Shown here in pieces: positions 1 to 64,000 of a stretch of 64,000 nucleotides of DNA. The translations under genes were made by a program, and so were the position numbers. The notes under the pieces are model-generated. The model made no database searches. It was not told the DNA's origin and saw nothing but the letters and a program-made list of their open reading frames with translations. The DNA is from Corynespora cassiicola. Taxonomy: Eukaryota; Ascomycota; Dothideomycetes; Pleosporales; Corynesporascaceae. The DNA lies in the NCBI GenBank assembly GCA_022059125.1, contig JAEUWY010000002.1, positions 620,001 through 684,000 on the forward strand. Direction: 5' to 3'. Numbering within the stretch: position 1 is the stretch's first letter; the number at the start of each line of letters is the position of its first letter.

Positions 1-572
1 CGCCTGGACTATGGGCTTGGAAGGGTTGAGAGTTTGAAGCTGCAGAAAAAAAGATGGTCTGTTCTAGTCTCGCTGTCGGCTTGTCACTCTAAATGATGAG
101 ATGGAATCGATTACTCTCAATCAAAGCTGGTTGAAAGGTCGCTGGGCGTGCCACAAGTCATTAATTCGTTCGCGGAGGATTAGCGCGATGCTAACCCATC
201 TAGTGGCGAGGGTGGGTCTGGGAAGCAGATGATTCGGGAAAATGAAGGCCGAGGTCACAACAGTGCCTGGAAACCGGGGGTGACCACCGATTTGCTTGGA
301 GGCCGGGGCTCGGGGTAGTGCTGCGGGGTGCTCTCTGGGGTCGGAACAAGTGCTTACATGGGGTAGGGAAATGGAGGGATAGCTAGACCCCGGTAAATCG
401 CCTCGGGGCCTAGCACCAACAGGTAGACTGGCGGCTGCCCACCCGGGGAGGAAATCTCTTGCATATAACAGGGTGCGCCTCGCCCTCGTCTGATCTTCTT
501 TCGTTGCTCGTCCTCCACGTCCCACGTGCAAGTCACTCATCCCCTTCTCAAGTGGCTTAACACCAGCCCAAC
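1..572. other. Upstream region of the sugar transporter, no gene seen
   Basis: No credible coding exon is seen; the open frames on the minus strand have no recognisable protein and no splice support. The last 110 bases are pyrimidine-rich with a TATA-like ATATAA near 464, an E-box CACGTG near 522, and a CGG-N9-CGG motif at 432-446. This fits a promoter and 5' UTR for the transporter starting at 573. Confidence 0.6.
432..446. promoter_or_regulatory. CGG-N9-CGG motif upstream of the sugar transporter
   Basis: Two CGG triplets separated by nine bases lie about 130 bp upstream of the transporter start. Zn2Cys6 regulators, including yeast MAL activators and AmyR/MalR-type factors, bind spaced CGG triplets. 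The spacing is only similar to those sites. The match is short and could be chance. Confidence 0.25.
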
Positions 573-2431
573 ATGAGCGGCAACCTCGACACCAAGACGC
601 CTAGCGGCATCGCAGACGACAAGGCCGAGATCTATGCCACCGACGATGTTCGGGAGGTTGGTCTCGATGAGAAGGCCCAGCGCGCTGCCGACAGGGCGGG
701 CGCCATTGATGCAGAGAACATCGAGGTCAACATGAAAGTGCTTGACGCTGTCAAGGCTTACCCCATGGCCAGTCTGTGGGCTTTTGTCATGTCCTGCACC
801 ATTGTAAGTTGCTGATCTTCACGAGTCATTACAAGATTGCTGATTCCAATGCCTTTCAGATCATGGAGGCTTACTGCGTCTTCCTTATGGGTAACTTTGT
901 TGCTCTCCCTGCGTTCGGCGACGACTTTGGCACCGTTCAAACCGAAGACGGCACCTGGATCATCTCAGATGCATGGCAAGGTGCGCTGCAGATGGGCGGT
1001 CCAATCGGTGCCATCATTGGTGTATTGCTTTCTGGTCCGCTCACCAGTGCCATCGGATACCGCTGGGCTACTATCGTTGGTCTGATGGGCCTCAACGCCT
1101 TCATCTTTGTCTTCTACTTCGGCAACTCCCTCGGCGTATTCTTGGCCAGTCAACTGCTTGAAGGAGTTCCCTGGGGAATCTTCATCGCCAATGCCCCTGC
1201 TTATTGCAGTGAGATTGTGCCCGTGGCACTGAGGGCCCCCGCTACACAGATGCTGCAGATGTTCTGGGCCATTGGCGCTATCATTGTGCAGAGTGCGACC
1301 TACGTTCTGAACCAGAAGAGGGACCCCTCTGCTTATAGGTTAGTTCCTCTCGCACTTGAACAGTGTCCTAGAACTTCATTAACATGGCGAAAATAGAATC
1401 CCCATTGCTCTCCAGTGGATGTTCCCCACCCCTCTTGCTATCCTCATCTTCCTTGCTCCTGAGTCGCCTTGGTGGCTGGTTCGCAAGGGAAGGATTGAGG
1501 AGGCCGCGAAGGCCGTTCAACGTCTCGGACGCAAGTCGGTGCTCGTCAATGCCAGCGATTCAGTCAACATGATGAAGCGTACCATCGAGCTCGAGAAGAC
1601 TGAAAAGGAGCCCAATCTTTTGGAACTTTTCAAAGGCACTGATCTTTACCGTACTCTCATCGTCTGTGGTGTATATGCAGCCCAGAACCTTACGGGTAAC
1701 CTGATTGCCAACCAGGCTGTGTACTTTTTCCGACGTAAGCCGCTCCCAGACCTATATTCCTAGGAATTATTTGAAGTTAACAAAACTACAGAGGCTGGAA
1801 TGGCCACCGATACCGCTTTCGCCCTTGGTCTCATCACTTCAGCCTTGCAAACCGTCTTTGTCATGCTCTCCTGGATTCTCACTACGTACCTCGGCCGCCG
1901 TACAATCTACACTTGGGGTTCAGCGTTCAACACAGTCCTGCTTGTCGCTCTAGGCGTTGCAGCCTCTTGTGGCAAGTCGACTTCTGCATCTCTGGCACAG
2001 GCGTCCTTGGGTCTCATCATCTCGGTCCTGTTCACACTTGGACCTGCCCCTGCCTCGTGGGTCATTATCGGAGAAACGTCATCCATTCGTTTGAGGCCCT
2101 TAACAACCGGCGTTGGACGTGGTGCCTACTACCTCGTCAACATTCCTTGCATTTACCTTTCCAGCTGGATGCTTAACCCTGAAGTGAGTTATTTACCGTT
2201 TCCCAAGTCTTGCGATCACATTGGCTAACATTTTTACTCTAGGCTGCCAACCTTGGAGGCAAGTGCGGTTACGTTTGGGGAGGTACCGGTCTTTTCTGCT
2301 GGGTCGTGGCATACTTCTACCTGCCTGAGATGAAGGGACGATCCTACCGTGAGATCGACATTCTGTTCAAGCGCAAGGTTCCTGCTCGCCAGTGGAAGAA
2401 GACTGTTATCGATGTCAACGACGACGAGTAA
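573..2431 (+). CDS. MFS sugar transporter, maltose/alpha-glucoside permease type
   Basis: Five exons: 573-803, 860-1338, 1397-1734, 1792-2183 and 2243-2431, giving 542 residues. All four introns (56-59 nt) have GT..AG ends and keep frame. The protein is a 12-TM sugar porter of the major facilitator superfamily. Seen motifs are GNFVALPAF after TM1, EGVPWGIF, SEIVPVALR, PESPWWLVRKGR in the central loop, and GRRTIYTWG. This is the pattern of fungal alpha-glucoside:H+ symporters at the plasma membrane. An odd point is TM1: family members have E-G-Y-D, but here it reads E80-A-Y-C83, so the acidic residue is replaced by cysteine. The substrate cannot be fixed from sequence; another disaccharide, or a sensor role, is possible. 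Confidence 0.92.
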
Positions 2432-2680
2432 TTGTGGCTATGGTAGTTGTGGAATGGACATGAATCAAGATTCAGACGTATGGTCTTTTGCATTCGCTCC
2501 TATCTTCTACCTATAAGCATTAGTAGTAGGCCATGCTTCATAATTGATTATCCATACAGGCTCCCCAATGGAGTTGTTAATATTTTCCTACCATTTCCCG
2601 TTGAATGTTCCGTAATCACGATCGACCTTGTGTTGTGCCGAGTGATGGGTCTAAACACCTGTCGCTTCGTAGCAGAACTC

Positions 2681-3952
2681 CTATTCCCAGGTGATGTCCC
2701 AAGATACCTCTTCCCCCGCAAACACGTGCTCCACCTCATCAATCCAAGGCCTAATATTAGGCCTCCTTCTAATCCAATCTCCACTTGGGATCACGCATTC
2801 GATAGTAAACTGATCCCGGAAAGCCTGTGAAAGCACCCCCACCAAATTCAAGCTTCTGTAGTAGTTTCTTGACTCAGCTAAAGTTTCCATTAACTCCTCA
2901 GTAAACGGTAGAATCTGGTAGATGGCAGCTCTCACGACTTCAACAGAAGACTGGCAAGATGCATTGACACGGAATCTTGCACATGTGTCAAGTTGGAGTT
3001 TCATCGGCCATTCCCCAGATGCCTCTGTTCCAGAGTCGATGCGAAATACGAATGATGCGGATCTTGTAGAGGTCTTAAGAGTTTGAAAGTATTCCAGTCT
3101 TTTGAAAGCCATTTGAACACCTTGATTGGAGAAGATATCAATTAGGCTATATTCGAGGTCGTGACCAGATTTTTGCGGAACCAAAGTCAAAGATCGAAGA
3201 TACCGACAAGCCCGCGCAATGGCGTGTATGTGTTTCCTAGGGATATATCCTAGCTCTAAGAGCACATGCTTGACATGCGATTTGAGGTTGGTCCATTCAT
3301 GGATGTATTAATCGTTTGAATCACCCGATCTCCACTCATTCCAGTCAGAGTCCATTTGGTGGATAGCGATCTTTTCGATAGCCGGTAATACGAAAACGAG
3401 GTAATGATAGGACAGCTCATATCTAGTGTTGATTTCGATTGTCTTCAGATTATGCCACCCATCACACATGCGTGTGAGGGTTGTTTTGTTCCACAATAAA
3501 AAACTCCAATTGTAGTCGCTGATATCAAGGGTTTCCAGGTTGGGAAATAAGCCGCATAGGCTGTTTAGGTCTTTGCTGTGGTCTTCGTATCCTAATATGT
3601 TTGTTTGATTTTGCCTCTCTGACCAGAAAATTCCCAGAATCAAACCATCCAAATTATTATTACCTTTGGTGTGGTTCGGACTTTTTGAATCTATCTTGAG
3701 GGAATGTACTAGAGGACGAAGGTGGTCCCACTTCTTGACGGTCTGAAGTAGCTTGGCCACATCAGTTACCCGTCCATTGACAGGGGTGATGCCGGTCTTG
3801 ATAGTGATGTTAATATTTCGATAAAGGTATTTCTCGGCAATGCGACAGAACTTCTTTGAGACTAAGAAGAGACTGTGCAGTGTTGCAGGGTCGTCGAATA
3901 TGGATATGATGTTCTCGATGAGCTCCTCGGCCAAAGAATTGATATTCGCCAT
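2681..3952 (-). pseudogene. F-box/LRR-like protein with one in-frame stop codon
   Basis: Read on the minus strand from ATG at 3952, the frame stays open for 214 residues, meets a single TAA at 3310-3308, and then continues in the same frame for another 208 codons to TAG at 2681. The N-terminus (LAEELIENIISIFDD, then LFLVSKKFCRIAEKYLY) looks like an F-box. LRR-like repeats such as LFPNLETLDISDYNW follow. The codons just after the stop (LKSHVKHVLLE) look like the next repeat, so the stop interrupts coding sequence and does not end it. F-box proteins recruit substrates to SCF ubiquitin ligases. An alternative is a 69-nt intron at 3324-3256 with a weak GTGATT donor, which would remove the stop in frame. 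Confidence 0.6.
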
Positions 3953-4408
3953 GTTGGAGGCTAGTCACGTCAGGCACCGTCAGTGGATGATAGTCGATTG
4001 AAATACTAGAGAGTTGGGTGTGAGGTCGTGAGTAGCGGAGGCAGGGTAGTATAAATAGTCAGTGGCTGAGAGGCCGTCCAAACATTTGAAAGGGCAGTGA
4101 GATCGTGAACCACATTAAATGTGAGAGAGGGACAACAAGTGAAGCCAATATGATTTCTTCAGCTTTAATACATTCTCCCGAGGGAATCATGAGAGTGAGT
4201 GGAGCGTTTAATCGACAATGACTTGGTGCTTTACCTTCACAGGCGAGCAGCCAACAAACAGCAAGTCCGTGCATTTCACTCAATGCCCAAATAGCTTTGG
4301 CTGCGCTCACTACATTCTGACTATAAAACACCCGTTATATGGGGTTCGTGGAGTTACTTACCAACCTCAGCCAAGTCTTCACAATCTTGAACGAGACCCA
4401 GCAACGAG
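3953..4408. other. Intergenic, divergent promoters
   Basis: This lies between the F-box-like gene on the minus strand and the gene starting at 4409. I see no coding exon; the short minus ORF at 4059-4331 has no recognisable features. It probably holds both promoters. Confidence 0.5.
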
Positions 4409-5177
4409 ATGTCCCCCCTTCACCAACAGCCTGTCATCCGACTTTTAGGGAACGAATATCTGAATACAGGAGTCATCCCCAATAACCTAATATTAATGTG
4501 AGAATGTGTTTATTCCGACGACGCTCGATTTGCCTCGCTAACAAAAGACTAGTGTCGAGCGTAATTCCATTGAATCCCCTCTCCTCCGTCTTCCAGGCGA
4601 AATACGAAACAGGATCTACGACTATATTCTGCATAACTTGGCAATCACCGTTCGAGGTAGCCGCAAGTACAACATTCAGCCAGAGAGGCGGGAGTATGAA
4701 CCCGTGGAATGTAAATTCTCGCCCAACGCCAATTTTCAATCTGCAGCCAACCTCACCCAAGTGTGTCGCCTTCTCTACGCAGAGTTCAGCGCACTGATCT
4801 ACCCAAACTGCACCTTCCAACTTGAATTCATTGGAAACGGGCACTTTCGAAATTTCACAGATGTCATAAAGACACGAAGGAGTCGCATATTCCGCATAAT
4901 ACCAACAATGAAAATGCTGGATCAATGGCTGGTTTGCCGCGGTTACCCAATCACTAAGCATTACCCAAACTTCCAACGAATGGTTATTCCTCGGGACTTG
5001 CTCCATATAGTGACACCTTTTGCTCACTTTAAAGATTGTAGAATGTATTATGGATGGAATGAGCTACCTTATTGCCCACAACTTGAAATTATCGGTCCTG
5101 TTCTGGAGCGATTGACCACGGCCAAAGAGGGAAAGCCAATAGAGATCGAGTTTACAAAGGAACGTCCCAACCCTTAA
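4409..5177 (+). CDS. Hypothetical protein with LPGEIRN..Y motif (2EXR/F-box-like)
   Basis: Two exons, 4409-4497 and 4553-5177, encode 237 residues. The 55-nt intron has a GTGAGA donor, a GCTAAC branch site and a CTAG acceptor. Splicing is needed because the motif LLRLPGEIRNRIYDYIL (residues 40-56) lies upstream of the first ATG in exon 2 and is preceded by an in-frame stop inside the intron. This motif opens a large fungal family, sometimes called 2EXR or F-box-like, that is abundant in Dothideomycetes. Its biochemical role is unknown. A later segment, LTQVCRLLYAEF, is also typical of these proteins (established family pattern). No signal peptide or membrane segment is seen. Confidence 0.75.
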
Positions 5178-7080
5178 GTCCTCTACCAATAGTTAACCCG
5201 ACGGGATTTTCAATCTCTGCTTTTGATCAAAGAAAAGGCCTCAAAGAGATGGCTTGACGGAGTCAGAGGCACTGAGCGCTGCTAGAATTCAGAGAAACCC
5301 CCCCGACCAGGTAAGGTTTATCAGACACCCGGGCACTCCTACTTCGTGAATCTCAATGTTTCAATATTTTTCAAATATTCAAATTCAAAACAATAGCCCA
5401 AGATACACCAGGTACAATTTCTTGTGTCACTCAGACAGCCGTAGGTCTGTTGTGAGAAATACTTCGTGTTTTACAGGACTCTAGGTCCAAAATCGTGAAA
5501 AAAACCTCTTGAACACCAGGTACAACTATCAAATGCAGTGATACCACCCCCTCTCCATCGGAACCAGCGATCCGCAATGAACCGTCGACCTATACATACA
5601 TTTACCTCCACGCCTTATATGACCTTCAAACAGATTGATATCATCTCCCACTATGCGTATCGACATCCACGCGAGAGCATCTGGCTATCTAGGATACGAG
5701 ACTGACAAGGTGCCAAGTGCTCCATCTCAAAGCAATCCAGATAAACCGATCCACTGTCAATGTTGCACAAGAAAACTACTTCACCTCCTCTCTCCAATCA
5801 TCCCTTCTCTCAAGCATGCATCCTCATCCTACCAATTAGACCATGCATGTGTGCGTTGGGACCATGAATCATGAAACTCCACCTCAACGCATTTTGATGA
5901 TTGTTTCCATCAAGTCTCGACTAAACCATGCAAGCTCCCACTAATCGAGTCACCACTCAGGCACCAAGACTTAGTAAATAAATACAGTCATGCTCAAAAA
6001 CATCAATTCCTCAGCATCTAAGTGCTAAACAACGAATTCTAAAACATCAAGACTAGCAACTACACTACATGGTTTCTGTACAATCCATCGCACCCGTATA
6101 CATCTCAGCCTCGTATCCTCCCTATCCTCCCACCCTCGTCCCCGCCAATAAAGACGCATCTAGCACGTCTCCATGACGTTCCGCCCATCAGCACACCACA
6201 CACACACGCAAACACACTTTCTCACCTCATCCAACTGGGCATCAAGTCCAAACATTACTATTCCAGGCCGAGCTCGCCTTCAGTCCAAGTCGCAGTACAC
6301 ATTACATTCCACTGATTGATGTCTGATCGCGGGCAGATAAGAGAGAGAAAGAAGCAAAGGAAAGATGATGTTGAGCAGTAACGTGCCAGAGAAAAAAGGA
6401 CAGAAAACTTGGAAGCGCGACTTGCCGGTGGTTGCAAGTCCTTCGTAAAGTGGTATCAGAAAAAAGAGGAACGCGCACGCAAGGAAAGAAAAAGAAAACC
6501 TCCCCAAACTCGATGTAAAGCAGGCCAGTATCGACAAAGACCAGTGGATTCCAATTCCATAGGCTGTGATTAGGCCGTTGGGTATCCGATTTGCTGAAGC
6601 CCCCTACTCTGCTGCCACTCTTTCCCCAATCCTTCCTCCTTGCCATCCACTTCATGCATCCGCCAGAAATTTCCCTCGAGGTCCATTATCCAGGCCAGCC
6701 TTCGTGGTACAACTGAAAAAAGGTCGCTATGCCATGCCGTTTGCTGGGTACGCACGCAATGCTTCGGGGAATGAGTGCATCGAAAGTAGAATCCAGTACG
6801 AAAAAAGGCTCGAAGCCAACATGAAAACGCCGGCCATGCATGCGAACATGGAGCACTAAGAGAAAGGTACTGTATGGCCGTAATATTAACAAATCCAGCA
6901 AAGATCGACTCGAATCGAAAATGTTGTCTGGTGGGATAAAGGTCCACGGAACGCCCCTGATTACTGATGATCCCCAAACTTTTTGGCCTTGATATCCTAG
7001 GAATACGTGGCATGAACGTGAGGATGTTATTAGGCTTTGTACAAGTCTACGTCTTGTTAGTTCCACTAGACCGCTTTGTC
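5178..7080. other. Intergenic region between convergent genes
   Basis: No convincing gene. AT-rich stretches lie at 5340-5520. They include a perfect 7-bp inverted repeat at 5363-5379 and a 13-bp direct repeat at 5405-5417 and 5513-5525. The part from about 6300 to 7080 probably contains the 3' UTR of the Rax2 gene. Small ORFs here have no protein-like features. Confidence 0.5.
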
Positions 7081-10000
7081 TCATATCGCCGGTGCACGGT
7101 TGCCAGATAGGGTGCCAAATAGTTGTTCCGGAGGCACACGGCCGACGTTGCCCATTCTATCCGTGTAATTTGTCGGTGCAGGCGAATAGCCCTTGGCTTT
7201 CTTGCGATACCATTCCACGATGATTCCGGCAACCACAAGTAGGAAGGTCAAGGCGAGGGCGATGGCGAGAGCAATCAAGACGATGAAGCCGAGCGCGAGA
7301 TTGTTTCCTGTGACGCGTTAGGATGTTCGACTGGACATGAACTGGATAAGAGGACTTACCACCTGAATCGAAGAAGGCATCAGGATTCTCAACAAAGACT
7401 TCCGACAAGCTGCCGTGCCCGTTTTGTGCCGTGTTTGAAAGGAGAAAGGGGATAAGAGACGTGCCATCGAACAGGACTCCAGATGCAGTACCAAAATTCG
7501 GGACGTTGATACTACCGAGGATGAGGAGATCCTGATTTTGAGGAACCAAATCTGATTCGGCGTGGGTGTCCTGCAGCGAAAGAATCTGGATGCCTCGAAT
7601 CGCAGTGCCCTCGCCAAACAGATCAGCATTGACAGGAAGCCACTCGTTGCCATTGAAGCGGTGGAGGAACGCTGAACCCTCAGTACTATTGCCAGCGGCC
7701 CAGATTTGCGATCCATCGTCGGAGGCACTGTTCATGGCGGTGACGGGGCCAGGGAGTTCACTGGATCCGGCAATGCCCTGATACTCGCTATTCTCAGCAT
7801 CGTACAAGAGGATTGAAGTCTGATTGTTGCCAGCCGTGAGGTTTCCAGATATGAGCAACCTGTTGTCAGAGATCCACTTGAGGGCACTGACTTGGCCTGA
7901 GAGATCGCCCCCCGGATTGATCCACTGATTGCGCTGGGTGTTCCATATGCACAGAGCAGCGCAGCTCAGGTCACCGGCGGACTCGAAATTACCTGCAACA
8001 AACACGTCCTCTGATTTGGGGCGTGGAATGATGGCACTGACTTGCAAGCCAGTGCCTCCGAGAGCTGCCAGTGCAGGCGGTTGAGTGCCAGCAAACGTGT
8101 TGCCTGCAAGGTCGTATGCGACTATACCAGCGATCCGGTTTTCTCCAATCCGCCCCGAGACTACGCCGCCAGCATAGAGGGTAGTACCAAGCACCCCTAG
8201 AGCTGTGACAGTTGAATTCGTATCAATACCATCACCGAAACCAGTGACCTTGTCAGAATCGTTGCCGTCGACGATGAGCACATTGGAAATGTTCTGGCCT
8301 TCAGAACCGGTCGCCGAAAAGCGACCGCCCAAGATGGTCTTGTTCATATTGTTGTCCTGGTAGAACGTGGCGGTAATGACGCCGGTGGCGTTAGGTCTAT
8401 CGTGGGCGATTATTGCTCGCTTGCGCGAGGAACCTTGTCGTGGCGACTCTTGAATTTTGGTGGGGAACGGAAGAAGTAACAAGCCGCTATCGTGATTCAG
8501 AGCCGCAGCACCGCTCGCACTAAGAGTTTGTGAGGATACCGCACCAGCAAACAGGCGGCCTTCGTCCGGAACATCAACAAAGGCCATTAAGCGTCCCTGG
8601 ACAGAGATGGTATTCGTCTCCAGATTGTGAAGCCAGTTACGTTGTGAAGGTACCCAGATAGCGAAGCCGTTTGCCGCAAAAGCAGCATTGGCCTCGAACG
8701 AATTGACAGAATCGAAATAACCAGAGATACCAAGGACTTCCTCAGGAGAGTTTTCTGTGATGTTGAGCGTGAAGGGGACAATGTGTGTAACAATGCCCTG
8801 AACGCCAGCACCGACGGCCTGCCATTGGTTGTTGTTGTAGACGGCGATACCGTTCAAGTCAGGGGTAGAATTGTCGTTTGTGTTGGTAAAGTTGCCTCCG
8901 ACATACAAGGTACTGTCGTTAGCAAAAATGGTCATCACTTGGCTGTTCAACCCCCTTCCCGTCAGTGCGGTAGCGTTTGCGTTTCCGTTGTCAATGGCAA
9001 AGATGTTGTTGTATCCGTCGGAAGAGGAGAAGTTTCCGCCCACATAAAAACGGTCACCCTGCCTCGCAAGAGTGGTGATGATGGCAGCCTCGCGGGGGCT
9101 GAGGTTTGCACCGGCCTCATTAATCATCGAGTCGGAGAGATCTGTGTCCACCTCTTGGTTTTCTGGGTTGTACTCGAACAATCCATTGAGCTGACCAGAT
9201 GTAGCGCTCTTCTGCTCGAAACGGACTCTCTGTGCGGCAAAAGTCTTGGGGCCGGTCTGGCCTGAGGCCGGAGTAAGTGTGACAGACGGTCGGAAGCCAT
9301 CGGTTATCTCGACGGGGCCCTCGTACAATTCGTCGTACTTGTCGAAGTTGTTCGTCTGAAACAATAACACAGACGGCGGTTGATCGCCAGATGGCCGAAC
9401 ATTGAGAGTGAGGTTGACTTGACCGCGTGTTGAACAAGTGTCGTCGCCCAAACACCCAGGGGTGTACAAGCGAATGCTGTAGTTGCCAGATTGTCTGAGA
9501 CTGGGCTCGAAAACAACGGAGACGGCGTCAGTTGCAATGCTGTTTCCTTGCAGTGTGGCAGAGAGATACTGCGAGTTGCTGTCATGCGAGGGAGAGGTCT
9601 GCCAGGGACCCGTAGCAGTCGCAGAGGCACCTGTGGCGGCACCTCCACATTGTGGTTCATTAAAATTGGAGATGGCGTAGGCGTATATGTCTGTTTAGAT
9701 CAGTAAGAGGGAATTCAAGCCAAAGGGAGAAGAGATATAATGCGCTAAGAAAGTGAGAACCCACCATCTTGGTACAGCTCAATGCCGTTGAGTCCAGCAC
9801 CAGACCCATACCAATCTGAGATATCAATCCTGAACGAGTTCATACCGACCCTGTTCACGAAGGTGAACTCCTGGGCGGTGGTATTGCCCTCGGGCAGCGA
9901 GCATCGAGCATCGCAGTACTTGGTGTTGCCATCGGCCGGGTCGACATAGGACAGGTTCATGATGCCACCATCTGGCAGGGCAGTGAAGCGGAACGTCTTG

Positions 10001-10920
10001 GTTCCACGGCCTTCGAGGTTCGTGTTGTAGAGTCGGAGTCGGGTCGGTTCAAAGCCAAAGCCAAAGTCGGCCCTCCAAAATCCCGGCCCATTGTCAGAGA
10101 GCAGCCATGTGGAGCCGTCGCCCGACGTCTCCGAGTCGTTCTTGCAGACGATGTTCTTGGGGTCGGTCAAGCCAGGGCGTCCTGAACTAGTCTGTGCCGA
10201 AATACTCGCGGATCCGATGGGAATGGCCTGGGTGTTGGTGTTATTCTCGGAGGCAATGGTCGTGTTGTCGCCGAGCCCACTGAACTCGCCTCCGAATACG
10301 AAGTTGCCGTTAGGGGCCTGGATGATGGAGTGAACGGGTCCGTTGAAACCTTGGAAGGGCATGCTCTCCCAGTCGTCGGTCCAGACGATGGCATTGCTCG
10401 AATTTACACCGGTGAAGGAGCCCCCCACGAAGACGCGGCCATTCTCGGAATCGCAAAACAGGGCGTTGACGGAGCCATTGAGTCCCTCGAGGGCGGTAAC
10501 ATTGCCGGTGGCCGGGTCGAGCTGGGCGATGCCGCCAGGGGTGTGCAGCTGGCCGACGCTGGTAAAGTTTCCGCCAAAGATGATGCGTCGGTTGCCGTTG
10601 CGGTCGAAGACGCAGATGGCTCGCACATCGGCGTCGGTCCTGTTGATGGGAGCGAAGACGCCGTTGGGGAAGCGGGAAAGGAGGGCGCCCTGGGTGGTGG
10701 TCTGGTTCTCGGACTGGCCTTCGTACTGGTAGAGCGATATCGAATCGAAGTTTCCAGCAAATCCGACGCGGCCGAGGCGTTCGAGGGCGAGATTAGGGAG
10801 GGATACGGGAGTGAAGTCAAAGGCAGTCGCGGGTTGTATTAGGTGCGGCGAGGAGAGGAGAAGCGAAAGAGCGAGCGTGCCGGCCCGCCAGCCCAGCGAT
10901 GAGGAGAAGAGATCCCTCAT
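7081..10920 (-). CDS. RAX2: Rax2-like cortical polarity marker
   Basis: Three exons on the minus strand: 10920-9765, 9690-7360 and 7307-7081, giving 1237 residues. Intron 1 splits an Asp codon before IYAYAISNF; intron 2 precedes the membrane anchor. The start at 10920 begins a signal peptide (basic start, then ALSLLLSS). The long luminal part carries repeated kelch/propeller-like units such as IIFGGNFTSVGQ, VFVGGSFTG, NFVFGGEFSGLG and LYVGGNFTN, with many N-glycosylation sequons. One TM helix (about residues 1165-1190, ALAIALALTFLLVVAGIIV) is followed by a basic cytoplasmic tail. This is the Rax2 layout. In yeast Rax2 marks cell poles with Rax1; in filamentous fungi it helps hyphal polarity and septation. 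Upstream in-frame codons lack an ATG-started signal peptide, so the shorter start was chosen. Confidence 0.92.
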
Positions 10921-13068
10921 GGCCTTGCGCGGGCGACAAGTTGGGGGTGCGGAGGAGTAGTACTGAGGTGGTGGGAGAGAGATGCAGCTGGTGGTCAGCA
11001 GAAGGGGCACGCGGCCATGGCCGTGATCGTCGGGCTTGGAGCGGGTTCGACGCAGCAGGCCCAGTGGCTCTGTGGCTCTGGGGCTCTGGGGCTCTGGACG
11101 GTCCGGGGGCGTGGTCGGTGTCCCGAGGGGCGTCTGCGGGCCAGGAGCAGCCGGGCAAAGTTTGTCTTGCCGTCGAGCGACTGCACTTGGCGGGCAGCAG
11201 ATTATGGGCGGGCGGGCGCGCCTGAAACGAGAGAACGAGTGACTGAGGTGAGAAGGAGAGGGCTGCTGGGCGAGAGGAGGAGAGGCCGCGAGAGCGCGAG
11301 CGTCTTGTTTGGGGCAGGCCTGGCCGGGCACCTGGGCAGGCAGGGAGTTGACGAGCGCGACGAGCCCAGGAAGCCGCTCCGGGGTGCGGCTGCTGTTCTC
11401 GGGCGCAGGCGTGGACGGCGGAAGGTGCGAGCGTTGCGGCGGCAACCAATGGCAGGCGCGCGCGCTGGCTGCAATTTCCTTGCGTGCTGCCGCATGTCGC
11501 GCTAGAAGGACGCTAGCAAAGCTTGGCTCGGGCGCGCGCCGGGGGGGAGGTGAAGGCGAGTCGCTGAGGCGCGTTGGACTGCCCTGCGACGCATTTCACC
11601 TCCGCTGCGCCAAACTCAATTGCTGCGACTCGTCTCTTGTTTGCCGGCGCACGCACACTCGCACACTTGCACGCACGCACGCACACACGCACACACGCAC
11701 ACACGCGCAATTGTGCTTCGTCTGCGCGGCGGTGGCGGCGTCGCACAGGCGGGCCGCCGATCAGCCTCCCCGTCCGCTCACCTCACCACCCCACGCCCCC
11801 TGTCCCGACCCCGATCCATCCAGGGCGAGCCGGGCGAGCCAGGCAAAACCTCCTGCGTCCGGTTGATTGTGCTCCCACGAGCGGCCGACACGGTGCGAGG
11901 GTCGAGGGTCGAGGGTCGTGGCTGGGGTGACACGGCAGCCGCTGCCCGCGAGGAACATTGATCGTTGGCTGTGGCACGCCGTGGCATGCCATCATGGCCG
12001 CCTTGATGGATGCCAGGTCGGTCGACGTCGGTGCCAATCGCACCGCCCGGCGTGGCTGTGATGCCGCCGCCAGAAGGGCTGTCTCTGTCTCCGTCTCCTC
12101 GCGAGAGCGGCCCAGCCAGTTGCGAGACTGTCACGGTTTTGCCTGGCCACCAAGGCCATGCGACCACCGCCCCTTCCTCTGCAAACACGGCGTAAAAGGA
12201 AACATCGATTTCATTCCGCTCGACGCTATTACACCATCGTACCCGTCTTCGCGACCCCCTCCGTCGTCATCGCACCGTGCCATGCCCTCACGCCCGTCGC
12301 CTTGCCAGTCACCGCACTCGGCCGCTGCCAGAATCACGATCTCCCATACCCACCGCACATCGTCACCTCCGTCGTCACCCGCAAGGGTGCGCTCGCTCCC
12401 CAGCCCATGCCCTTGTGCATCCGTCCGCCGGCTGTTTCACCTCCCCTGCGACAGCCTGACATGCCAACCTGAGACCGACTCCCCTTTGCTGCCTTTCCTC
12501 AACCAGCACCGCCCTATCGCCCGCTGCTTTTTTCATTCGACCGCCTTGTCCAAAACTAGTCGCACACGCCTGCCTGTGCACGAACAACCCCAGGGTGTGA
12601 TGCCCACCACCCTCGCTGACAGTCCACACCGTCGCCTGTAGCCCCTTGGCGCGTCTCCAACTATGGACTCGGTAATTGTACGGCTGGTCCTAACGGGCCC
12701 GCGCGCCCTCTTCGGATCTGCCGGGTTCGGCATCCTAGTGAAAAGCCATCGTCGAGGCCATCGTTCCGGCCTGCATATCGCAGTTGTACACACAAAGCAA
12801 CAGTCCGCTGGTGTCGCACCACCACTCGCACAATGGCTCCGCAGAACCAGCGGGACTTGGAGAAGAGGATTAACATGAAGTCTATCTCGATTGTGAACCA
12901 CCGCCGACATCTCCCAACATCCATCCCACTGCCATTATTATTATTAGCACAAGGCGTCCCTTGTCTCGTTCGCGAGCCATCTATGCCTAACGCCGCGCTG
13001 ATGCAGATATAGAACACGAGGGAAAAAACGGTGGTCGCATATGCAGCCGGACCGGTAGTACAATCTCC
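10921..13068. other. GC-rich Rax2 upstream region and 3' flank of MFS gene
   Basis: GC-rich DNA with many overlapping open frames on both strands, as expected from base composition. None shows a domain, signal peptide or consistent splice structure. The region probably holds a long Rax2 promoter/5' UTR and, nearer 13 kb, the 3' UTR of the transporter. A CA-type microsatellite lies at 11648-11709. Confidence 0.55.
11648..11709. repeat. CA/CACG microsatellite
   Basis: About 60 bases of imperfect CA and CACG dinucleotide or tetranucleotide units, non-coding, about 730 bp upstream of the Rax2 start codon. The alternating purine-pyrimidine run could form Z-DNA and is likely length-polymorphic. 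Confidence 0.85.
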
Positions 13069-14897
13069 TTACTGCGCCTCCTGCTCCACATCCTGGGGCT
13101 TGCGTTTCTCCTTGAATCCTTGCTCCGTCTCCAGCGCCCGATCTAGCGGGTATGCTTTCGTGGCAGCACTCGCAACCAACGCTACCGCCGAGAAGGCTGC
13201 CATGACGATCCAGATGTATTTGAGCGCATCCGCGTAGCTGTCCTTGAGCTGATCCTTCATCTCGCCGGCAGGCATCGCCTTGATGACCTGCACGAGGCCT
13301 GCTGCGTCCTTGGAATACTCGCCCGCCATATCGGCAAGCAGAGGGTAAGTGAGCATCTTCTTCTTCATCTGGTTCTGGAAGATGACCCCCCCAATGGCAA
13401 CACCAAGAGTCTGGCCAAAGGCACGCAGGAAGGAGAACATGTTTGCGGCGTATGCTTGATCTTGGCTGGTAGCCGCAGCTTGGACTGTCAGTGCCATGGC
13501 GGGGAACAGCATTCCAGTGCCAACGCCGCCAACCAAGTTGAGGAAGACCCATTCGACCGTCGTCGTATGCGTTTGTAGAAGCACTAGAAGCCCCATACCA
13601 AGGGTTGTGAGCGCCCAGCCGCTCCACAGCGCCCACCTGTAGCGTCCAGTTATAGAAATCGAAGCGCCGACAATCTAGACAGGTCAGCAACATCCAAATT
13701 TAGGACATCAAGGCCGCGTACCATTGCTGCTGGGGCAACCGTAAATGTCTGAGGAAACAACGCAACACCGGCGAGAATGGGCGACATTTCCTTGACGGCT
13801 TCGTAGTAGAGAGGTAGATAGTAGAGCACGCTCCACAGGATGATACCGTGCATGACTGTTTCAAGATAAGTCACCGCCGCTGTCGTATTTTTGAAGACGC
13901 TCGTGCGAATGAGAGGCTCAGGGGCCCAGAGCTCTTGATGAATAATGAAGAGCACCAAACCAGCTGCACTAACAATCAAGGGCACGAGAGTCCGCCAACT
14001 GTCCCATGGATACTGCACGCCTCCCCAGGTAACAGGGATCAGGAAACCGGTGGTCGAGCCGATGAAGAGAAACATTCCAGGCCAATCCACGCGCCCAAGC
14101 TTGGCCAAGAATCCGTCGGTCTTGTAGTTGAGATTCAGGAAGAGGGTGATCATGACACTGCCAATCCCTATGAAGGGAAGGTTGATCCAGAACACCCATC
14201 TCCAGGAGACGTTCTGAGCAAAGCCGCCACCTGCATCTCTGTCAGCCTTGTCCCTCACTTTACAACAGGCCATGAGTACCTAGCAGAGGCCCGGCTACAG
14301 TTCCGATGGACCACATTGCGCTGATGAACGAGAACCATTTGCCCCGCTCCCTCAAGGGAACCATATCAGTGATGACGATCTCTGTAAGAACAATGATGCC
14401 ACCACCTCCAGTACCTTGAATGCTTCGCCCGACTAGTACAATAGTGAAGTTTTTGGCCACTGCAGCGATGATCGAGCCGGCCAGGAAGAGGGCCAAGCTA
14501 ACATAGATGAGTGGCTTGCGCCCAAAGATGTGTGAGAAAGAGCCAAGGACAGGCTGGAAAACGGTCGATGTCAACAGGAAGCTTGTGCCGCTCCAGAATG
14601 CTTCGATCGCCGAACCACCGAGTACTTTCGCCATAATCTGAACGGCATTAATACAGTGTACTGATGTACGTGTCGTTTTTTACTTACCGGGAGTGCGACC
14701 GAGATGGAAGTTGCATCGAGCGCAGCCATCAACGTGATTACTGACAAGCTGGCAAATGCTGCCAGGAATCTCCATCCTGGCTTGAAGGCTTCTTGGGCAG
14801 GTTTTGGCGATACGTCCGAGCCCGATTCCGCGTTGGCCATTGGCGGGTCTTCAGACTTGAACTTATCTTTTAAGGAGACAGATGATGGCGTTGACAT
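13069..14897 (-). CDS. MFS multidrug transporter, DHA2 (14-TM) type
   Basis: Four exons on the minus strand: 14897-14688, 14637-14280, 14230-13722 and 13674-13069, giving 560 residues with 47-50 nt introns. The order of helices and motifs fits drug:H+ antiporter family 2: MAALDATSISVALP in TM1, the loop FSHIFGRKPLIYVS (motif A), then GRSIQGTGGGGIIVLTEIV and PLRERGKW. The tail is charged (KEKRKPQDVEQEAQ). Such pumps export toxins, fungicides or the cell's own secondary metabolites across the plasma membrane. No biosynthetic genes surround it, so a general efflux role is likelier than a cluster pump. An in-frame ATG at 14966 would add 23 residues; the 14897 start was preferred because it gives the usual short charged N-terminus. 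Confidence 0.9.
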
Positions 14898-16279
14898 GCT
14901 GGGAAACTTCAGCAGGCTACAGGCCGTATTGGATCCGCTGAGCGCCTGCAAGAGAAAGTGCTTCAAGTTTCCTTCTCGTCTGTATTTGTTTTTCCAGTTT
15001 TGAATGAGACAATACTAGGCAAGTAAAAGCAACACTTGGATGTGTTAAAACGGGCAGGCATCAACGATCCTCGTCGGTATGAATACACAGCAGGCTCCCT
15101 CTAGCCCGCGCTCACACGACTAACTATATATTTCTCATCTCACGTATCCTCTTCCACCATAGCAAGCCACAAACAGGACTCGGACGATTCCTTCCAGGCA
15201 TGATGATGATAACGACTTTCGTATCCGTCGCTTCTTGTGCGCCAAAGGCTGAGGCTCGGGCAATCTTTCAACCCTCTTGCTCTGGCCCACCAACATCAAG
15301 CTCTCGCAGCCCGCCTAACGCAAGCCACCCGCTTACTCGACCCACGCGCGGGCACGGATCGGAGCAACTGTGCAAGGCTCCCACTAGGCGAGTGAGGTTA
15401 TTAGCTCGTCGGCCCAATACGAACCGGACAGATGTTGCGCCGAGACCACACCCCGACCCCAAGTGGTTGCACCGGTGAGGCGTCTGTGATGAATCATCGT
15501 GCCATTATGCCGCCTGCTCTGGATCGAGTGAGTTGACGCGTGGTGACGCTTCCGTGCGAAAAAAAGATAACGGGATGCAACGGTGTCTCGTTATCAGAAG
15601 CGATTTACCGAATCCCCGGTGCGCAAACTGGCGAATGTGAGGAGGGAGGGCTGGATGCGGACGCGAGGTGAGCTGCCGACCAGCTGAATCCCCTCGGTTT
15701 CTTGGTTCACTCCTATCTCACATCCTTCTTATTGTTGTGTGAGAAACAGAATGCAACCCGAGTAGACGATAATGTCTGATCAACGGTCGCCCAATATTCA
15801 TCGCAAACATCAAAGAACGTAGGTACATAGAAGCCAACTCTTCTTATTGTTCCGAGACATCACGCTAGATTTTACAGCCAGACTACCACAAGGGAACCTC
15901 CTACCCCCAAAGCTCGGAAAGTACCTTCGTATCTTTTCTTTTATCCAGGTTTCAATTTATTCATATGTCTTTGAGCTTGAAATCATTCAAATACGTCATT
16001 TCAAGTATTTTCCTCCAGCATTTTATTCACTTCAGGAGAAGCCCATTGCATCACATCCAGAAGTTGGGGAAGGTGCTGCTTTCGTAGCGCTGCACTCAAA
16101 GGCCCCACATCTTTAGAAATGTCTTTGTCTACCGACAGTCATGGCTTCAAAACATCCGCTTCTGACCACTTGCACGTGTTCAGTCCTGTTTCTTTGTTTC
16201 CAAAAGTCTGCTAGAAATCGGGATTTCGAAATATGTGCCTGTTTCCCAACCTTTTGCTGTTCGCAATCAACCACTCGGA
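14898..16279. other. Divergent intergenic region
   Basis: This separates the DHA2 transporter (-) from the proline-rich protein (+). Short ORFs, such as one at 15200-15478, have composition-driven frames without domains. It probably contains both promoters. Confidence 0.5.
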
Positions 16280-18379
16280 ATGGAGCGAAGCCGGGAAAGC
16301 AAGATACGGGCGCCGTTCACACATGACAACCTATCGTCCTCGTCGCTAGTGGGAATGGAACGTCCAGTTCGTTCTTTCAAGAGCTTCATCAAGACTGTCC
16401 CCCCACCCCCGAATATTGGCAAGCCTTTGCCACCAGCTCCATCCTCATCGCCGACGAAAAGTGTTCCGTCGCCATTGAAAGGAAGCCCATCACCGCCATC
16501 TTCTGTTCCATCACCTACTACACCTGGGCGCAACTCCAGTGTTGCATCTTGGAAAGCGCCAGCCGAGTGGTCAGAAAGTGGTGACACACCTCCCACACCA
16601 CCGATTCCTGCCAATCGCACCCTGTCGCCTCTGCTTCCAGATCCCTCCCCTGATATAGTAGATCAGAATAAGGAGGCAGTTTTCTGGCAAACAGGGCCTG
16701 CTCCACAGCAATCGCGCCTTCGGCCAATATATGAACAGCCAACTGGCAGCTCTGAATTTGGCCCGCCGAGAACACCGCCCAAGTCACCTCTTCCAGATAT
16801 ACCAGTTCTGAATGCCAAAGAAAACGAACAGAGCACTAGTCCAGTCTCAAACGGCCCCAAAACCAGCAAAAGCAGCGGAAAGTTTCCAAAGAAGAAGCCG
16901 CCAACCTGTACTTGCCCAACGTCGGAAGAAGAACCTGTTATTAGACCACACAGACCCAAAGGTTCAAAAGAGAAGGCTTTTGCATCGCTCGGAATTGGTT
17001 CGCCAAGGCAGCAGACGGCAATTCTTCGATCCATCCCTTCTCCCTACAAAAGCTCTTCATGCTCGCCAGACTGGAACAAAATCGATCAAAAACAAAGTCG
17101 AGGAAAGAGATTGCGTGCAGTAAACAAGGGAAGTCCATTGACTGATGACAGCTGGGAGGACACGGAGCTAGACGATAAAACTCGTCGACTGGGCTTTTCC
17201 CAAGACTACCACAATCTGTTGACCGATCAATATAAGGAAATGAGTCTCAACTCAGAGAATTCGTCTAAAAAGGACACAACTCTAAGTCGCCGTGGCTCCA
17301 AGGATGACATCAAGCCGAGACCTCCGCCCAAAGATTATCAGCTGGTTCCACGGCCTCTTTCGTGGCGCAAGAGCGCATCTCCCCACTCTTCAATCCAAAG
17401 CGGTTCCCATGTGAGAGCTTCTTCAGCAATTTCTAGGCAGAAATCGAAACATAGTGTCAGATCCTGGAAGCCACGTCGGCTTAGCGTAGGGCACAAGCGG
17501 TCGACAAAGGGGGCGGAGCGGCGGCACCAAGATGGTGACTCGGCGACGAAATCGACGAGACAGAAGCGGATTCCCGAGGCAGAAGTTGACAAAGCGTTGA
17601 AAGAAGAAGTTCGATTCTCCAGGTTCCTTTTCCCTGGAAAAGCCACAAAGTTTCGGAAAAGACCCCCAAAAATCAGCAGTGTGAATAAAGAATCGCATAC
17701 ACCAAGCGTGCCGCCCCCTCCGCCGCCGCCGCCGCCGCTGCCGCAAGCACAGATACCTCTCGTTCGACTACCCCGTGGGCTTGCAATCGTTCGAAATGTG
17801 CCAATGCCTGCTCCTGTATCTGAAGAAGGGAGTATCAAGATGCCTTCGCCTCCATCAGGTCGTCTTCGCCGTCTTTCTCGCCGACTGAGTAGTGGGTCAC
17901 CTAAATCCTACTCGGACGATCAGGGGTCTTCCATTTATAGTCATCAGTCCAACTCTCCGGTGACGCCGACTGCCATGATTCGAAATAGGTTTCGTGATTC
18001 AATCGGCTCGTTGTACTCACATCGATCGAGCAGCTCGAATCCAAACCAGTGGCTGGCTTACGAGAGCCCGCGGAGCCAACCTCCAATACCGTCCTCGCCG
18101 CCCGATTCGCCTCTGTCTCTAGATTCGAGACGCCTTTTACAAAACAACACCAGTGATTCCGACTCGCACAAACAAAGAAGGCTTGATAAAGTAAACGGAG
18201 TGCTCTGGCGACACGATCGCAAGGGAAGACAGGAGAGACTAAAGCGGAGTATCAGGGTGCTGGGGCCCACGGATCCCGCCGTAGTGTCCGCCTATGTCAA
18301 GTCCGAAGACATAAGTAACGAAGGTAGCAGCAGTAGCACCAGCAGAATGCCGGGCTACATGGTCAGCGGGCCCGTATAA
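16280..18379 (+). CDS. Proline/serine-rich disordered protein of unknown function
   Basis: A single exon of 699 residues. I do not recognise the family. Almost the whole chain is low complexity and rich in Pro, Ser, Arg and Lys. It carries many PxxP segments (GKPLPPAP, PPSSVPSPTTPGR), and an unbroken proline run of nine codons near 17715-17740. Basic Ser/Arg stretches such as RLRRLSRRLSSGSPKS would suit phosphorylation or 14-3-3 binding. A more ordered stretch (DTELDDKTRRLGFSQDYHNL region, about residues 295-320) may be the conserved core. No signal peptide or TM is seen. Proline-rich proteins of this type often act as SH3-binding scaffolds at the cortex; that is inference. The frame remains open upstream to 16235, but the first ATG is at 16280. 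Confidence 0.8.
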   Translation: MERSRESKIRAPFTHDNLSSSSLVGMERPVRSFKSFIKTVPPPPNIGKPLPPAPSSSPTKSVPSPLKGSPSPPSSVPSPTTPGRNSSVASWKAPAEWSESGDTPPTPPIPANRTLSPLLPDPSPDIVDQNKEAVFWQTGPAPQQSRLRPIYEQPTGSSEFGPPRTPPKSPLPDIPVLNAKENEQSTSPVSNGPKTSKSSGKFPKKKPPTCTCPTSEEEPVIRPHRPKGSKEKAFASLGIGSPRQQTAILRSIPSPYKSSSCSPDWNKIDQKQSRGKRLRAVNKGSPLTDDSWEDTELDDKTRRLGFSQDYHNLLTDQYKEMSLNSENSSKKDTTLSRRGSKDDIKPRPPPKDYQLVPRPLSWRKSASPHSSIQSGSHVRASSAISRQKSKHSVRSWKPRRLSVGHKRSTKGAERRHQDGDSATKSTRQKRIPEAEVDKALKEEVRFSRFLFPGKATKFRKRPPKISSVNKESHTPSVPPPPPPPPPLPQAQIPLVRLPRGLAIVRNVPMPAPVSEEGSIKMPSPPSGRLRRLSRRLSSGSPKSYSDDQGSSIYSHQSNSPVTPTAMIRNRFRDSIGSLYSHRSSSSNPNQWLAYESPRSQPPIPSSPPDSPLSLDSRRLLQNNTSDSDSHKQRRLDKVNGVLWRHDRKGRQERLKRSIRVLGPTDPAVVSAYVKSEDISNEGSSSSTSRMPGYMVSGPV

Positions 18380-19014
18380 GTCGGGCTCAAGCGGACCTAC
18401 CCCCTCCTCATCCCAAAAAGCCTCTCCGCCTCATCCCTTCCCCTCTCCTCTCCGCACACCCACCCGCCCATAGCTTAGCACCGCAATAATAAACATGTAA
18501 GACCACGCAGCTACCCAGATCCGTGTGATCAGCTGGCCCAACAGCCATCCAATGCCATGTATCACGGGTCTCCGGACTTGTCGTAGCGTCGCACGAACCG
18601 CGCATGCCCGGTTCCACGATCAGCGCTGCGGGCGCTGGATAGCTCTACCCCAGCTTTTATTTCCTCATTCTGTTCTGGATCGGGGAAGGGGGGAGACTCT
18701 GGTGGTGCGTTTTTTTTCCCTGGCCCTCGACGCGTTGGGGGTTCTGCATGCGACTTATCAATGCCCCTCCCCGCCCCCCCGCCGCCGCGCTCGCCGCCCC
18801 TCATCATCGTTCATCGCAGCGCAGCGCATAGCCTCGCATCGCATCGCATCGCGTCCCATCCCATCTATCCGCCGCAAACGCGCGCAATTCCAACAACAAA
18901 ACCCCACCCTCTTTCGTACCCACCCTCTTTACCCTCCTTCCTTCTTCTATCCCTTCCCCCGTCCCTCATCCTATCTTCCCGACCAAATAAACAACCCCTT
19001 GCCCCGAGCCCACC
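18380..19014. other. Intergenic, promoter of the SnoaL-like gene
   Basis: C-rich and pyrimidine-rich sequence with a short GCATC tandem near 18828-18851 and a long CT-rich leader running into the start at 19015. No coding exon is supported. Confidence 0.55.
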
Positions 19015-20753
19015 ATGTCCGCTCCCCCAACCGCGGACCCCCCCATCCCCATCCCCTCCGCACCCCCCTCCCACATCTCCCCCCACCTCACGCTCCAGCC
19101 CCCGCTCTCGCGCCGCGGCCGTGGCCCTGGCCTCGTAATCGTTGTCGACCACTACGCCCTGCTTGACAAGAGCGCCGCGCACCTCGACCCGCCGCCGCTG
19201 CAGAAGTGGGCCGAAGAGGGCTTCGCCGTCGTGCAGATCCAGGTCCCCGGCAAGGCCGAGGATGGGGGCGAGTTTCCGCTCGAGAAGGGGTTGGAGGTGT
19301 TGAGGGGGTGTGGGGGGTGGGAGGAAGGGGAAGGGGTGGGGTTGGTTTGTATGTGATTTTTTTTGTTTTTCCGTTGTTTGGGAGGGGGGGTGATATGAGG
19401 TGGTGTGAGATTTGCTGTGATGACAGAAAATCAAAAGTCGAGGGACGAGAACGGAAAAAAAACCCATGAATGAAAAGAGCAGGGGAAATCGAGCCAACAT
19501 CTTAGATCCATCGCCATGTATACATAGCAAAACGAACAACACGGCTAACCCACCCCAGCATACCTCTCTCGCATCCCCTTTTACGTCGAAGAAGCCGCCT
19601 GCCTCTCCCCCGCCATCAAAGCCATCGTCTCCTACGGCGGCAAGAAGTTCTCCTCGATAAACACAGCTGCATCCTCCATCCCGCCCCTACTCCTCCACCT
19701 CGCCGGCCCAGAGCGCCCCCGCCGAGAATCCTTCTCCGTAGTGCCTGACCCCGAGCCCGCGGACCCTTCATCCGGCGGCTCTGTTGCCGCCGTGACGGCC
19801 CCCGAGCCCGTCGTAAAGAGCTTCCGCTACGTCGAGGCACGCAACGACTCTGCGTGGATGCTGCCCAGCGATGACGATTACCACAAGCAGAGCGCGGGGC
19901 TGGCGCACACGCGCAGCCTCGAGTTTTTGAAGAAGCATCTCGGCGGGCCCTACTTTGATCTCGAGGCCGTTTGGGATGAGCATTGCAAGTATGAGTTTGG
20001 GACTAGGGAGGTGGAGAGGACCATGGCGACCATGGTGGCGGAGCCGTATGTTAATCATATTCCGACCATGACGTATGTATTCGTTTCCTTGGAGCCTTGT
20101 CTCGTGGATTTGGTGGAGGGTTTGTATGGGGAGAGGAGCATACTGCGACTGTGCTTCTTAACATTCCAAAACTTCCATCGAGAGGAGAGAGTCAAAGAGA
20201 AACAGATATGCTGACGAAAAAAACAGCGGCGGCGTAGGAAAAGAACGTCTCACAGCCTTTTACACGCATCATTTCATCTTCAGCAACCCAGACGACACCG
20301 AGCTCTCCCTCGTCTCGCGCACTGTGGGAACAGACCGCATCATTGACGAATTCATCTTCAAGCTCACGCACGACAAGGAAATCCCCTGGCTGTGCGTCCT
20401 AACCCTCCCCACGTATACACATCATCTAACTACTTTCCAGTCTCCCTGGCATCCCGCCAACGAACAAAAAGCTCGAACTCCCTTTTACTTCTGTCGTCGC
20501 ACTGCGCGGCGACCGCCTGTGCCACGAGCACATCTCCTGGGACCAGGGCACGGCTCTGCAGCAGTTGGGTTTGCTGCCAGAGTGGGTTCCGTTTCCGTTC
20601 TCAATCGACGGGAAGGAGGCAGCTAGCGGGAAGAGGTTTGAAGTCAAACTGCCAGTCGCAGGGAAGGAGACGAGCGACAAGTTGGCGGATGAGGGGGCAG
20701 TGGAGAGCAACCTCCTGATGGAGAACAAGTGGAGGGAGGTGGATGCTGCTTAG
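19015..20753 (+). CDS. Dienelactone-hydrolase-like protein with C-terminal SnoaL-like domain
   Basis: Four exons: 19015-19348, 19559-20072, 20227-20391 and 20441-20753, giving 441 residues. Introns are 210, 154 and 49 nt. The N-terminal half has the shape of a dienelactone hydrolase/carboxymethylenebutenolidase (VIVVDHYALLDK, SPAIKAIVSYGGKKF, then SDDDYHKQSAGLAHTRSL). I cannot find the usual GxCxG nucleophile elbow, so hydrolase activity is doubtful. The C-terminal half (TMVAEPYVNHIPTMTGG, FIFSNPDDTELSLVSRTVG, DKEIPWLLPGIPPTNKKLE, HEHISWDQGTALQQLGLLP) matches the SnoaL-like/NTF2-fold proteins common in fungi. It is cytosolic by appearance. It converges with the heme fusion gene; the two stop codons are 318 bp apart. 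Confidence 0.85.
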
Positions 20754-21071
20754 ATTGAAAGTTGAAGAGGGGGTCAGAGGAAGAGATGGATGAACAAGAG
20801 CGTAGCGTTCTAGCGTGCATTTCTGCAAGATTGCGCATGGCATGGAAGTTGAAGTTACTTTGAGAAACAGAAAAACTGCGTTGGAGCGTAATTTTATACG
20901 TTGGATATCCTTTGTACCAAGACAGAACACGCACGATAGAGAAGTAAAGTCCTTCCATTGATTGATCTGCTATCTACCGTGAAGAGACACTCAACACCGC
21001 TAGCCGCACACAAAACATGCCCAAGGGGCACAACACCAAGGGGAAGGAAAAAAAAAAATCCACACATCCAT
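20754..21071. other. Short convergent intergenic region
   Basis: This holds the 3' ends of two converging genes. Nothing else is recognised. Confidence 0.6.
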
Positions 21072-24000
21072 CTACCTAGCCTGCACCTGCTGAAACCTCA
21101 ACTCATCCCCCCCAACCGCCGCCCCCAACCTCAACGCCCTCAACCCCGCCGGCACCCCCGGCACCCCCGGCACCGCCGCATCCCCACTCATCTTCCGCCG
21201 CGCACTCGCCGCGCTGAGCGCCAGGCTCGCCCTCGGCGACGCGGGCAGCGGCGTGTGGCTCCTGGGCGGCGGCAGCGGCGGCGCTCGCCGGTTCATCTGC
21301 GCGAGCGCTGCGTTCATGGCGGCAGCGGCCGCCGCCGAGGACGGGTTACCAGGCCCGGGCGCGGACGCAGGCGTCGACGCCCCAGATGTGGATGTCGAGA
21401 CGGGGAGCGGGGGCAGCTGGGCGTCCTTGGGGGTCGCGAAGGGTTGCGCCTGGCGGTGGTTCAGGTGTACGGTTTTCTCTAGAGAGGGGGTGCGGGTGGC
21501 TAGGCGGATGGGCATGGGGGCTGCGAGGGGGGTTGTCGAGGCTCCCGAGTTGCCGCGCACGCGGAGGCCCTGGGAGGAGGATGTGAAGCTTGGGCTCTGG
21601 GTGTGGGCGTGGGTTTGGGAGATGGCGGGCGAGGAGGGGGCTTGCTGGGGGTGCTTGCCGTAGGTTGCCATTAGTTGGGTGAAGTCGTATTCGGCGGGGA
21701 GCTTGGAGAGGCGGCGGATGGTGGACATGTTGTCGTTGATGAAGGTTGACATGCGACGGAGAGCGTTGCTCTGTTGCTGGGTGTCGAATGTGCTGGCCGC
21801 TTGGGTGTTGGCGGCGGCTCGGGCGGTGTGCATGTCCGCGAGGCGTCGGGGTTCTTGGGTCTCGTGGGTTTGCTTGGTGGCATAGTCTTGAGGGCTGGTC
21901 TGGAGTATTTGCTGCGCACTGGCAAAGATCTGAGCAAAATCCACATCTACTCCATTCTGTCCGGGTCTCGGCATGAACCCCGTAGAGAAGCCGTCACTGG
22001 CTGACATTGAAGGAGGTTTGGCCAGGACGAAGAATGAACCGTCGAGGATCTTGCGACGAACATTGTTCCAACGTGTGCGGGCTGGGTTGTTCTCGATCTC
22101 GGGGCGGTAGATGGACTCTTGCGACAGGGAAGAATAGTAAGCCTCAAGCCTGGCTGCGATACGCTCGAGCACTGTGAGGAGATAAGACGCGAGCTTGACT
22201 TGCTTGGAGCCAACAGGCTCATCCATGGATGCAACCATATCGAAAGCGTCCATGCCCTGGCCAGCCTCGTCTCTAATCTGCTCCAAGAAGGTGACATCCA
22301 ACTCGGTGATTGTCTGAGCATATTTGAGGATACCGTTCTCGTGAAACCTTGCAGATTTGCTGTTGTTGGAGACAAACTGCCCAATCTCAGAGATCTCCTT
22401 CATTGCTTTGGTAGCGTCAGGCGACGAATGAGCTCTGGTGATTGTGCCAATGATGTCCGGAAGCCGCACATTTGGGGCAACAGCGTTCGCGAGAGCATAG
22501 GATAACTTGAGATAGATCTCCTGAAGCTTTGCTCCGAACAATGTGGAGAAACCGTTTTGCATCAGCCGCGACTGGAACTGGTAAAACTTCCGGACTCCGC
22601 CAATGTTGAACAGACCACCAGAGAACCATATCTTGGAGTCTTCCAAGATGTTGTTGGCCTCGAAGTAGAGGGTTGTGAGGCTCTCGACTGCATTCCGCAT
22701 ATACTGATACCACATGTCGTAGAGATAGCTCAGCTCAGTCGAGCGGAAATCAGGCTTCTGGGAAAGGTGGCCAATGAAGTACTTGGAGAGAAGGGACGAT
22801 ACTTCGGGATTGGACGAGCTGAAAGGAGTTAGTGTGGAGCATAGTGAGAGCTGGTAACGAATGACATACTGTGCGAGTTCATCGAACGTCTTGGTAGCAT
22901 CCAAGCCAGCACTAGCGGCTACGATAAGAGTACCTCCCGGATGCATGGGAAGGAAGTCGGTCACATCGTACACACCCCCTTTGACACCAATCCACATGCG
23001 TGAGCCTTTTCGGTGGCCGGTGTGAGCTGCAAGTTGCGACATGGGAATGGTAGGTGTAGAATTCGAGATGGAACGAGGTGTCATGAAGATATCTAGGCAA
23101 ATTAGTGATGAACAGCAGGATTTGCTGCGAGTACATACCCAACATGAAGCGTCTCTCCGCAAATGCAGTGGCGAGAAGAGAGTCTGCAGTTGTCTGTGTC
23201 GATGCCTGGTACTTGTAGATTGCCTGCTTGATACCAGACATTACCGTCTCATAGACCGAGACAGACCCGCAAATGTAGAGATAGCCACCCAGTCCACCTT
23301 GGCTCTTGGACAGGACAAGCTCAGATACAAGGCGGCCTTGGTCAACGATAGTTGCATCAATGTAGCGAGGGTCCATTTCTCGCTCCACAAGATCTCGGCT
23401 CATCTGGTCGTAGACCAAGCCATTGCGGTCGCGTGAGAAAGCAGTATGAAGCTCTAGAGTGCCTTGTTGCACTAGCCCTCGCAGCTCAGGTTCGTGAACA
23501 AACTTCTCTCGCGATTGCACGCCCAGGAAAAGAATGTTCCTTCCAATTCCGGACTGGGCGCGTTTCTGCCAGAATCCGCGGAAAGGCGCGATGCCAGAGC
23601 CACCAGCGAACATTGCTACGGGGACGGTGGTGGAAGGCGGAAGCTGGAATTGAATAGGTCGCGACACTCCGATCAACACACCCTGGTCATCAATGGAGTC
23701 AGAAGGATATTCCATGAGGCTGGGAGCCGGATTCAGGAAGCCACTAGAGACACCGTATAGTGGCAGGGCTGGCTGAACGCCCTGGAAAAGAGGGTCGCGC
23801 GCAGTCTCGGTACGGGACACCGTAAGATCGATCATGCTAGGTAGAAGCTCAGGCGAGGCGTTGGAAATGGAGTAAGTACGTGGAACTTCGAGGGCGATAA
23901 GCTTAGGCAACCAAGCGAGATTGAAAAGATCGAAGGCGTGGTCCCAAATTTCCTGTGGCACCTCTGCAATCGCAGTCTGCAACAAATCGCCGATACTTCC

Positions 24001-26152
24001 TTTGACTGGCCACTCGTTGGAAGCGAGGAGCTTCAAAGTCGTATGAGAAGAGGCGCGAAGGGTTTGGTGAATAGACAAGACAAGATCCTTGGTCAGAGGT
24101 GCAAGGTGGCCCCTTTTCAAGACGTCCCTGACTGTAAGACCGGTGCTCGGGTTCTTGGAAATCAGACCCAAGTGCTTTGAAAATCGGGCCCATTCAGAAG
24201 CGGATTCCACAGGGACGATAGTGTCGAGCAGCTCTTCAAGGCCCAAGGCAGCAGCGACTTTTGCTACTTCGTAGTTGGAGTTGACGGGCATGACGGCCAG
24301 CCTATCTCCTGGCTGGAACGTGATGCCGGTGTTGTGAAGGTCAAAAGTCACCATTCCAGTTGATCGGTTCGGGTCATGATCAATGGTATGGCGAGCGAGG
24401 ATGCGGGCTTGGAACCTACATTCCTCAAAGCTACCACGCATCTGATGGGGTTGCACCTTGACCTCACCGCGATAAGGGTCGAGCCGCTCCTTCATGGAGT
24501 CCGACAGAGTACGATGGACTTCTTCCCAGGCACGACCATCCGAATCGCCGGCGCCAGCATTTCCATTGGTTTCGGTACGGCCAGTCTTGGCTACCACCTC
24601 GAGAAAGCCGTAGACCTTGTAGCGATGAGTACCCATGAAGCCTCGCTCTCCAGCATAGGATTCAATAATGCCTTCGAGGACTCCCTCAAGTCGTGGGTCG
24701 CCGCTGGCCTTGACGAATTCGGGTATCCGGTAATGATTCTCCACCGCGGCAATGAAGGCGCGGATGTTGAGAGGGAGCCATCTCCGAAGATGAATGGCCT
24801 CGACACCCAAGAAAGACGCATACTTTGTCCTTCCAATGAATGCATCCATGAGTAGGAACAATGGAAGAGCAAGCCCAGAGAGCGCTGGGACGCGCTTGGA
24901 AAGCGGAGCACTGAACTTGGCATATCGCTGACCCCATTCTACGGGGTTCGCAAATTGCTCGCCTGCGTTCGGGTTCACGCTTATCTTGTGGAAGACGTAG
25001 GCCAGTTGATCAACGAGTGACTTGAGTTGGACCATCTCACGAAGCAGAGTTTCGGGGTCTCTGTTCATGACAGCCTCCTGGCAGCGAGTGATTGTCTCAA
25101 CACCGGTCTGAAAACAGCCGTGCACCTCAGCCATGCAGAGAAGGAACATGGCCTCGCCGCGGTCGTTGAATACCTGGGGAGTTAGCATCGCTCAAATATA
25201 GCAAAACTGATTACAACTTACAGGCCATCTCAGGTCCATGTTCTCCGTCCGCGCAACGTAGGGCTGAACACTAGTTGGGTCGCGAAGCTTGTAGTTGTAG
25301 ATCGAGACATCGAACTGGGTCAAATGGGGCAGAGCTCGGCCCATGCGCGTGCAAACCTGCCTCAAAGGAATCGCGATGTTTCTTGGAATTCCTTTGGTCT
25401 CCTCCTCTTCGTCGTCGTCTCCGTGGATATTCTTGAAAGCACTTGCTGGGGCGGCGACGTTCACACCTTCATTGCCATCGTTGTTCTCTTCATACCTGTA
25501 CACACTCGCAAGTATGCCAAGGCATACGGTAGCCGCCCAAAGAGCCCGTTCGGGAATAACGTCAGGTGTACCGTATACGAGTGGGAGGGAGAGTATTGAA
25601 TTTCGAACGTTTCCGCGGGCGACCACGCCAGGCATACGTTCACACAAGTCGGACCAAATTCTCCCAGCTGACCCTCGAAGAGCAACAGGGGAATCAGATG
25701 GGTCGGGCGGCAAGAAGCCATATGATGATGATAGATAGCCATCCTTCCAGCCAGTTTGTGGACCAATGTCTTCAGCTCGCATCAGCACACGGCGTGCAGG
25801 TGCACCGAGGGCTATTGCGAGGACATCGTCGTCGGGAGGCTGGAGGCTGTCGGCATTCTTCATCCCATGTGTGACTTGCCGGGCTGGAGCCTCAGGCATG
25901 AGCATCTCGTTGAGAGCCTTGCGTTCTTTTTCATAGAGAACACCGGCATCTTCGGAGCCCTACCAGATGTTAGATACTGGTGCTAATTTTGAGTGTAGTT
26001 CCGAGGCTCACATCTGAATACACCGTTCTTGCTCCCGAATTCGGTTGGAAAGCAGCAAATGCACAACCTCGTGGTCCCATGCGGCCAGCCGGGCAATTTC
26101 CTCCAGCGGCCGAGCCGCTTTGTCCGCTGACAGGACAAGCTCGAACGGACAT
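21072..26152 (-). CDS. IDO/PrnB-like heme domain - FAD/NADPH reductase - cytochrome b5 fusion
   Basis: Five exons on the minus strand: 26152-26012, 25959-25222, 25173-23139, 23092-22870 and 22818-21072, giving 1627 residues; every junction keeps frame. Residues about 60-500 resemble indoleamine 2,3-dioxygenase/PrnB-type heme proteins, with ENMDLRWPV and GFMGTH476RYKVYGF, where H476 sits where IDO has its proximal heme His. Residues about 530-960 match the FAD/NADPH half of P450 reductase: RTYS (725-728), GVSSGF (767), GGSGIAPFRGF (817-827), AFSRD and ICGS. No FMN/flavodoxin domain is seen. Residues 985-1060 are a cytochrome b5 domain with H1022-PGG and H1046, spaced 24 residues as in b5. The last 580 residues are helical, then disordered, and unrecognised. 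Inference: NADPH electrons pass through FAD to b5 and the heme domain. Its substrate is unknown. The start is less certain than the rest. Confidence 0.85.
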
Positions 26153-29100
26153 AATGAATGTGTTGCTGATCTACGTCAAAAAGAATGTAAGGCTTGCGAC
26201 CGGCGCCGATTAAGATTTGGACAAAAATGGCCTCGAGCCTGGATAAAATTATGGAATAACGAAGGGAATTAGAATGTAGACGCTCAGCATGCAGATCGAG
26301 AACGGGATGAGGCTCGAAGGCTCTTATTTTGCTGCTCAGTTAGACTTGTCGCCTGAGCTCTGACCCCACTGTTCCACAATCGGCCCACTCCCCGTTCGGA
26401 CACCAGGCGTGTGGCAAGAAGCAACATCGTTGTGTTGTACCAGTCCTGAACGACGGCCTTCCCTAAAACGTGTGTAGCGTGAGTACGCCTGAGGCCGCCG
26501 AGTACTGGGCATTGCGTCCATACTGGCTGGTTTTGCGGCACGTGGGGCCCTAGCATACAGAGCGAGGTTGACAGGAGTGTCAGAGGAAAAGCCAAAAGTG
26601 CCAAAAAGCTTGCAAAACTATGTTGGTAGCCTGTTGGCTGCCGACGCTAGCGTTTTGCGGATGTCTTTCATACGGCCAAGACCCGACTTCGCCCTGTCGC
26701 ACGGAAGCTCCCGAGGTAGTGGACGAGCGTACCCCTGCTCCAAAAGTGTCCGCGACGAACAAGAGGTCGATTCAGGTCCGGACTTCTCCTCTTTGAGTTT
26801 CGTACGATGCCCGATGTCGTCCAGGATCGGCGACATAATCCGGGGCTTGCTGAAACAGGGGCCCAGGTGTTCGCTCCGCCAAGCGCTAAGAAGCAACAGG
26901 AACGTCTGAACCCCTCACATCTTGCTCCTTCATAAATAGTCCGAGTCGCTACCACGCCTCAAATGGGCATTGTTTAGGCTGCGGGAGAAGGTCACTGGTC
27001 AATCCTGAGGCAGGCTTGCGATGCGGTGACGAGATACCAGATCATTGGCATTACAAGTTACATGCCATCAAGCACGGCGAGACGCGCGTCGATCTCGATG
27101 TGACCCATCGGGGAGTCATGCAGACGACACAGTCAAGACCGAGGAAATGAATCATTGAGGCTTTTGTTGGAGACTCGTGATGATCAGACAGGCCGATAGC
27201 CGCCCAGCCGACGCACCAATCATCAATCAAACGTTTTGCTTTTCACCCTCTTATCCTCGAGATCCGCTCCCTGCCCTGTCAAAATTCAGTGTATACAACA
27301 ATAGCCTCAGTAAACATTCCTTACGGCAATCGACTAGATTTTCTGGGCCGTTGACTGCGAATTTTATCTTTTCTTCCCTTTTTTTGCATGCTGTAACGCA
27401 CATACTGTGGCAAGAGATTGCGTTTAATACTTACGCTAGATTTCCATGTCTGTAGTCTGTGCTTCTAGGCTTATAAATGCGCCCGAGAATCTAGAACCCA
27501 AATAAAACATAATAGGATAGAATAGCATGCGTATACAGATTCACCTATCTAAATTGCATGTGTAAAGATATGAGGGAAGATAAGGACGAAAACTTGGAAC
27601 TACCGGCTCTTCACGAATTTCTTTGGAAATCAAATGTAATGAATTTGAAATTTCTTCCATACAGACTTCCAACGATGCAATTACATCCTTGTAAGCCGAT
27701 ATACATGTAACTGACGGTCAAGTTGGATGCACGGGTGTGATGAAGGGGCTGATGAGACACAGCACGCTAAGCTACACCTGCTGTGCCTTCTATCACCAAC
27801 GCTCCTGTCTTACTGTCATCATCACCACGACTCCCAACATACTTTGCAAGCTCCTGTCATTATCCCTTAAGCAGGGTTGATGTGTTGCCACAAATCACTC
27901 ATTTTGTCCTAACCCTGTCTCGATTTACTGTCTCGCTGTCGAGTAGGCAATATGCCAACTTCGCCCTTTTCAACCCTTCCAGATTATATGCCAGATTTTG
28001 TAATCCACGGACGATTTCTCCGTAGTAGCCGCCCTCGCTTGAAAAGCGCGTATCTTTTACCAAGCCTGGCGAGAGTAGCTGACCTCTATCTGCCAAGCCG
28101 TCGCCACACGTGCTCTCCCAAGCTTTCCCGATGCGAAGGTGTTACTTGATACTCAAGAAGAAGCAGAAAATTGGATTCAGCCTCGATTTGGTACCAAGGA
28201 GAAGCCCATGAGTCAGGGCAACCCTTCTCTTCACAACGCTCGCTGTGCCTATGCCGCGCGCAAAAAATGGGAGAATATCATTCAAATCAAGAACTCCTTT
28301 GACGAAAGCAAATTTAGTGGCCCTCGAAGGAGACCATCAGAATGTGCACGTTTCGATCATGCTTTTATTGTATGTGGACTCCCGCGCTTATGGGAAGCGT
28401 GCTGCATCTCCAGGGCAAGGCAGAAGCGTTTCTTGATGGCTGCAGTCCGCGAGAAGTGTGCTTACTTGACGAATTCGCAGGTTGGGCTCAATATTTTGGT
28501 AAACATAAATCTCGCCCCTAAATCTCGACTTTCAAGATCAATTCTGGCGAACTGATTGCAATCTCACCATAACACGCTTGACGCTCGTCGCCGATCACGC
28601 GCATCACCATAGAAATGGTCCTGGCGCTATTTACACGTATGAGGGACTCTTCCACAAATTTGATGCAGCTGAAAAATATATGGGGTTAACTCAGGACAAA
28701 AGTGGATATTTTTTTTAATTGGGTTAGTATGATGTTTCATAATGGGTGTCTTACCGTATTGCACGAGGTTGAAGGTTGTTAACTTTGAGGCCTCCAATGT
28801 GAAACAACACCCCTCAGTACACGCTACAGTCACAGGAACATACATCCTTGACCTCTCGCTCGTCTACTATCGAGACACATGTACATCGTCACTGGATCCC
28901 TAGCGTGGTAAAATCCAAGTATTGTCAACTCAGGGGTATCCAGCGACGCATACGAGAAGCTTGCCATAGGCGAACTTTTCGCTGACGTTGAACTTGACGG
29001 GATATAAGCCATGGAATTCCTACAATCATCTGTGTCATTATTATCGTGCTTTATTGCCGTAAAATATCAATTAGATGGGAGTCAAGAGACTTTTGTTTCC

Positions 29101-29250
29101 AAACTCGGGCATAAGCAGATTTCGTCGGAGTTTTCTTGTATACACCCCCATACTACCTAGGTACTAATAAACAAATCATTCAAGAAACAACCATAGATAA
29201 TGGCCTTCACTGATGATTGGATTTTCTGTATACTCCCCGAAAATCATCAC
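26153..29250. other. Long intergenic region without supported genes
   Basis: About 3.1 kb. Short ORFs on both strands (for example 26568-26909, 27177-27455 and 28139-28555) lack domains, consistent splice sites and protein-like composition. The part next to 26152 reads as a pyrimidine-rich 5' leader for the fusion gene. From about 27.3 to 29.2 kb the sequence is more AT-rich and may contain decayed elements. Confidence 0.45.
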
Positions 29251-30519
29251 TCACCCGAGGGCTCGCTTCCTCAGCTTCTTTCCACTGCCTTTCCAAAATC
29301 CTTTGGCTCCGTTGTTTTTTCCGGCGTCAGTATCAACCCCATTCCCATTCGAACCCCTCTCTTCTCCAGTCTTCCACCCCTTCCCGACAACAAAATTTGC
29401 CAACCGCTCGAAAGTTTCCCTTTTCTTCTTCCTTTCCACAGCATTCATCCCGCGCTTTCCCCTTGGCGGCTGAGCTTCCTCTGCCTTCACTGCCTCGCCT
29501 GATAAGCGTCGCCGGGGGGATATGGACCTTTGCCCCTCCTGTATCGTATCTAGCAGCACAGGCGATACACGTCGTGGCATATCCTCGCTCCCTCGTCTCG
29601 ACCTCGACCGTGACCTAGGCCGCGACCTGGACCTGGACCTGGACCTCGAGCGCGTTGTCCTCGCCGAGACGGGTCCCGAGCTCGACGCCTTCACCAGGGC
29701 CCTTGGCTTGGACGGGATACGACTGCCCATTTGCGGCGGGGGATTGTAGGTGCGCCGCACCTGTGCCGCTCGGCTCCTCAGGAGCTGGTTCCCCGAGGAC
29801 ACGGGGCTGCAGGTGTACAGATTTGACAGGCCGGCGCGTGTGCGGCTGAGCTTGGGGTTTGGGCGACGGGCATTGGGCTGGACGCCAAAGTTATGAGCGA
29901 GGGTGGCGGTGCTGGTGCTGTGGAAGGACCTTCTGTCGTTGGTGCCAGCATTCCTGCGAGTAGAAGGCCCAGTGATGGCTGGCGTGTCGAGCCATTGTTG
30001 AAAGCTACCGCGGCCAATGGGTTGGGCTTCTGCCCTTTGGAGACGCATTCTCACGTGCGAGCCTGAGAGGAGGGCGCTGGGACCCCGATGTTGGGGGACG
30101 GATTGACCAGTGGTGCTGAGGGAGTGACCTTGCGAGGCATACTTGGGGATGTAAATCCGCCTCTTGCCATCAGCGGATAGTTGCATGCCCTGGCGGCGTA
30201 ACTCCGCTGGTGTTTTGTGTGTTGACTCGGAGGTCAATGTGCGCCACGTCGATGGCTTGTTCTGGAAGGTTGGTCGAGCGTTGAATTGATTTCTCGATCG
30301 CGATGTTGATCTCTGATGCCTCGCGGTACTCGGCCAAATATTCGAAGAGGACGATGCTACGGCACTACGGTCCAAGCTTGAACTTCGCTCTGGCGACTGG
30401 TTGAGGGGGGGACGCAAAGTCATATCAGACTGCCGTGACGAAGACCGCGATTGCGACCTTGGAGTAGCTGCAGGGGTCTGGGCTCTCCGTTCCCACTCCC
30501 CGAAAGAGATGAAATCCAT
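29251..30519 (-). CDS. Arg/Ser-rich protein of unknown function
   Basis: An open frame of 422 codons from ATG at 30519. The protein is unrecognised and mostly disordered, rich in Ser and Arg, with a run of RS dipeptides (TTRSRSRSRSRSRPRSRSRS) near residue 310. The C-terminus is basic (KGFWKGSGKKLRKRALG). One ordered stretch reads GKRRIYIPKYASQGHS. RS tracts occur in splicing factors and in other nuclear phosphoproteins, but no RRM or other domain is present. The frame is also open for about 20 codons upstream of 30519 (LPPLGEFCSSID), and a plausible acceptor lies near 30565-30580, so there may be an extra 5' exon that I could not define. Confidence 0.65.
   Translation of the reverse strand: MDFISFGEWERRAQTPAATPRSQSRSSSRQSDMTLRPPLNQSPERSSSLDRSAVASSSSNIWPSTARHQRSTSRSRNQFNARPTFQNKPSTWRTLTSESTHKTPAELRRQGMQLSADGKRRIYIPKYASQGHSLSTTGQSVPQHRGPSALLSGSHVRMRLQRAEAQPIGRGSFQQWLDTPAITGPSTRRNAGTNDRRSFHSTSTATLAHNFGVQPNARRPNPKLSRTRAGLSNLYTCSPVSSGNQLLRSRAAQVRRTYNPPPQMGSRIPSKPRALVKASSSGPVSARTTRSRSRSRSRSRPRSRSRSRRGSEDMPRRVSPVLLDTIQEGQRSISPRRRLSGEAVKAEEAQPPRGKRGMNAVERKKKRETFERLANFVVGKGWKTGEERGSNGNGVDTDAGKNNGAKGFWKGSGKKLRKRALG
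29599..29650. repeat. Hexanucleotide repeat encoding RS dipeptides
   Basis: Imperfect GACCTG/GACCTC units in tandem. On the minus strand they encode Arg-Ser dipeptides in the gene at 29251-30519. Copy number may vary between strains. Confidence 0.8.
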
Positions 30520-31670
30520 GTCAATTGAGCTGCAGAATTCACCCAATGGAGGTAATCGATGGGATAACCCCTTTCACTAAGTCTTAGTCAGAGCAGGTAG
30601 AAACGATACCAGTCGCATGAGCTAATTTACATCAGGTTGAAGATATTGTCAAAGATCACAGCAATTGATGATCTTTGAGAGAAGCCAATGCTTTACCAGA
30701 TTCATTGGCCAGGTCCTTTGGATAGCTTTGGGGTATCGTTCGTGATAGTGTTTTCTGTTGAGAGTGACTCAACAGATGATCATGCGACATATAAAGTTCG
30801 TAGAATAATCGTATAAAGAAAGACTAATTCAGTAGTTGGACTTGAACCGATGAAAAGCAACTTGTTTCTGAGAACGTGGCATTGATGTAGCATCCAAAAA
30901 AGTGAAAAGGTAGATGTAAGAGAGAAGGAAGCGCTTAGAACTCAGTTACAGATCGGTCTTTCGATTGTTGAGCAGAGATGGAAACTATCCTATTAAAACA
31001 CATACAATCATCACTGTGGGGTATGCGGATACCAACTCAATAACCCTGTCTCGGACCGGTGACCTTCAGTGTACTATCGCCCGTGTCTCCCTAGATTATG
31101 GATAACTGCAGCTGTACGAGAACGGGCATCTACCAATCACAATTTTGAGATAATAATACTCTGTTCTCTGTGTCCATGCGACATGTTGAGGTAAAGACGG
31201 CCCAAATTGCGCTCTAAATAGTCTGGTTGTACAAAGCGCATACGTCTAGCGTTTCAAAAGTTAGCTATTACAGCTTTCTTGGTTGAACATTGGTGGTCCA
31301 TGATTGAAGCTTAGTGTGCCTTGTCCCGTGGATCCCACTTGGTCGTGGGGTCAACGTTTTGTTCGTTGAGCCGCACATGAACTTCCTCAAAAGGACACTG
31401 AAGGATTCTAGACCCTGAAATCCCTTGTTTTGTGATTAGAAATATTTCCATCGATGATTACGAAAAAGTAGATAAAGCTTTTGGGAGAGATTGGAGCTGA
31501 AGAATATGTCGTGCAACACGAGATCATTATTAGAGTCCAATCAACATCCAACTACCCCGCCTTCTCTTACGTGTAACGTCGAGCAGGTAACAAGATTCGC
31601 GATGGTGTTTTTGACAATTTGATTCTCGTCGATCGGATACCATCGTTCACAGATTTCTATAGACGTCAAC
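30520..31670. other. Divergent intergenic region
   Basis: This lies between the RS-rich protein (-) and the deaminase gene (+). No coding exon is supported apart from the possible 5' exon of the RS-rich gene. It probably contains two promoters. Confidence 0.5.
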
Positions 31671-33851
31671 ATGAATGCACTGCTGCGACTTGCAGAAAAT
31701 ACTTATCTTTTGAGGGATCAGAAAGGGGAATGTGTTGTTCCACCACGGCGGAACGACATGGAAGACAGCGACAAAGGTGCTGCGAACAACGGCAGAGTTT
31801 TAAGTATGAGACAAGAACTCGACTTGGTGAGCTGCTTGACATATCTTTCCGCATACAGTACCCATTCAGATAGAGTCATGGCTTTGTGTGTGGAAGAAAA
31901 AGCAGATCATGAAGGCTTGGTAGTGTTCGTTGCTTCTAACACCAGTCCTGATGAAAAGCTCGAGAAGGGGCTAAAAAGGATCACAGACGTACTAGAGAAG
32001 CAGACTGAGATTACTTCAGACAGTTGCCTAGATTTTTTGCTTTACCATGTCCTGGAGCATGGCCGAGAGCGATTGAATGTACGATTGGGATCGGTCAAGC
32101 CGCCAAGTGCTGGAAGCGAAATGAAGAAGTACGAGAAAACTACTTCAGCAAGACTTCAGAAAGCTCTGGAATGCGCCCAAAAGTCAGACCGCAACTTCAA
32201 AGTCAACCATCCGGATTTGTTTAGGCTGTCAACCAAGTTCATGGAGCTCACCGAGATCGTTCTCGCCTCCCCAACTGCCAGCTCAGTCTCCGATGCTCTG
32301 AAACATATCTTGCACATCACAAATGACATAAATGTTACATACAGAGAGACAATTAGCCAAAGATTGGACAGAATTCCTACCAATGTGATGGATCCTAGTA
32401 CAAAAGAGAGCATGAAATTACGTCTTGAGCAATTAGCTCTGTACGTGCCAGCCGCAAGCAAACTGCTGAGATTTGCGGCGAAATCGACTACACGTTCTCT
32501 GTTCCGCACTATTGAGGTCCGACAAGTAGTGATTGGTACGGGGGATTTGATGACCGTTTTTGATGGCCCTATTTGTGGGCATGCAACTGGATTACTCGAG
32601 AGTTACCTCAACGGACCCAAGCCTGCCAGAGGAGCTAACCTTGCTGATGCAATGAACAAGCTTCGTCAGAAACAAAAGAAGAACCTCTCTATCTTGCAGA
32701 AAGAGATTCGAGACGCAGTGGTTGGCAATACGCGGGACGGTCGCTACAAAGTGCACGCAGAAATCCAGCTTCTCGTAGCTTGCGAGAGCAATCCGAAATC
32801 GGCGTATCCGCCCCGGGTGTTCAAGTCAAGTAAACACGCCTGTTATCTTTGTGACTTTTTCATAAAGAAGCATGGGAAATACTATATCCAAAAAACTCAT
32901 GGGAAATTGTACAATCTCTGGATGTTTCCCGATGTTCATGACTGTGAATGGGGGCGTAAGAGGAAAAAGCAATGGAGTTCTATGATTGACGAAATCAATG
33001 CGGGGGTGGAGAGCTTATTGCTGGAAAAAATTAGAAACCCGCTAGTATTGAAAAACCCTAGAGAGAGCTCAATCTTCTCGCTTGACCCTTCAGTATATCA
33101 TCCTACTGGCGTTCAGCAGGAAGAGACGGCAGTTGCCGACGAGGCTGTGGAAGAACGGGAAGATCATCCTCAAGATGAACCAGTGGGGCAGACAGCGCAC
33201 CAGAACACGTCACCAGCGGTCGTTACCTCGAGCGAACTTTTGGGACATGCGAAAACATCCCAATCGATGATAGCACTTCAGGAGCCCGTGAAGGACGAAG
33301 CGGTAGCTGAAGAGCCCATCAAAGACACTGTACCTATCGCCTTAATGCGCCAGGGAACACCTCAGATGACGCCCCTGACAGCTCGATCTATTCAGTCACT
33401 CGACCATAACCACGCTGCGACCAAAGAAGAAAAGCCAGCAAAGAGCCGCACAAAAAGCTTGCTCTCATCACCAGCAGCGGTGAAACCTACTATTGTCAAT
33501 CTCACGCCCGGGCGTTCAAAATTCCACGTCTTCCAAGCCTCATCAAAATGTATCCGATATCACACTCCCAAGATACACATTGAACTATCACATGAAGAAG
33601 CACGACACGTGGCATCGCAGAGCTCACCCAGTAGATGTGCTGAGCCATTGTTGGACATCCGCACCGAAGTGACCTGGTTAAACCTTTATCAGAGTGCCGC
33701 TTTCTCGGATGTTCCCGCGGGGAATATTGTAGATCTCAAGTCGAAAAGAGTGTGGGAAGTTGCGGAAGGTGTCTTGTTCACAGATTATGGCTTGCTGCTC
33801 CGGAAAGGGTCGGAAACTGTGCGCCTGAAAGCATCGTACGTCGAGAAGTGA
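31671..33851 (+). CDS. OTT_1508-type nucleic acid deaminase-like protein
   Basis: A single exon of 726 residues. The core near residues 355-420 carries VH362-A-E364IQLL followed by C391-YL-C394DFF and HGKLYNLWMFPD. H-A-E plus C-x-x-C is the zinc and catalytic set of the cytidine-deaminase fold. The surrounding sequence fits the fungal OTT_1508 deaminase family. The first 340 residues are helical with no recognised domain. Residues 470-610 are a charged linker, and the last 110 residues form a possible beta-rich domain. Relatives in the superfamily deaminate bases in nucleic acids or free nucleotides; the substrate of this fungal branch is unknown. There is no signal peptide, so an intracellular role is expected. 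No immunity partner is seen next to it. All four expected zinc or catalytic residues are present. Confidence 0.8.
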   Translation: MNALLRLAENTYLLRDQKGECVVPPRRNDMEDSDKGAANNGRVLSMRQELDLVSCLTYLSAYSTHSDRVMALCVEEKADHEGLVVFVASNTSPDEKLEKGLKRITDVLEKQTEITSDSCLDFLLYHVLEHGRERLNVRLGSVKPPSAGSEMKKYEKTTSARLQKALECAQKSDRNFKVNHPDLFRLSTKFMELTEIVLASPTASSVSDALKHILHITNDINVTYRETISQRLDRIPTNVMDPSTKESMKLRLEQLALYVPAASKLLRFAAKSTTRSLFRTIEVRQVVIGTGDLMTVFDGPICGHATGLLESYLNGPKPARGANLADAMNKLRQKQKKNLSILQKEIRDAVVGNTRDGRYKVHAEIQLLVACESNPKSAYPPRVFKSSKHACYLCDFFIKKHGKYYIQKTHGKLYNLWMFPDVHDCEWGRKRKKQWSSMIDEINAGVESLLLEKIRNPLVLKNPRESSIFSLDPSVYHPTGVQQEETAVADEAVEEREDHPQDEPVGQTAHQNTSPAVVTSSELLGHAKTSQSMIALQEPVKDEAVAEEPIKDTVPIALMRQGTPQMTPLTARSIQSLDHNHAATKEEKPAKSRTKSLLSSPAAVKPTIVNLTPGRSKFHVFQASSKCIRYHTPKIHIELSHEEARHVASQSSPSRCAEPLLDIRTEVTWLNLYQSAAFSDVPAGNIVDLKSKRVWEVAEGVLFTDYGLLLRKGSETVRLKASYVEK

Positions 33852-34093
33852 CGAGCTAGTGTTGGTACGACCCACACAATACACGGATATAGACAGGTAT
33901 AGACAGCTTTACTGAATGAACGGGGAATCGCCAATCGCGACCCACTTGAGATGATATTGCCCCTAAATCAACGCCGATGCCATGCGATATGTGTACAGCT
34001 TTTTACAGTGGCGGACGAATCGCGTTCGATCCAGCCCAGGTGTCGCGCACACTGAGGATGGCACGTATGTAATAACAACGGTTTGTCTTTTTA

Positions 34094-34462
34094 CTACTTC
34101 TTCGCTGCCATGGCCTGCTGCACGGCCGCTGTAGTACCCTGGGTCTGGGCCTGCTTGTTCATTGGGGTATCGGGTACGATGACATCGTCGAATTCGTCTT
34201 GGGAGATGACATTGATGGTGTAGGTGTCTGCGCACGGTCAGAAATCCGACATGGAAGGGTGGAATTTGCGCATACAAATACCAATCACCAAGCTACAGAT
34301 TGCAAAGCCGGTGATGGTGTTCTTGACCAGGTAGGGTGCTCGAGCGCGGAGCAGAGCCGGCGAGGCCCGCATGCGGGCATCGTAGTAGGTCGACTGGAAC
34401 GGCTTGCTGCGGTTGTCAGCTCACTGCAGCAAAAGCAGGGGCGAAGGCACTCACTATCCCAT
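34094..34462 (-). CDS. COA3: Cytochrome c oxidase assembly factor 3
   Basis: Three exons on the minus strand: 34462-34455 (8 nt), 34406-34276 and 34227-34094, giving 90 residues with two 48-nt introns. The tiny first exon encodes only Met-Gly and part of Tyr, but its start has a perfect GCCACCATGG context and a GTGAGT donor. The body reads STYYDARMRASPALLRARAP, then one TM helix (about residues 33-54), then SQDEFDDVIVPDTP. This is the Coa3/CCDC56 pattern: a mitochondrial inner-membrane protein that stabilises newly made Cox1 and controls its translation with Cox14 and Mss51. It is divergent to Pta1, 388 bp away. Confidence 0.88.
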
Positions 34463-34850
34463 GGTGGCGTGCGAGGTGGTGGATTCTGCGGGGATGGCGT
34501 GAAGGGCGACTTTCTCGGTGGTGAGGCTCTGGCCGATGCACGTGCCACATGCCTTGGCACGCCTGTCGCCCTTTGGACGCTCGTGCTCCAGCTTTCCCAC
34601 CTTTACCGCGTAGACAGGCACACAAGCAACCCACACACCGCACCCCGGATACCACCCTCCTTCCCTTCTCCACGCTCCTTTTGCTTTCGGATCTACTCTT
34701 GCTGGGAATGAGACTGCCCACCGCGGCGCTTGGGGATTAGTCGCGCCTTGAATTGCAGTGCGCGGCGCGTGAGGGCGGACAAGCATCATCTATCACAGCC
34801 TCAAAGAAACAAAGCTCGTCTTCTCTTGTACTATTGTCGCCATCGCCACC
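34463..34850. promoter_or_regulatory. Bidirectional promoter of COA3 and PTA1
   Basis: A 388-bp spacer lies between two divergent start codons. It is GC-balanced with pyrimidine-rich leaders on each side. No ORF in it has support. Confidence 0.6.
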
Positions 34851-37530
34851 ATGACTTCCTCCACGCTGAATCAGCTCGAGTCGGCGCGCTCGCTCGCCCT
34901 GGGGGACGGCAGATACTACCCAACCATCATACCGGGCGTGCTCCCCATCATCTCCGCCAATGCAAATGCCAGTGTCGAGATACGCCGGTGGGGCGCAGAG
35001 TTCATAGCCGAGACATTTGCATCGCCGGCATGGCCTTCAGAGGCGAAGGAGACTGAGGCGGTTCGCGTGCTGCCCACGCTGAAGGAGTACCTCGAAGTCG
35101 AGGAGGATCGTGCCGTCATCAAGTCGGCAGTCCAGGCGGCCGCCAGCATATACCCCCTGGTCTACAGGCACATGTAAGTTTCTCGATTGTCGTGAGCGCA
35201 AAAGCCCGGAGAATGCCCTTTGATCTTCCGTGCTACACTTGATGAACTATACCTTGACGAATACATTCTGATATCTGGTGTCTCCAGTGTTTCCGACCCC
35301 AATGATTCCCAGAACTGGCAGCTCATGCTCGCCATCAAATCGAATATACTGCGACGTATGGACTCGGCCCCTCCGGGCGTGCGCATTTGCTGCGTTAAGT
35401 TTGTCCAGCAAGTGGTATTGGTTCAGGCACCAGGCATGGTGGATCCGAGAGTAAGGCCCCTCTTGTTTTGGATGGAGAGCAACCACGCTCACACCCCACA
35501 GCGACCGGACCACAGCGACGTTTCGCTTGCCCTCGTTCCCCGCGATCACCCGCTTATGATCTATTCGAATCTCGAGGCCGAAGGCCACGGCTTGCTCGAC
35601 CGCCTTTTAGACATCATACATGGGGATCACAGGTGAGCGGTACTGTGCGCATATACTGTATTAGTGCTGACCGATAGTAGCGATGCATTGCTGGTCACAT
35701 CGGCCCTCAACAGCTTGGGCATGTTGATACAGCGCAGGCCCATTGTTGCTAACAAAGTCTTGAACAGCGTCTTGAACTTCAATCCCCTCAAGCTTGCCAA
35801 CTCTCCCATGACGCCAAAGAACAGGGTGATTATGAGGTCAATCGAGCGTACAGCACGAGCGCTGCTTGTGAACGTGATGAAGAGGTACGTCTACATTGCT
35901 CCTTCCCCTGGCTATGACGGAGGCTAACTTGCTCAGAAACCCCGAAAACCCCCACAATGCTCGCATCCAGCAGTACTTGGAGCGTATACATCGCATGAGA
36001 ATTGATGTATACGAAGAAGCTAACCGCAAACGCCCGGCGCCCTCAGAACCAATCGATGGCTTGGATTCTGCCAAACGGCAGCGACTGGGCGCCATCGTCC
36101 CAGCTGCTGCCCCACCTATACCCCCTCTTCCGCCGGGTCCCGTGAGCATCCGCCAACTCTTCACTTTGAATCCCGAAGGCAATACAGCGAACTTTGATGT
36201 CCAGGCTTTTAGGGATCCAGAGCAGCTTTTGAGAATACTTGTGCCTGTCTTACAGTCTATTGACGAGACTAAGCTGGGAGCTGCAATCAATGTATGTGAT
36301 GACTCCATTCACTACAATGTGCCCGACAATCCGTAGGCCCATGCAGGGAAACGCGCCATGTACGCATTGTCACGTGACTGCGCACCTCCAACATGAAAGC
36401 CACGGACTTATCCGATGTGCATGCTTCGCGTACCGCAAAATGCTAACTCAATTCTACAGGCTGTACGTGCCCGCTATCTTCAGCTCAGCAAAACTGCACC
36501 ACGACCTCCGCCCGGAGCTCCCGCCCAGGCGGCCGACGACGAAGAAGAGTATGAGCCTGACTTCGAGCCCGAAGACGCAGAGCAGATTGTCAACAAGCTC
36601 GATGGTCTTTCATCAACAGAGATGTCGTATCGACCAGGCCCCTCGGCTCCGCTCGCGCCTTACAAGCTCCCTGAAGCTCCGCCTCTTACCGAACAAGAGG
36701 TGCAAAAGCATGGTGATATGACCGTACGCCGTGCTTTCGGCATGCTAAGTAGCATTGATGAAAAAGAAAAGAGCAAAATCTCAAAGACAGGCTTCACCAG
36801 ACTAGCCGCTAGCGATTATGGGAGGGATGCATGGGTGACAATACTTTCGAGAGTGGCTACCCGAGCAAGTGCGGGACTTGAAGATCCAGACGAAGGGATC
36901 AAGGATGAGTTTGCCGTGAAAGTTTCAAGGGGAAGCACGTCAGTAAGTGACTCAGTACGGGACGGGCTCTATCATTACATCATAAATGATTGGAAGCGGC
37001 GTATCGACGTTGCAATATCCTGGCTCAACGAAGAGTGGTACAACGATACCGTTCTTTCACAGACCTTGGGGGATACAAAAACCAACGGACATGGGACTCT
37101 CGACTTCGCCAAAGGTAACTATCATCGTTGTGTGCTACGCCTGCTTGATGGAATTCTTCCATATATTGAACACACGGACAAGGTTCTCTTGCGATTCCTT
37201 TCCGAAATCCCCGCCCTAGACTATGCCATCTTATCACGCGTCAAGAAAATGGCCGAAGATCCCGAGCGTATTGACCTGGCTTGTAAGGTATTGCAGTACC
37301 TGTACATGTTCCGGCCGCCGGTCCGCAGTGTGGTTCTGGATGTACTCGCCGAACTTTGGCGAGACAATGACGAAGCAAAGCCAAATGCAAAGAAGCTTCT
37401 TCAAAGGTGGAGACCCGAGGTGCTGGAGGAAGATACCGTGATGGGAGACGGAATTGTCAAAGCGGAGGTAGAATCAGGACTAGCTAAAGAGAGTGCAAAT
37501 GGGGCGTTGGAGGTCAAGGCTGCGTCATAG
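34851..37530 (+). CDS. PTA1: Pta1/symplekin, mRNA 3'-end processing scaffold
   Basis: Six exons: 34851-35173, 35288-35450, 35502-35632, 35678-35884, 35937-36291 and 36460-37530, giving 749 residues. The N-terminal HEAT-type region matches the symplekin/Pta1 domain: IRRWGAEFIAETF, IKSNILRRMDSAPPGVRICC, SLALVPRDHPL, and RPIVANKVLNSVLNFNPLKL. A linker with the nuclear-type sequence NRKRPAP and proline-rich PPIPPLPPGP follows. The C-terminal part (RCVLRLLDGILPYIEHTDKV) is the conserved tail. Pta1 is the scaffold of the cleavage and polyadenylation factor; it binds Ssu72 and links phosphatase and nuclease modules in the nucleus. Intron 3 ends in a tandem TAGTAG acceptor, so one extra serine may be optional. 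Confidence 0.92.
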
Positions 37531-38170
37531 AATGTGGGATCAGGCGCTAGAAGTGCGCGGGTATTCGCCAGTTAGGACATGGTGGACAGCGCCTATTTCT
37601 TTCTGCTCATGCATGTATACTTACGATTTCGGAGGGTGAGAACAAGTCACAGGGTGGCTGTACTATACAAAATCAGGCCGGCGTTTTCTAGGGAGGTGCA
37701 AGGTTACCCCGCAACCTCCAACGATCTACATTGCAGATGCTCTCGCTTTCCGCCGTTGTTTACTCCGTCTGACTATGTGCTGTGGCTGTTCAAGGATAGG
37801 TTCTCCGTATTTGCGTTGTTTAAATGCCCGATGTGGATCTGACCAGGGCTCGCGTACGGATGATCTACGGCCTGCAGCCTTGCCGAACCGTATACGGTGC
37901 TGTATACGTTGCTATACGATACAATACGCGTATATAAACAACCTTGAACATGGTGTGCCGCGTCATTTTTTTTATCAAATACATTTGCGTTCCTTGCATT
38001 CTACATTACAGACTTTCATCATGACCTCACTCGTACTTGCCAAATCATAGATGTTTTCATATTTAACTGCGAGTGACCAAGGCCTGCAAAATGGCCTTCC
38101 GCAACACCTTTGGCACGTCGCAGAGACGTATCTGGGTCCTCTTTACCCGAGCACCGAACTTTTGAATGCA
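37531..38170. other. Intergenic with TATA box and upstream ORF
   Basis: This contains the 3' end of Pta1 and the promoter of the next gene. TATATAAA is at 37931-37938. A ten-codon upstream ORF occupies 38021-38050, and its TAG is directly followed by an ATG at 38051 that is in frame with the main protein. Confidence 0.55.
37931..37938 (+). promoter_or_regulatory. TATA box
   Basis: TATATAAA is 120 bp upstream of the first in-frame ATG and 240 bp upstream of the preferred start of the secreted propeller protein. The surrounding DNA has a TA-rich then pyrimidine-rich layout typical of a strong regulated fungal promoter. Confidence 0.5.
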
Positions 38171-40093
38171 ATGTCGGCCAAGAATATTTTTTCCAACATT
38201 GCACTCCTCTCTCTGTTGGGGGCCAATGGTGTGGCACAACCTGCACCATTCGTTCCGCCAGGGAGTCTTCCCCCACCTCCTGAACCAGAACCGATCGAGA
38301 TTAGCAGGGTCCCTCTTCCCCCCACAGCACCCAAATATAATCAAGGCTCCTGCAGCATTGAAGTTAATCCTCAAAGAACCGGATGCATTCCAGTGGGGGG
38401 CATGCTCCAGTCAGGAGGCTTCTTGCCCGACAACAATCATATCACTGCTCACGTCAATTTCACTGGGGCTCCAGCTGCGCCTGATCCTGCCAGTATCTAC
38501 GATGGCGAACAATTGATCATAATCAAAGTCGATGGAACCAACTTCTCCTCGGGGAGCGCCTGGAAGTGCCTCACTTGTGGAGTCTCAAAAGAGAACGCTG
38601 TTGGTCGGCAACCTAATTTGGACTACCCTCAGGCGTTCCACGACGGGAAGAAAATTCTCGCTGGCGCAAACGTCGTAGACTGCGGAGATCTTGATCTCGC
38701 CAGCGATGAATGTACAGCTGATAAAATTCACATCTATCCCATCCGCTGGAACAAGACCCCCGATGGCTCGGGTGTTGGGGGCGCAGTTCGCGAATTACGA
38801 TTGCACCCGGATAACGTGCATCTGGCATTCAGTTCTTTTGGTCTCACAGAAGGCCAGCTCACTCAGTACAGCTACTTTTCCAGGTTGGAGTTTAACCCCT
38901 CTCCTAAGACTGGTGAACCTTTAGCTCCGCGTTACGATCTCGTCAACGTTACCATTCTACACTCTGATGTCCAGGATCAGATAGACATAAGTGTAAAAGG
39001 CAGTGAACTCCACATCAATCGGAACTTTTCTTCCATCGGCGAGATTCGCGGTTTTAGTGGCAGCGGCAACGAAATTACCTTTGTCGGATACCCCACCGAA
39101 TCTTCGAATATTGACGTATACGCCGTCGACTTAACTACTGGTGCGATGCGTCGACTCACTGCACATCCGGAGTACTGCGACCCTGTCGATATATCCCCTG
39201 ACGATCAATGGCACGTGGCGATGGATACCAGAGGCAGTGATAGACAAATGTTCATGGCTGGCATGCGATACATCCCACCTATTACCGACCTGATTAGCTC
39301 TTCAGTCACATCCTCGACTCGTAACAACGGACCTCGTCGATTCTTTCAGCCATACTTGATCGATTACTATGGCGACCGTGGATCCTATTTCGGCCAGCAA
39401 GTAAATGCAGCGGGCGATGGCAGTCCTGGAAGTATCAATGACCCCAACTGGAACGGAAGAGCTGACCCCCGTTGGTCCTTTGACGGCAACAAAATCGTAT
39501 ACTGGCAGGCCCTTGTCGTGTCACCTTCCTGCGGCGGACCAAATCCCCTCCCTTGTCCCAACTCCACTGAACCAGGTGGTGCCACTGAACGAATCTTCAT
39601 CGCCCATCTTACCTCCCGGAAGCCCCAAGAGTACAAAGTGGTCCCGCCCCGATCCGACGAGGTTCCTTGGGCCACTAAGTACACTGCTGGTGATCCTATG
39701 CCGCAGCGCGCCTATCCCCGACAGGGTGTCTACACATTACGTGGTCTCTTCTCAGGAACCGCGAACGTGACCATCACCGAGAATGCAAACAAGACATTCA
39801 TTGAGTCTGTTTCTGTATCTTATTTCAACTACTCGGACGTTTCCTCCAGCGTGCTTAATGGCTGGGAGAATATAACAGCGGAGAGGCCATCTCCTACTCT
39901 TCCCCGCTTACACTGGTTTTCCGATCTCGTCCAAACAGACCCGAAGAACGGCAGCATAGTATCGACGAAGAAGACTAGCGAAGACGGCTTCCACCTCCAG
40001 ATTGACATCCTGGTCAACTGGTTGGAGGCGAATGGGACGCTAGAAACCACAATTGGGGGCCGGACATACAAACAGCCCCAGAACGGAACCTAG
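38171..40093 (+). CDS. Secreted TolB-like beta-propeller protein, saponin-hydrolase-like
   Basis: A single exon of 640 residues from ATG 38171, chosen because it opens a signal peptide (NIFSNIALLSLLGANGVAQ). The in-frame ATG at 38051 would place 40 residues in front of it. Propeller-like strands repeat through the chain (HPDNVHLAFSSFG, GNEITFVGYPTESSNIDVYA, SPDDQWHVAMDTRGSDRQM, PRWSFDGNKIVYWQ). Many Cys and N-glycosylation sequons are present, fitting an extracellular enzyme. The overall sequence (GGMLQSGGFLPDNNHITAHV, GAPAAPDPASIYDG, WKCLTCGV) resembles fungal proteins annotated as saponin hydrolase, which remove sugars from plant saponins. The exact substrate is not provable here. A tandem TATA box and upstream ORF suggest regulated expression. 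Confidence 0.75.
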   Translation: MSAKNIFSNIALLSLLGANGVAQPAPFVPPGSLPPPPEPEPIEISRVPLPPTAPKYNQGSCSIEVNPQRTGCIPVGGMLQSGGFLPDNNHITAHVNFTGAPAAPDPASIYDGEQLIIIKVDGTNFSSGSAWKCLTCGVSKENAVGRQPNLDYPQAFHDGKKILAGANVVDCGDLDLASDECTADKIHIYPIRWNKTPDGSGVGGAVRELRLHPDNVHLAFSSFGLTEGQLTQYSYFSRLEFNPSPKTGEPLAPRYDLVNVTILHSDVQDQIDISVKGSELHINRNFSSIGEIRGFSGSGNEITFVGYPTESSNIDVYAVDLTTGAMRRLTAHPEYCDPVDISPDDQWHVAMDTRGSDRQMFMAGMRYIPPITDLISSSVTSSTRNNGPRRFFQPYLIDYYGDRGSYFGQQVNAAGDGSPGSINDPNWNGRADPRWSFDGNKIVYWQALVVSPSCGGPNPLPCPNSTEPGGATERIFIAHLTSRKPQEYKVVPPRSDEVPWATKYTAGDPMPQRAYPRQGVYTLRGLFSGTANVTITENANKTFIESVSVSYFNYSDVSSSVLNGWENITAERPSPTLPRLHWFSDLVQTDPKNGSIVSTKKTSEDGFHLQIDILVNWLEANGTLETTIGGRTYKQPQNGT

Positions 40094-41387
40094 TGCGGCC
40101 CATGTATATAGTAAAAGCCCAGTAACAGCCACCGATATCGGGCCCTGAAAGGGAAGGACAGTAGACATAGGTACAAATACCAAGGGTTGACCATGCCCTT
40201 CCCCATATTTTCTGTTCGATGCACGTCATGCCGCTATGCTGTCCGTTGAAAGTGTAGTACCCAAGCTCCTGGAACCCGACCCTAGAAGATCGCCCAAAGG
40301 TGTGTGCTTCAGTCGAGGAACACGGTGTTCTAGATGGGTTCTTTGGAGGGCAACCACAGATCCGGTGTGAAGAGCTGCCCACGTGACCATCCCATCCCAT
40401 CCCATTCTAAGCCTCCATCCCAACCAACAGCACGTACCTACTACACAAGAAGCCACACAAGCCTCTTAAAATCCAGCCGATGGATCCGTCAAAAATCTAG
40501 CTCCCAGATACCCACTCCCATCCTTCTCTCCAACGCCCTCCTACCTCACCCCCAACCCATCCATCACAGTACTCCCTCGCCCTCGCATCCCGCACCGCAC
40601 GCAAACAAACGCAAGCACCGCCAAGCCAACCTTCCCTCCCACCTTCCTCATCCATCCCCTCCCGCCCAGAGCGCCAAGCCACGCACCAAATCGTCCCCCC
40701 CTGCACCGCGCCATTTCCAGCCGTTGCGTTGCAGGGCCGCGAGATTCCAGGCCCGATTCCTCACTCTGCAGTTCCGAATCCGCGCTCTTTTTATTTTTGT
40801 AGCTCGAACAGGGGGTGGGTAAATGGCGATCCTGCTACTTGGGGGAGGGGAATTGATTGCGGCATGCGGCATTTCATTCGCATCGGCGCGGGTCCGGCTG
40901 CGATTGTGGAGGGAATGGGATGCGCATAGCGAGTCAGTGCTGAGTCGGAGCCGGAGGAGATGGTGGTGCCAAGGTATGCCGGCGGTGAATTCGAGGGGCT
41001 TGGCCCGGGGTGCGGCGCCAAGGCTGGAAGGGGGGGGGAGGGTTGTACCTACATTTTAGTGTGGAGACCCTGATTGCTCTGCATGCATGCATGTGCTTCT
41101 GCGCTATTTGTGCGGTTGCGAGCTGCCTTTTTGGGGAATGAGCTTGATAACGGGGGTGCGTGTAGCTTGGGCAAGGGGATGAGGGAGGGCCGGGGGGAGG
41201 CGGTGGGGAGGGAGGGGATGGTTGGGGATCGATTGGATCTGAATCGTTACAAGAGGAATTGTGATTGATGAGGGGCATTTTCAGTGGCATTGAAGACAAT
41301 AGTGGCATCAAACATTATCTTAAACATTGATCGTATCTACAGGTAGCTGTACTTTTTTGTTCCAAACTCCCAATTCCCACTCCCCAT
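40094..41387. other. Convergent intergenic region
   Basis: About 1.3 kb between two converging genes for secreted proteins. It is C-rich at 40400-40720, with short CCCAT tandem units near 40388-40406. ORFs on both strands here have skewed composition and no domains. Confidence 0.5.
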
Positions 41388-43005
41388 CTAAGGAAGAGGG
41401 TTCTGGATCTTGACAACCCAAGCACCACGCTCAATGGTGTTGATCAGAATGTATCCAGAGGGGTAGTCGGCATACGACGACCAAGTTCCAACAAACTCGG
41501 TAACACCTCCGCCACGGACATCGTCGTCTTCAGGGTAGACGTCGAACCAGGCGACCTCACGGACACCGGAGCCAGTGGGGTTGCTGGGGATGGACGAGAT
41601 ATCGAGGACCGAGATGCCGGCACCGTAGTTGCTCTGGTACGAGTAGTTGCCGATGACGTACTGGTTATGGTCGATGGTGACGCGGGGGCCCTTGTAGTAA
41701 CCAGTCTGCTTGGGGTTCTCGAGGTCGCGAATGTCCCAAATGTAAGTCACAGGGCGGCCGTCAGAGGCAGGGCCACGAGACTCGACCTCGTCAAGCTCGT
41801 CGTCGAGAATCAAGAACTCTTGGTTCTCAGGGTCGAGGACCCAGCCCTGGTGAGTGTAGGTGGCGCCTTCGTACGAGGTGATGGAGATGGTCTCGGGGAA
41901 TTCCTTGTCGGTGACATCGTCTGTTCCAAAGTTAGCTAAGCCCAAGGGCGGCGTTTGAAAAAAAAAAAAAAGCTACGTACAGATGGTGAGCGTGTCCTCG
42001 TTGTAGCCGTAGCAAATCTCACGACCAAGGTACTTGGTGGAGGGACCCTTGTAGATCAAGCACTGAGCATCGTGCACGTAGCCATCGTCATGAGCGCAAC
42101 CCTTGTCAACGGGGTTGGCAGGATCGGACAGGTCAAGGAAGATGAGACCTCCGTAGCAGCTAGCATTGCGAGGCTGAGCGCCAACAACGTAGGCGAAGTT
42201 GGTTGCCGGGTTGGAAAGGACGTTGTGCGAACGTCCAAGGGGAAGGTAGGTCTGATCGTTCCAGTACGAGGTAAGATCGGTGGCGGGGTCGAAGGTGACC
42301 GGGCCATTGCGGTAGTCAATGTCCAGAAGCTGTTCAGCGTTAGAATTTTTGGCCTTTCAAAATCAGTCAGATTCCTTACCTTCTTCAAGTCGAAGATCTG
42401 GATTCCGTGACCAGGCTCCTCAGATCCAACAATGATGTAGTTGTTCAAGGTACGGATTTCCCTCCAGCGGCTGGGGGCAACACCAGGCGTCTGGGGAAGA
42501 CGGCCCAAGTAGCGGAGCTTTCCAGCATTGGTGATCTCTGCGAAAGCAGCACCATCACCCTGGGCAATGATGGCAAACTCACGGCCATCATCCGAGACCC
42601 AACCCCATGAAGAGGAGCCAAGGCCAGTAGCACTTCCAAGGTCGGTGTGGGAAAGGAAGTGGTGCAAGTTGACCTGATTTTAGTTAGCCTATCATCGGTA
42701 GTATACGAGTCATTAAGAAAACATACGTTGTTGCAGCGGAACCTGGCATGGGCCAGGTTGCGGAAAGGCTGCGCAATCCCGTCCTTGCACTGTGCAAAGG
42801 GGAGTTCCTGGTACACGGGGCCATCAATGGAGTTGAGAACACCCATCGACTCCTCTTCCGCGAGCTTTGCAGCCTTCTTCTCCATGATACGCTGGTGCAT
42901 AACACCAGAGTCGTAGAGCTCAGCAGCCCTTACGGGGTCCTTGGGCATCTCCTTGGCGGAGGCCATGGCCGCAAGGCCGGCGAGAAGGGCAGACGCGTAC
43001 TTCAT
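41388..43005 (-). CDS. Secreted choice-of-anchor B / LVIVD-repeat protein
   Basis: Four exons on the minus strand: 43005-42727, 42673-42380, 42329-41981 and 41920-41388, giving 484 residues with 50-60 nt introns. The start has a clear signal peptide (MKYASALLAGLAAMASA). The rest is a beta-propeller with LVIVD-type units such as ISVLDISSIPSNP, GLIFLDLSDPANPVDKG, YIWDIRDLENPKQTG and IQIFDLKK. Proteins of this 'choice-of-anchor B' type are extracellular in bacteria and fungi; their ligand is unknown. Motif HDAQCLIYKGPS and the repeated His/Asp-containing turns are typical. Intron 3 contains a 14-base T run near its donor. Confidence 0.85.
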
Positions 43006-45104
43006 GTTGACGAAGATGTCTAGTTGGATCTGCTGCAGAAGAACCACGGGGCTTCCACGAGGGAACCACGCAGCTATTTAAATCCGAGCCCAGTGCCATG
43101 GCGACCAGTACTTTCTAAATTGCAACTTATCAATCTCCCTGGACTATTCCATAGCGTTCGCCAGGTACCAGGAAACACGTCGTAGGGGTTCGTGCCTAGA
43201 CGTCCTGATCTGGAAGGTGTAGTGTCGGCCGACAGCTGGCGATTGGTGATAATTTTGGAGGGTCTTGGGATGAACGCCCATGACCCAGGGGTCCGAGCTG
43301 TCTCCTTCTGCAAGCTCTTAGTGCATCAACGTATGATAGCTGGGCGGAGCGGGGGAGTGAGCAATCCGCTATCACAAAGCCGCATCGCTGGGGCGCGGTC
43401 CTTGGCTCTGGGTAGCCGAATGAAAATTCTCGGGCTCGACAAGGCTCTGGGCCACGGGATCAGAACAGGCGAACGTTGAAAAGAGTAGGTGGAACTGTCG
43501 AAAGTTCTAGGCGCTGATAAAGCCTCATTGCGAAGATGTAGGAATTCTTTGGTGATGGGATACGATTTGGGTTAAGCTCATTCGGGAAGGTCGTCTCTGT
43601 CCATGGCTATATATGCCTGTAAGCTGGATATTAGCATTTGCAGGATGGGTGCTCCGGAGTGGCTTGGCGTCTTGGAGGTCTTGTGCAGTGCTTGTCGGCG
43701 GCGGCTCCATTAGGTTCGTGATAGGAAACCAGGCATTTAGCTTTACCGACCCGAAATTGACGCTTTTGCAGTATTGAATCCTCTAGAGAACGGCTGTACG
43801 GCATCGCTTGTGCACTGATGCCATGGCGACTCTTCTGGGTGTAGGAGACGAGACGAAAAGTAACGATGGAGAAAGGGGTCGCAAGAGCCCTCATTGCTTG
43901 CGGTGCGGCTGCTGTACTTATACTGAGAGTATTCGTATAAGGCAAATTATTGGCCGCAAAGCACCTCAATCTTGCGTGAATTGGAGCACATTTCTCTGTC
44001 TGTTGGAGGATGCGGGGAATAAATTGATCTTGAGGTAGGCGGCCTCACCTCGTTAGTGGCTGGATAAACCTTGTCCAAGCACCAAGCTAGACCTAGATTA
44101 TCTGCAACGAACACGTGATCAATCACACTTCGTCGGCAAATGTGACTGTATATTGGCTTTTTCACACATGGAGGGAAGCTGGAAGATAATCGAAACTCTG
44201 GTAACTGTAGCTAAGATGCCCCAAGTTTAAGTGTGATGTCAGTAATCTGATTCTACTGGTCCCCGTACGCTCAGAACAACGCTAAAACTTAAAGATGTTA
44301 GAATTACTAGGCTGAGTTTCTCGAGACAACCCAGCGACTCAAATTTCTCGGCGTTTAATTCATCTTTATCTCCTCGAAATTCGTGTTCTGCCTATTCGTG
44401 AACAGTGATGAACTGGTTGTGCCAAGCCGTGGTAGTGACGACATAATATGTCTTTGCTGATCTCAGTGTCCTGTGGCCCCACCTCATCAGTACAGACCAC
44501 TCAACAACGCATTCGAACCGATCAAGGCATATCTCCTCTCTCTTCCCACCCACATAGATCATTGTTATCATTCATACAATGCTTCTCTGAGAACTGAAAT
44601 CGACGTACCGGGAGTACAAGCAAGATACAAAGTACATCACAGGCCGGCTCGTAGACAACGCTACTGAATGTGGTTTCAAACGTGAACAAGATCCCAGCTC
44701 ATGTGAGTCTGCCTATACAATTAGAGAATAGGAATTTGAGATAATGGCCAAGGCGATTGCTACAAGCGAAACAAGGACCGACACACTTGATAAACCCGAT
44801 CTCACTGCTGCAGCGAGCCATTCGATTTCATATCATCATGGTACTTGAATGAATACTGATCAAGCTTTGAGCACATCCTAAGCCACGAGGCCTTTGTGGG
44901 TGCCTTGGAAAGGACGTTTAATGCGTTAAAACGATGCCCATAGGCGATGCCAAAGCCATGCGAAAAACGCAAAAACCAGAACCAGCAGATACCCTCGACG
45001 TCAACTCAACTTCACGCAAGAATGACAGTGCACCGAGGGTTCAGAAACTGTTCTAAGGTCTTTATTCCGATGAAACGGCAACAGAAGAGGATTAATATCC
45101 AGAT
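43006..45104. other. Intergenic region without supported genes
   Basis: About 2.1 kb. An open frame of 112 codons on the minus strand at 43631-43969 and others were examined; none has a recognisable domain or consistent splicing. AT content rises after 44.1 kb. Confidence 0.45.
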
Positions 45105-45740
45105 ATGACCGGTATGAATATTGCAGGCCTTCTGGCGGTTCCCAGCGTGAAGATAAATATGGACGACGAGGCAAGAGTTCAAAATGAGTTCTATCTTGCT
45201 TTACAATGCTTTCGTCAAGAAATCTACGGCCTGGGACTTCACGTCATCAAAATATGGGATCCAAGCTCCCAGCCACACTATTCCCTTGGGCTTATATCGT
45301 CATTGGCATATTTTGCCATACCAGAACGGCCCAATTTTGTGACTGCAGCAATTGTCACTAACACTACAGTCAGACTCATTAAATGCATAGAACAGGAATT
45401 TGAGCACTCGACAACCCGACCAGAAAGTTTCCCAGGTGAAGACCTTCTCAGCATAATAAGAGCAATCCAGAACGCTACACGCCCGGCAGCCTTCTCCCCA
45501 AACCACCCAAACCACATAGAAGAACATCAATCATATCAATACTCCTTAAGATTTTCGTATTGTAAAGTCAAAGCGTCCGACTTTAGCTCGAGGTTCAAGA
45601 TGCACGTGTTTTCAAGACCCGCTCACAGTCTTTCCAATTTGAAGACCAACACGCTACCCACTCTTTGTCTACGCAAGCTGGTTCCCCCAAAAAGGTTGTC
45701 ATATCGAAATCAACACCCAGTGATCAGCACGAAGCAATGA
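45105..45740 (+). CDS. Small hypothetical protein
   Basis: An open frame of 211 codons starting ATG. I do not recognise it. The first 110 residues look protein-like and partly helical (EARVQNEFYLALQCFRQEIYG, IVTNTTVRLIKCIEQEFEHS), whereas the last 80 are irregular and may be read-through into non-coding sequence or a missed intron. No signal peptide, membrane segment or motif is seen. It may be a lineage-specific gene or a decayed fragment. Confidence 0.35.
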   Translation: MTGMNIAGLLAVPSVKINMDDEARVQNEFYLALQCFRQEIYGLGLHVIKIWDPSSQPHYSLGLISSLAYFAIPERPNFVTAAIVTNTTVRLIKCIEQEFEHSTTRPESFPGEDLLSIIRAIQNATRPAAFSPNHPNHIEEHQSYQYSLRFSYCKVKASDFSSRFKMHVFSRPAHSLSNLKTNTLPTLCLRKLVPPKRLSYRNQHPVISTKQ

Positions 45741-45792
45741 GAAGCCATAAAATTACACATTCCAAATGCTATGCAACCTTACCCTCAAAAGT

Positions 45793-48700
45793 TCACTCGT
45801 AAAGCCCCTCATCATCCCCCGTATCCCCGAATCCCCCAGCCGCAATATCCACACTACTCTTCCCTGCATGTCCCTGGCTCGCGGGCGCCTTTCCTTTTCC
45901 CTTTGAGCCACTGCCACTGCCACTGCCACTTCCGCTCCCACCCGCCGAACCGTTGAGATCGATATTTTCCGTCCGAACCACAAACTCCTCATCATCTTGC
46001 GGCACCGCCGCCTTCCCTTTCCCCTTCCATCCCGAACCCTGCGTGGGCACTCCATCCACCCCACCCGCCGCCTCAATCTCCAATGTCCCATTCCTCTTTT
46101 GCTGTTCCTCCTTGCCCTTCCCCTCAAACGTCTTCCTCACACGCTCATAGTGTTTCAACTCGTCTGCCGAGACACTGGGCACGAGCTCCTTGTGCGCCTC
46201 GATGAAGTCTTCCTCCGTGACCATGACGGCCGTGTCCTCAGCGTCCGCCAGGTGGTCGAAGAAGTACGCAATGGATATCTGTGGCGAGTGCGTCGCGTTG
46301 TATTTTTGGACTTTTTCGTCAACGGCGCGGGCTTGGCGCGTGATGGCTTTGAGCATGGCGTCGGAGCAGAGGGCGTACATGTCTGCTCCAGTGTAGGTGA
46401 AGGGGAGGGTTGAAGCGACGCGTTGGAGCGAGAGGGAGGGGTGCAGGGTGAATCTGTCCGTGTTAGGTTGCGGGATCATTAGCTCTGGAGGAAGTGGTAC
46501 GTACTTTCGTGTCAGGGCCTCCAGGATGGTCTTTTGCTTGTCGTGCGTGTCGGAAACGCCTAGGTAGAGCATCTTGTCGAAACGACCGGGACGTAGGAGA
46601 GCTTGGTCAAGGAGATCAGGTCGATTGGTTGCGCCGATAACAAAGACACCGCCGGCACCTTCGCCTCCATCGCTCATGCCATCAAGTTCAGCGAGCAGTT
46701 GACTGACAATGCGGTCCATGACACCGCCGCTATCGCCTTGATTTCCACGTTTTGGCGCAACAGAGTCCAGTTCGTCAAAAAAGACAACGCATGGACGAGC
46801 GTCTCTTGCGCGCTGGAAAACACGGCGCACATTGGCTTCAGATTCACCAATGTACATGTTGAGAAGTTCAGGGCCTTTGACACTGAAGAAGTTGAGGGAG
46901 AACTCTGTAGCAATGGCTTTGGCAAGCAGAGTCTTTCCGGTACCGGGTGGTCCATAGAAGAGTATACCACTGCGCTTTTTCATGCCCTTGGCGAAGAGCT
47001 CGGGGCGCGATAGTGGGAGTTGAATGGTTTCCATAACGGCATCCTTGACGTGGGTCAGTCCACCAACATCTGACCAGCCGACATTTGGGATCTTGGGGGC
47101 GCCGATAGCATCTGCAAAATTCTTACGTGCTGCATCCACAGCGCTGTCGAAATCTGCTTTGGTCAAACTATTGCTGAAGTGGCCACCTGCAAGCTCAATG
47201 TCCCTTGCGGTAACGGTCTCGGACCATGTCGACCTGGATGCAGATGATGCTAATGCTTCAATTCGGCTTCGCTTGGCGACAACAGCACGATCGACAACAT
47301 CGACAAGGTCACCAGCCACCAAAGCAGCCGTCTTGACCGCCACATTGGCAAGATCGACCTCCGGTGACAGTCGGATACCCGAGTCTTCGATTATGCTACG
47401 CAGTATGCCTTCTCTCTCGCCCTCGTCGGGGGCTGTCATCTCGATTTCGTGGGTGAACAGCCCTCGAATGCCTTCTGGAACCTTGTCAACCTCGGTGGTA
47501 GTTGCAATGAGTACGCGAGAGTCGGCCAAGATTTCTTTCAAAGCCGTGTTCATCCTATCAGCATTGAGCGCATCGATGTGCTTGATGAGGAGGGTTGTGA
47601 ACTCTGCACCGCAGGTCAAGGCTCGTTCGGCTCTGGCTTTCAAGAAGCCTTCTGTCTTAACGTCGCCTCCGCCGGCGCCTCCTTCTGCAAGGATGTCGAA
47701 GGCGTCGATAGAGAACGTGTGTAGTCCGAGGTCATCGCCAGCCTTCGTGGCTACGGTTGATTTACCGATTCCGCGTTGAGTGGATGTGATTAGGATTGCG
47801 ATTGGTGGCAGACCAAGGTGTATGGCTCTTGGACTGGTTGCTGCGGACATCAATTCCCGCAGACGTCGGCGAAGCGATGATACGTATGGCTTGGGCAGCT
47901 CATCGATAGCCAGAGACCTTTGGCTAGACGAAACTGGAACTCTCTTCGCTCCAAGATAATACTGCCAAGCGTTGTTCAGTGATGGGGGTATTCTGCCCTG
48001 TTCGCTACCATTCATCTCCATCTTGGTGGTTGCAGCATCGACGGACACGACACCGCCCCAGATGTTGGATTCACAGCCTTCCCGCGGTTCGCTAGATGAG
48101 GAAGTAACACTGCCGATTCTGAACCAAGCTACCACCTTTGGGTTGCGGTTCTCTGCACTGACACTCTCTTCGCCAGCACCTTTCTTGGCTTTTGAAAGTA
48201 GTTCATCGCCTACAACGTCCTCTTCAGCAGTGGCCTGGAATACAGCTCGTCCAAGAGACTCATCAATTGCAACACCTATCAAGTCTCCAGTCTTCACGAT
48301 TCGTCTCCTCTGCTCAAAATGTTCCTTCAGAGCGGCAAACAGACTAGGCTGAAGCAGGCGCTCGGAAGATAGTGGAGTAGACAGTTTGAATAAAGTGACC
48401 GATTTGGCCGAAGACGGTCGTGAGGAGCTGGTGATGCGAGGCTTTTGGATAGCGCTTCTGGGCAAATGCGAGGACTGATGAGGAACCAATGGTGTAATGC
48501 GCAAATGGGAAGGGCTACCCAAATTTGCTAGAAGGATGGGTGACAAATATGCTTGTAGAGAAGTACTGGGCTGCGCAAATCCAGAGAAACTCGAGCGTCG
48601 GTCAAAGTTATCTGGCTTGTTTACAGGGTAACGCGCAATCTTCTTGGACATTTGTTCGGGTAGTCCATAAACTCTAACTGGGCGCCATTCGGAATTGTCC

Positions 48701-50200
48701 TCGTCGGAGTCTCCAAACGCACCCAAGCCGAACAATGAGTTTTGGGATGGCTCTGCGGCAGCCTCGAGCTTGACCCAGTCGCCGGAGAAACAGCCAACCT
48801 TAACAAGGGTATTGGTGTCGACGAAGACGCGGGCTTCTTCATCGTCTTCTAATCCGGGCTTTGGATGAACGAGTTCGTCAGATATGGTTTGGAGGAGGCC
48901 CTGCGCCTTGAAAACCTTGCTCCTAGAAGTAGGGCCCCGTGCAGTGGTGGCAGTAAAGCTCGAAAACACCGAGCCAGGAGTAGCGATTCCATTAGTGTGA
49001 TAGTTTCCGGGGCGAGGAGTGGCAGAGGTGAAAGACGACAAGACTCCAGACGATTGCGGCGGCAGGAGTGGGGCATTGAGAGAAATGATGTCTTCCTCAT
49101 CCGACAAATCCCCAGCTTCAGAACCAGAGACTTCCGATTCCAAATTATCCGTAGACTCCGCATCGGGTGGCGAGTTTGTCTGAGAGATGGCACGATCTTC
49201 TGCAGCCGAGTAGAAGGTATCGTTTGAAGTGTCATCGTCATCGTCGCCAAAGCCATTCGAGATCGGGGTAGGCTTTGGAGGGGGTAGCACGACAGCCGCC
49301 TTGGAGGGTCGATGGGACTGGAGGACAACAATTTTCGTAGATGGTAGCAGCAGACCTTGAGAGACAGGTTCGCAGGCTGTAATCTTCGCAGGTGGGGGCG
49401 GAACATGGGTGATGGGGTGGGCGGGGAGGGGCAGTGGCAGCTGGTCGCCGGTATGCAGTAACGTTGACAATTGCAGTGCTTCCCGGACAGCCTTCCTCCA
49501 CGCTTCCTCTTGCGCCGCATGATCCACCGAGCTTGTATCCTTCCCAGCAGCACCATTGGCCTTTAGAAATCTGTCCTTGGGGCCTTTGGGCACCCCATTG
49601 GGCCGAGAAATACCGAATCCCCCTCCGAACTTTGCGTGGACCTCATCCAGCTTGCGCAGAGCATCTGTGTCCAAGTTCACGTATACGGTATCCAGACCAA
49701 TGGGCATGACATCGAAGATGCGTATCTCAATGGGCGCATCGCGTTTGGGTGTCTTGTTCGGCGAGAGGGCCTGGAGGGCCTGGGAGAAGGACTGCAGGGC
49801 AAGAGACGAATAGGGTACTTGGAGGGACGAGTGAGACCGGGAAGCTGGGGCTTCGGCCTTCTCGGGGGGTTGGATGGGCAGGATGGTCCACGGGATGTTC
49901 TGCGAAGCTACAACGGAGGCGGGCAGCCACGGAGCGATTGCAACATGGCGGACGGTCGACTCCTGGCTATCTCCATTGGCGACTTCTCATTGATTAGCTA
50001 TGGATACAAGAAAGAACGTGCGACCACAAACCCTTGGTGCGGAAGCCGGGGAACAGGTCATCGTATAGATCTTCGGAGAGCACGCCCACCTCGCCCTTAA
50101 CGCGGTCATCGAGCAACAAGCGCGCCGAAATGGGCGGGCGGTCGAGGCGCCTTCTCCGTCGTCTCTTGCGCGGATGGAGGGCGCCATTCTGCACCTCCAT
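45793..50200 (-). CDS. PEX6: Pex6 peroxisomal AAA+ ATPase
   Basis: Three exons on the minus strand: 50200-50032, 49982-46505 and 46453-45793, giving 1435 residues. Intron 2 (51 nt, GTACGT donor, CCTAAC branch, ACAG acceptor) is in frame and contains no stop; removing it restores the Pex6 junction ALTRKFTLHPSLSL. The D2 ATPase has Walker A GPPGTGKT (about 1067), Walker B VVFFDELDS, and GATNRPDLLDQALLRPGRFD. The D1 P-loop is altered (STQRGIGKST, about 789) and D1 Walker B lacks its acidic pair, as is usual in Pex6. With Pex1 it extracts ubiquitinated Pex5 from the peroxisome membrane. The C-terminus has a low-complexity SGSGSG tract. Intron 1 has two adjacent possible acceptors, three bases apart. 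Confidence 0.93.
45907..45930. repeat. GCCACT hexanucleotide repeat in PEX6
   Basis: Four perfect GCCACT units encode Ser-Gly dipeptides on the minus strand in the C-terminal tail of Pex6. It is likely length-variable and functionally neutral. Confidence 0.85.
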
Positions 50201-50256
50201 TGTTTGTGTACAGGCAGCGAAAGCTCAATGAGCGGGATAGCGAACGGTGTCGGCTC

Positions 50257-50703
50257 TCAGCAGCGCATCGAGGTCAGGACTGATGCCAAGCCAAGCGTAC
50301 CTCGGCACAGCGGTGGTTGCTCGGGAAGCCGAAGGCTGCCAACGTCCGAAATGTGCTCGGAGATGCGATTCAGGATCCCGTAGGAGAATAATTCGACGTC
50401 AGGCTGTGCACACTTGCCAGACAATAGCGCCATGTTCACATGAAGAGCGGAGAGCTGTCGGAGGAACGACGCGCCAAGCTCCCCGCCTTCAGCGTCTCGT
50501 GCAGCTCGGATCCGCCTCTGCTCACCCTCTCCGATCTCCGCCACTCTCGTCGTGCTGATTGCCTCACGTCCTGATCCTTCTTTGCCCGTGACTCTGGGTT
50601 CGTTCGCGAATCGATCTCCCCTCCCCCCCCTGGCGATCGGATGCTGGCTATGAACGACGGTAGCCGCGTCTTGGAACGGGGCCCCTGACATCATCAACCA
50701 GGC
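50257..50703 (-). CDS. Possible small gene upstream of PEX6
   Basis: An open frame on the minus strand, in the same direction as PEX6. The distal part looks like real protein (FLRQLSALHVNMALLSGK, VELFSYGILNRISEHIS, LRLPEQPP) with amphipathic helices. The N-terminal third is low complexity. A GTACGC donor near 50298 and a later acceptor could change the last residues. I do not recognise the family. The stop is only 57 bp from the PEX6 start, so it could instead be a PEX6 leader ORF. First ATG codons lie near 50694-50697; the upstream limit is approximate. Confidence 0.4.
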   Translation of the reverse strand, partial: AWLMMSGAPFQDAATVVHSQHPIARGGRGDRFANEPRVTGKEGSGREAISTTRVAEIGEGEQRRIRAARDAEGGELGASFLRQLSALHVNMALLSGKCAQPDVELFSYGILNRISEHISDVGSLRLPEQPPLCRGTLGLASVLTSMRC

Positions 50704-50941
50704 CGCCACCAGGAATCTACAACATGCTGATCAGCCACAATCCCATGCTAGCAGAGATTGCCATTTTCTTCTCCACCTTCTCGTCGTTCTTCGCATTTCC
50801 TCCTTTCTGCGCCGTAGGTAACGGGTTCCGCGCATGAAATCTTAAGCAATTCAGCCTGTATTTTTGCAGCCACTCCACTCTCCACATGTTAGGCTACCCC
50901 TAACGGCGTCATTGCCTCGGGAACTGTGATTCGATACCAAC

Positions 50942-53287
50942 ATGCCCAGCGCAACCACCGCCATGAAAGAGAAGATTGAAAGAGCAGGGGAGAAGACCAA
51001 ATCAAAGACCAAGGCAGCCATTGACTTCGCCCACCAGGCTGAGCGCTTAGGTCAATATGCGCCAAATCAGGAAGACGATGCGACTGGCTCCACCCATGCT
51101 GTGGAAGCCAAATTTGTGACTGCGCAGGATCCTGTAATCCAGACTGCAGATGGGGGACGACTACCAGCCGTGCCTGTCGAAGAGGCGGTGCGACTCAACA
51201 AGCTCAAAAACGTCGTCGAAGATCGCGACCCGGCAGAGAATGAACCTGTTAAAGCCGGGACACGAGAATCAAAAGATGGTACAATACACGGAGCTCGCCC
51301 TGACAAGGACTTCGCAAAGAGAGAATCAGAAACAGATGCTCCGCTCAAAAGTACCAGTCCACCGTCTCGAACCAACCCGCTTTTTCCACCCATGCCCATG
51401 TACGGGCCATCCACAATGCTTCGAAAGATTCAATGTCTCTTGTTTCGGTTTTCTTCCGCCATACTTTCTCTATGCTTTCTCCTGGTCATAATATTAGGAG
51501 CAGCTTTTACCAGCATTCCCCTGGCTGCCACTCACATCTGGTTAAGACTAACGTTTCGAAATCCAGATAAGAGACGTCCATTTTGGCAGGAGGAAGAGCG
51601 GCGCCGTCGAGCTCGGGGACTGGCCGAAAGAGTCTGGGCAAAGGGAAAGCAAGATCAACTACGCCAAAGCAACGTTGAAGATGGCGAACAGACAGACGGA
51701 TTCATTCCCTTGGAGGGCGGGCCAGATAAGCTCCCTTGCGACGTACGTTACTACGCGCGTCGCTTAGGATTGGACTGCGAGATTTTCGATGTTCAGACAG
51801 AAGATGGCTTCATCATTGAATTGTGGCACATATACAATCCTCGAGAATACAAAAGGACAGATGATACGGTACGCTCGCCGCATTCCCCAGATGTTTTCCT
51901 GGATAATGCGGAGGCAGTGGAGGCAGCTGGTTCCCAATACCCACCAGGGGAAAAGAAGTATCCTGTTCTCATGATCCATGGCCTGCTACAGTCCGCGGGC
52001 GCCTACTGCACGAATGACGACGATAGTCTCGCGTTTTTCCTAGCCAAATCCGGATACGACGTCTGGCTCGGTAACAACCGATGCGGATTTAATCCTCGCC
52101 ACAGTATGCTCAAGTACAGCGATCCACGCATGTGGGCTTGGAATATTAGGCAGATGGGAGTAATGGATCTGCCTGCACTCATCTCCCGTGTGCTTTCCGA
52201 GACTGGGTTCGAGAAACTAGGACTCATCGCCCACAGTCAAGGAACGACCCAAACCCTTGTTGCACTCGCAAAAGAGCAACGTCCAGAGATAGGCGAGAAA
52301 ATCAGTGTCTTCTGTGCGCTTGCACCAGCTGCTTATGCTGGTCCTTTAATCGGAAAGATGTACTTCAAGTTCATGCGCATCATCAGCCCTGGAATGTTCC
52401 GCATCATCTTTGGCATCCACGCCTTCATCCCCTTCATGATGACTATGCACGCCATTCTTCCTCCACGCTTCTACGGGGCCATGGGTTACAGAGTCTTTTC
52501 CTTCATGTTCGACTGGACCGACGACCGCTGGGAGCGTGATCTCAGAGACCGCATGTTCCAATTCGCGCCAGTCTACGTCAGCGCAGAGAGTATGCGCTGG
52601 TGGCTCGGACGTGAGTGCTTCGCAAAGCAAAAGTGCATTCTCGCCACACGCGAAGAAAAAATTATAGAAGACCGCGAAGATGAGCAAGAAGACCAACAAC
52701 TGGCGCGCTCCGGCGACGACACCTCGGACAGCGAAGACGAACCTGATACAGCGGACGACAAGCCCAGTGCCAACCCGCTGGACTCGCTTAAAAGCAAACA
52801 CAAGCCCAGAGACGAAAGTAGAGCCCGCTTCGCGTGGTACGGGCCCGGCACCCCACCATTCGCACTTTGGGTCTGTGGTAACGATGCCCTCGTTGACGGC
52901 CGTCGCCTGCTCCGCCGCTTCGAGCGCAACCGCGAACCCTATGTCGACGTTGTACACTCCAAGGTCATCGAGGGATACGAGCATCTCGATGTCATTTGGG
53001 CCATGGATGCGATTGAAAAGGTCGGCAAGGAGGTGCGCGAGGTGCTGTGGAAAACGGCTCCAGAGGAGGTGCGCCGCGTGTGCAGGATCCCTCGTGGCTG
53101 CGCGGATATCGCAGAAGCGGATTTCTACAAACCCAAGAGCGAGCAGAGGGAGAGTGCCACGCGAGAGGTGGATGCTACGGCGGGGGAGTGGAGTAGGAAA
53201 GCAGCGAAGCAAGTCGGTGGGGGTGCTGGAGAGGGAGATCATGACCTTGAGGGGGAGATTAAGAAGGCGGAGGAAAAGGGGGTGTAG
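50942..53287 (+). CDS. Steryl ester hydrolase / acid-lipase family protein
   Basis: A single exon of 781 residues. The N-terminal 160 residues are charged. A hydrophobic segment (about 165-200, SAILSLCFLLVIILGAAFTS) is a membrane anchor. The alpha/beta-hydrolase domain follows: LPCDVRYYARRLGLDCEIF, VLMIHGLLQSAG (oxyanion loop), AHS432QGT (nucleophile elbow), D648 in CGNDALVD, and H681 in YEHLD. This is the triad and order of the acid lipase/steryl ester hydrolase family (yeast Tgl1, Yeh1, Yeh2), which release sterols from steryl esters on lipid droplets or at the plasma membrane. An acidic insert (residues about 575-625) lies between core and acid residue. The long N-terminus with anchor is most like Yeh1/Yeh2. 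Confidence 0.9.
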   Translation: MPSATTAMKEKIERAGEKTKSKTKAAIDFAHQAERLGQYAPNQEDDATGSTHAVEAKFVTAQDPVIQTADGGRLPAVPVEEAVRLNKLKNVVEDRDPAENEPVKAGTRESKDGTIHGARPDKDFAKRESETDAPLKSTSPPSRTNPLFPPMPMYGPSTMLRKIQCLLFRFSSAILSLCFLLVIILGAAFTSIPLAATHIWLRLTFRNPDKRRPFWQEEERRRRARGLAERVWAKGKQDQLRQSNVEDGEQTDGFIPLEGGPDKLPCDVRYYARRLGLDCEIFDVQTEDGFIIELWHIYNPREYKRTDDTVRSPHSPDVFLDNAEAVEAAGSQYPPGEKKYPVLMIHGLLQSAGAYCTNDDDSLAFFLAKSGYDVWLGNNRCGFNPRHSMLKYSDPRMWAWNIRQMGVMDLPALISRVLSETGFEKLGLIAHSQGTTQTLVALAKEQRPEIGEKISVFCALAPAAYAGPLIGKMYFKFMRIISPGMFRIIFGIHAFIPFMMTMHAILPPRFYGAMGYRVFSFMFDWTDDRWERDLRDRMFQFAPVYVSAESMRWWLGRECFAKQKCILATREEKIIEDREDEQEDQQLARSGDDTSDSEDEPDTADDKPSANPLDSLKSKHKPRDESRARFAWYGPGTPPFALWVCGNDALVDGRRLLRRFERNREPYVDVVHSKVIEGYEHLDVIWAMDAIEKVGKEVREVLWKTAPEEVRRVCRIPRGCADIAEADFYKPKSEQRESATREVDATAGEWSRKAAKQVGGGAGEGDHDLEGEIKKAEEKGV

Positions 53288-56265
53288 ACGTTCTGTATTT
53301 GGGATGAGTAAAAGGGTTGGGTGGGTCATAATAGAGACACTTATGGTATTTCTTCTTGGACACACATGATATCCCTTATCGAGGCTTTCTTGCGGCTTAA
53401 AAGATGTGTCTGGATAGGCAAGAGTTGAGCTCAGTCTAATTCTTCATTTCCTGCTTTAGCACATCTTTTGGACTACACTTTCGGCTTTTATACAATAGGA
53501 TACACATATATTAGATGATGGAGCAACATAATTTTAGATCTGAAGATTCAATATTCTACTATTCAAATATATATGTTTGAGTAATCTACAAATACTTCTA
53601 TGTGGTGATGCTCACCATCACCAGGTCTCAACCCGCGAATCCCATGATCGGGATTATTTTGGCACTTAACCATCCCATTCAAGCTTTTAGTTGTTGACCA
53701 CAGGCCCTTATTCTTCTTAGATGGTTTTCAACGATTTTTCAAGTTCCATAAATCCATATCAAATTGTTATATGGCGACTGATCCCCCATGCAATATTCTC
53801 GACTAAGACTTTAGAGCCCCCTATCCATCATCCAAAGCTGAGATAAGAAATAGCCTCCAGCTCCGCGAATTGTCCCACATGTATCCAGAACTTATACACT
53901 TTGATTCCAATCTCACAGTATTTTGAGCCTAGATCCTCGAAATTTTCAAATATATTGTGTTGGCTTAGTTCTTTTGAGGATTCGCCATTTTTCATGACTT
54001 GTGGATACCGAAATTTGAGTCCCTCAAACGACTATACTTCATTGAGAGAGATTTATGTTTACGTGCCTCATCAAGCACTTTATTGGTAAGTTTTAGACGT
54101 ACGAATACTGCTTAAAGTATGTCTTTCAAACTCTTCAGTCTGTGTTTATTTATGCTATGTATTTTCGAAGGTTTCAAATGGAGACGGTGCATTTAAACGT
54201 CTTTATAAGAAATTTAATATAAACGATATGATCAATTAAAGCTTGAGTTTCGCTTTTCAAGACCTTTAGCTGACAAAAAAAGTTGTTTTATATAAACATA
54301 GACCAGATCATGTGTTAGGACGCTTAGTTTTTCTGTACAGACTTTTCACCAACATAAGCTAATTAGCGTCATTTTGCGGTCGCCATAACCAGAAAACAAA
54401 AGACTTTATATTAAGAACCCTGTGCATTAATAGAATAATAATTCAAAGAGTCTGCTTCCTTCTTTTTGCTATACATGCGGCAAAAATAAATTGCAGTCTA
54501 CATACATCTTGCTGCATACCTTTTGTTCTGTACGGTAGATAAGAGGAACATAAGTAGTTCATGTATCTATTTTTCTAATAAGCCTTGTTTTCAAATAAAA
54601 TCTACTCATAATCCTCTCTCAGTGGTATTTCAGACTGTTGACCACATAGCAAGTGGAAAGAGCTTTTCGGAAAGACTTCTCCATACACCCTTTTCATCTT
54701 CATTTCAAGTCACGTAATTATGCAACAGCAATTCGATTTTGGTGCAATGGTTTGATAAATTTGACCTGCATCCTATCTAATGCTCCAGTCTCTTCCCCCT
54801 GCACCATGGGTTGATAGTAGGAATTTTTCTAGATCCGCATTAAGGCTAATCGGCAGCCGTACCAACTTGATCATGTCAATAAAAACGATTGTTTTCAGGT
54901 TCCATTTGACTTTCGTAGGCTATTTCGGCCGCATTCTTTGATCAACTACTGCGCACGTATGCTCTTGAACGTATTTAGCTCTGCACATGCTTATTGTTGT
55001 AGTAGTTTAACTTGCTGTTAAATACCCCAGAATCAAAGATGAAATTGATAATTATTCCTGGAATGTCATTTTCTCAAATTTCTGCTTTTGGAATCCATGC
55101 ACTGTGTAGTTGACTGGGGATCAAAGGATTGGAAGCAATGCCTAAATTTGCGCAATATTGTTATACATTCAGCCAATCTTCAATTTTATTTATAAACATA
55201 AGCTTGTTACAGAGCTGACTTATGAGAACTTTACTTACCAGTCTTTTGACATGCAGGTGATGCGCTGATCACCTGATCTACATAAGTCACGTGATATCCA
55301 ACTTACGGCCACTATCAGGTACTCAACGGTATCTAAACTTAGGTAGTTGTTCACCGTTGGTATATTGGTGTATGTGCATTTGATGCAAGATATCTCGGAG
55401 AAATGTATACATTACATAGCGTCACATACCTAGGTAGCCAATTGAGAATTTCCAGAACTCTAGAGGCATCAAGAACCGCCGAGTAGACCGCATTTGCAAC
55501 CTGCAGAAGCTGCTGCATGCCAAGTCACAGCCGATCCGGCCGCTGAAACAGAATATCGCACTTGTCTCCTTACCCAGTCATCCCAACGGTGCCTTTTTGT
55601 TTGAGATCAGCTGGCAGAATCAGAATATGGGTGATCGCCGTTGGCGCATCGGAGTTTACTCCGGACTCAGTGTGTGGAAATCAAGTCGCCTTGACCTCCA
55701 TCGGTATCCGGCAGAGAGCGATGCTCCGCTTGAACAGGATCCGTTGCTAAGATAGCAGATGTCAGGGTGCGTCAGCGGACATGTGGATTTGGCCGGCTAT
55801 CCACCTTGGAGATTAAAGCTGGGCATCATAACCTGGTCCACTGGATCGCAACACTTTGCGAGGAAAGTTTATTCTAGGGCCCAAGACTCAATTCACCGAC
55901 TCAACCATTTCATAAGAAGAGCATCGAGATCTCGACGCGTGTCATCCCTAATTGAGAATTGAATAGTTTTTTTTGCTTTTTTTTATCAATTTGCCCAATT
56001 CCCACTTACGTGGCGCCTTTATAGCATTCCGGATCAGCACCACTTCCACCACTACACCTGTCGGTCAAGGAAAACAGCTAGCGAAGCTAAATTGGGTGGG
56101 TATTGCTGGGGAAAGGCTTGTATTTGATCGTCAGACTTGCGCTTCTTTTTGGTAGCGGAGCAGATCCTACCCGGGGCTAGGTTTCCTTCGCTCACATCTC
56201 ACTCGGCTGCAAACATCTCGAGAATCTCTCTGAATAATGCCGCGCAATGCAATTTTTCGACCAGA
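53288..56265. other. AT-rich gene-free block, possibly RIP-degraded
   Basis: From about 53400 to 55230 the sequence is clearly AT-rich compared with both flanks (some 60-base lines are near 30% GC) and carries no ORF with protein-like features. GC returns to normal by about 55.25 kb. This pattern fits a repeat mutated by repeat-induced point mutation, but no transposase remnant could be read. Two adjacent short hairpins lie at 53603-53623 and 53638-53655. Confidence 0.5.
53603..53655. repeat. Pair of adjacent perfect inverted repeats
   Basis: The first hairpin has an 8-bp stem (TGGTGATG / CATCACCA, loop of 5) at 53603-53623. The second has a 6-bp stem (AATCCC / GGGATT, loop of 6) at 53638-53655. 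They lie at the start of the AT-rich block and could be terminator-like or the edge of a decayed element. Confidence 0.4.
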
Positions 56266-57630
56266 ATGACAGCAAGCCCAGATATCCCATTAGAAAAAGA
56301 TGATACATACCTTCCAGAGGTTTGGGTACGTCTCTCATCAATTGCGACTACTCCGGGAGCACTGTTGGAGCTGATATTCTCATAGACCTGGTACGCCATT
56401 GGTGTTGTATTCATCGCCCTTCGATGCGCGACGCGCCTGCGGACAGTTGGAATAAGAAACTACCAAGGAGATGATTATCTCGCGATGCTCGTATGCCACC
56501 ATGAGATCTACTAATATGCTCCTAATCTTGACGCGACATAGCTTCTGTTGCTATGGACATGCAACGCGATAATCGTACAAATTACATACTACACGGGTGG
56601 CAACCTGGATGTCCGTCCAGAAATGGTAGAGGCTCTTTCAGACCGAGATATCGAAATATTGACCTGGGGCTCACAACTGGAATTCGCGAGCTGGTACACG
56701 TACCCTGGTACTATATGTACGTTGCCCTCATTGAGGCTTCCCTAGTTGTGTTGAATCTGGGTAATAAGACCCTGCTCACCAGGAAATCATTGTAGGGACG
56801 TTGAAATTTATGGTCCTCTTCTTCTATCGTCGCCTTACCTTGGGCGCATTGCGGAGACGTACGCTCCGCGTTCTATTCTGGTCATGCGGAATATCATACG
56901 TTACACTATGTTTGACTGTATCTCTGTCTTGCCGACCGTGAGTGCATCTACGTTAGTCTTTCTACAGAAAACTAATGTTACTTGTGACAGTTATTCCCAT
57001 AACTGGCAAATTCGTCCACTGCCTGGGCCACACTGCACATTCCGCCCGCAAAACTTTTACGTGCTTGTTGTCCTCAATGTACTTACCGACACCGCACTTC
57101 TCATAATCCCTGCGCCTATTCTGTGGCGCTTAAGAGTCTCATTAATAAAGAAACTTGGGGTGACCTTACTACTTAGCTCAGGTCTTTTTATTATAGGAAC
57201 AGCGGTCGTCCGCGCAATCGTCACGATCCGTTCTCCGCCCTCCGTGATAAACATTAATCGATGGGGGTTTCGTGAAACCGGAGTGGGGCTTGTAACTGTC
57301 ATGCTACCGATTCTCGCACCAATGGGTACGAGAGGATTTTGGAGACGGGGGCCATATCGGAGATACCCCAGCGTTTACGAAGGCACGCGAAAGAGTGATG
57401 ATGAGAGAGAAAGACTAGGTGATATGCTCAAGACCGTTGATATCGAATATGCCTTCGGACAAGGATATGATCCATCAATTCCGCAACATTCGAGTTGGCG
57501 GAAAGGAAAGAGAGTCATAGCGACCAGTGGAGAAGACGTATGGAAAAGAGTCAGCGTCACAGAGAAAGGAATCCGAAGCTGGGATAGCGCGTGGGGGAAA
57601 TACCGAGATGAGCATGGCGAGGGGACTTGA
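56266..57630 (+). CDS. PTH11-like / fungal rhodopsin-fold integral membrane protein
   Basis: Five exons: 56266-56325, 56386-56490, 56542-56716, 56796-56937 and 56991-57630, giving 373 residues; all junctions keep frame. Intron 3 joins T|GG to make the Trp in GTIWTLKFMVLFFYRRLT. Seven hydrophobic segments are seen, with WYAIGVVFIALRCATRLRTV, LRVLFWSCGISYVTLCLTV and NVLTDTALLIIPAPILWRLR. C-R-P and C-T-F-R in the extracellular loop and NRWGFRET before TM7 are the hallmarks of the fungal rhodopsin-like (PF20684-type) family that includes PTH11-like receptors. It has no CFEM domain. A charged cytoplasmic tail of about 105 residues follows. Such proteins are plasma-membrane sensors or unknown-function receptors. 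It borders the AT-rich block. Confidence 0.82.
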
Positions 57631-58302
57631 ATTCCAATTTCCAACTCGCGCTACTCTGGAATCATGGTAACACTCTCTGACAAATTTTATTGCCGCTACA
57701 ATGCTATTTTCGCTGCTATTACGTCCACCAACACTGGTCGCGTCGTGATAATTTATGCCACGACGTCAGAATAATCCTCAGCCCGCGGAGAAAGCCTCGA
57801 CTGAAGCCGCATCGCCGCTTTCCCGCATATCTATGCCGCTCATGATGCCGAAGAGAACACATAGCTCAAGATTCGGCCGCGGAAATCGCCATTTATTTCA
57901 TCGCCATTGTGTGTAATCATCTGCGGTCAGCAAGCATTAGCTAATCCGCCATGACTAAAAACATGAGCGCCACATTCCAATTTGGTAACTATTCGACCAA
58001 GCGCATCATGCAACACCGCTGCGAAAGGAACGCAATAGCACGGAGAAGTAGGATTACGCGTGGAACTGCATCTATATGCTAAACCCAGGCTGCTTCCTGT
58101 TTTCTAATCAGCACCGCCATGAAAGCCGATTATCGCTGTGTAGATGACGGTAGATGCCGATGAAAACTGTCGAAAATATCCGACGGATAATACAAGACGC
58201 ATATAACTACGAGTTTTTCCCGTTGTATAGATAAACATCAAGCTTCAGAACAACTCACCATCAATCACGAATCCGGGCAAAAATTACGAATTCTGTTTAA
58301 CT
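57631..58302. other. Intergenic region
   Basis: This holds the 3' end of the rhodopsin-fold gene and the promoter of the hydrolase gene. No ORF or repeat is supported. Confidence 0.55.
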
Positions 58303-59175
58303 ATGTCTTTTCCAACAACCGAAGCAAAGTACTTTCCTCTGTCGGGAGGCGAAACAGTATTTTATCGCGAGGCAGGCTCTCCAATTTCGCCAACTATTGT
58401 TTTGCTTCATGGCTATCCGACGTCCTCTCACCAATTTCGGAATTTGATTCCAATTCTCGCCGCAAATTATCATGTCATTGCGCCTGACTTGCCAGGATTC
58501 GGATTCACTTCTGTTTCCCAGGATTACAAATATACATTTAACAGCTTGACAAAGACCATCGACTCATTCCTTGAGGAGATTCCGAACTCTCCCAAGCAAT
58601 ATAGCATTTACATTTTCGACTACGGTGCTCCTGTTGGACTTGGGCTTGCACTTAAGTATCCACATCGCATACAGGCAATTATCTCTCAGAACGGCAACGC
58701 CTATGAGGAAGGCCTTGGTCCTTTCTGGGAACCGCTGAAGAAATACTGGGCAGACAAAAGCACCGAGAACCGCGATGCCTTGCGACCTGCGCTTGATATT
58801 GGCGGTACAAAGTCACAGTATTTCGACGGTGAACCTGATCATTCGCGCATTTCTCCAGAGTCGTACACTCTGGATCAGGCGCTCCTAGACCGACCAGGGA
58901 ACAAAGAGATCCAACTGGACCTGTTTTACGAATACCGAAAGAATCTGGATTTGTATCCAAAAGTCCATGAATATTTCCGAAAGAGCCAGGTCCCTCTACT
59001 CGCGGTTTGGGGCAAAAACGACACGATCTTTACGCCTCCTGGCGCCGAGGCTTTTAAAAGGGACTTGAAGGATGCAGAGATCCATCTTTGGGATGGAGGG
59101 CATTTTCTGGAAGAAAGCCATACAGCGGAGATTGGGAAGCTGATCCTTGATTTTTTGAAAAGGAAGGTGGAATAG
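58303..59175 (+). CDS. Alpha/beta hydrolase, epoxide hydrolase/haloalkane dehalogenase-like
   Basis: A single exon of 290 residues. HGYP (36-39) forms the oxyanion loop. The nucleophile position in IFD106YGAPVG is aspartate, as in epoxide hydrolases and haloalkane dehalogenases, not serine. D240 (WGKND) and H267 (GGHF) complete a triad. The cap region (GNAYEEGLGPFWEPLKKYW) is like that of bacterial and fungal relatives of unknown substrate. It is intracellular by appearance, with no signal peptide. It stands alone beside a membrane receptor-like gene, and no pathway context is visible. Its small size, lack of introns and close resemblance to bacterial proteins would allow horizontal transfer, which is not proven. 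Confidence 0.88.
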   Translation: MSFPTTEAKYFPLSGGETVFYREAGSPISPTIVLLHGYPTSSHQFRNLIPILAANYHVIAPDLPGFGFTSVSQDYKYTFNSLTKTIDSFLEEIPNSPKQYSIYIFDYGAPVGLGLALKYPHRIQAIISQNGNAYEEGLGPFWEPLKKYWADKSTENRDALRPALDIGGTKSQYFDGEPDHSRISPESYTLDQALLDRPGNKEIQLDLFYEYRKNLDLYPKVHEYFRKSQVPLLAVWGKNDTIFTPPGAEAFKRDLKDAEIHLWDGGHFLEESHTAEIGKLILDFLKRKVE

Positions 59176-59996
59176 CAACAGTATCGGCGCTTGGGAAGGT
59201 AATGGCAACTTGTGCACGATGGTCGTGGCGCATGTACCCACTAAATTGCTATCTGTTGTTTTCTCAACTTATTTCTCATAGCAGGAAATACAATGGGCTT
59301 TTGCTTCAATTGAATTTGGCTAGATCTATTCATTCCTTTATCAGTAGAACACTGAAGTGGCGGTTATTGTAGTCGCATGTCAAGTAAAGAGAAGCCACGT
59401 TAATGAGTCTGCAATTCTGCGTTGCAAGAAAACTTGAGGTCTCATTCTTCTGTGAACTATACAGATACTTATTATCGAAACACTGGTCAAGCACCTTTGC
59501 AGGTAGAATTTATCAGCAAGCTAGGGATTCACACACAGGTCGATGTGTTGCGTCCGTGACTATATCGTATTAAAATAAATTGTAATGAAAAATCGAAGAG
59601 GGACTTAATTTAAATTTTGCTATCCCTCTTTTTATTAACTTTCCATGAACGCCAGCTTGATGGCACGAAGTGCAGCAGAGTATATCATTTATTCACAAGC
59701 GTTGGACACTATTTTCCGAAGTAAAGCCGAAGGCGGTGTCGGCACCTTGGGTGCCAAGCCCCGACGGCTCGGAATTTCGTCGCGCTCAGAACATTTTTCG
59801 AGCCAAGATTTCGAGCTCCATTCACCCACCCACCTTCGTCGAGACGATACTCCACAACCCGAGACTTTGGGAGCGATACCTTCACACCCGGTGATAATAT
59901 TAGCTTTGCGACCAATTTCAACACTTAATCAAGTCTCCCGGTCCGCTCATTAACTGGTTCTAGAAGGAGGCGGGGAAGCCTGCGGAGCTTGACGAT
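59176..59996. other. Intergenic, promoter of KRE33
   Basis: The first 460 bases are AT-rich without ORFs. From about 59640 the sequence is more GC-balanced and forms the 5' leader of the acetyltransferase gene. ORFs at 59645-59953 have no domain and overlap this leader. Confidence 0.5.
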
Positions 59997-62900
59997 ATGG
60001 TGAAGAAGGCGATTGATTCGCGCATTCCAGCGCTGATCCGGAATGGCGCACAAGAAAAGAAGAGGAGCTTTTTTGTGGTCGTCGGAGATCGTCAAAAAGA
60101 TGTTATAGTGAATCTGTATCACATTCTGCTGAATGTCGACGTGAAGCTTAACAAGTCGGTGCTGTGGGCCTACAAGAACAAACTGTTGGGTTTCTCAAGG
60201 TATGTAAATTTGATAGAAATCATTTCACCGCTAACAGGCAATTGAAGTCACCGAAAAAAGCGTGAAAAGAAGATCAAAAGCGAGATCAAGCGAGGAATCC
60301 GCGACGTTGATACCGAAGACCCGTTCGAGCTATTCGTTTCGACTCAAAACATCCGATATGTATACTACAAGGAGACCGAGAAGATTCTCGGTAACACATA
60401 TGGCATGTGTATTCTCCAGGATTTCGAAGCTCTTACGCCCAACCTTTTGGCGCGCACGATTGAAACGGTGGAAGGTGGCGGCCTGGTCATATTGCTGCTC
60501 AAGGGCATGAACAGTTTGAAGCAGCTCTACACACTTTCCATGGATATTCATTCAAGATATCGGACAGAAGCACATAGCGACGTTGTCGCTCGCTTCAACG
60601 AGCGGTTTATCCTGTCTCTTGGAAAGTGTGACAGCTGCTTGGTAGTCGACGATGAGCTGAATGTCCTGCCCATCTCAGGTGGAAAGAATGTGAAACAACT
60701 GCCACCTCCGGACCCGGAACTTGAAGGCAAGACACCGAAAGCCAAAGAGTTGGAGGAGATCAAGGAATCACTGGCCGACTCACCTCCAGTTGGAGATTTG
60801 ATCAAGCTGGCGAAGACTGTGGACCAGGCCAAGGCTCTACTCACGTTCGTTGATGCCATCGCAGAAAAGACTCTCCAGAGCACAGTGACTTTGACTGCAG
60901 CTCGTGGTCGGGGTAAATCTGCTGCGCTTGGAGTTGCCATAGCCGCCGCAGTTGCACATGGTTACTCGAACATCTTCATAACTTCTCCAAGCCCAGAAAA
61001 CTTGAAGACCCTCTTCGAGTTTGTCTTCAAGGGTTTCGATGCGCTAGGATACATGGACCATCAGGATTACACCATTATGCAATCTACGAACCCCGACTTC
61101 AACAAGGCTATCGTCCGCGTTAACATTCATCGACAACACCGACAAACAATCCAGTATATCCAGCCTCAGGATGCATACACATTGGGCCAAGCCGAGCTGG
61201 TGGTCATTGATGAGGCAGCTGCTATTCCTTTGCCCCTTGTCCGAAAGTTGATGGGGCCTTACCTTGTTTTCATGGCTTCGACCATCAATGGTTACGAGGG
61301 AACCGGACGATCGCTGTCTCTCAAACTGATTCAGCAGCTGCGTGAGCAGTCGCGGGGACTAAAGGCCAGTGGTGGAGATTCTGTCATTGACCGTTCTACC
61401 GGAAAAGAGTCGAAGGACGGCACAGAAACCTCGATGGCCGGCCGCTCATTGCGCGAAGTGACACTTTCGGAGCCCATTCGATACGCCCAAGGCGATTCGG
61501 TCGAGCGATGGATGAACGATGTCCTTTGCCTTGATGCCACTCTTCCCAAGTCCAAGTTGAACACTCAGGGATGCCCACACCCCTCGGAATGCCAGCTCCT
61601 CCATGTCAACCGCGACACTCTCTTCTCATTCAACCCGGCGGCTGAGAAGTTTCTCCAAAAGATGATGGCACTATATGTTGCCAGTCACTACAAGAATTCT
61701 CCTAACGATCTCCAGCTCATGTCCGACGCACCTGCTCATCAACTTTTCGTTCTCGTCCCTCCAGTCACTGAAGACAACAAGCTTCCGGAACCGCTTTGCG
61801 TAATTCAGGTGGCCCTGGAGGGTCAGATCAGTAGAGAAAGCGTGCTAAACAGTCTCAGTCGTGGACAGCGTGCTGGAGGTGATCTCATTCCTTGGATTGT
61901 GTCACAGCAGTTTCAAGATGAGAACTTTGCTGGACTTTCCGGTGCACGTGTTGTCCGGATAGCCACCAATCCCGACTACATTAAAATGGGGTATGGTTCG
62001 CGAGCTCTGGAGCTCCTCGTAGACTACTACGATGGCAAACTAGCCAGCCTCTCAGAAACCGACCCGCAAGAAGTAGAAGAGATGAGAAGGGTAACAGACA
62101 CCGAGCTGGAAAACACCACTCTTCTCAAAGACGACGTCAAAGTTAGGGAAGCCAAGGATATGCCACCATTGTTTGCGCGGTTGCAGGAGCTCAAGTCACC
62201 ACAGCTCGACTATGTCGGTGTCTCCTACGGCCTTACGCCTCAACTCCACAAATTCTGGAAGCGCGCATCATTTGTTCCGGTATATCTTCGCCAAACTGCT
62301 AATGAGCTGACCGGCGAACATACTTGCGTCATGTTGCGATCGCTGGAGACTACATCATCAGACGGTAGCTGGGTGGCTGCTTTCGCCAAAGATTTCCAAA
62401 AACGATTCCTGTCTCTGCTCTCGTATCAGTTCAGGACATTCTCTCCGATAACTGCGCTTTCAATTGACGAGTCGGCTTCGGCAGGCTCCAAGCTTGATGT
62501 CGACCTAGCGCCTAAGCCGCTCACGAAGGCCGAGCTCGATGAGCGCTTCAGCCCTTTCGATCTCAAGCGTCTTGATTCATATGCAAACAACATGCTCGAT
62601 TACCATGTTATCCTTGACCTGCTTCCTTCTATTGCAGAGCTCTACTTCACCGGACGCTTGAAGTCGCAAGTTAAGATGAGCGGTGCCCAAATCGCTCTTC
62701 TTGTCGCTATCGGTCTCCAGCGAAAGGAGTTTTCCGATGTGGAGAAAGAACTCAACTTGAACTCCAGCCAGTTGTTGGCCATGTTCGTCAAGGTCATCCG
62801 TAAGGTTGCAACCTCTTTCCGCAACATCTTGGAAGGCGCTATCGAGGAGACCATGCCGCAGGCGATGGAGGTTGACGATAATGGCGTTGATGGTGACGAG

Positions 62901-63313
62901 GCTGCCGACTCTAAATTCAAGCCTTTAGAGAAGGATCTTAACGAGGAACTTCAGGAAGGTGGCGATGAGGCATTGAGAGAGGAACGGGAAAGAGCTAGAG
63001 CAATGATTGACGCTCTCCCATTGGACAAGTAAGCACCCATGCCCAACGACCCAACGAAGTAAGAAAATACGCTGACTGGAGCTTTTTCAGATACCAAATC
63101 GAAGCCGGAAGTACCGATTGGGCCGACGCTGAACGCCAGATTCGCAAGGCAGCTAAGGAAGGAGGACAAAACAGCTTGACTGTCAGCGTCAAGTCGGGCA
63201 AGGAAAAGAAGAGAAAGGCTGGGGAGGCTGTTGAGGAAGCCTACAAAGAGGCCGAGAAGTTCAAGGATAGTGGAAAAAAGAAGAAAAGCAAGTTCAGTAA
63301 GGGAGGACGATAA
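59997..63313 (+). CDS. KRE33: RNA cytidine acetyltransferase Kre33/NAT10
   Basis: Three exons: 59997-60199, 60248-63028 and 63091-63313, giving 1068 residues. The start MVKKAIDSRIPALIRNG is the conserved Kre33 N-terminus. Next come the TmcA-type RecD-like helicase domain with P-loop TAARGRGKS (about 285) and VVIDEAAAIPLPLV (about 387). The GNAT acetyltransferase region (RIATNPDYIKMGYGSRALEL, about 638) and the tRNA-binding tail follow. The basic C-terminus (GKKKKSKFSKGGR) is a nucleolar-type signal. Kre33 uses ATP and acetyl-CoA to make N4-acetylcytidine in 18S rRNA and, with Tan1, in tRNA-Ser/Leu. It acts in the nucleolus in small-subunit biogenesis. The full family length is present. Confidence 0.94.
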
Positions 63314-63677
63314 TGTCGTCCCCACTTCTACAGTGGCTGCATAAAATGGCGTTGGGTTCATACCGGAGCTTTCGATATCCAATCTAAAAGAATTTCTTGC
63401 TTTCCACACACTTGTACAGATGAACCGACGATGTGTGGTTATTTGTGTCCTAAAATTTCGCCTTATTTCACCCCCCAGCCTCAGCTAGGGTCTGTGAAGC
63501 AATCTGACGCTCTGGAGCACAACTCTCTTTACCCACAATCACAGTACCGGAAACAAATGTCTCAGTACCAAGGTTAAAAGCATGTGATTGGATTGTCGGA
63601 AACATTATCTGACCGTCTTGAGCTCCTGGCATCATCCGCTACGTCCTCTTACCCATCCGAGTTTCTTTCCCTCATCA
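63314..63677. other. Convergent intergenic region
   Basis: Short region between the 3' end of KRE33 and the stop codon of the right-edge gene. No further feature is seen. Confidence 0.5.
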
Positions 63678-64000
63678 TCAGTGGGAGGGTCGGCCTTGAT
63701 GAGAAATACCTTTTTGTTGGCTCTCCCGCCCTGCATAAGCAACCGATGTGTGCATATTGACCAGAGCAACAGGGTATCTCCCGTAGGAGGAATTGAGGTA
63801 GCTACCAAGCTGCACAACGCCACCGCTCCTCTCGAATCGAGTCCGCTCTTGGTCCCACTCCGCGGGCACCATCTCATCCTGTCCATTGGCAAGGATAGTA
63901 GCCCTTCGAGCGTCGAAAATAAATTGTCGGACGAGGCTGTTTGGACTTGAATGCTTTGAAGCAAGGCGTATCATATCGTTATCGACGGGCTGGTAGATGG
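63678..64000 (-). CDS. Unidentified gene, 3' end only (cut by window)
   Basis: On the minus strand an open frame enters from the right edge and stops at TGA 63680-63678. About 107 residues are visible. They are protein-like (SLVRQFIFDARRATILANGQ, EMVPAEWDQERTRFERSGG, LGSYLNSSYGRYPVALVNMH), unlike the random ORFs nearby. I do not recognise the family from this C-terminal piece. An internal ATG at 63974 could be a false start; the gene most likely continues beyond the window. Confidence 0.5.
   Translation of the reverse strand, partial: IYQPVDNDMIRLASKHSSPNSLVRQFIFDARRATILANGQDEMVPAEWDQERTRFERSGGVVQLGSYLNSSYGRYPVALVNMHTSVAYAGRESQQKGISHQGRPSH

Follow-up and report, generated by a model that had tools for sequence, protein, structure and literature searches.

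Indoleamine 2,3-dioxygenase (IDO) is a lone domain. In P450 BM3/P450foxy and in nitric oxide synthase (NOS), which are self-sufficient heme oxygenases, a single polypeptide carries the oxygenase on its N-terminal side and the NADPH reductase behind it; the heme is thiolate-ligated and the relay is FAD-FMN. A further group, comprising Ncb5or, nitrate reductase and flavohemoglobin, joins an FNR-type flavin module to cytochrome b5 or to another heme domain. According to excerpts from PMC13142367, assays of IDO1 generally use ascorbate and methylene blue, its cellular reductant is unclear, and NADPH-cytochrome P450 reductase (CPR) can support it in vitro whether b5 is present or not; b5 has also been put forward as the IDO reductant (PMC4191572, excerpt). 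The locus described here joins an IDO-type domain to a reductase and a b5 domain.

Gene model and domain content

The window analysed is a stretch of 64,000 nucleotides from the 44-Mb genome of Corynespora cassiicola. On its minus strand, a fusion gene starts at an ATG (26152) and ends at a stop (21074..21072); after splicing of four GT-AG introns of 46-52 bases each, it reads as a single frame of 1,627 aa, as a previous, sequence-only reading had claimed. The nearest public protein, P0001 (from Corynespora cassiicola Philippines, annotated as hypothetical), is a gene model 99% identical to the fusion protein over its whole length. The features of the gene are:

21072..26152, minus strand: whole coding region with stop, 5 exons, 1,627 aa (from ORFs and the 99% match to P0001)
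26152-26012, 25959-25222, 25173-23139, 23092-22870, 22818-21072, minus strand: exons
26054..26137, minus strand: N-terminal Cys-Pro motifs (CPV, CP, GPRGC), residues 6-33
24553..25848, minus strand: IDO-type heme domain, residues ~85-500
24625..24627, minus strand: H476, candidate proximal heme ligand, histidine in 112 of 112 aligned family rows
23085..24417, minus strand: FAD/NADPH reductase of CPR/CysJ type, without a flavodoxin (FMN) domain, residues 546-974, intron 3 inside
22764..23039, minus strand: cytochrome b5 domain, residues 990-1064, intron 4 inside
21996..22718, minus strand: conserved helical C-terminal domain, residues ~1080-1320, helices in model m5c58d26b38cb
21075..21968, minus strand: weakly conserved tail, residues ~1330-1627

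All the motifs quoted in the earlier reading were found [THRYKVYGF (H476), RTYS (725), GGSGIAPFRGF (817), ICGS (927) and HPGG (H1022)], and the second b5 histidine, H1046, whose codon is split by intron 4, lies exactly 24 residues past H1022, as claimed. Residues 1065-1627 and the Cys-Pro motifs were absent from that reading. The joint between the IDO and reductase modules falls inside an unbroken 759-aa ORF (22912..25191). An intron of 46 bases crosses the joint of reductase and b5 in the window gene. The paralogue at G000:C6:3358575-3363343 of the same genome, however, encodes the end of the reductase together with b5 and the C-terminal domain in one 702-aa open frame (L020). Since both joints lie within unbroken frames, here or in the paralogue, and the layout recurs across phyla, a chance fusion of two genes was rejected. 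The modules are covalently joined at the DNA level.

The Pfam search suggested earlier returned four domains above cut-off: IDO (residues 123-358, 5.9e-15; 55.4 bits versus a curated cut-off of 26, covering only positions 7-211 of the 412 in the profile), FAD_binding_1 (PF00667, residues 546-746, 3.3e-12; 46.9 bits, cut-off 32.3), NAD_binding_1 (PF00175, residues 814-877, 3.7e-6; 28 bits, cut-off 22) and Cyt-b5 (residues 990-1064, 6e-15). The N-terminal part had been described as an IDO/PrnB-like heme domain, and only the IDO half of that description stood, backed by profile and fold. PrnB and IDO share membership of the heme-dependent aromatic oxygenase superfamily, according to an excerpt of PMC11791213. 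The PrnB profile, PF08933, had no match in the fusion protein at E<=1, and kinship with PrnB was therefore not supported. A PF08933 scan of the genome was also without matches, the search controls being equally silent.

The matches to PF00667 and PF00175, together with the conserved RTYS, bore out the NADPH/FAD reductase module proposed before. RTYS, F974, G818-S819-G820 and C928-G929-S930 occur in all 112 rows of the family alignment, and G817 in 111. No flavodoxin (FMN-binding) domain was matched by Pfam in the fusion protein at E<=1, and only ~45 residues separate the heme domain from residue 546. The b5 assignment was upheld by the Cyt-b5 match, by HPGG (111 of 112 rows, one gap) and the second axial histidine (H1046, 112 of 112), and by the b5 fold recovered when the predicted b5 model was submitted to a fold search.

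In the PDB, the reductase profile finds CPR, CysJ and NOS reductase. The match to the last of these, the automatic naming of some family members as nitric-oxide synthase or nitrate reductase (two of each among the 120 matches listed), and a plan of heme plus NADPH/FAD reductase like that of flavohemoglobin and NOS would all suit an enzyme acting on nitrogen oxides, be it an NO dioxygenase, a nitrite reductase or an NO-forming enzyme. The source of fungal NO is itself described as unsettled in an excerpt of PMC10889981. However, the NOS match is confined to the shared reductase and the NOS oxygenase domain had no Pfam match in the fusion protein at E<=1, the heme domain being that of IDO; a NOS identity was rejected on this ground, and we consider action on nitrogen oxides very improbable.

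The IDO-type heme domain and its pocket

The IDO heme fold of the N-terminal part, set beforehand as a refutation test, was recovered by structure prediction and comparison of the model with Foldseek and VIA, and the predicted model supports an IDO-type fold for the heme domain. H476 aligns with the proximal histidine of a canonical IDO from the same genome and sits in helix 402-419 of the modelled fragment; in IDO1 the proximal heme ligand is H346. The analysis shows the domain content, the predicted heme and b5 folds and the conserved cofactor residues, in addition to the covalent joints.

The pocket was examined in an alignment of 26 rows (23 family members, human IDO1 and two IDO loci of the genome), taking R231, with F226/F227, to be the substrate-binding residues of IDO1. 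The R231 column was picked on this alignment and then read in the 112 family rows, where it corresponds to V371 of the window protein and holds arginine in 0 of 112, in an alignment of ~19% identity that makes this placement uncertain. The F226 column contains N, Q, H or L among the 112 rows and the F227 column F or Y. In the 23 aligned members, M or C occupies the S167 column, while F163, F227 (F/Y) and S263 are retained. Around the substrate helix of IDO the fusion protein has a different sequence, and the family has a conserved stretch of its own, F-S-A-P-L-S-x-R-x-P-A-x-S-G, with R387 in 111 of the 112 rows. R376 is found in 102 of them, and both arginines are close in sequence to the pocket segment. 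Comparison by hhalign of the long family alignment with one canonical IDO exon aligned the expected stretch, with a probability of 0.6% and an E of 0.11. The lack of arginine at the R231 column means that substrate binding must at least differ from that of IDO. Because ~19% identity lets the alignment slip and the hhalign comparison is weak, we claim from these alignments an apparently rebuilt IDO substrate site and nothing beyond it. R376 or R387 could stand in for R231, which would readmit an amino-acid substrate.

These two arginines, the IDO fold with its proximal histidine and the in vitro support of IDO1 by CPR would also be compatible with an ordinary tryptophan/indoleamine 2,3-dioxygenase carrying out the classic ring opening, its reductase and b5 merely keeping the heme ferrous. 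We regard this explanation as unlikely, given that the residues aligned with R231, F226 and S167 are not those of IDO (F227, by contrast, is matched by F/Y), that the surroundings of the substrate helix are replaced and that the genome contains four other IDO-family loci: C12:2018561, C2:1619110, C1:2396458 (with several in-frame stops) and C12:2408291. Genome searches gave no reductase or b5 match alongside any of the four. Their existence suggests that tryptophan breakdown probably proceeds independently of the fusion protein, whose substrate would probably be other than free L-tryptophan.

A kynurenine gene cluster was rejected for the window, where, among the 15 ORF pieces scanned, the matches were Rax2, PEX6, the RNA acetyltransferase NAT10, alpha/beta-hydrolases and an OTT_1508-like deaminase domain, and 8 pieces gave no Pfam match. 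The ORF with the OTT_1508-like deaminase domain (window 31623-33848, 3e-18) is otherwise unnamed, and a 680-aa ORF at 38051-40090, without a Pfam match, looks secreted by eye.

Termini, distribution and history of the family

Residues ~1080-1320 are conserved across the family and are helical in model m5c58d26b38cb, with pLDDT mostly >85. This domain had no Pfam match, and no PDB sequence was matched at an E lower than 1.3; a fold search with the model of b5 plus C-terminal domain returned a list filled by b5, and the 42 matches of a search for relatives were taken, by identity and Pfam, as fragments or incomplete models of this fusion itself. From residue 1301 onward, mean column identity falls to 0.12-0.37 in blocks. 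At the other end, within the first 140 residues, CPV is present in 60 and GPRGC in 80 of the 112 rows; a number of the gene models may begin too far downstream. Cys-Pro motifs are heme-regulatory in other proteins, and the CPV/CP/GPRGC motifs are possibly heme-regulatory or metal-binding here. Such motifs, the conserved helical domain and the long tail could fit a heme-based sensor or regulator, in which an IDO-type heme would bind O2, CO or NO, the redox chain would set its state and the C-terminal domain and tail would relay the signal. Strong conservation of a complete NADPH/FAD/b5 chain would nevertheless be costly for a sensor, and we hold this role to be improbable.

Of 344 homologues found, 120 matches were listed, and all four Pfam domains were present in 107 of these; 10 were without IDO, 2 without NAD_binding_1 and 1 without Cyt-b5, several of them being partial models or fragments. 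When five diverse members were rescanned, all contained IDO, FAD_binding_1, NAD_binding_1 and Cyt-b5, although FAD_binding_1 of P0033 fell below the curated cut-off. The same layout occurs in Ascomycota, Basidiomycota and a chytrid, Gaertneriomyces semiglobifer, named as a source among the matches listed; the other sources named there include Dothideomycetes, Eurotiomycetes, Leotiomycetes, Sordariomycetes, Pezizomycetes and Agaricomycetes. A layout shared from Ascomycota through Basidiomycota to a chytrid makes the fusion look both selected and old. Two narrow patterns run on bacterial and archaeal contigs gave 47 matches, none confirmed as a relative. In a search for stand-alone relatives of the IDO module, the best 120 of 127 matches were judged, by identity and Pfam, to be parts or incomplete models of the fusion; this search was word-based, and canonical IDOs did not come up among the matches listed.

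In a quick tree of 34 members selected from the 112, a clade of 13 ascomycete sequences separates with an SH-aLRT of 100. Lentithecium, Amniculicola and Periconia were found in both parts of the tree, and, judged by identity, so were Paraphoma, Lindgomyces, Leptodontidium and the present genome. The paralogue at G000:C6:3358575-3363343 shares the layout of the window gene, to which its pieces are 50-58% identical, and resembles most closely the members of the other ascomycete clade. The tree fits an old gene duplicated in Ascomycota, with gene transfer as an alternative because the root is the midpoint of the drawing and the chytrid row is long.

In databases, family members seem to have been named after one or another of their modules, as sulfite reductase flavoprotein, nitrate reductase, nitric-oxide synthase or indoleamine dioxygenase; among the 120 matches listed, about 30 are called sulfite reductase subunits. 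Being widespread in sequence databases, these proteins form an uncharacterised but common fungal family, not a rarity.

Proposed electron route and comparison with known systems

We consider it likely that the product of this gene is a heme oxygenase of the IDO fold, driven by NADPH and self-sufficient, with electrons running from FAD through b5 to the IDO-type heme. NADPH would reduce the FAD of the reductase module, which would pass single electrons to the b5 heme, b5 taking the place of the absent FMN domain; b5 would then reduce the His-ligated IDO-type heme, and this would bind O2 and oxidise a substrate in the IDO-type pocket. In this scheme we infer the occupancy by heme and FAD, the direction of electron flow, the O2 chemistry and the class of substrate. 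A self-sufficient heme enzyme had been proposed by the sequence-only reading, of which the IDO-type fold, the NADPH/FAD and b5 modules and the single chain were retained and the kinship with PrnB was dropped. Its suggestion for the substrate was that the enzyme may act on an indole, a pyrrole or another aromatic compound.

That reading also knew of no characterised enzyme with this layout. Nothing recognisable as such emerged from a search of open-licence papers, mainly titles and abstract starts, though the family itself is widespread in sequence databases. In two fungal NO papers (PMC10889981, PMC10607626) the words indoleamine and cytochrome b5 are absent, and the NOS-related passages of PMC4160249, PMC4778047 and PMC4948021 contain no description of the fusion. 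The architecture is confirmed as real and conserved, and is without description in the literature searched.

A natural fusion of an IDO fold with a CPR-type reductase and b5 provides evolutionary evidence for a workable electron route and offers a single protein in which the IDO electron route could be measured. It points to a widely conserved fungal reaction, and its recognition would correct the misleading database names of sulfite reductase, nitrate reductase and nitric-oxide synthase.

Compared with IDO (human IDO1/IDO2 and fungal IDO alpha, beta and gamma), the fusion differs at the R231, F226 and S167 positions and adds a reductase, a b5 and a helical domain to the IDO-type domain. From PrnB it is set apart by the lack of a match to the PrnB profile. 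FAD and NADP(H) domains are shared with CPR, CysJ and NOS reductase, but here no FMN-binding flavodoxin domain was matched and the reductase is followed by b5. Ncb5or, nitrate reductase and flavohemoglobin have no IDO-type oxygenase, and their domain order and reductase type are different. With P450 BM3/P450foxy and NOS it has in common an oxygenase N-terminal to an NADPH reductase in a single chain; unlike theirs, its heme domain has the IDO fold and a conserved histidine, and its relay would be FAD-b5. We tentatively suggest, with slightly less conviction than doubt, that self-sufficient heme oxygenases may have a third plan, represented by this fusion, in addition to those of NOS and the P450-reductase fusions. 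It would be a His-ligated mono- or dioxygenase of the IDO fold, fed by FAD and b5 in one chain and acting on a new substrate, that has been retained from a chytrid to Dikarya and has undergone duplication in Ascomycota.
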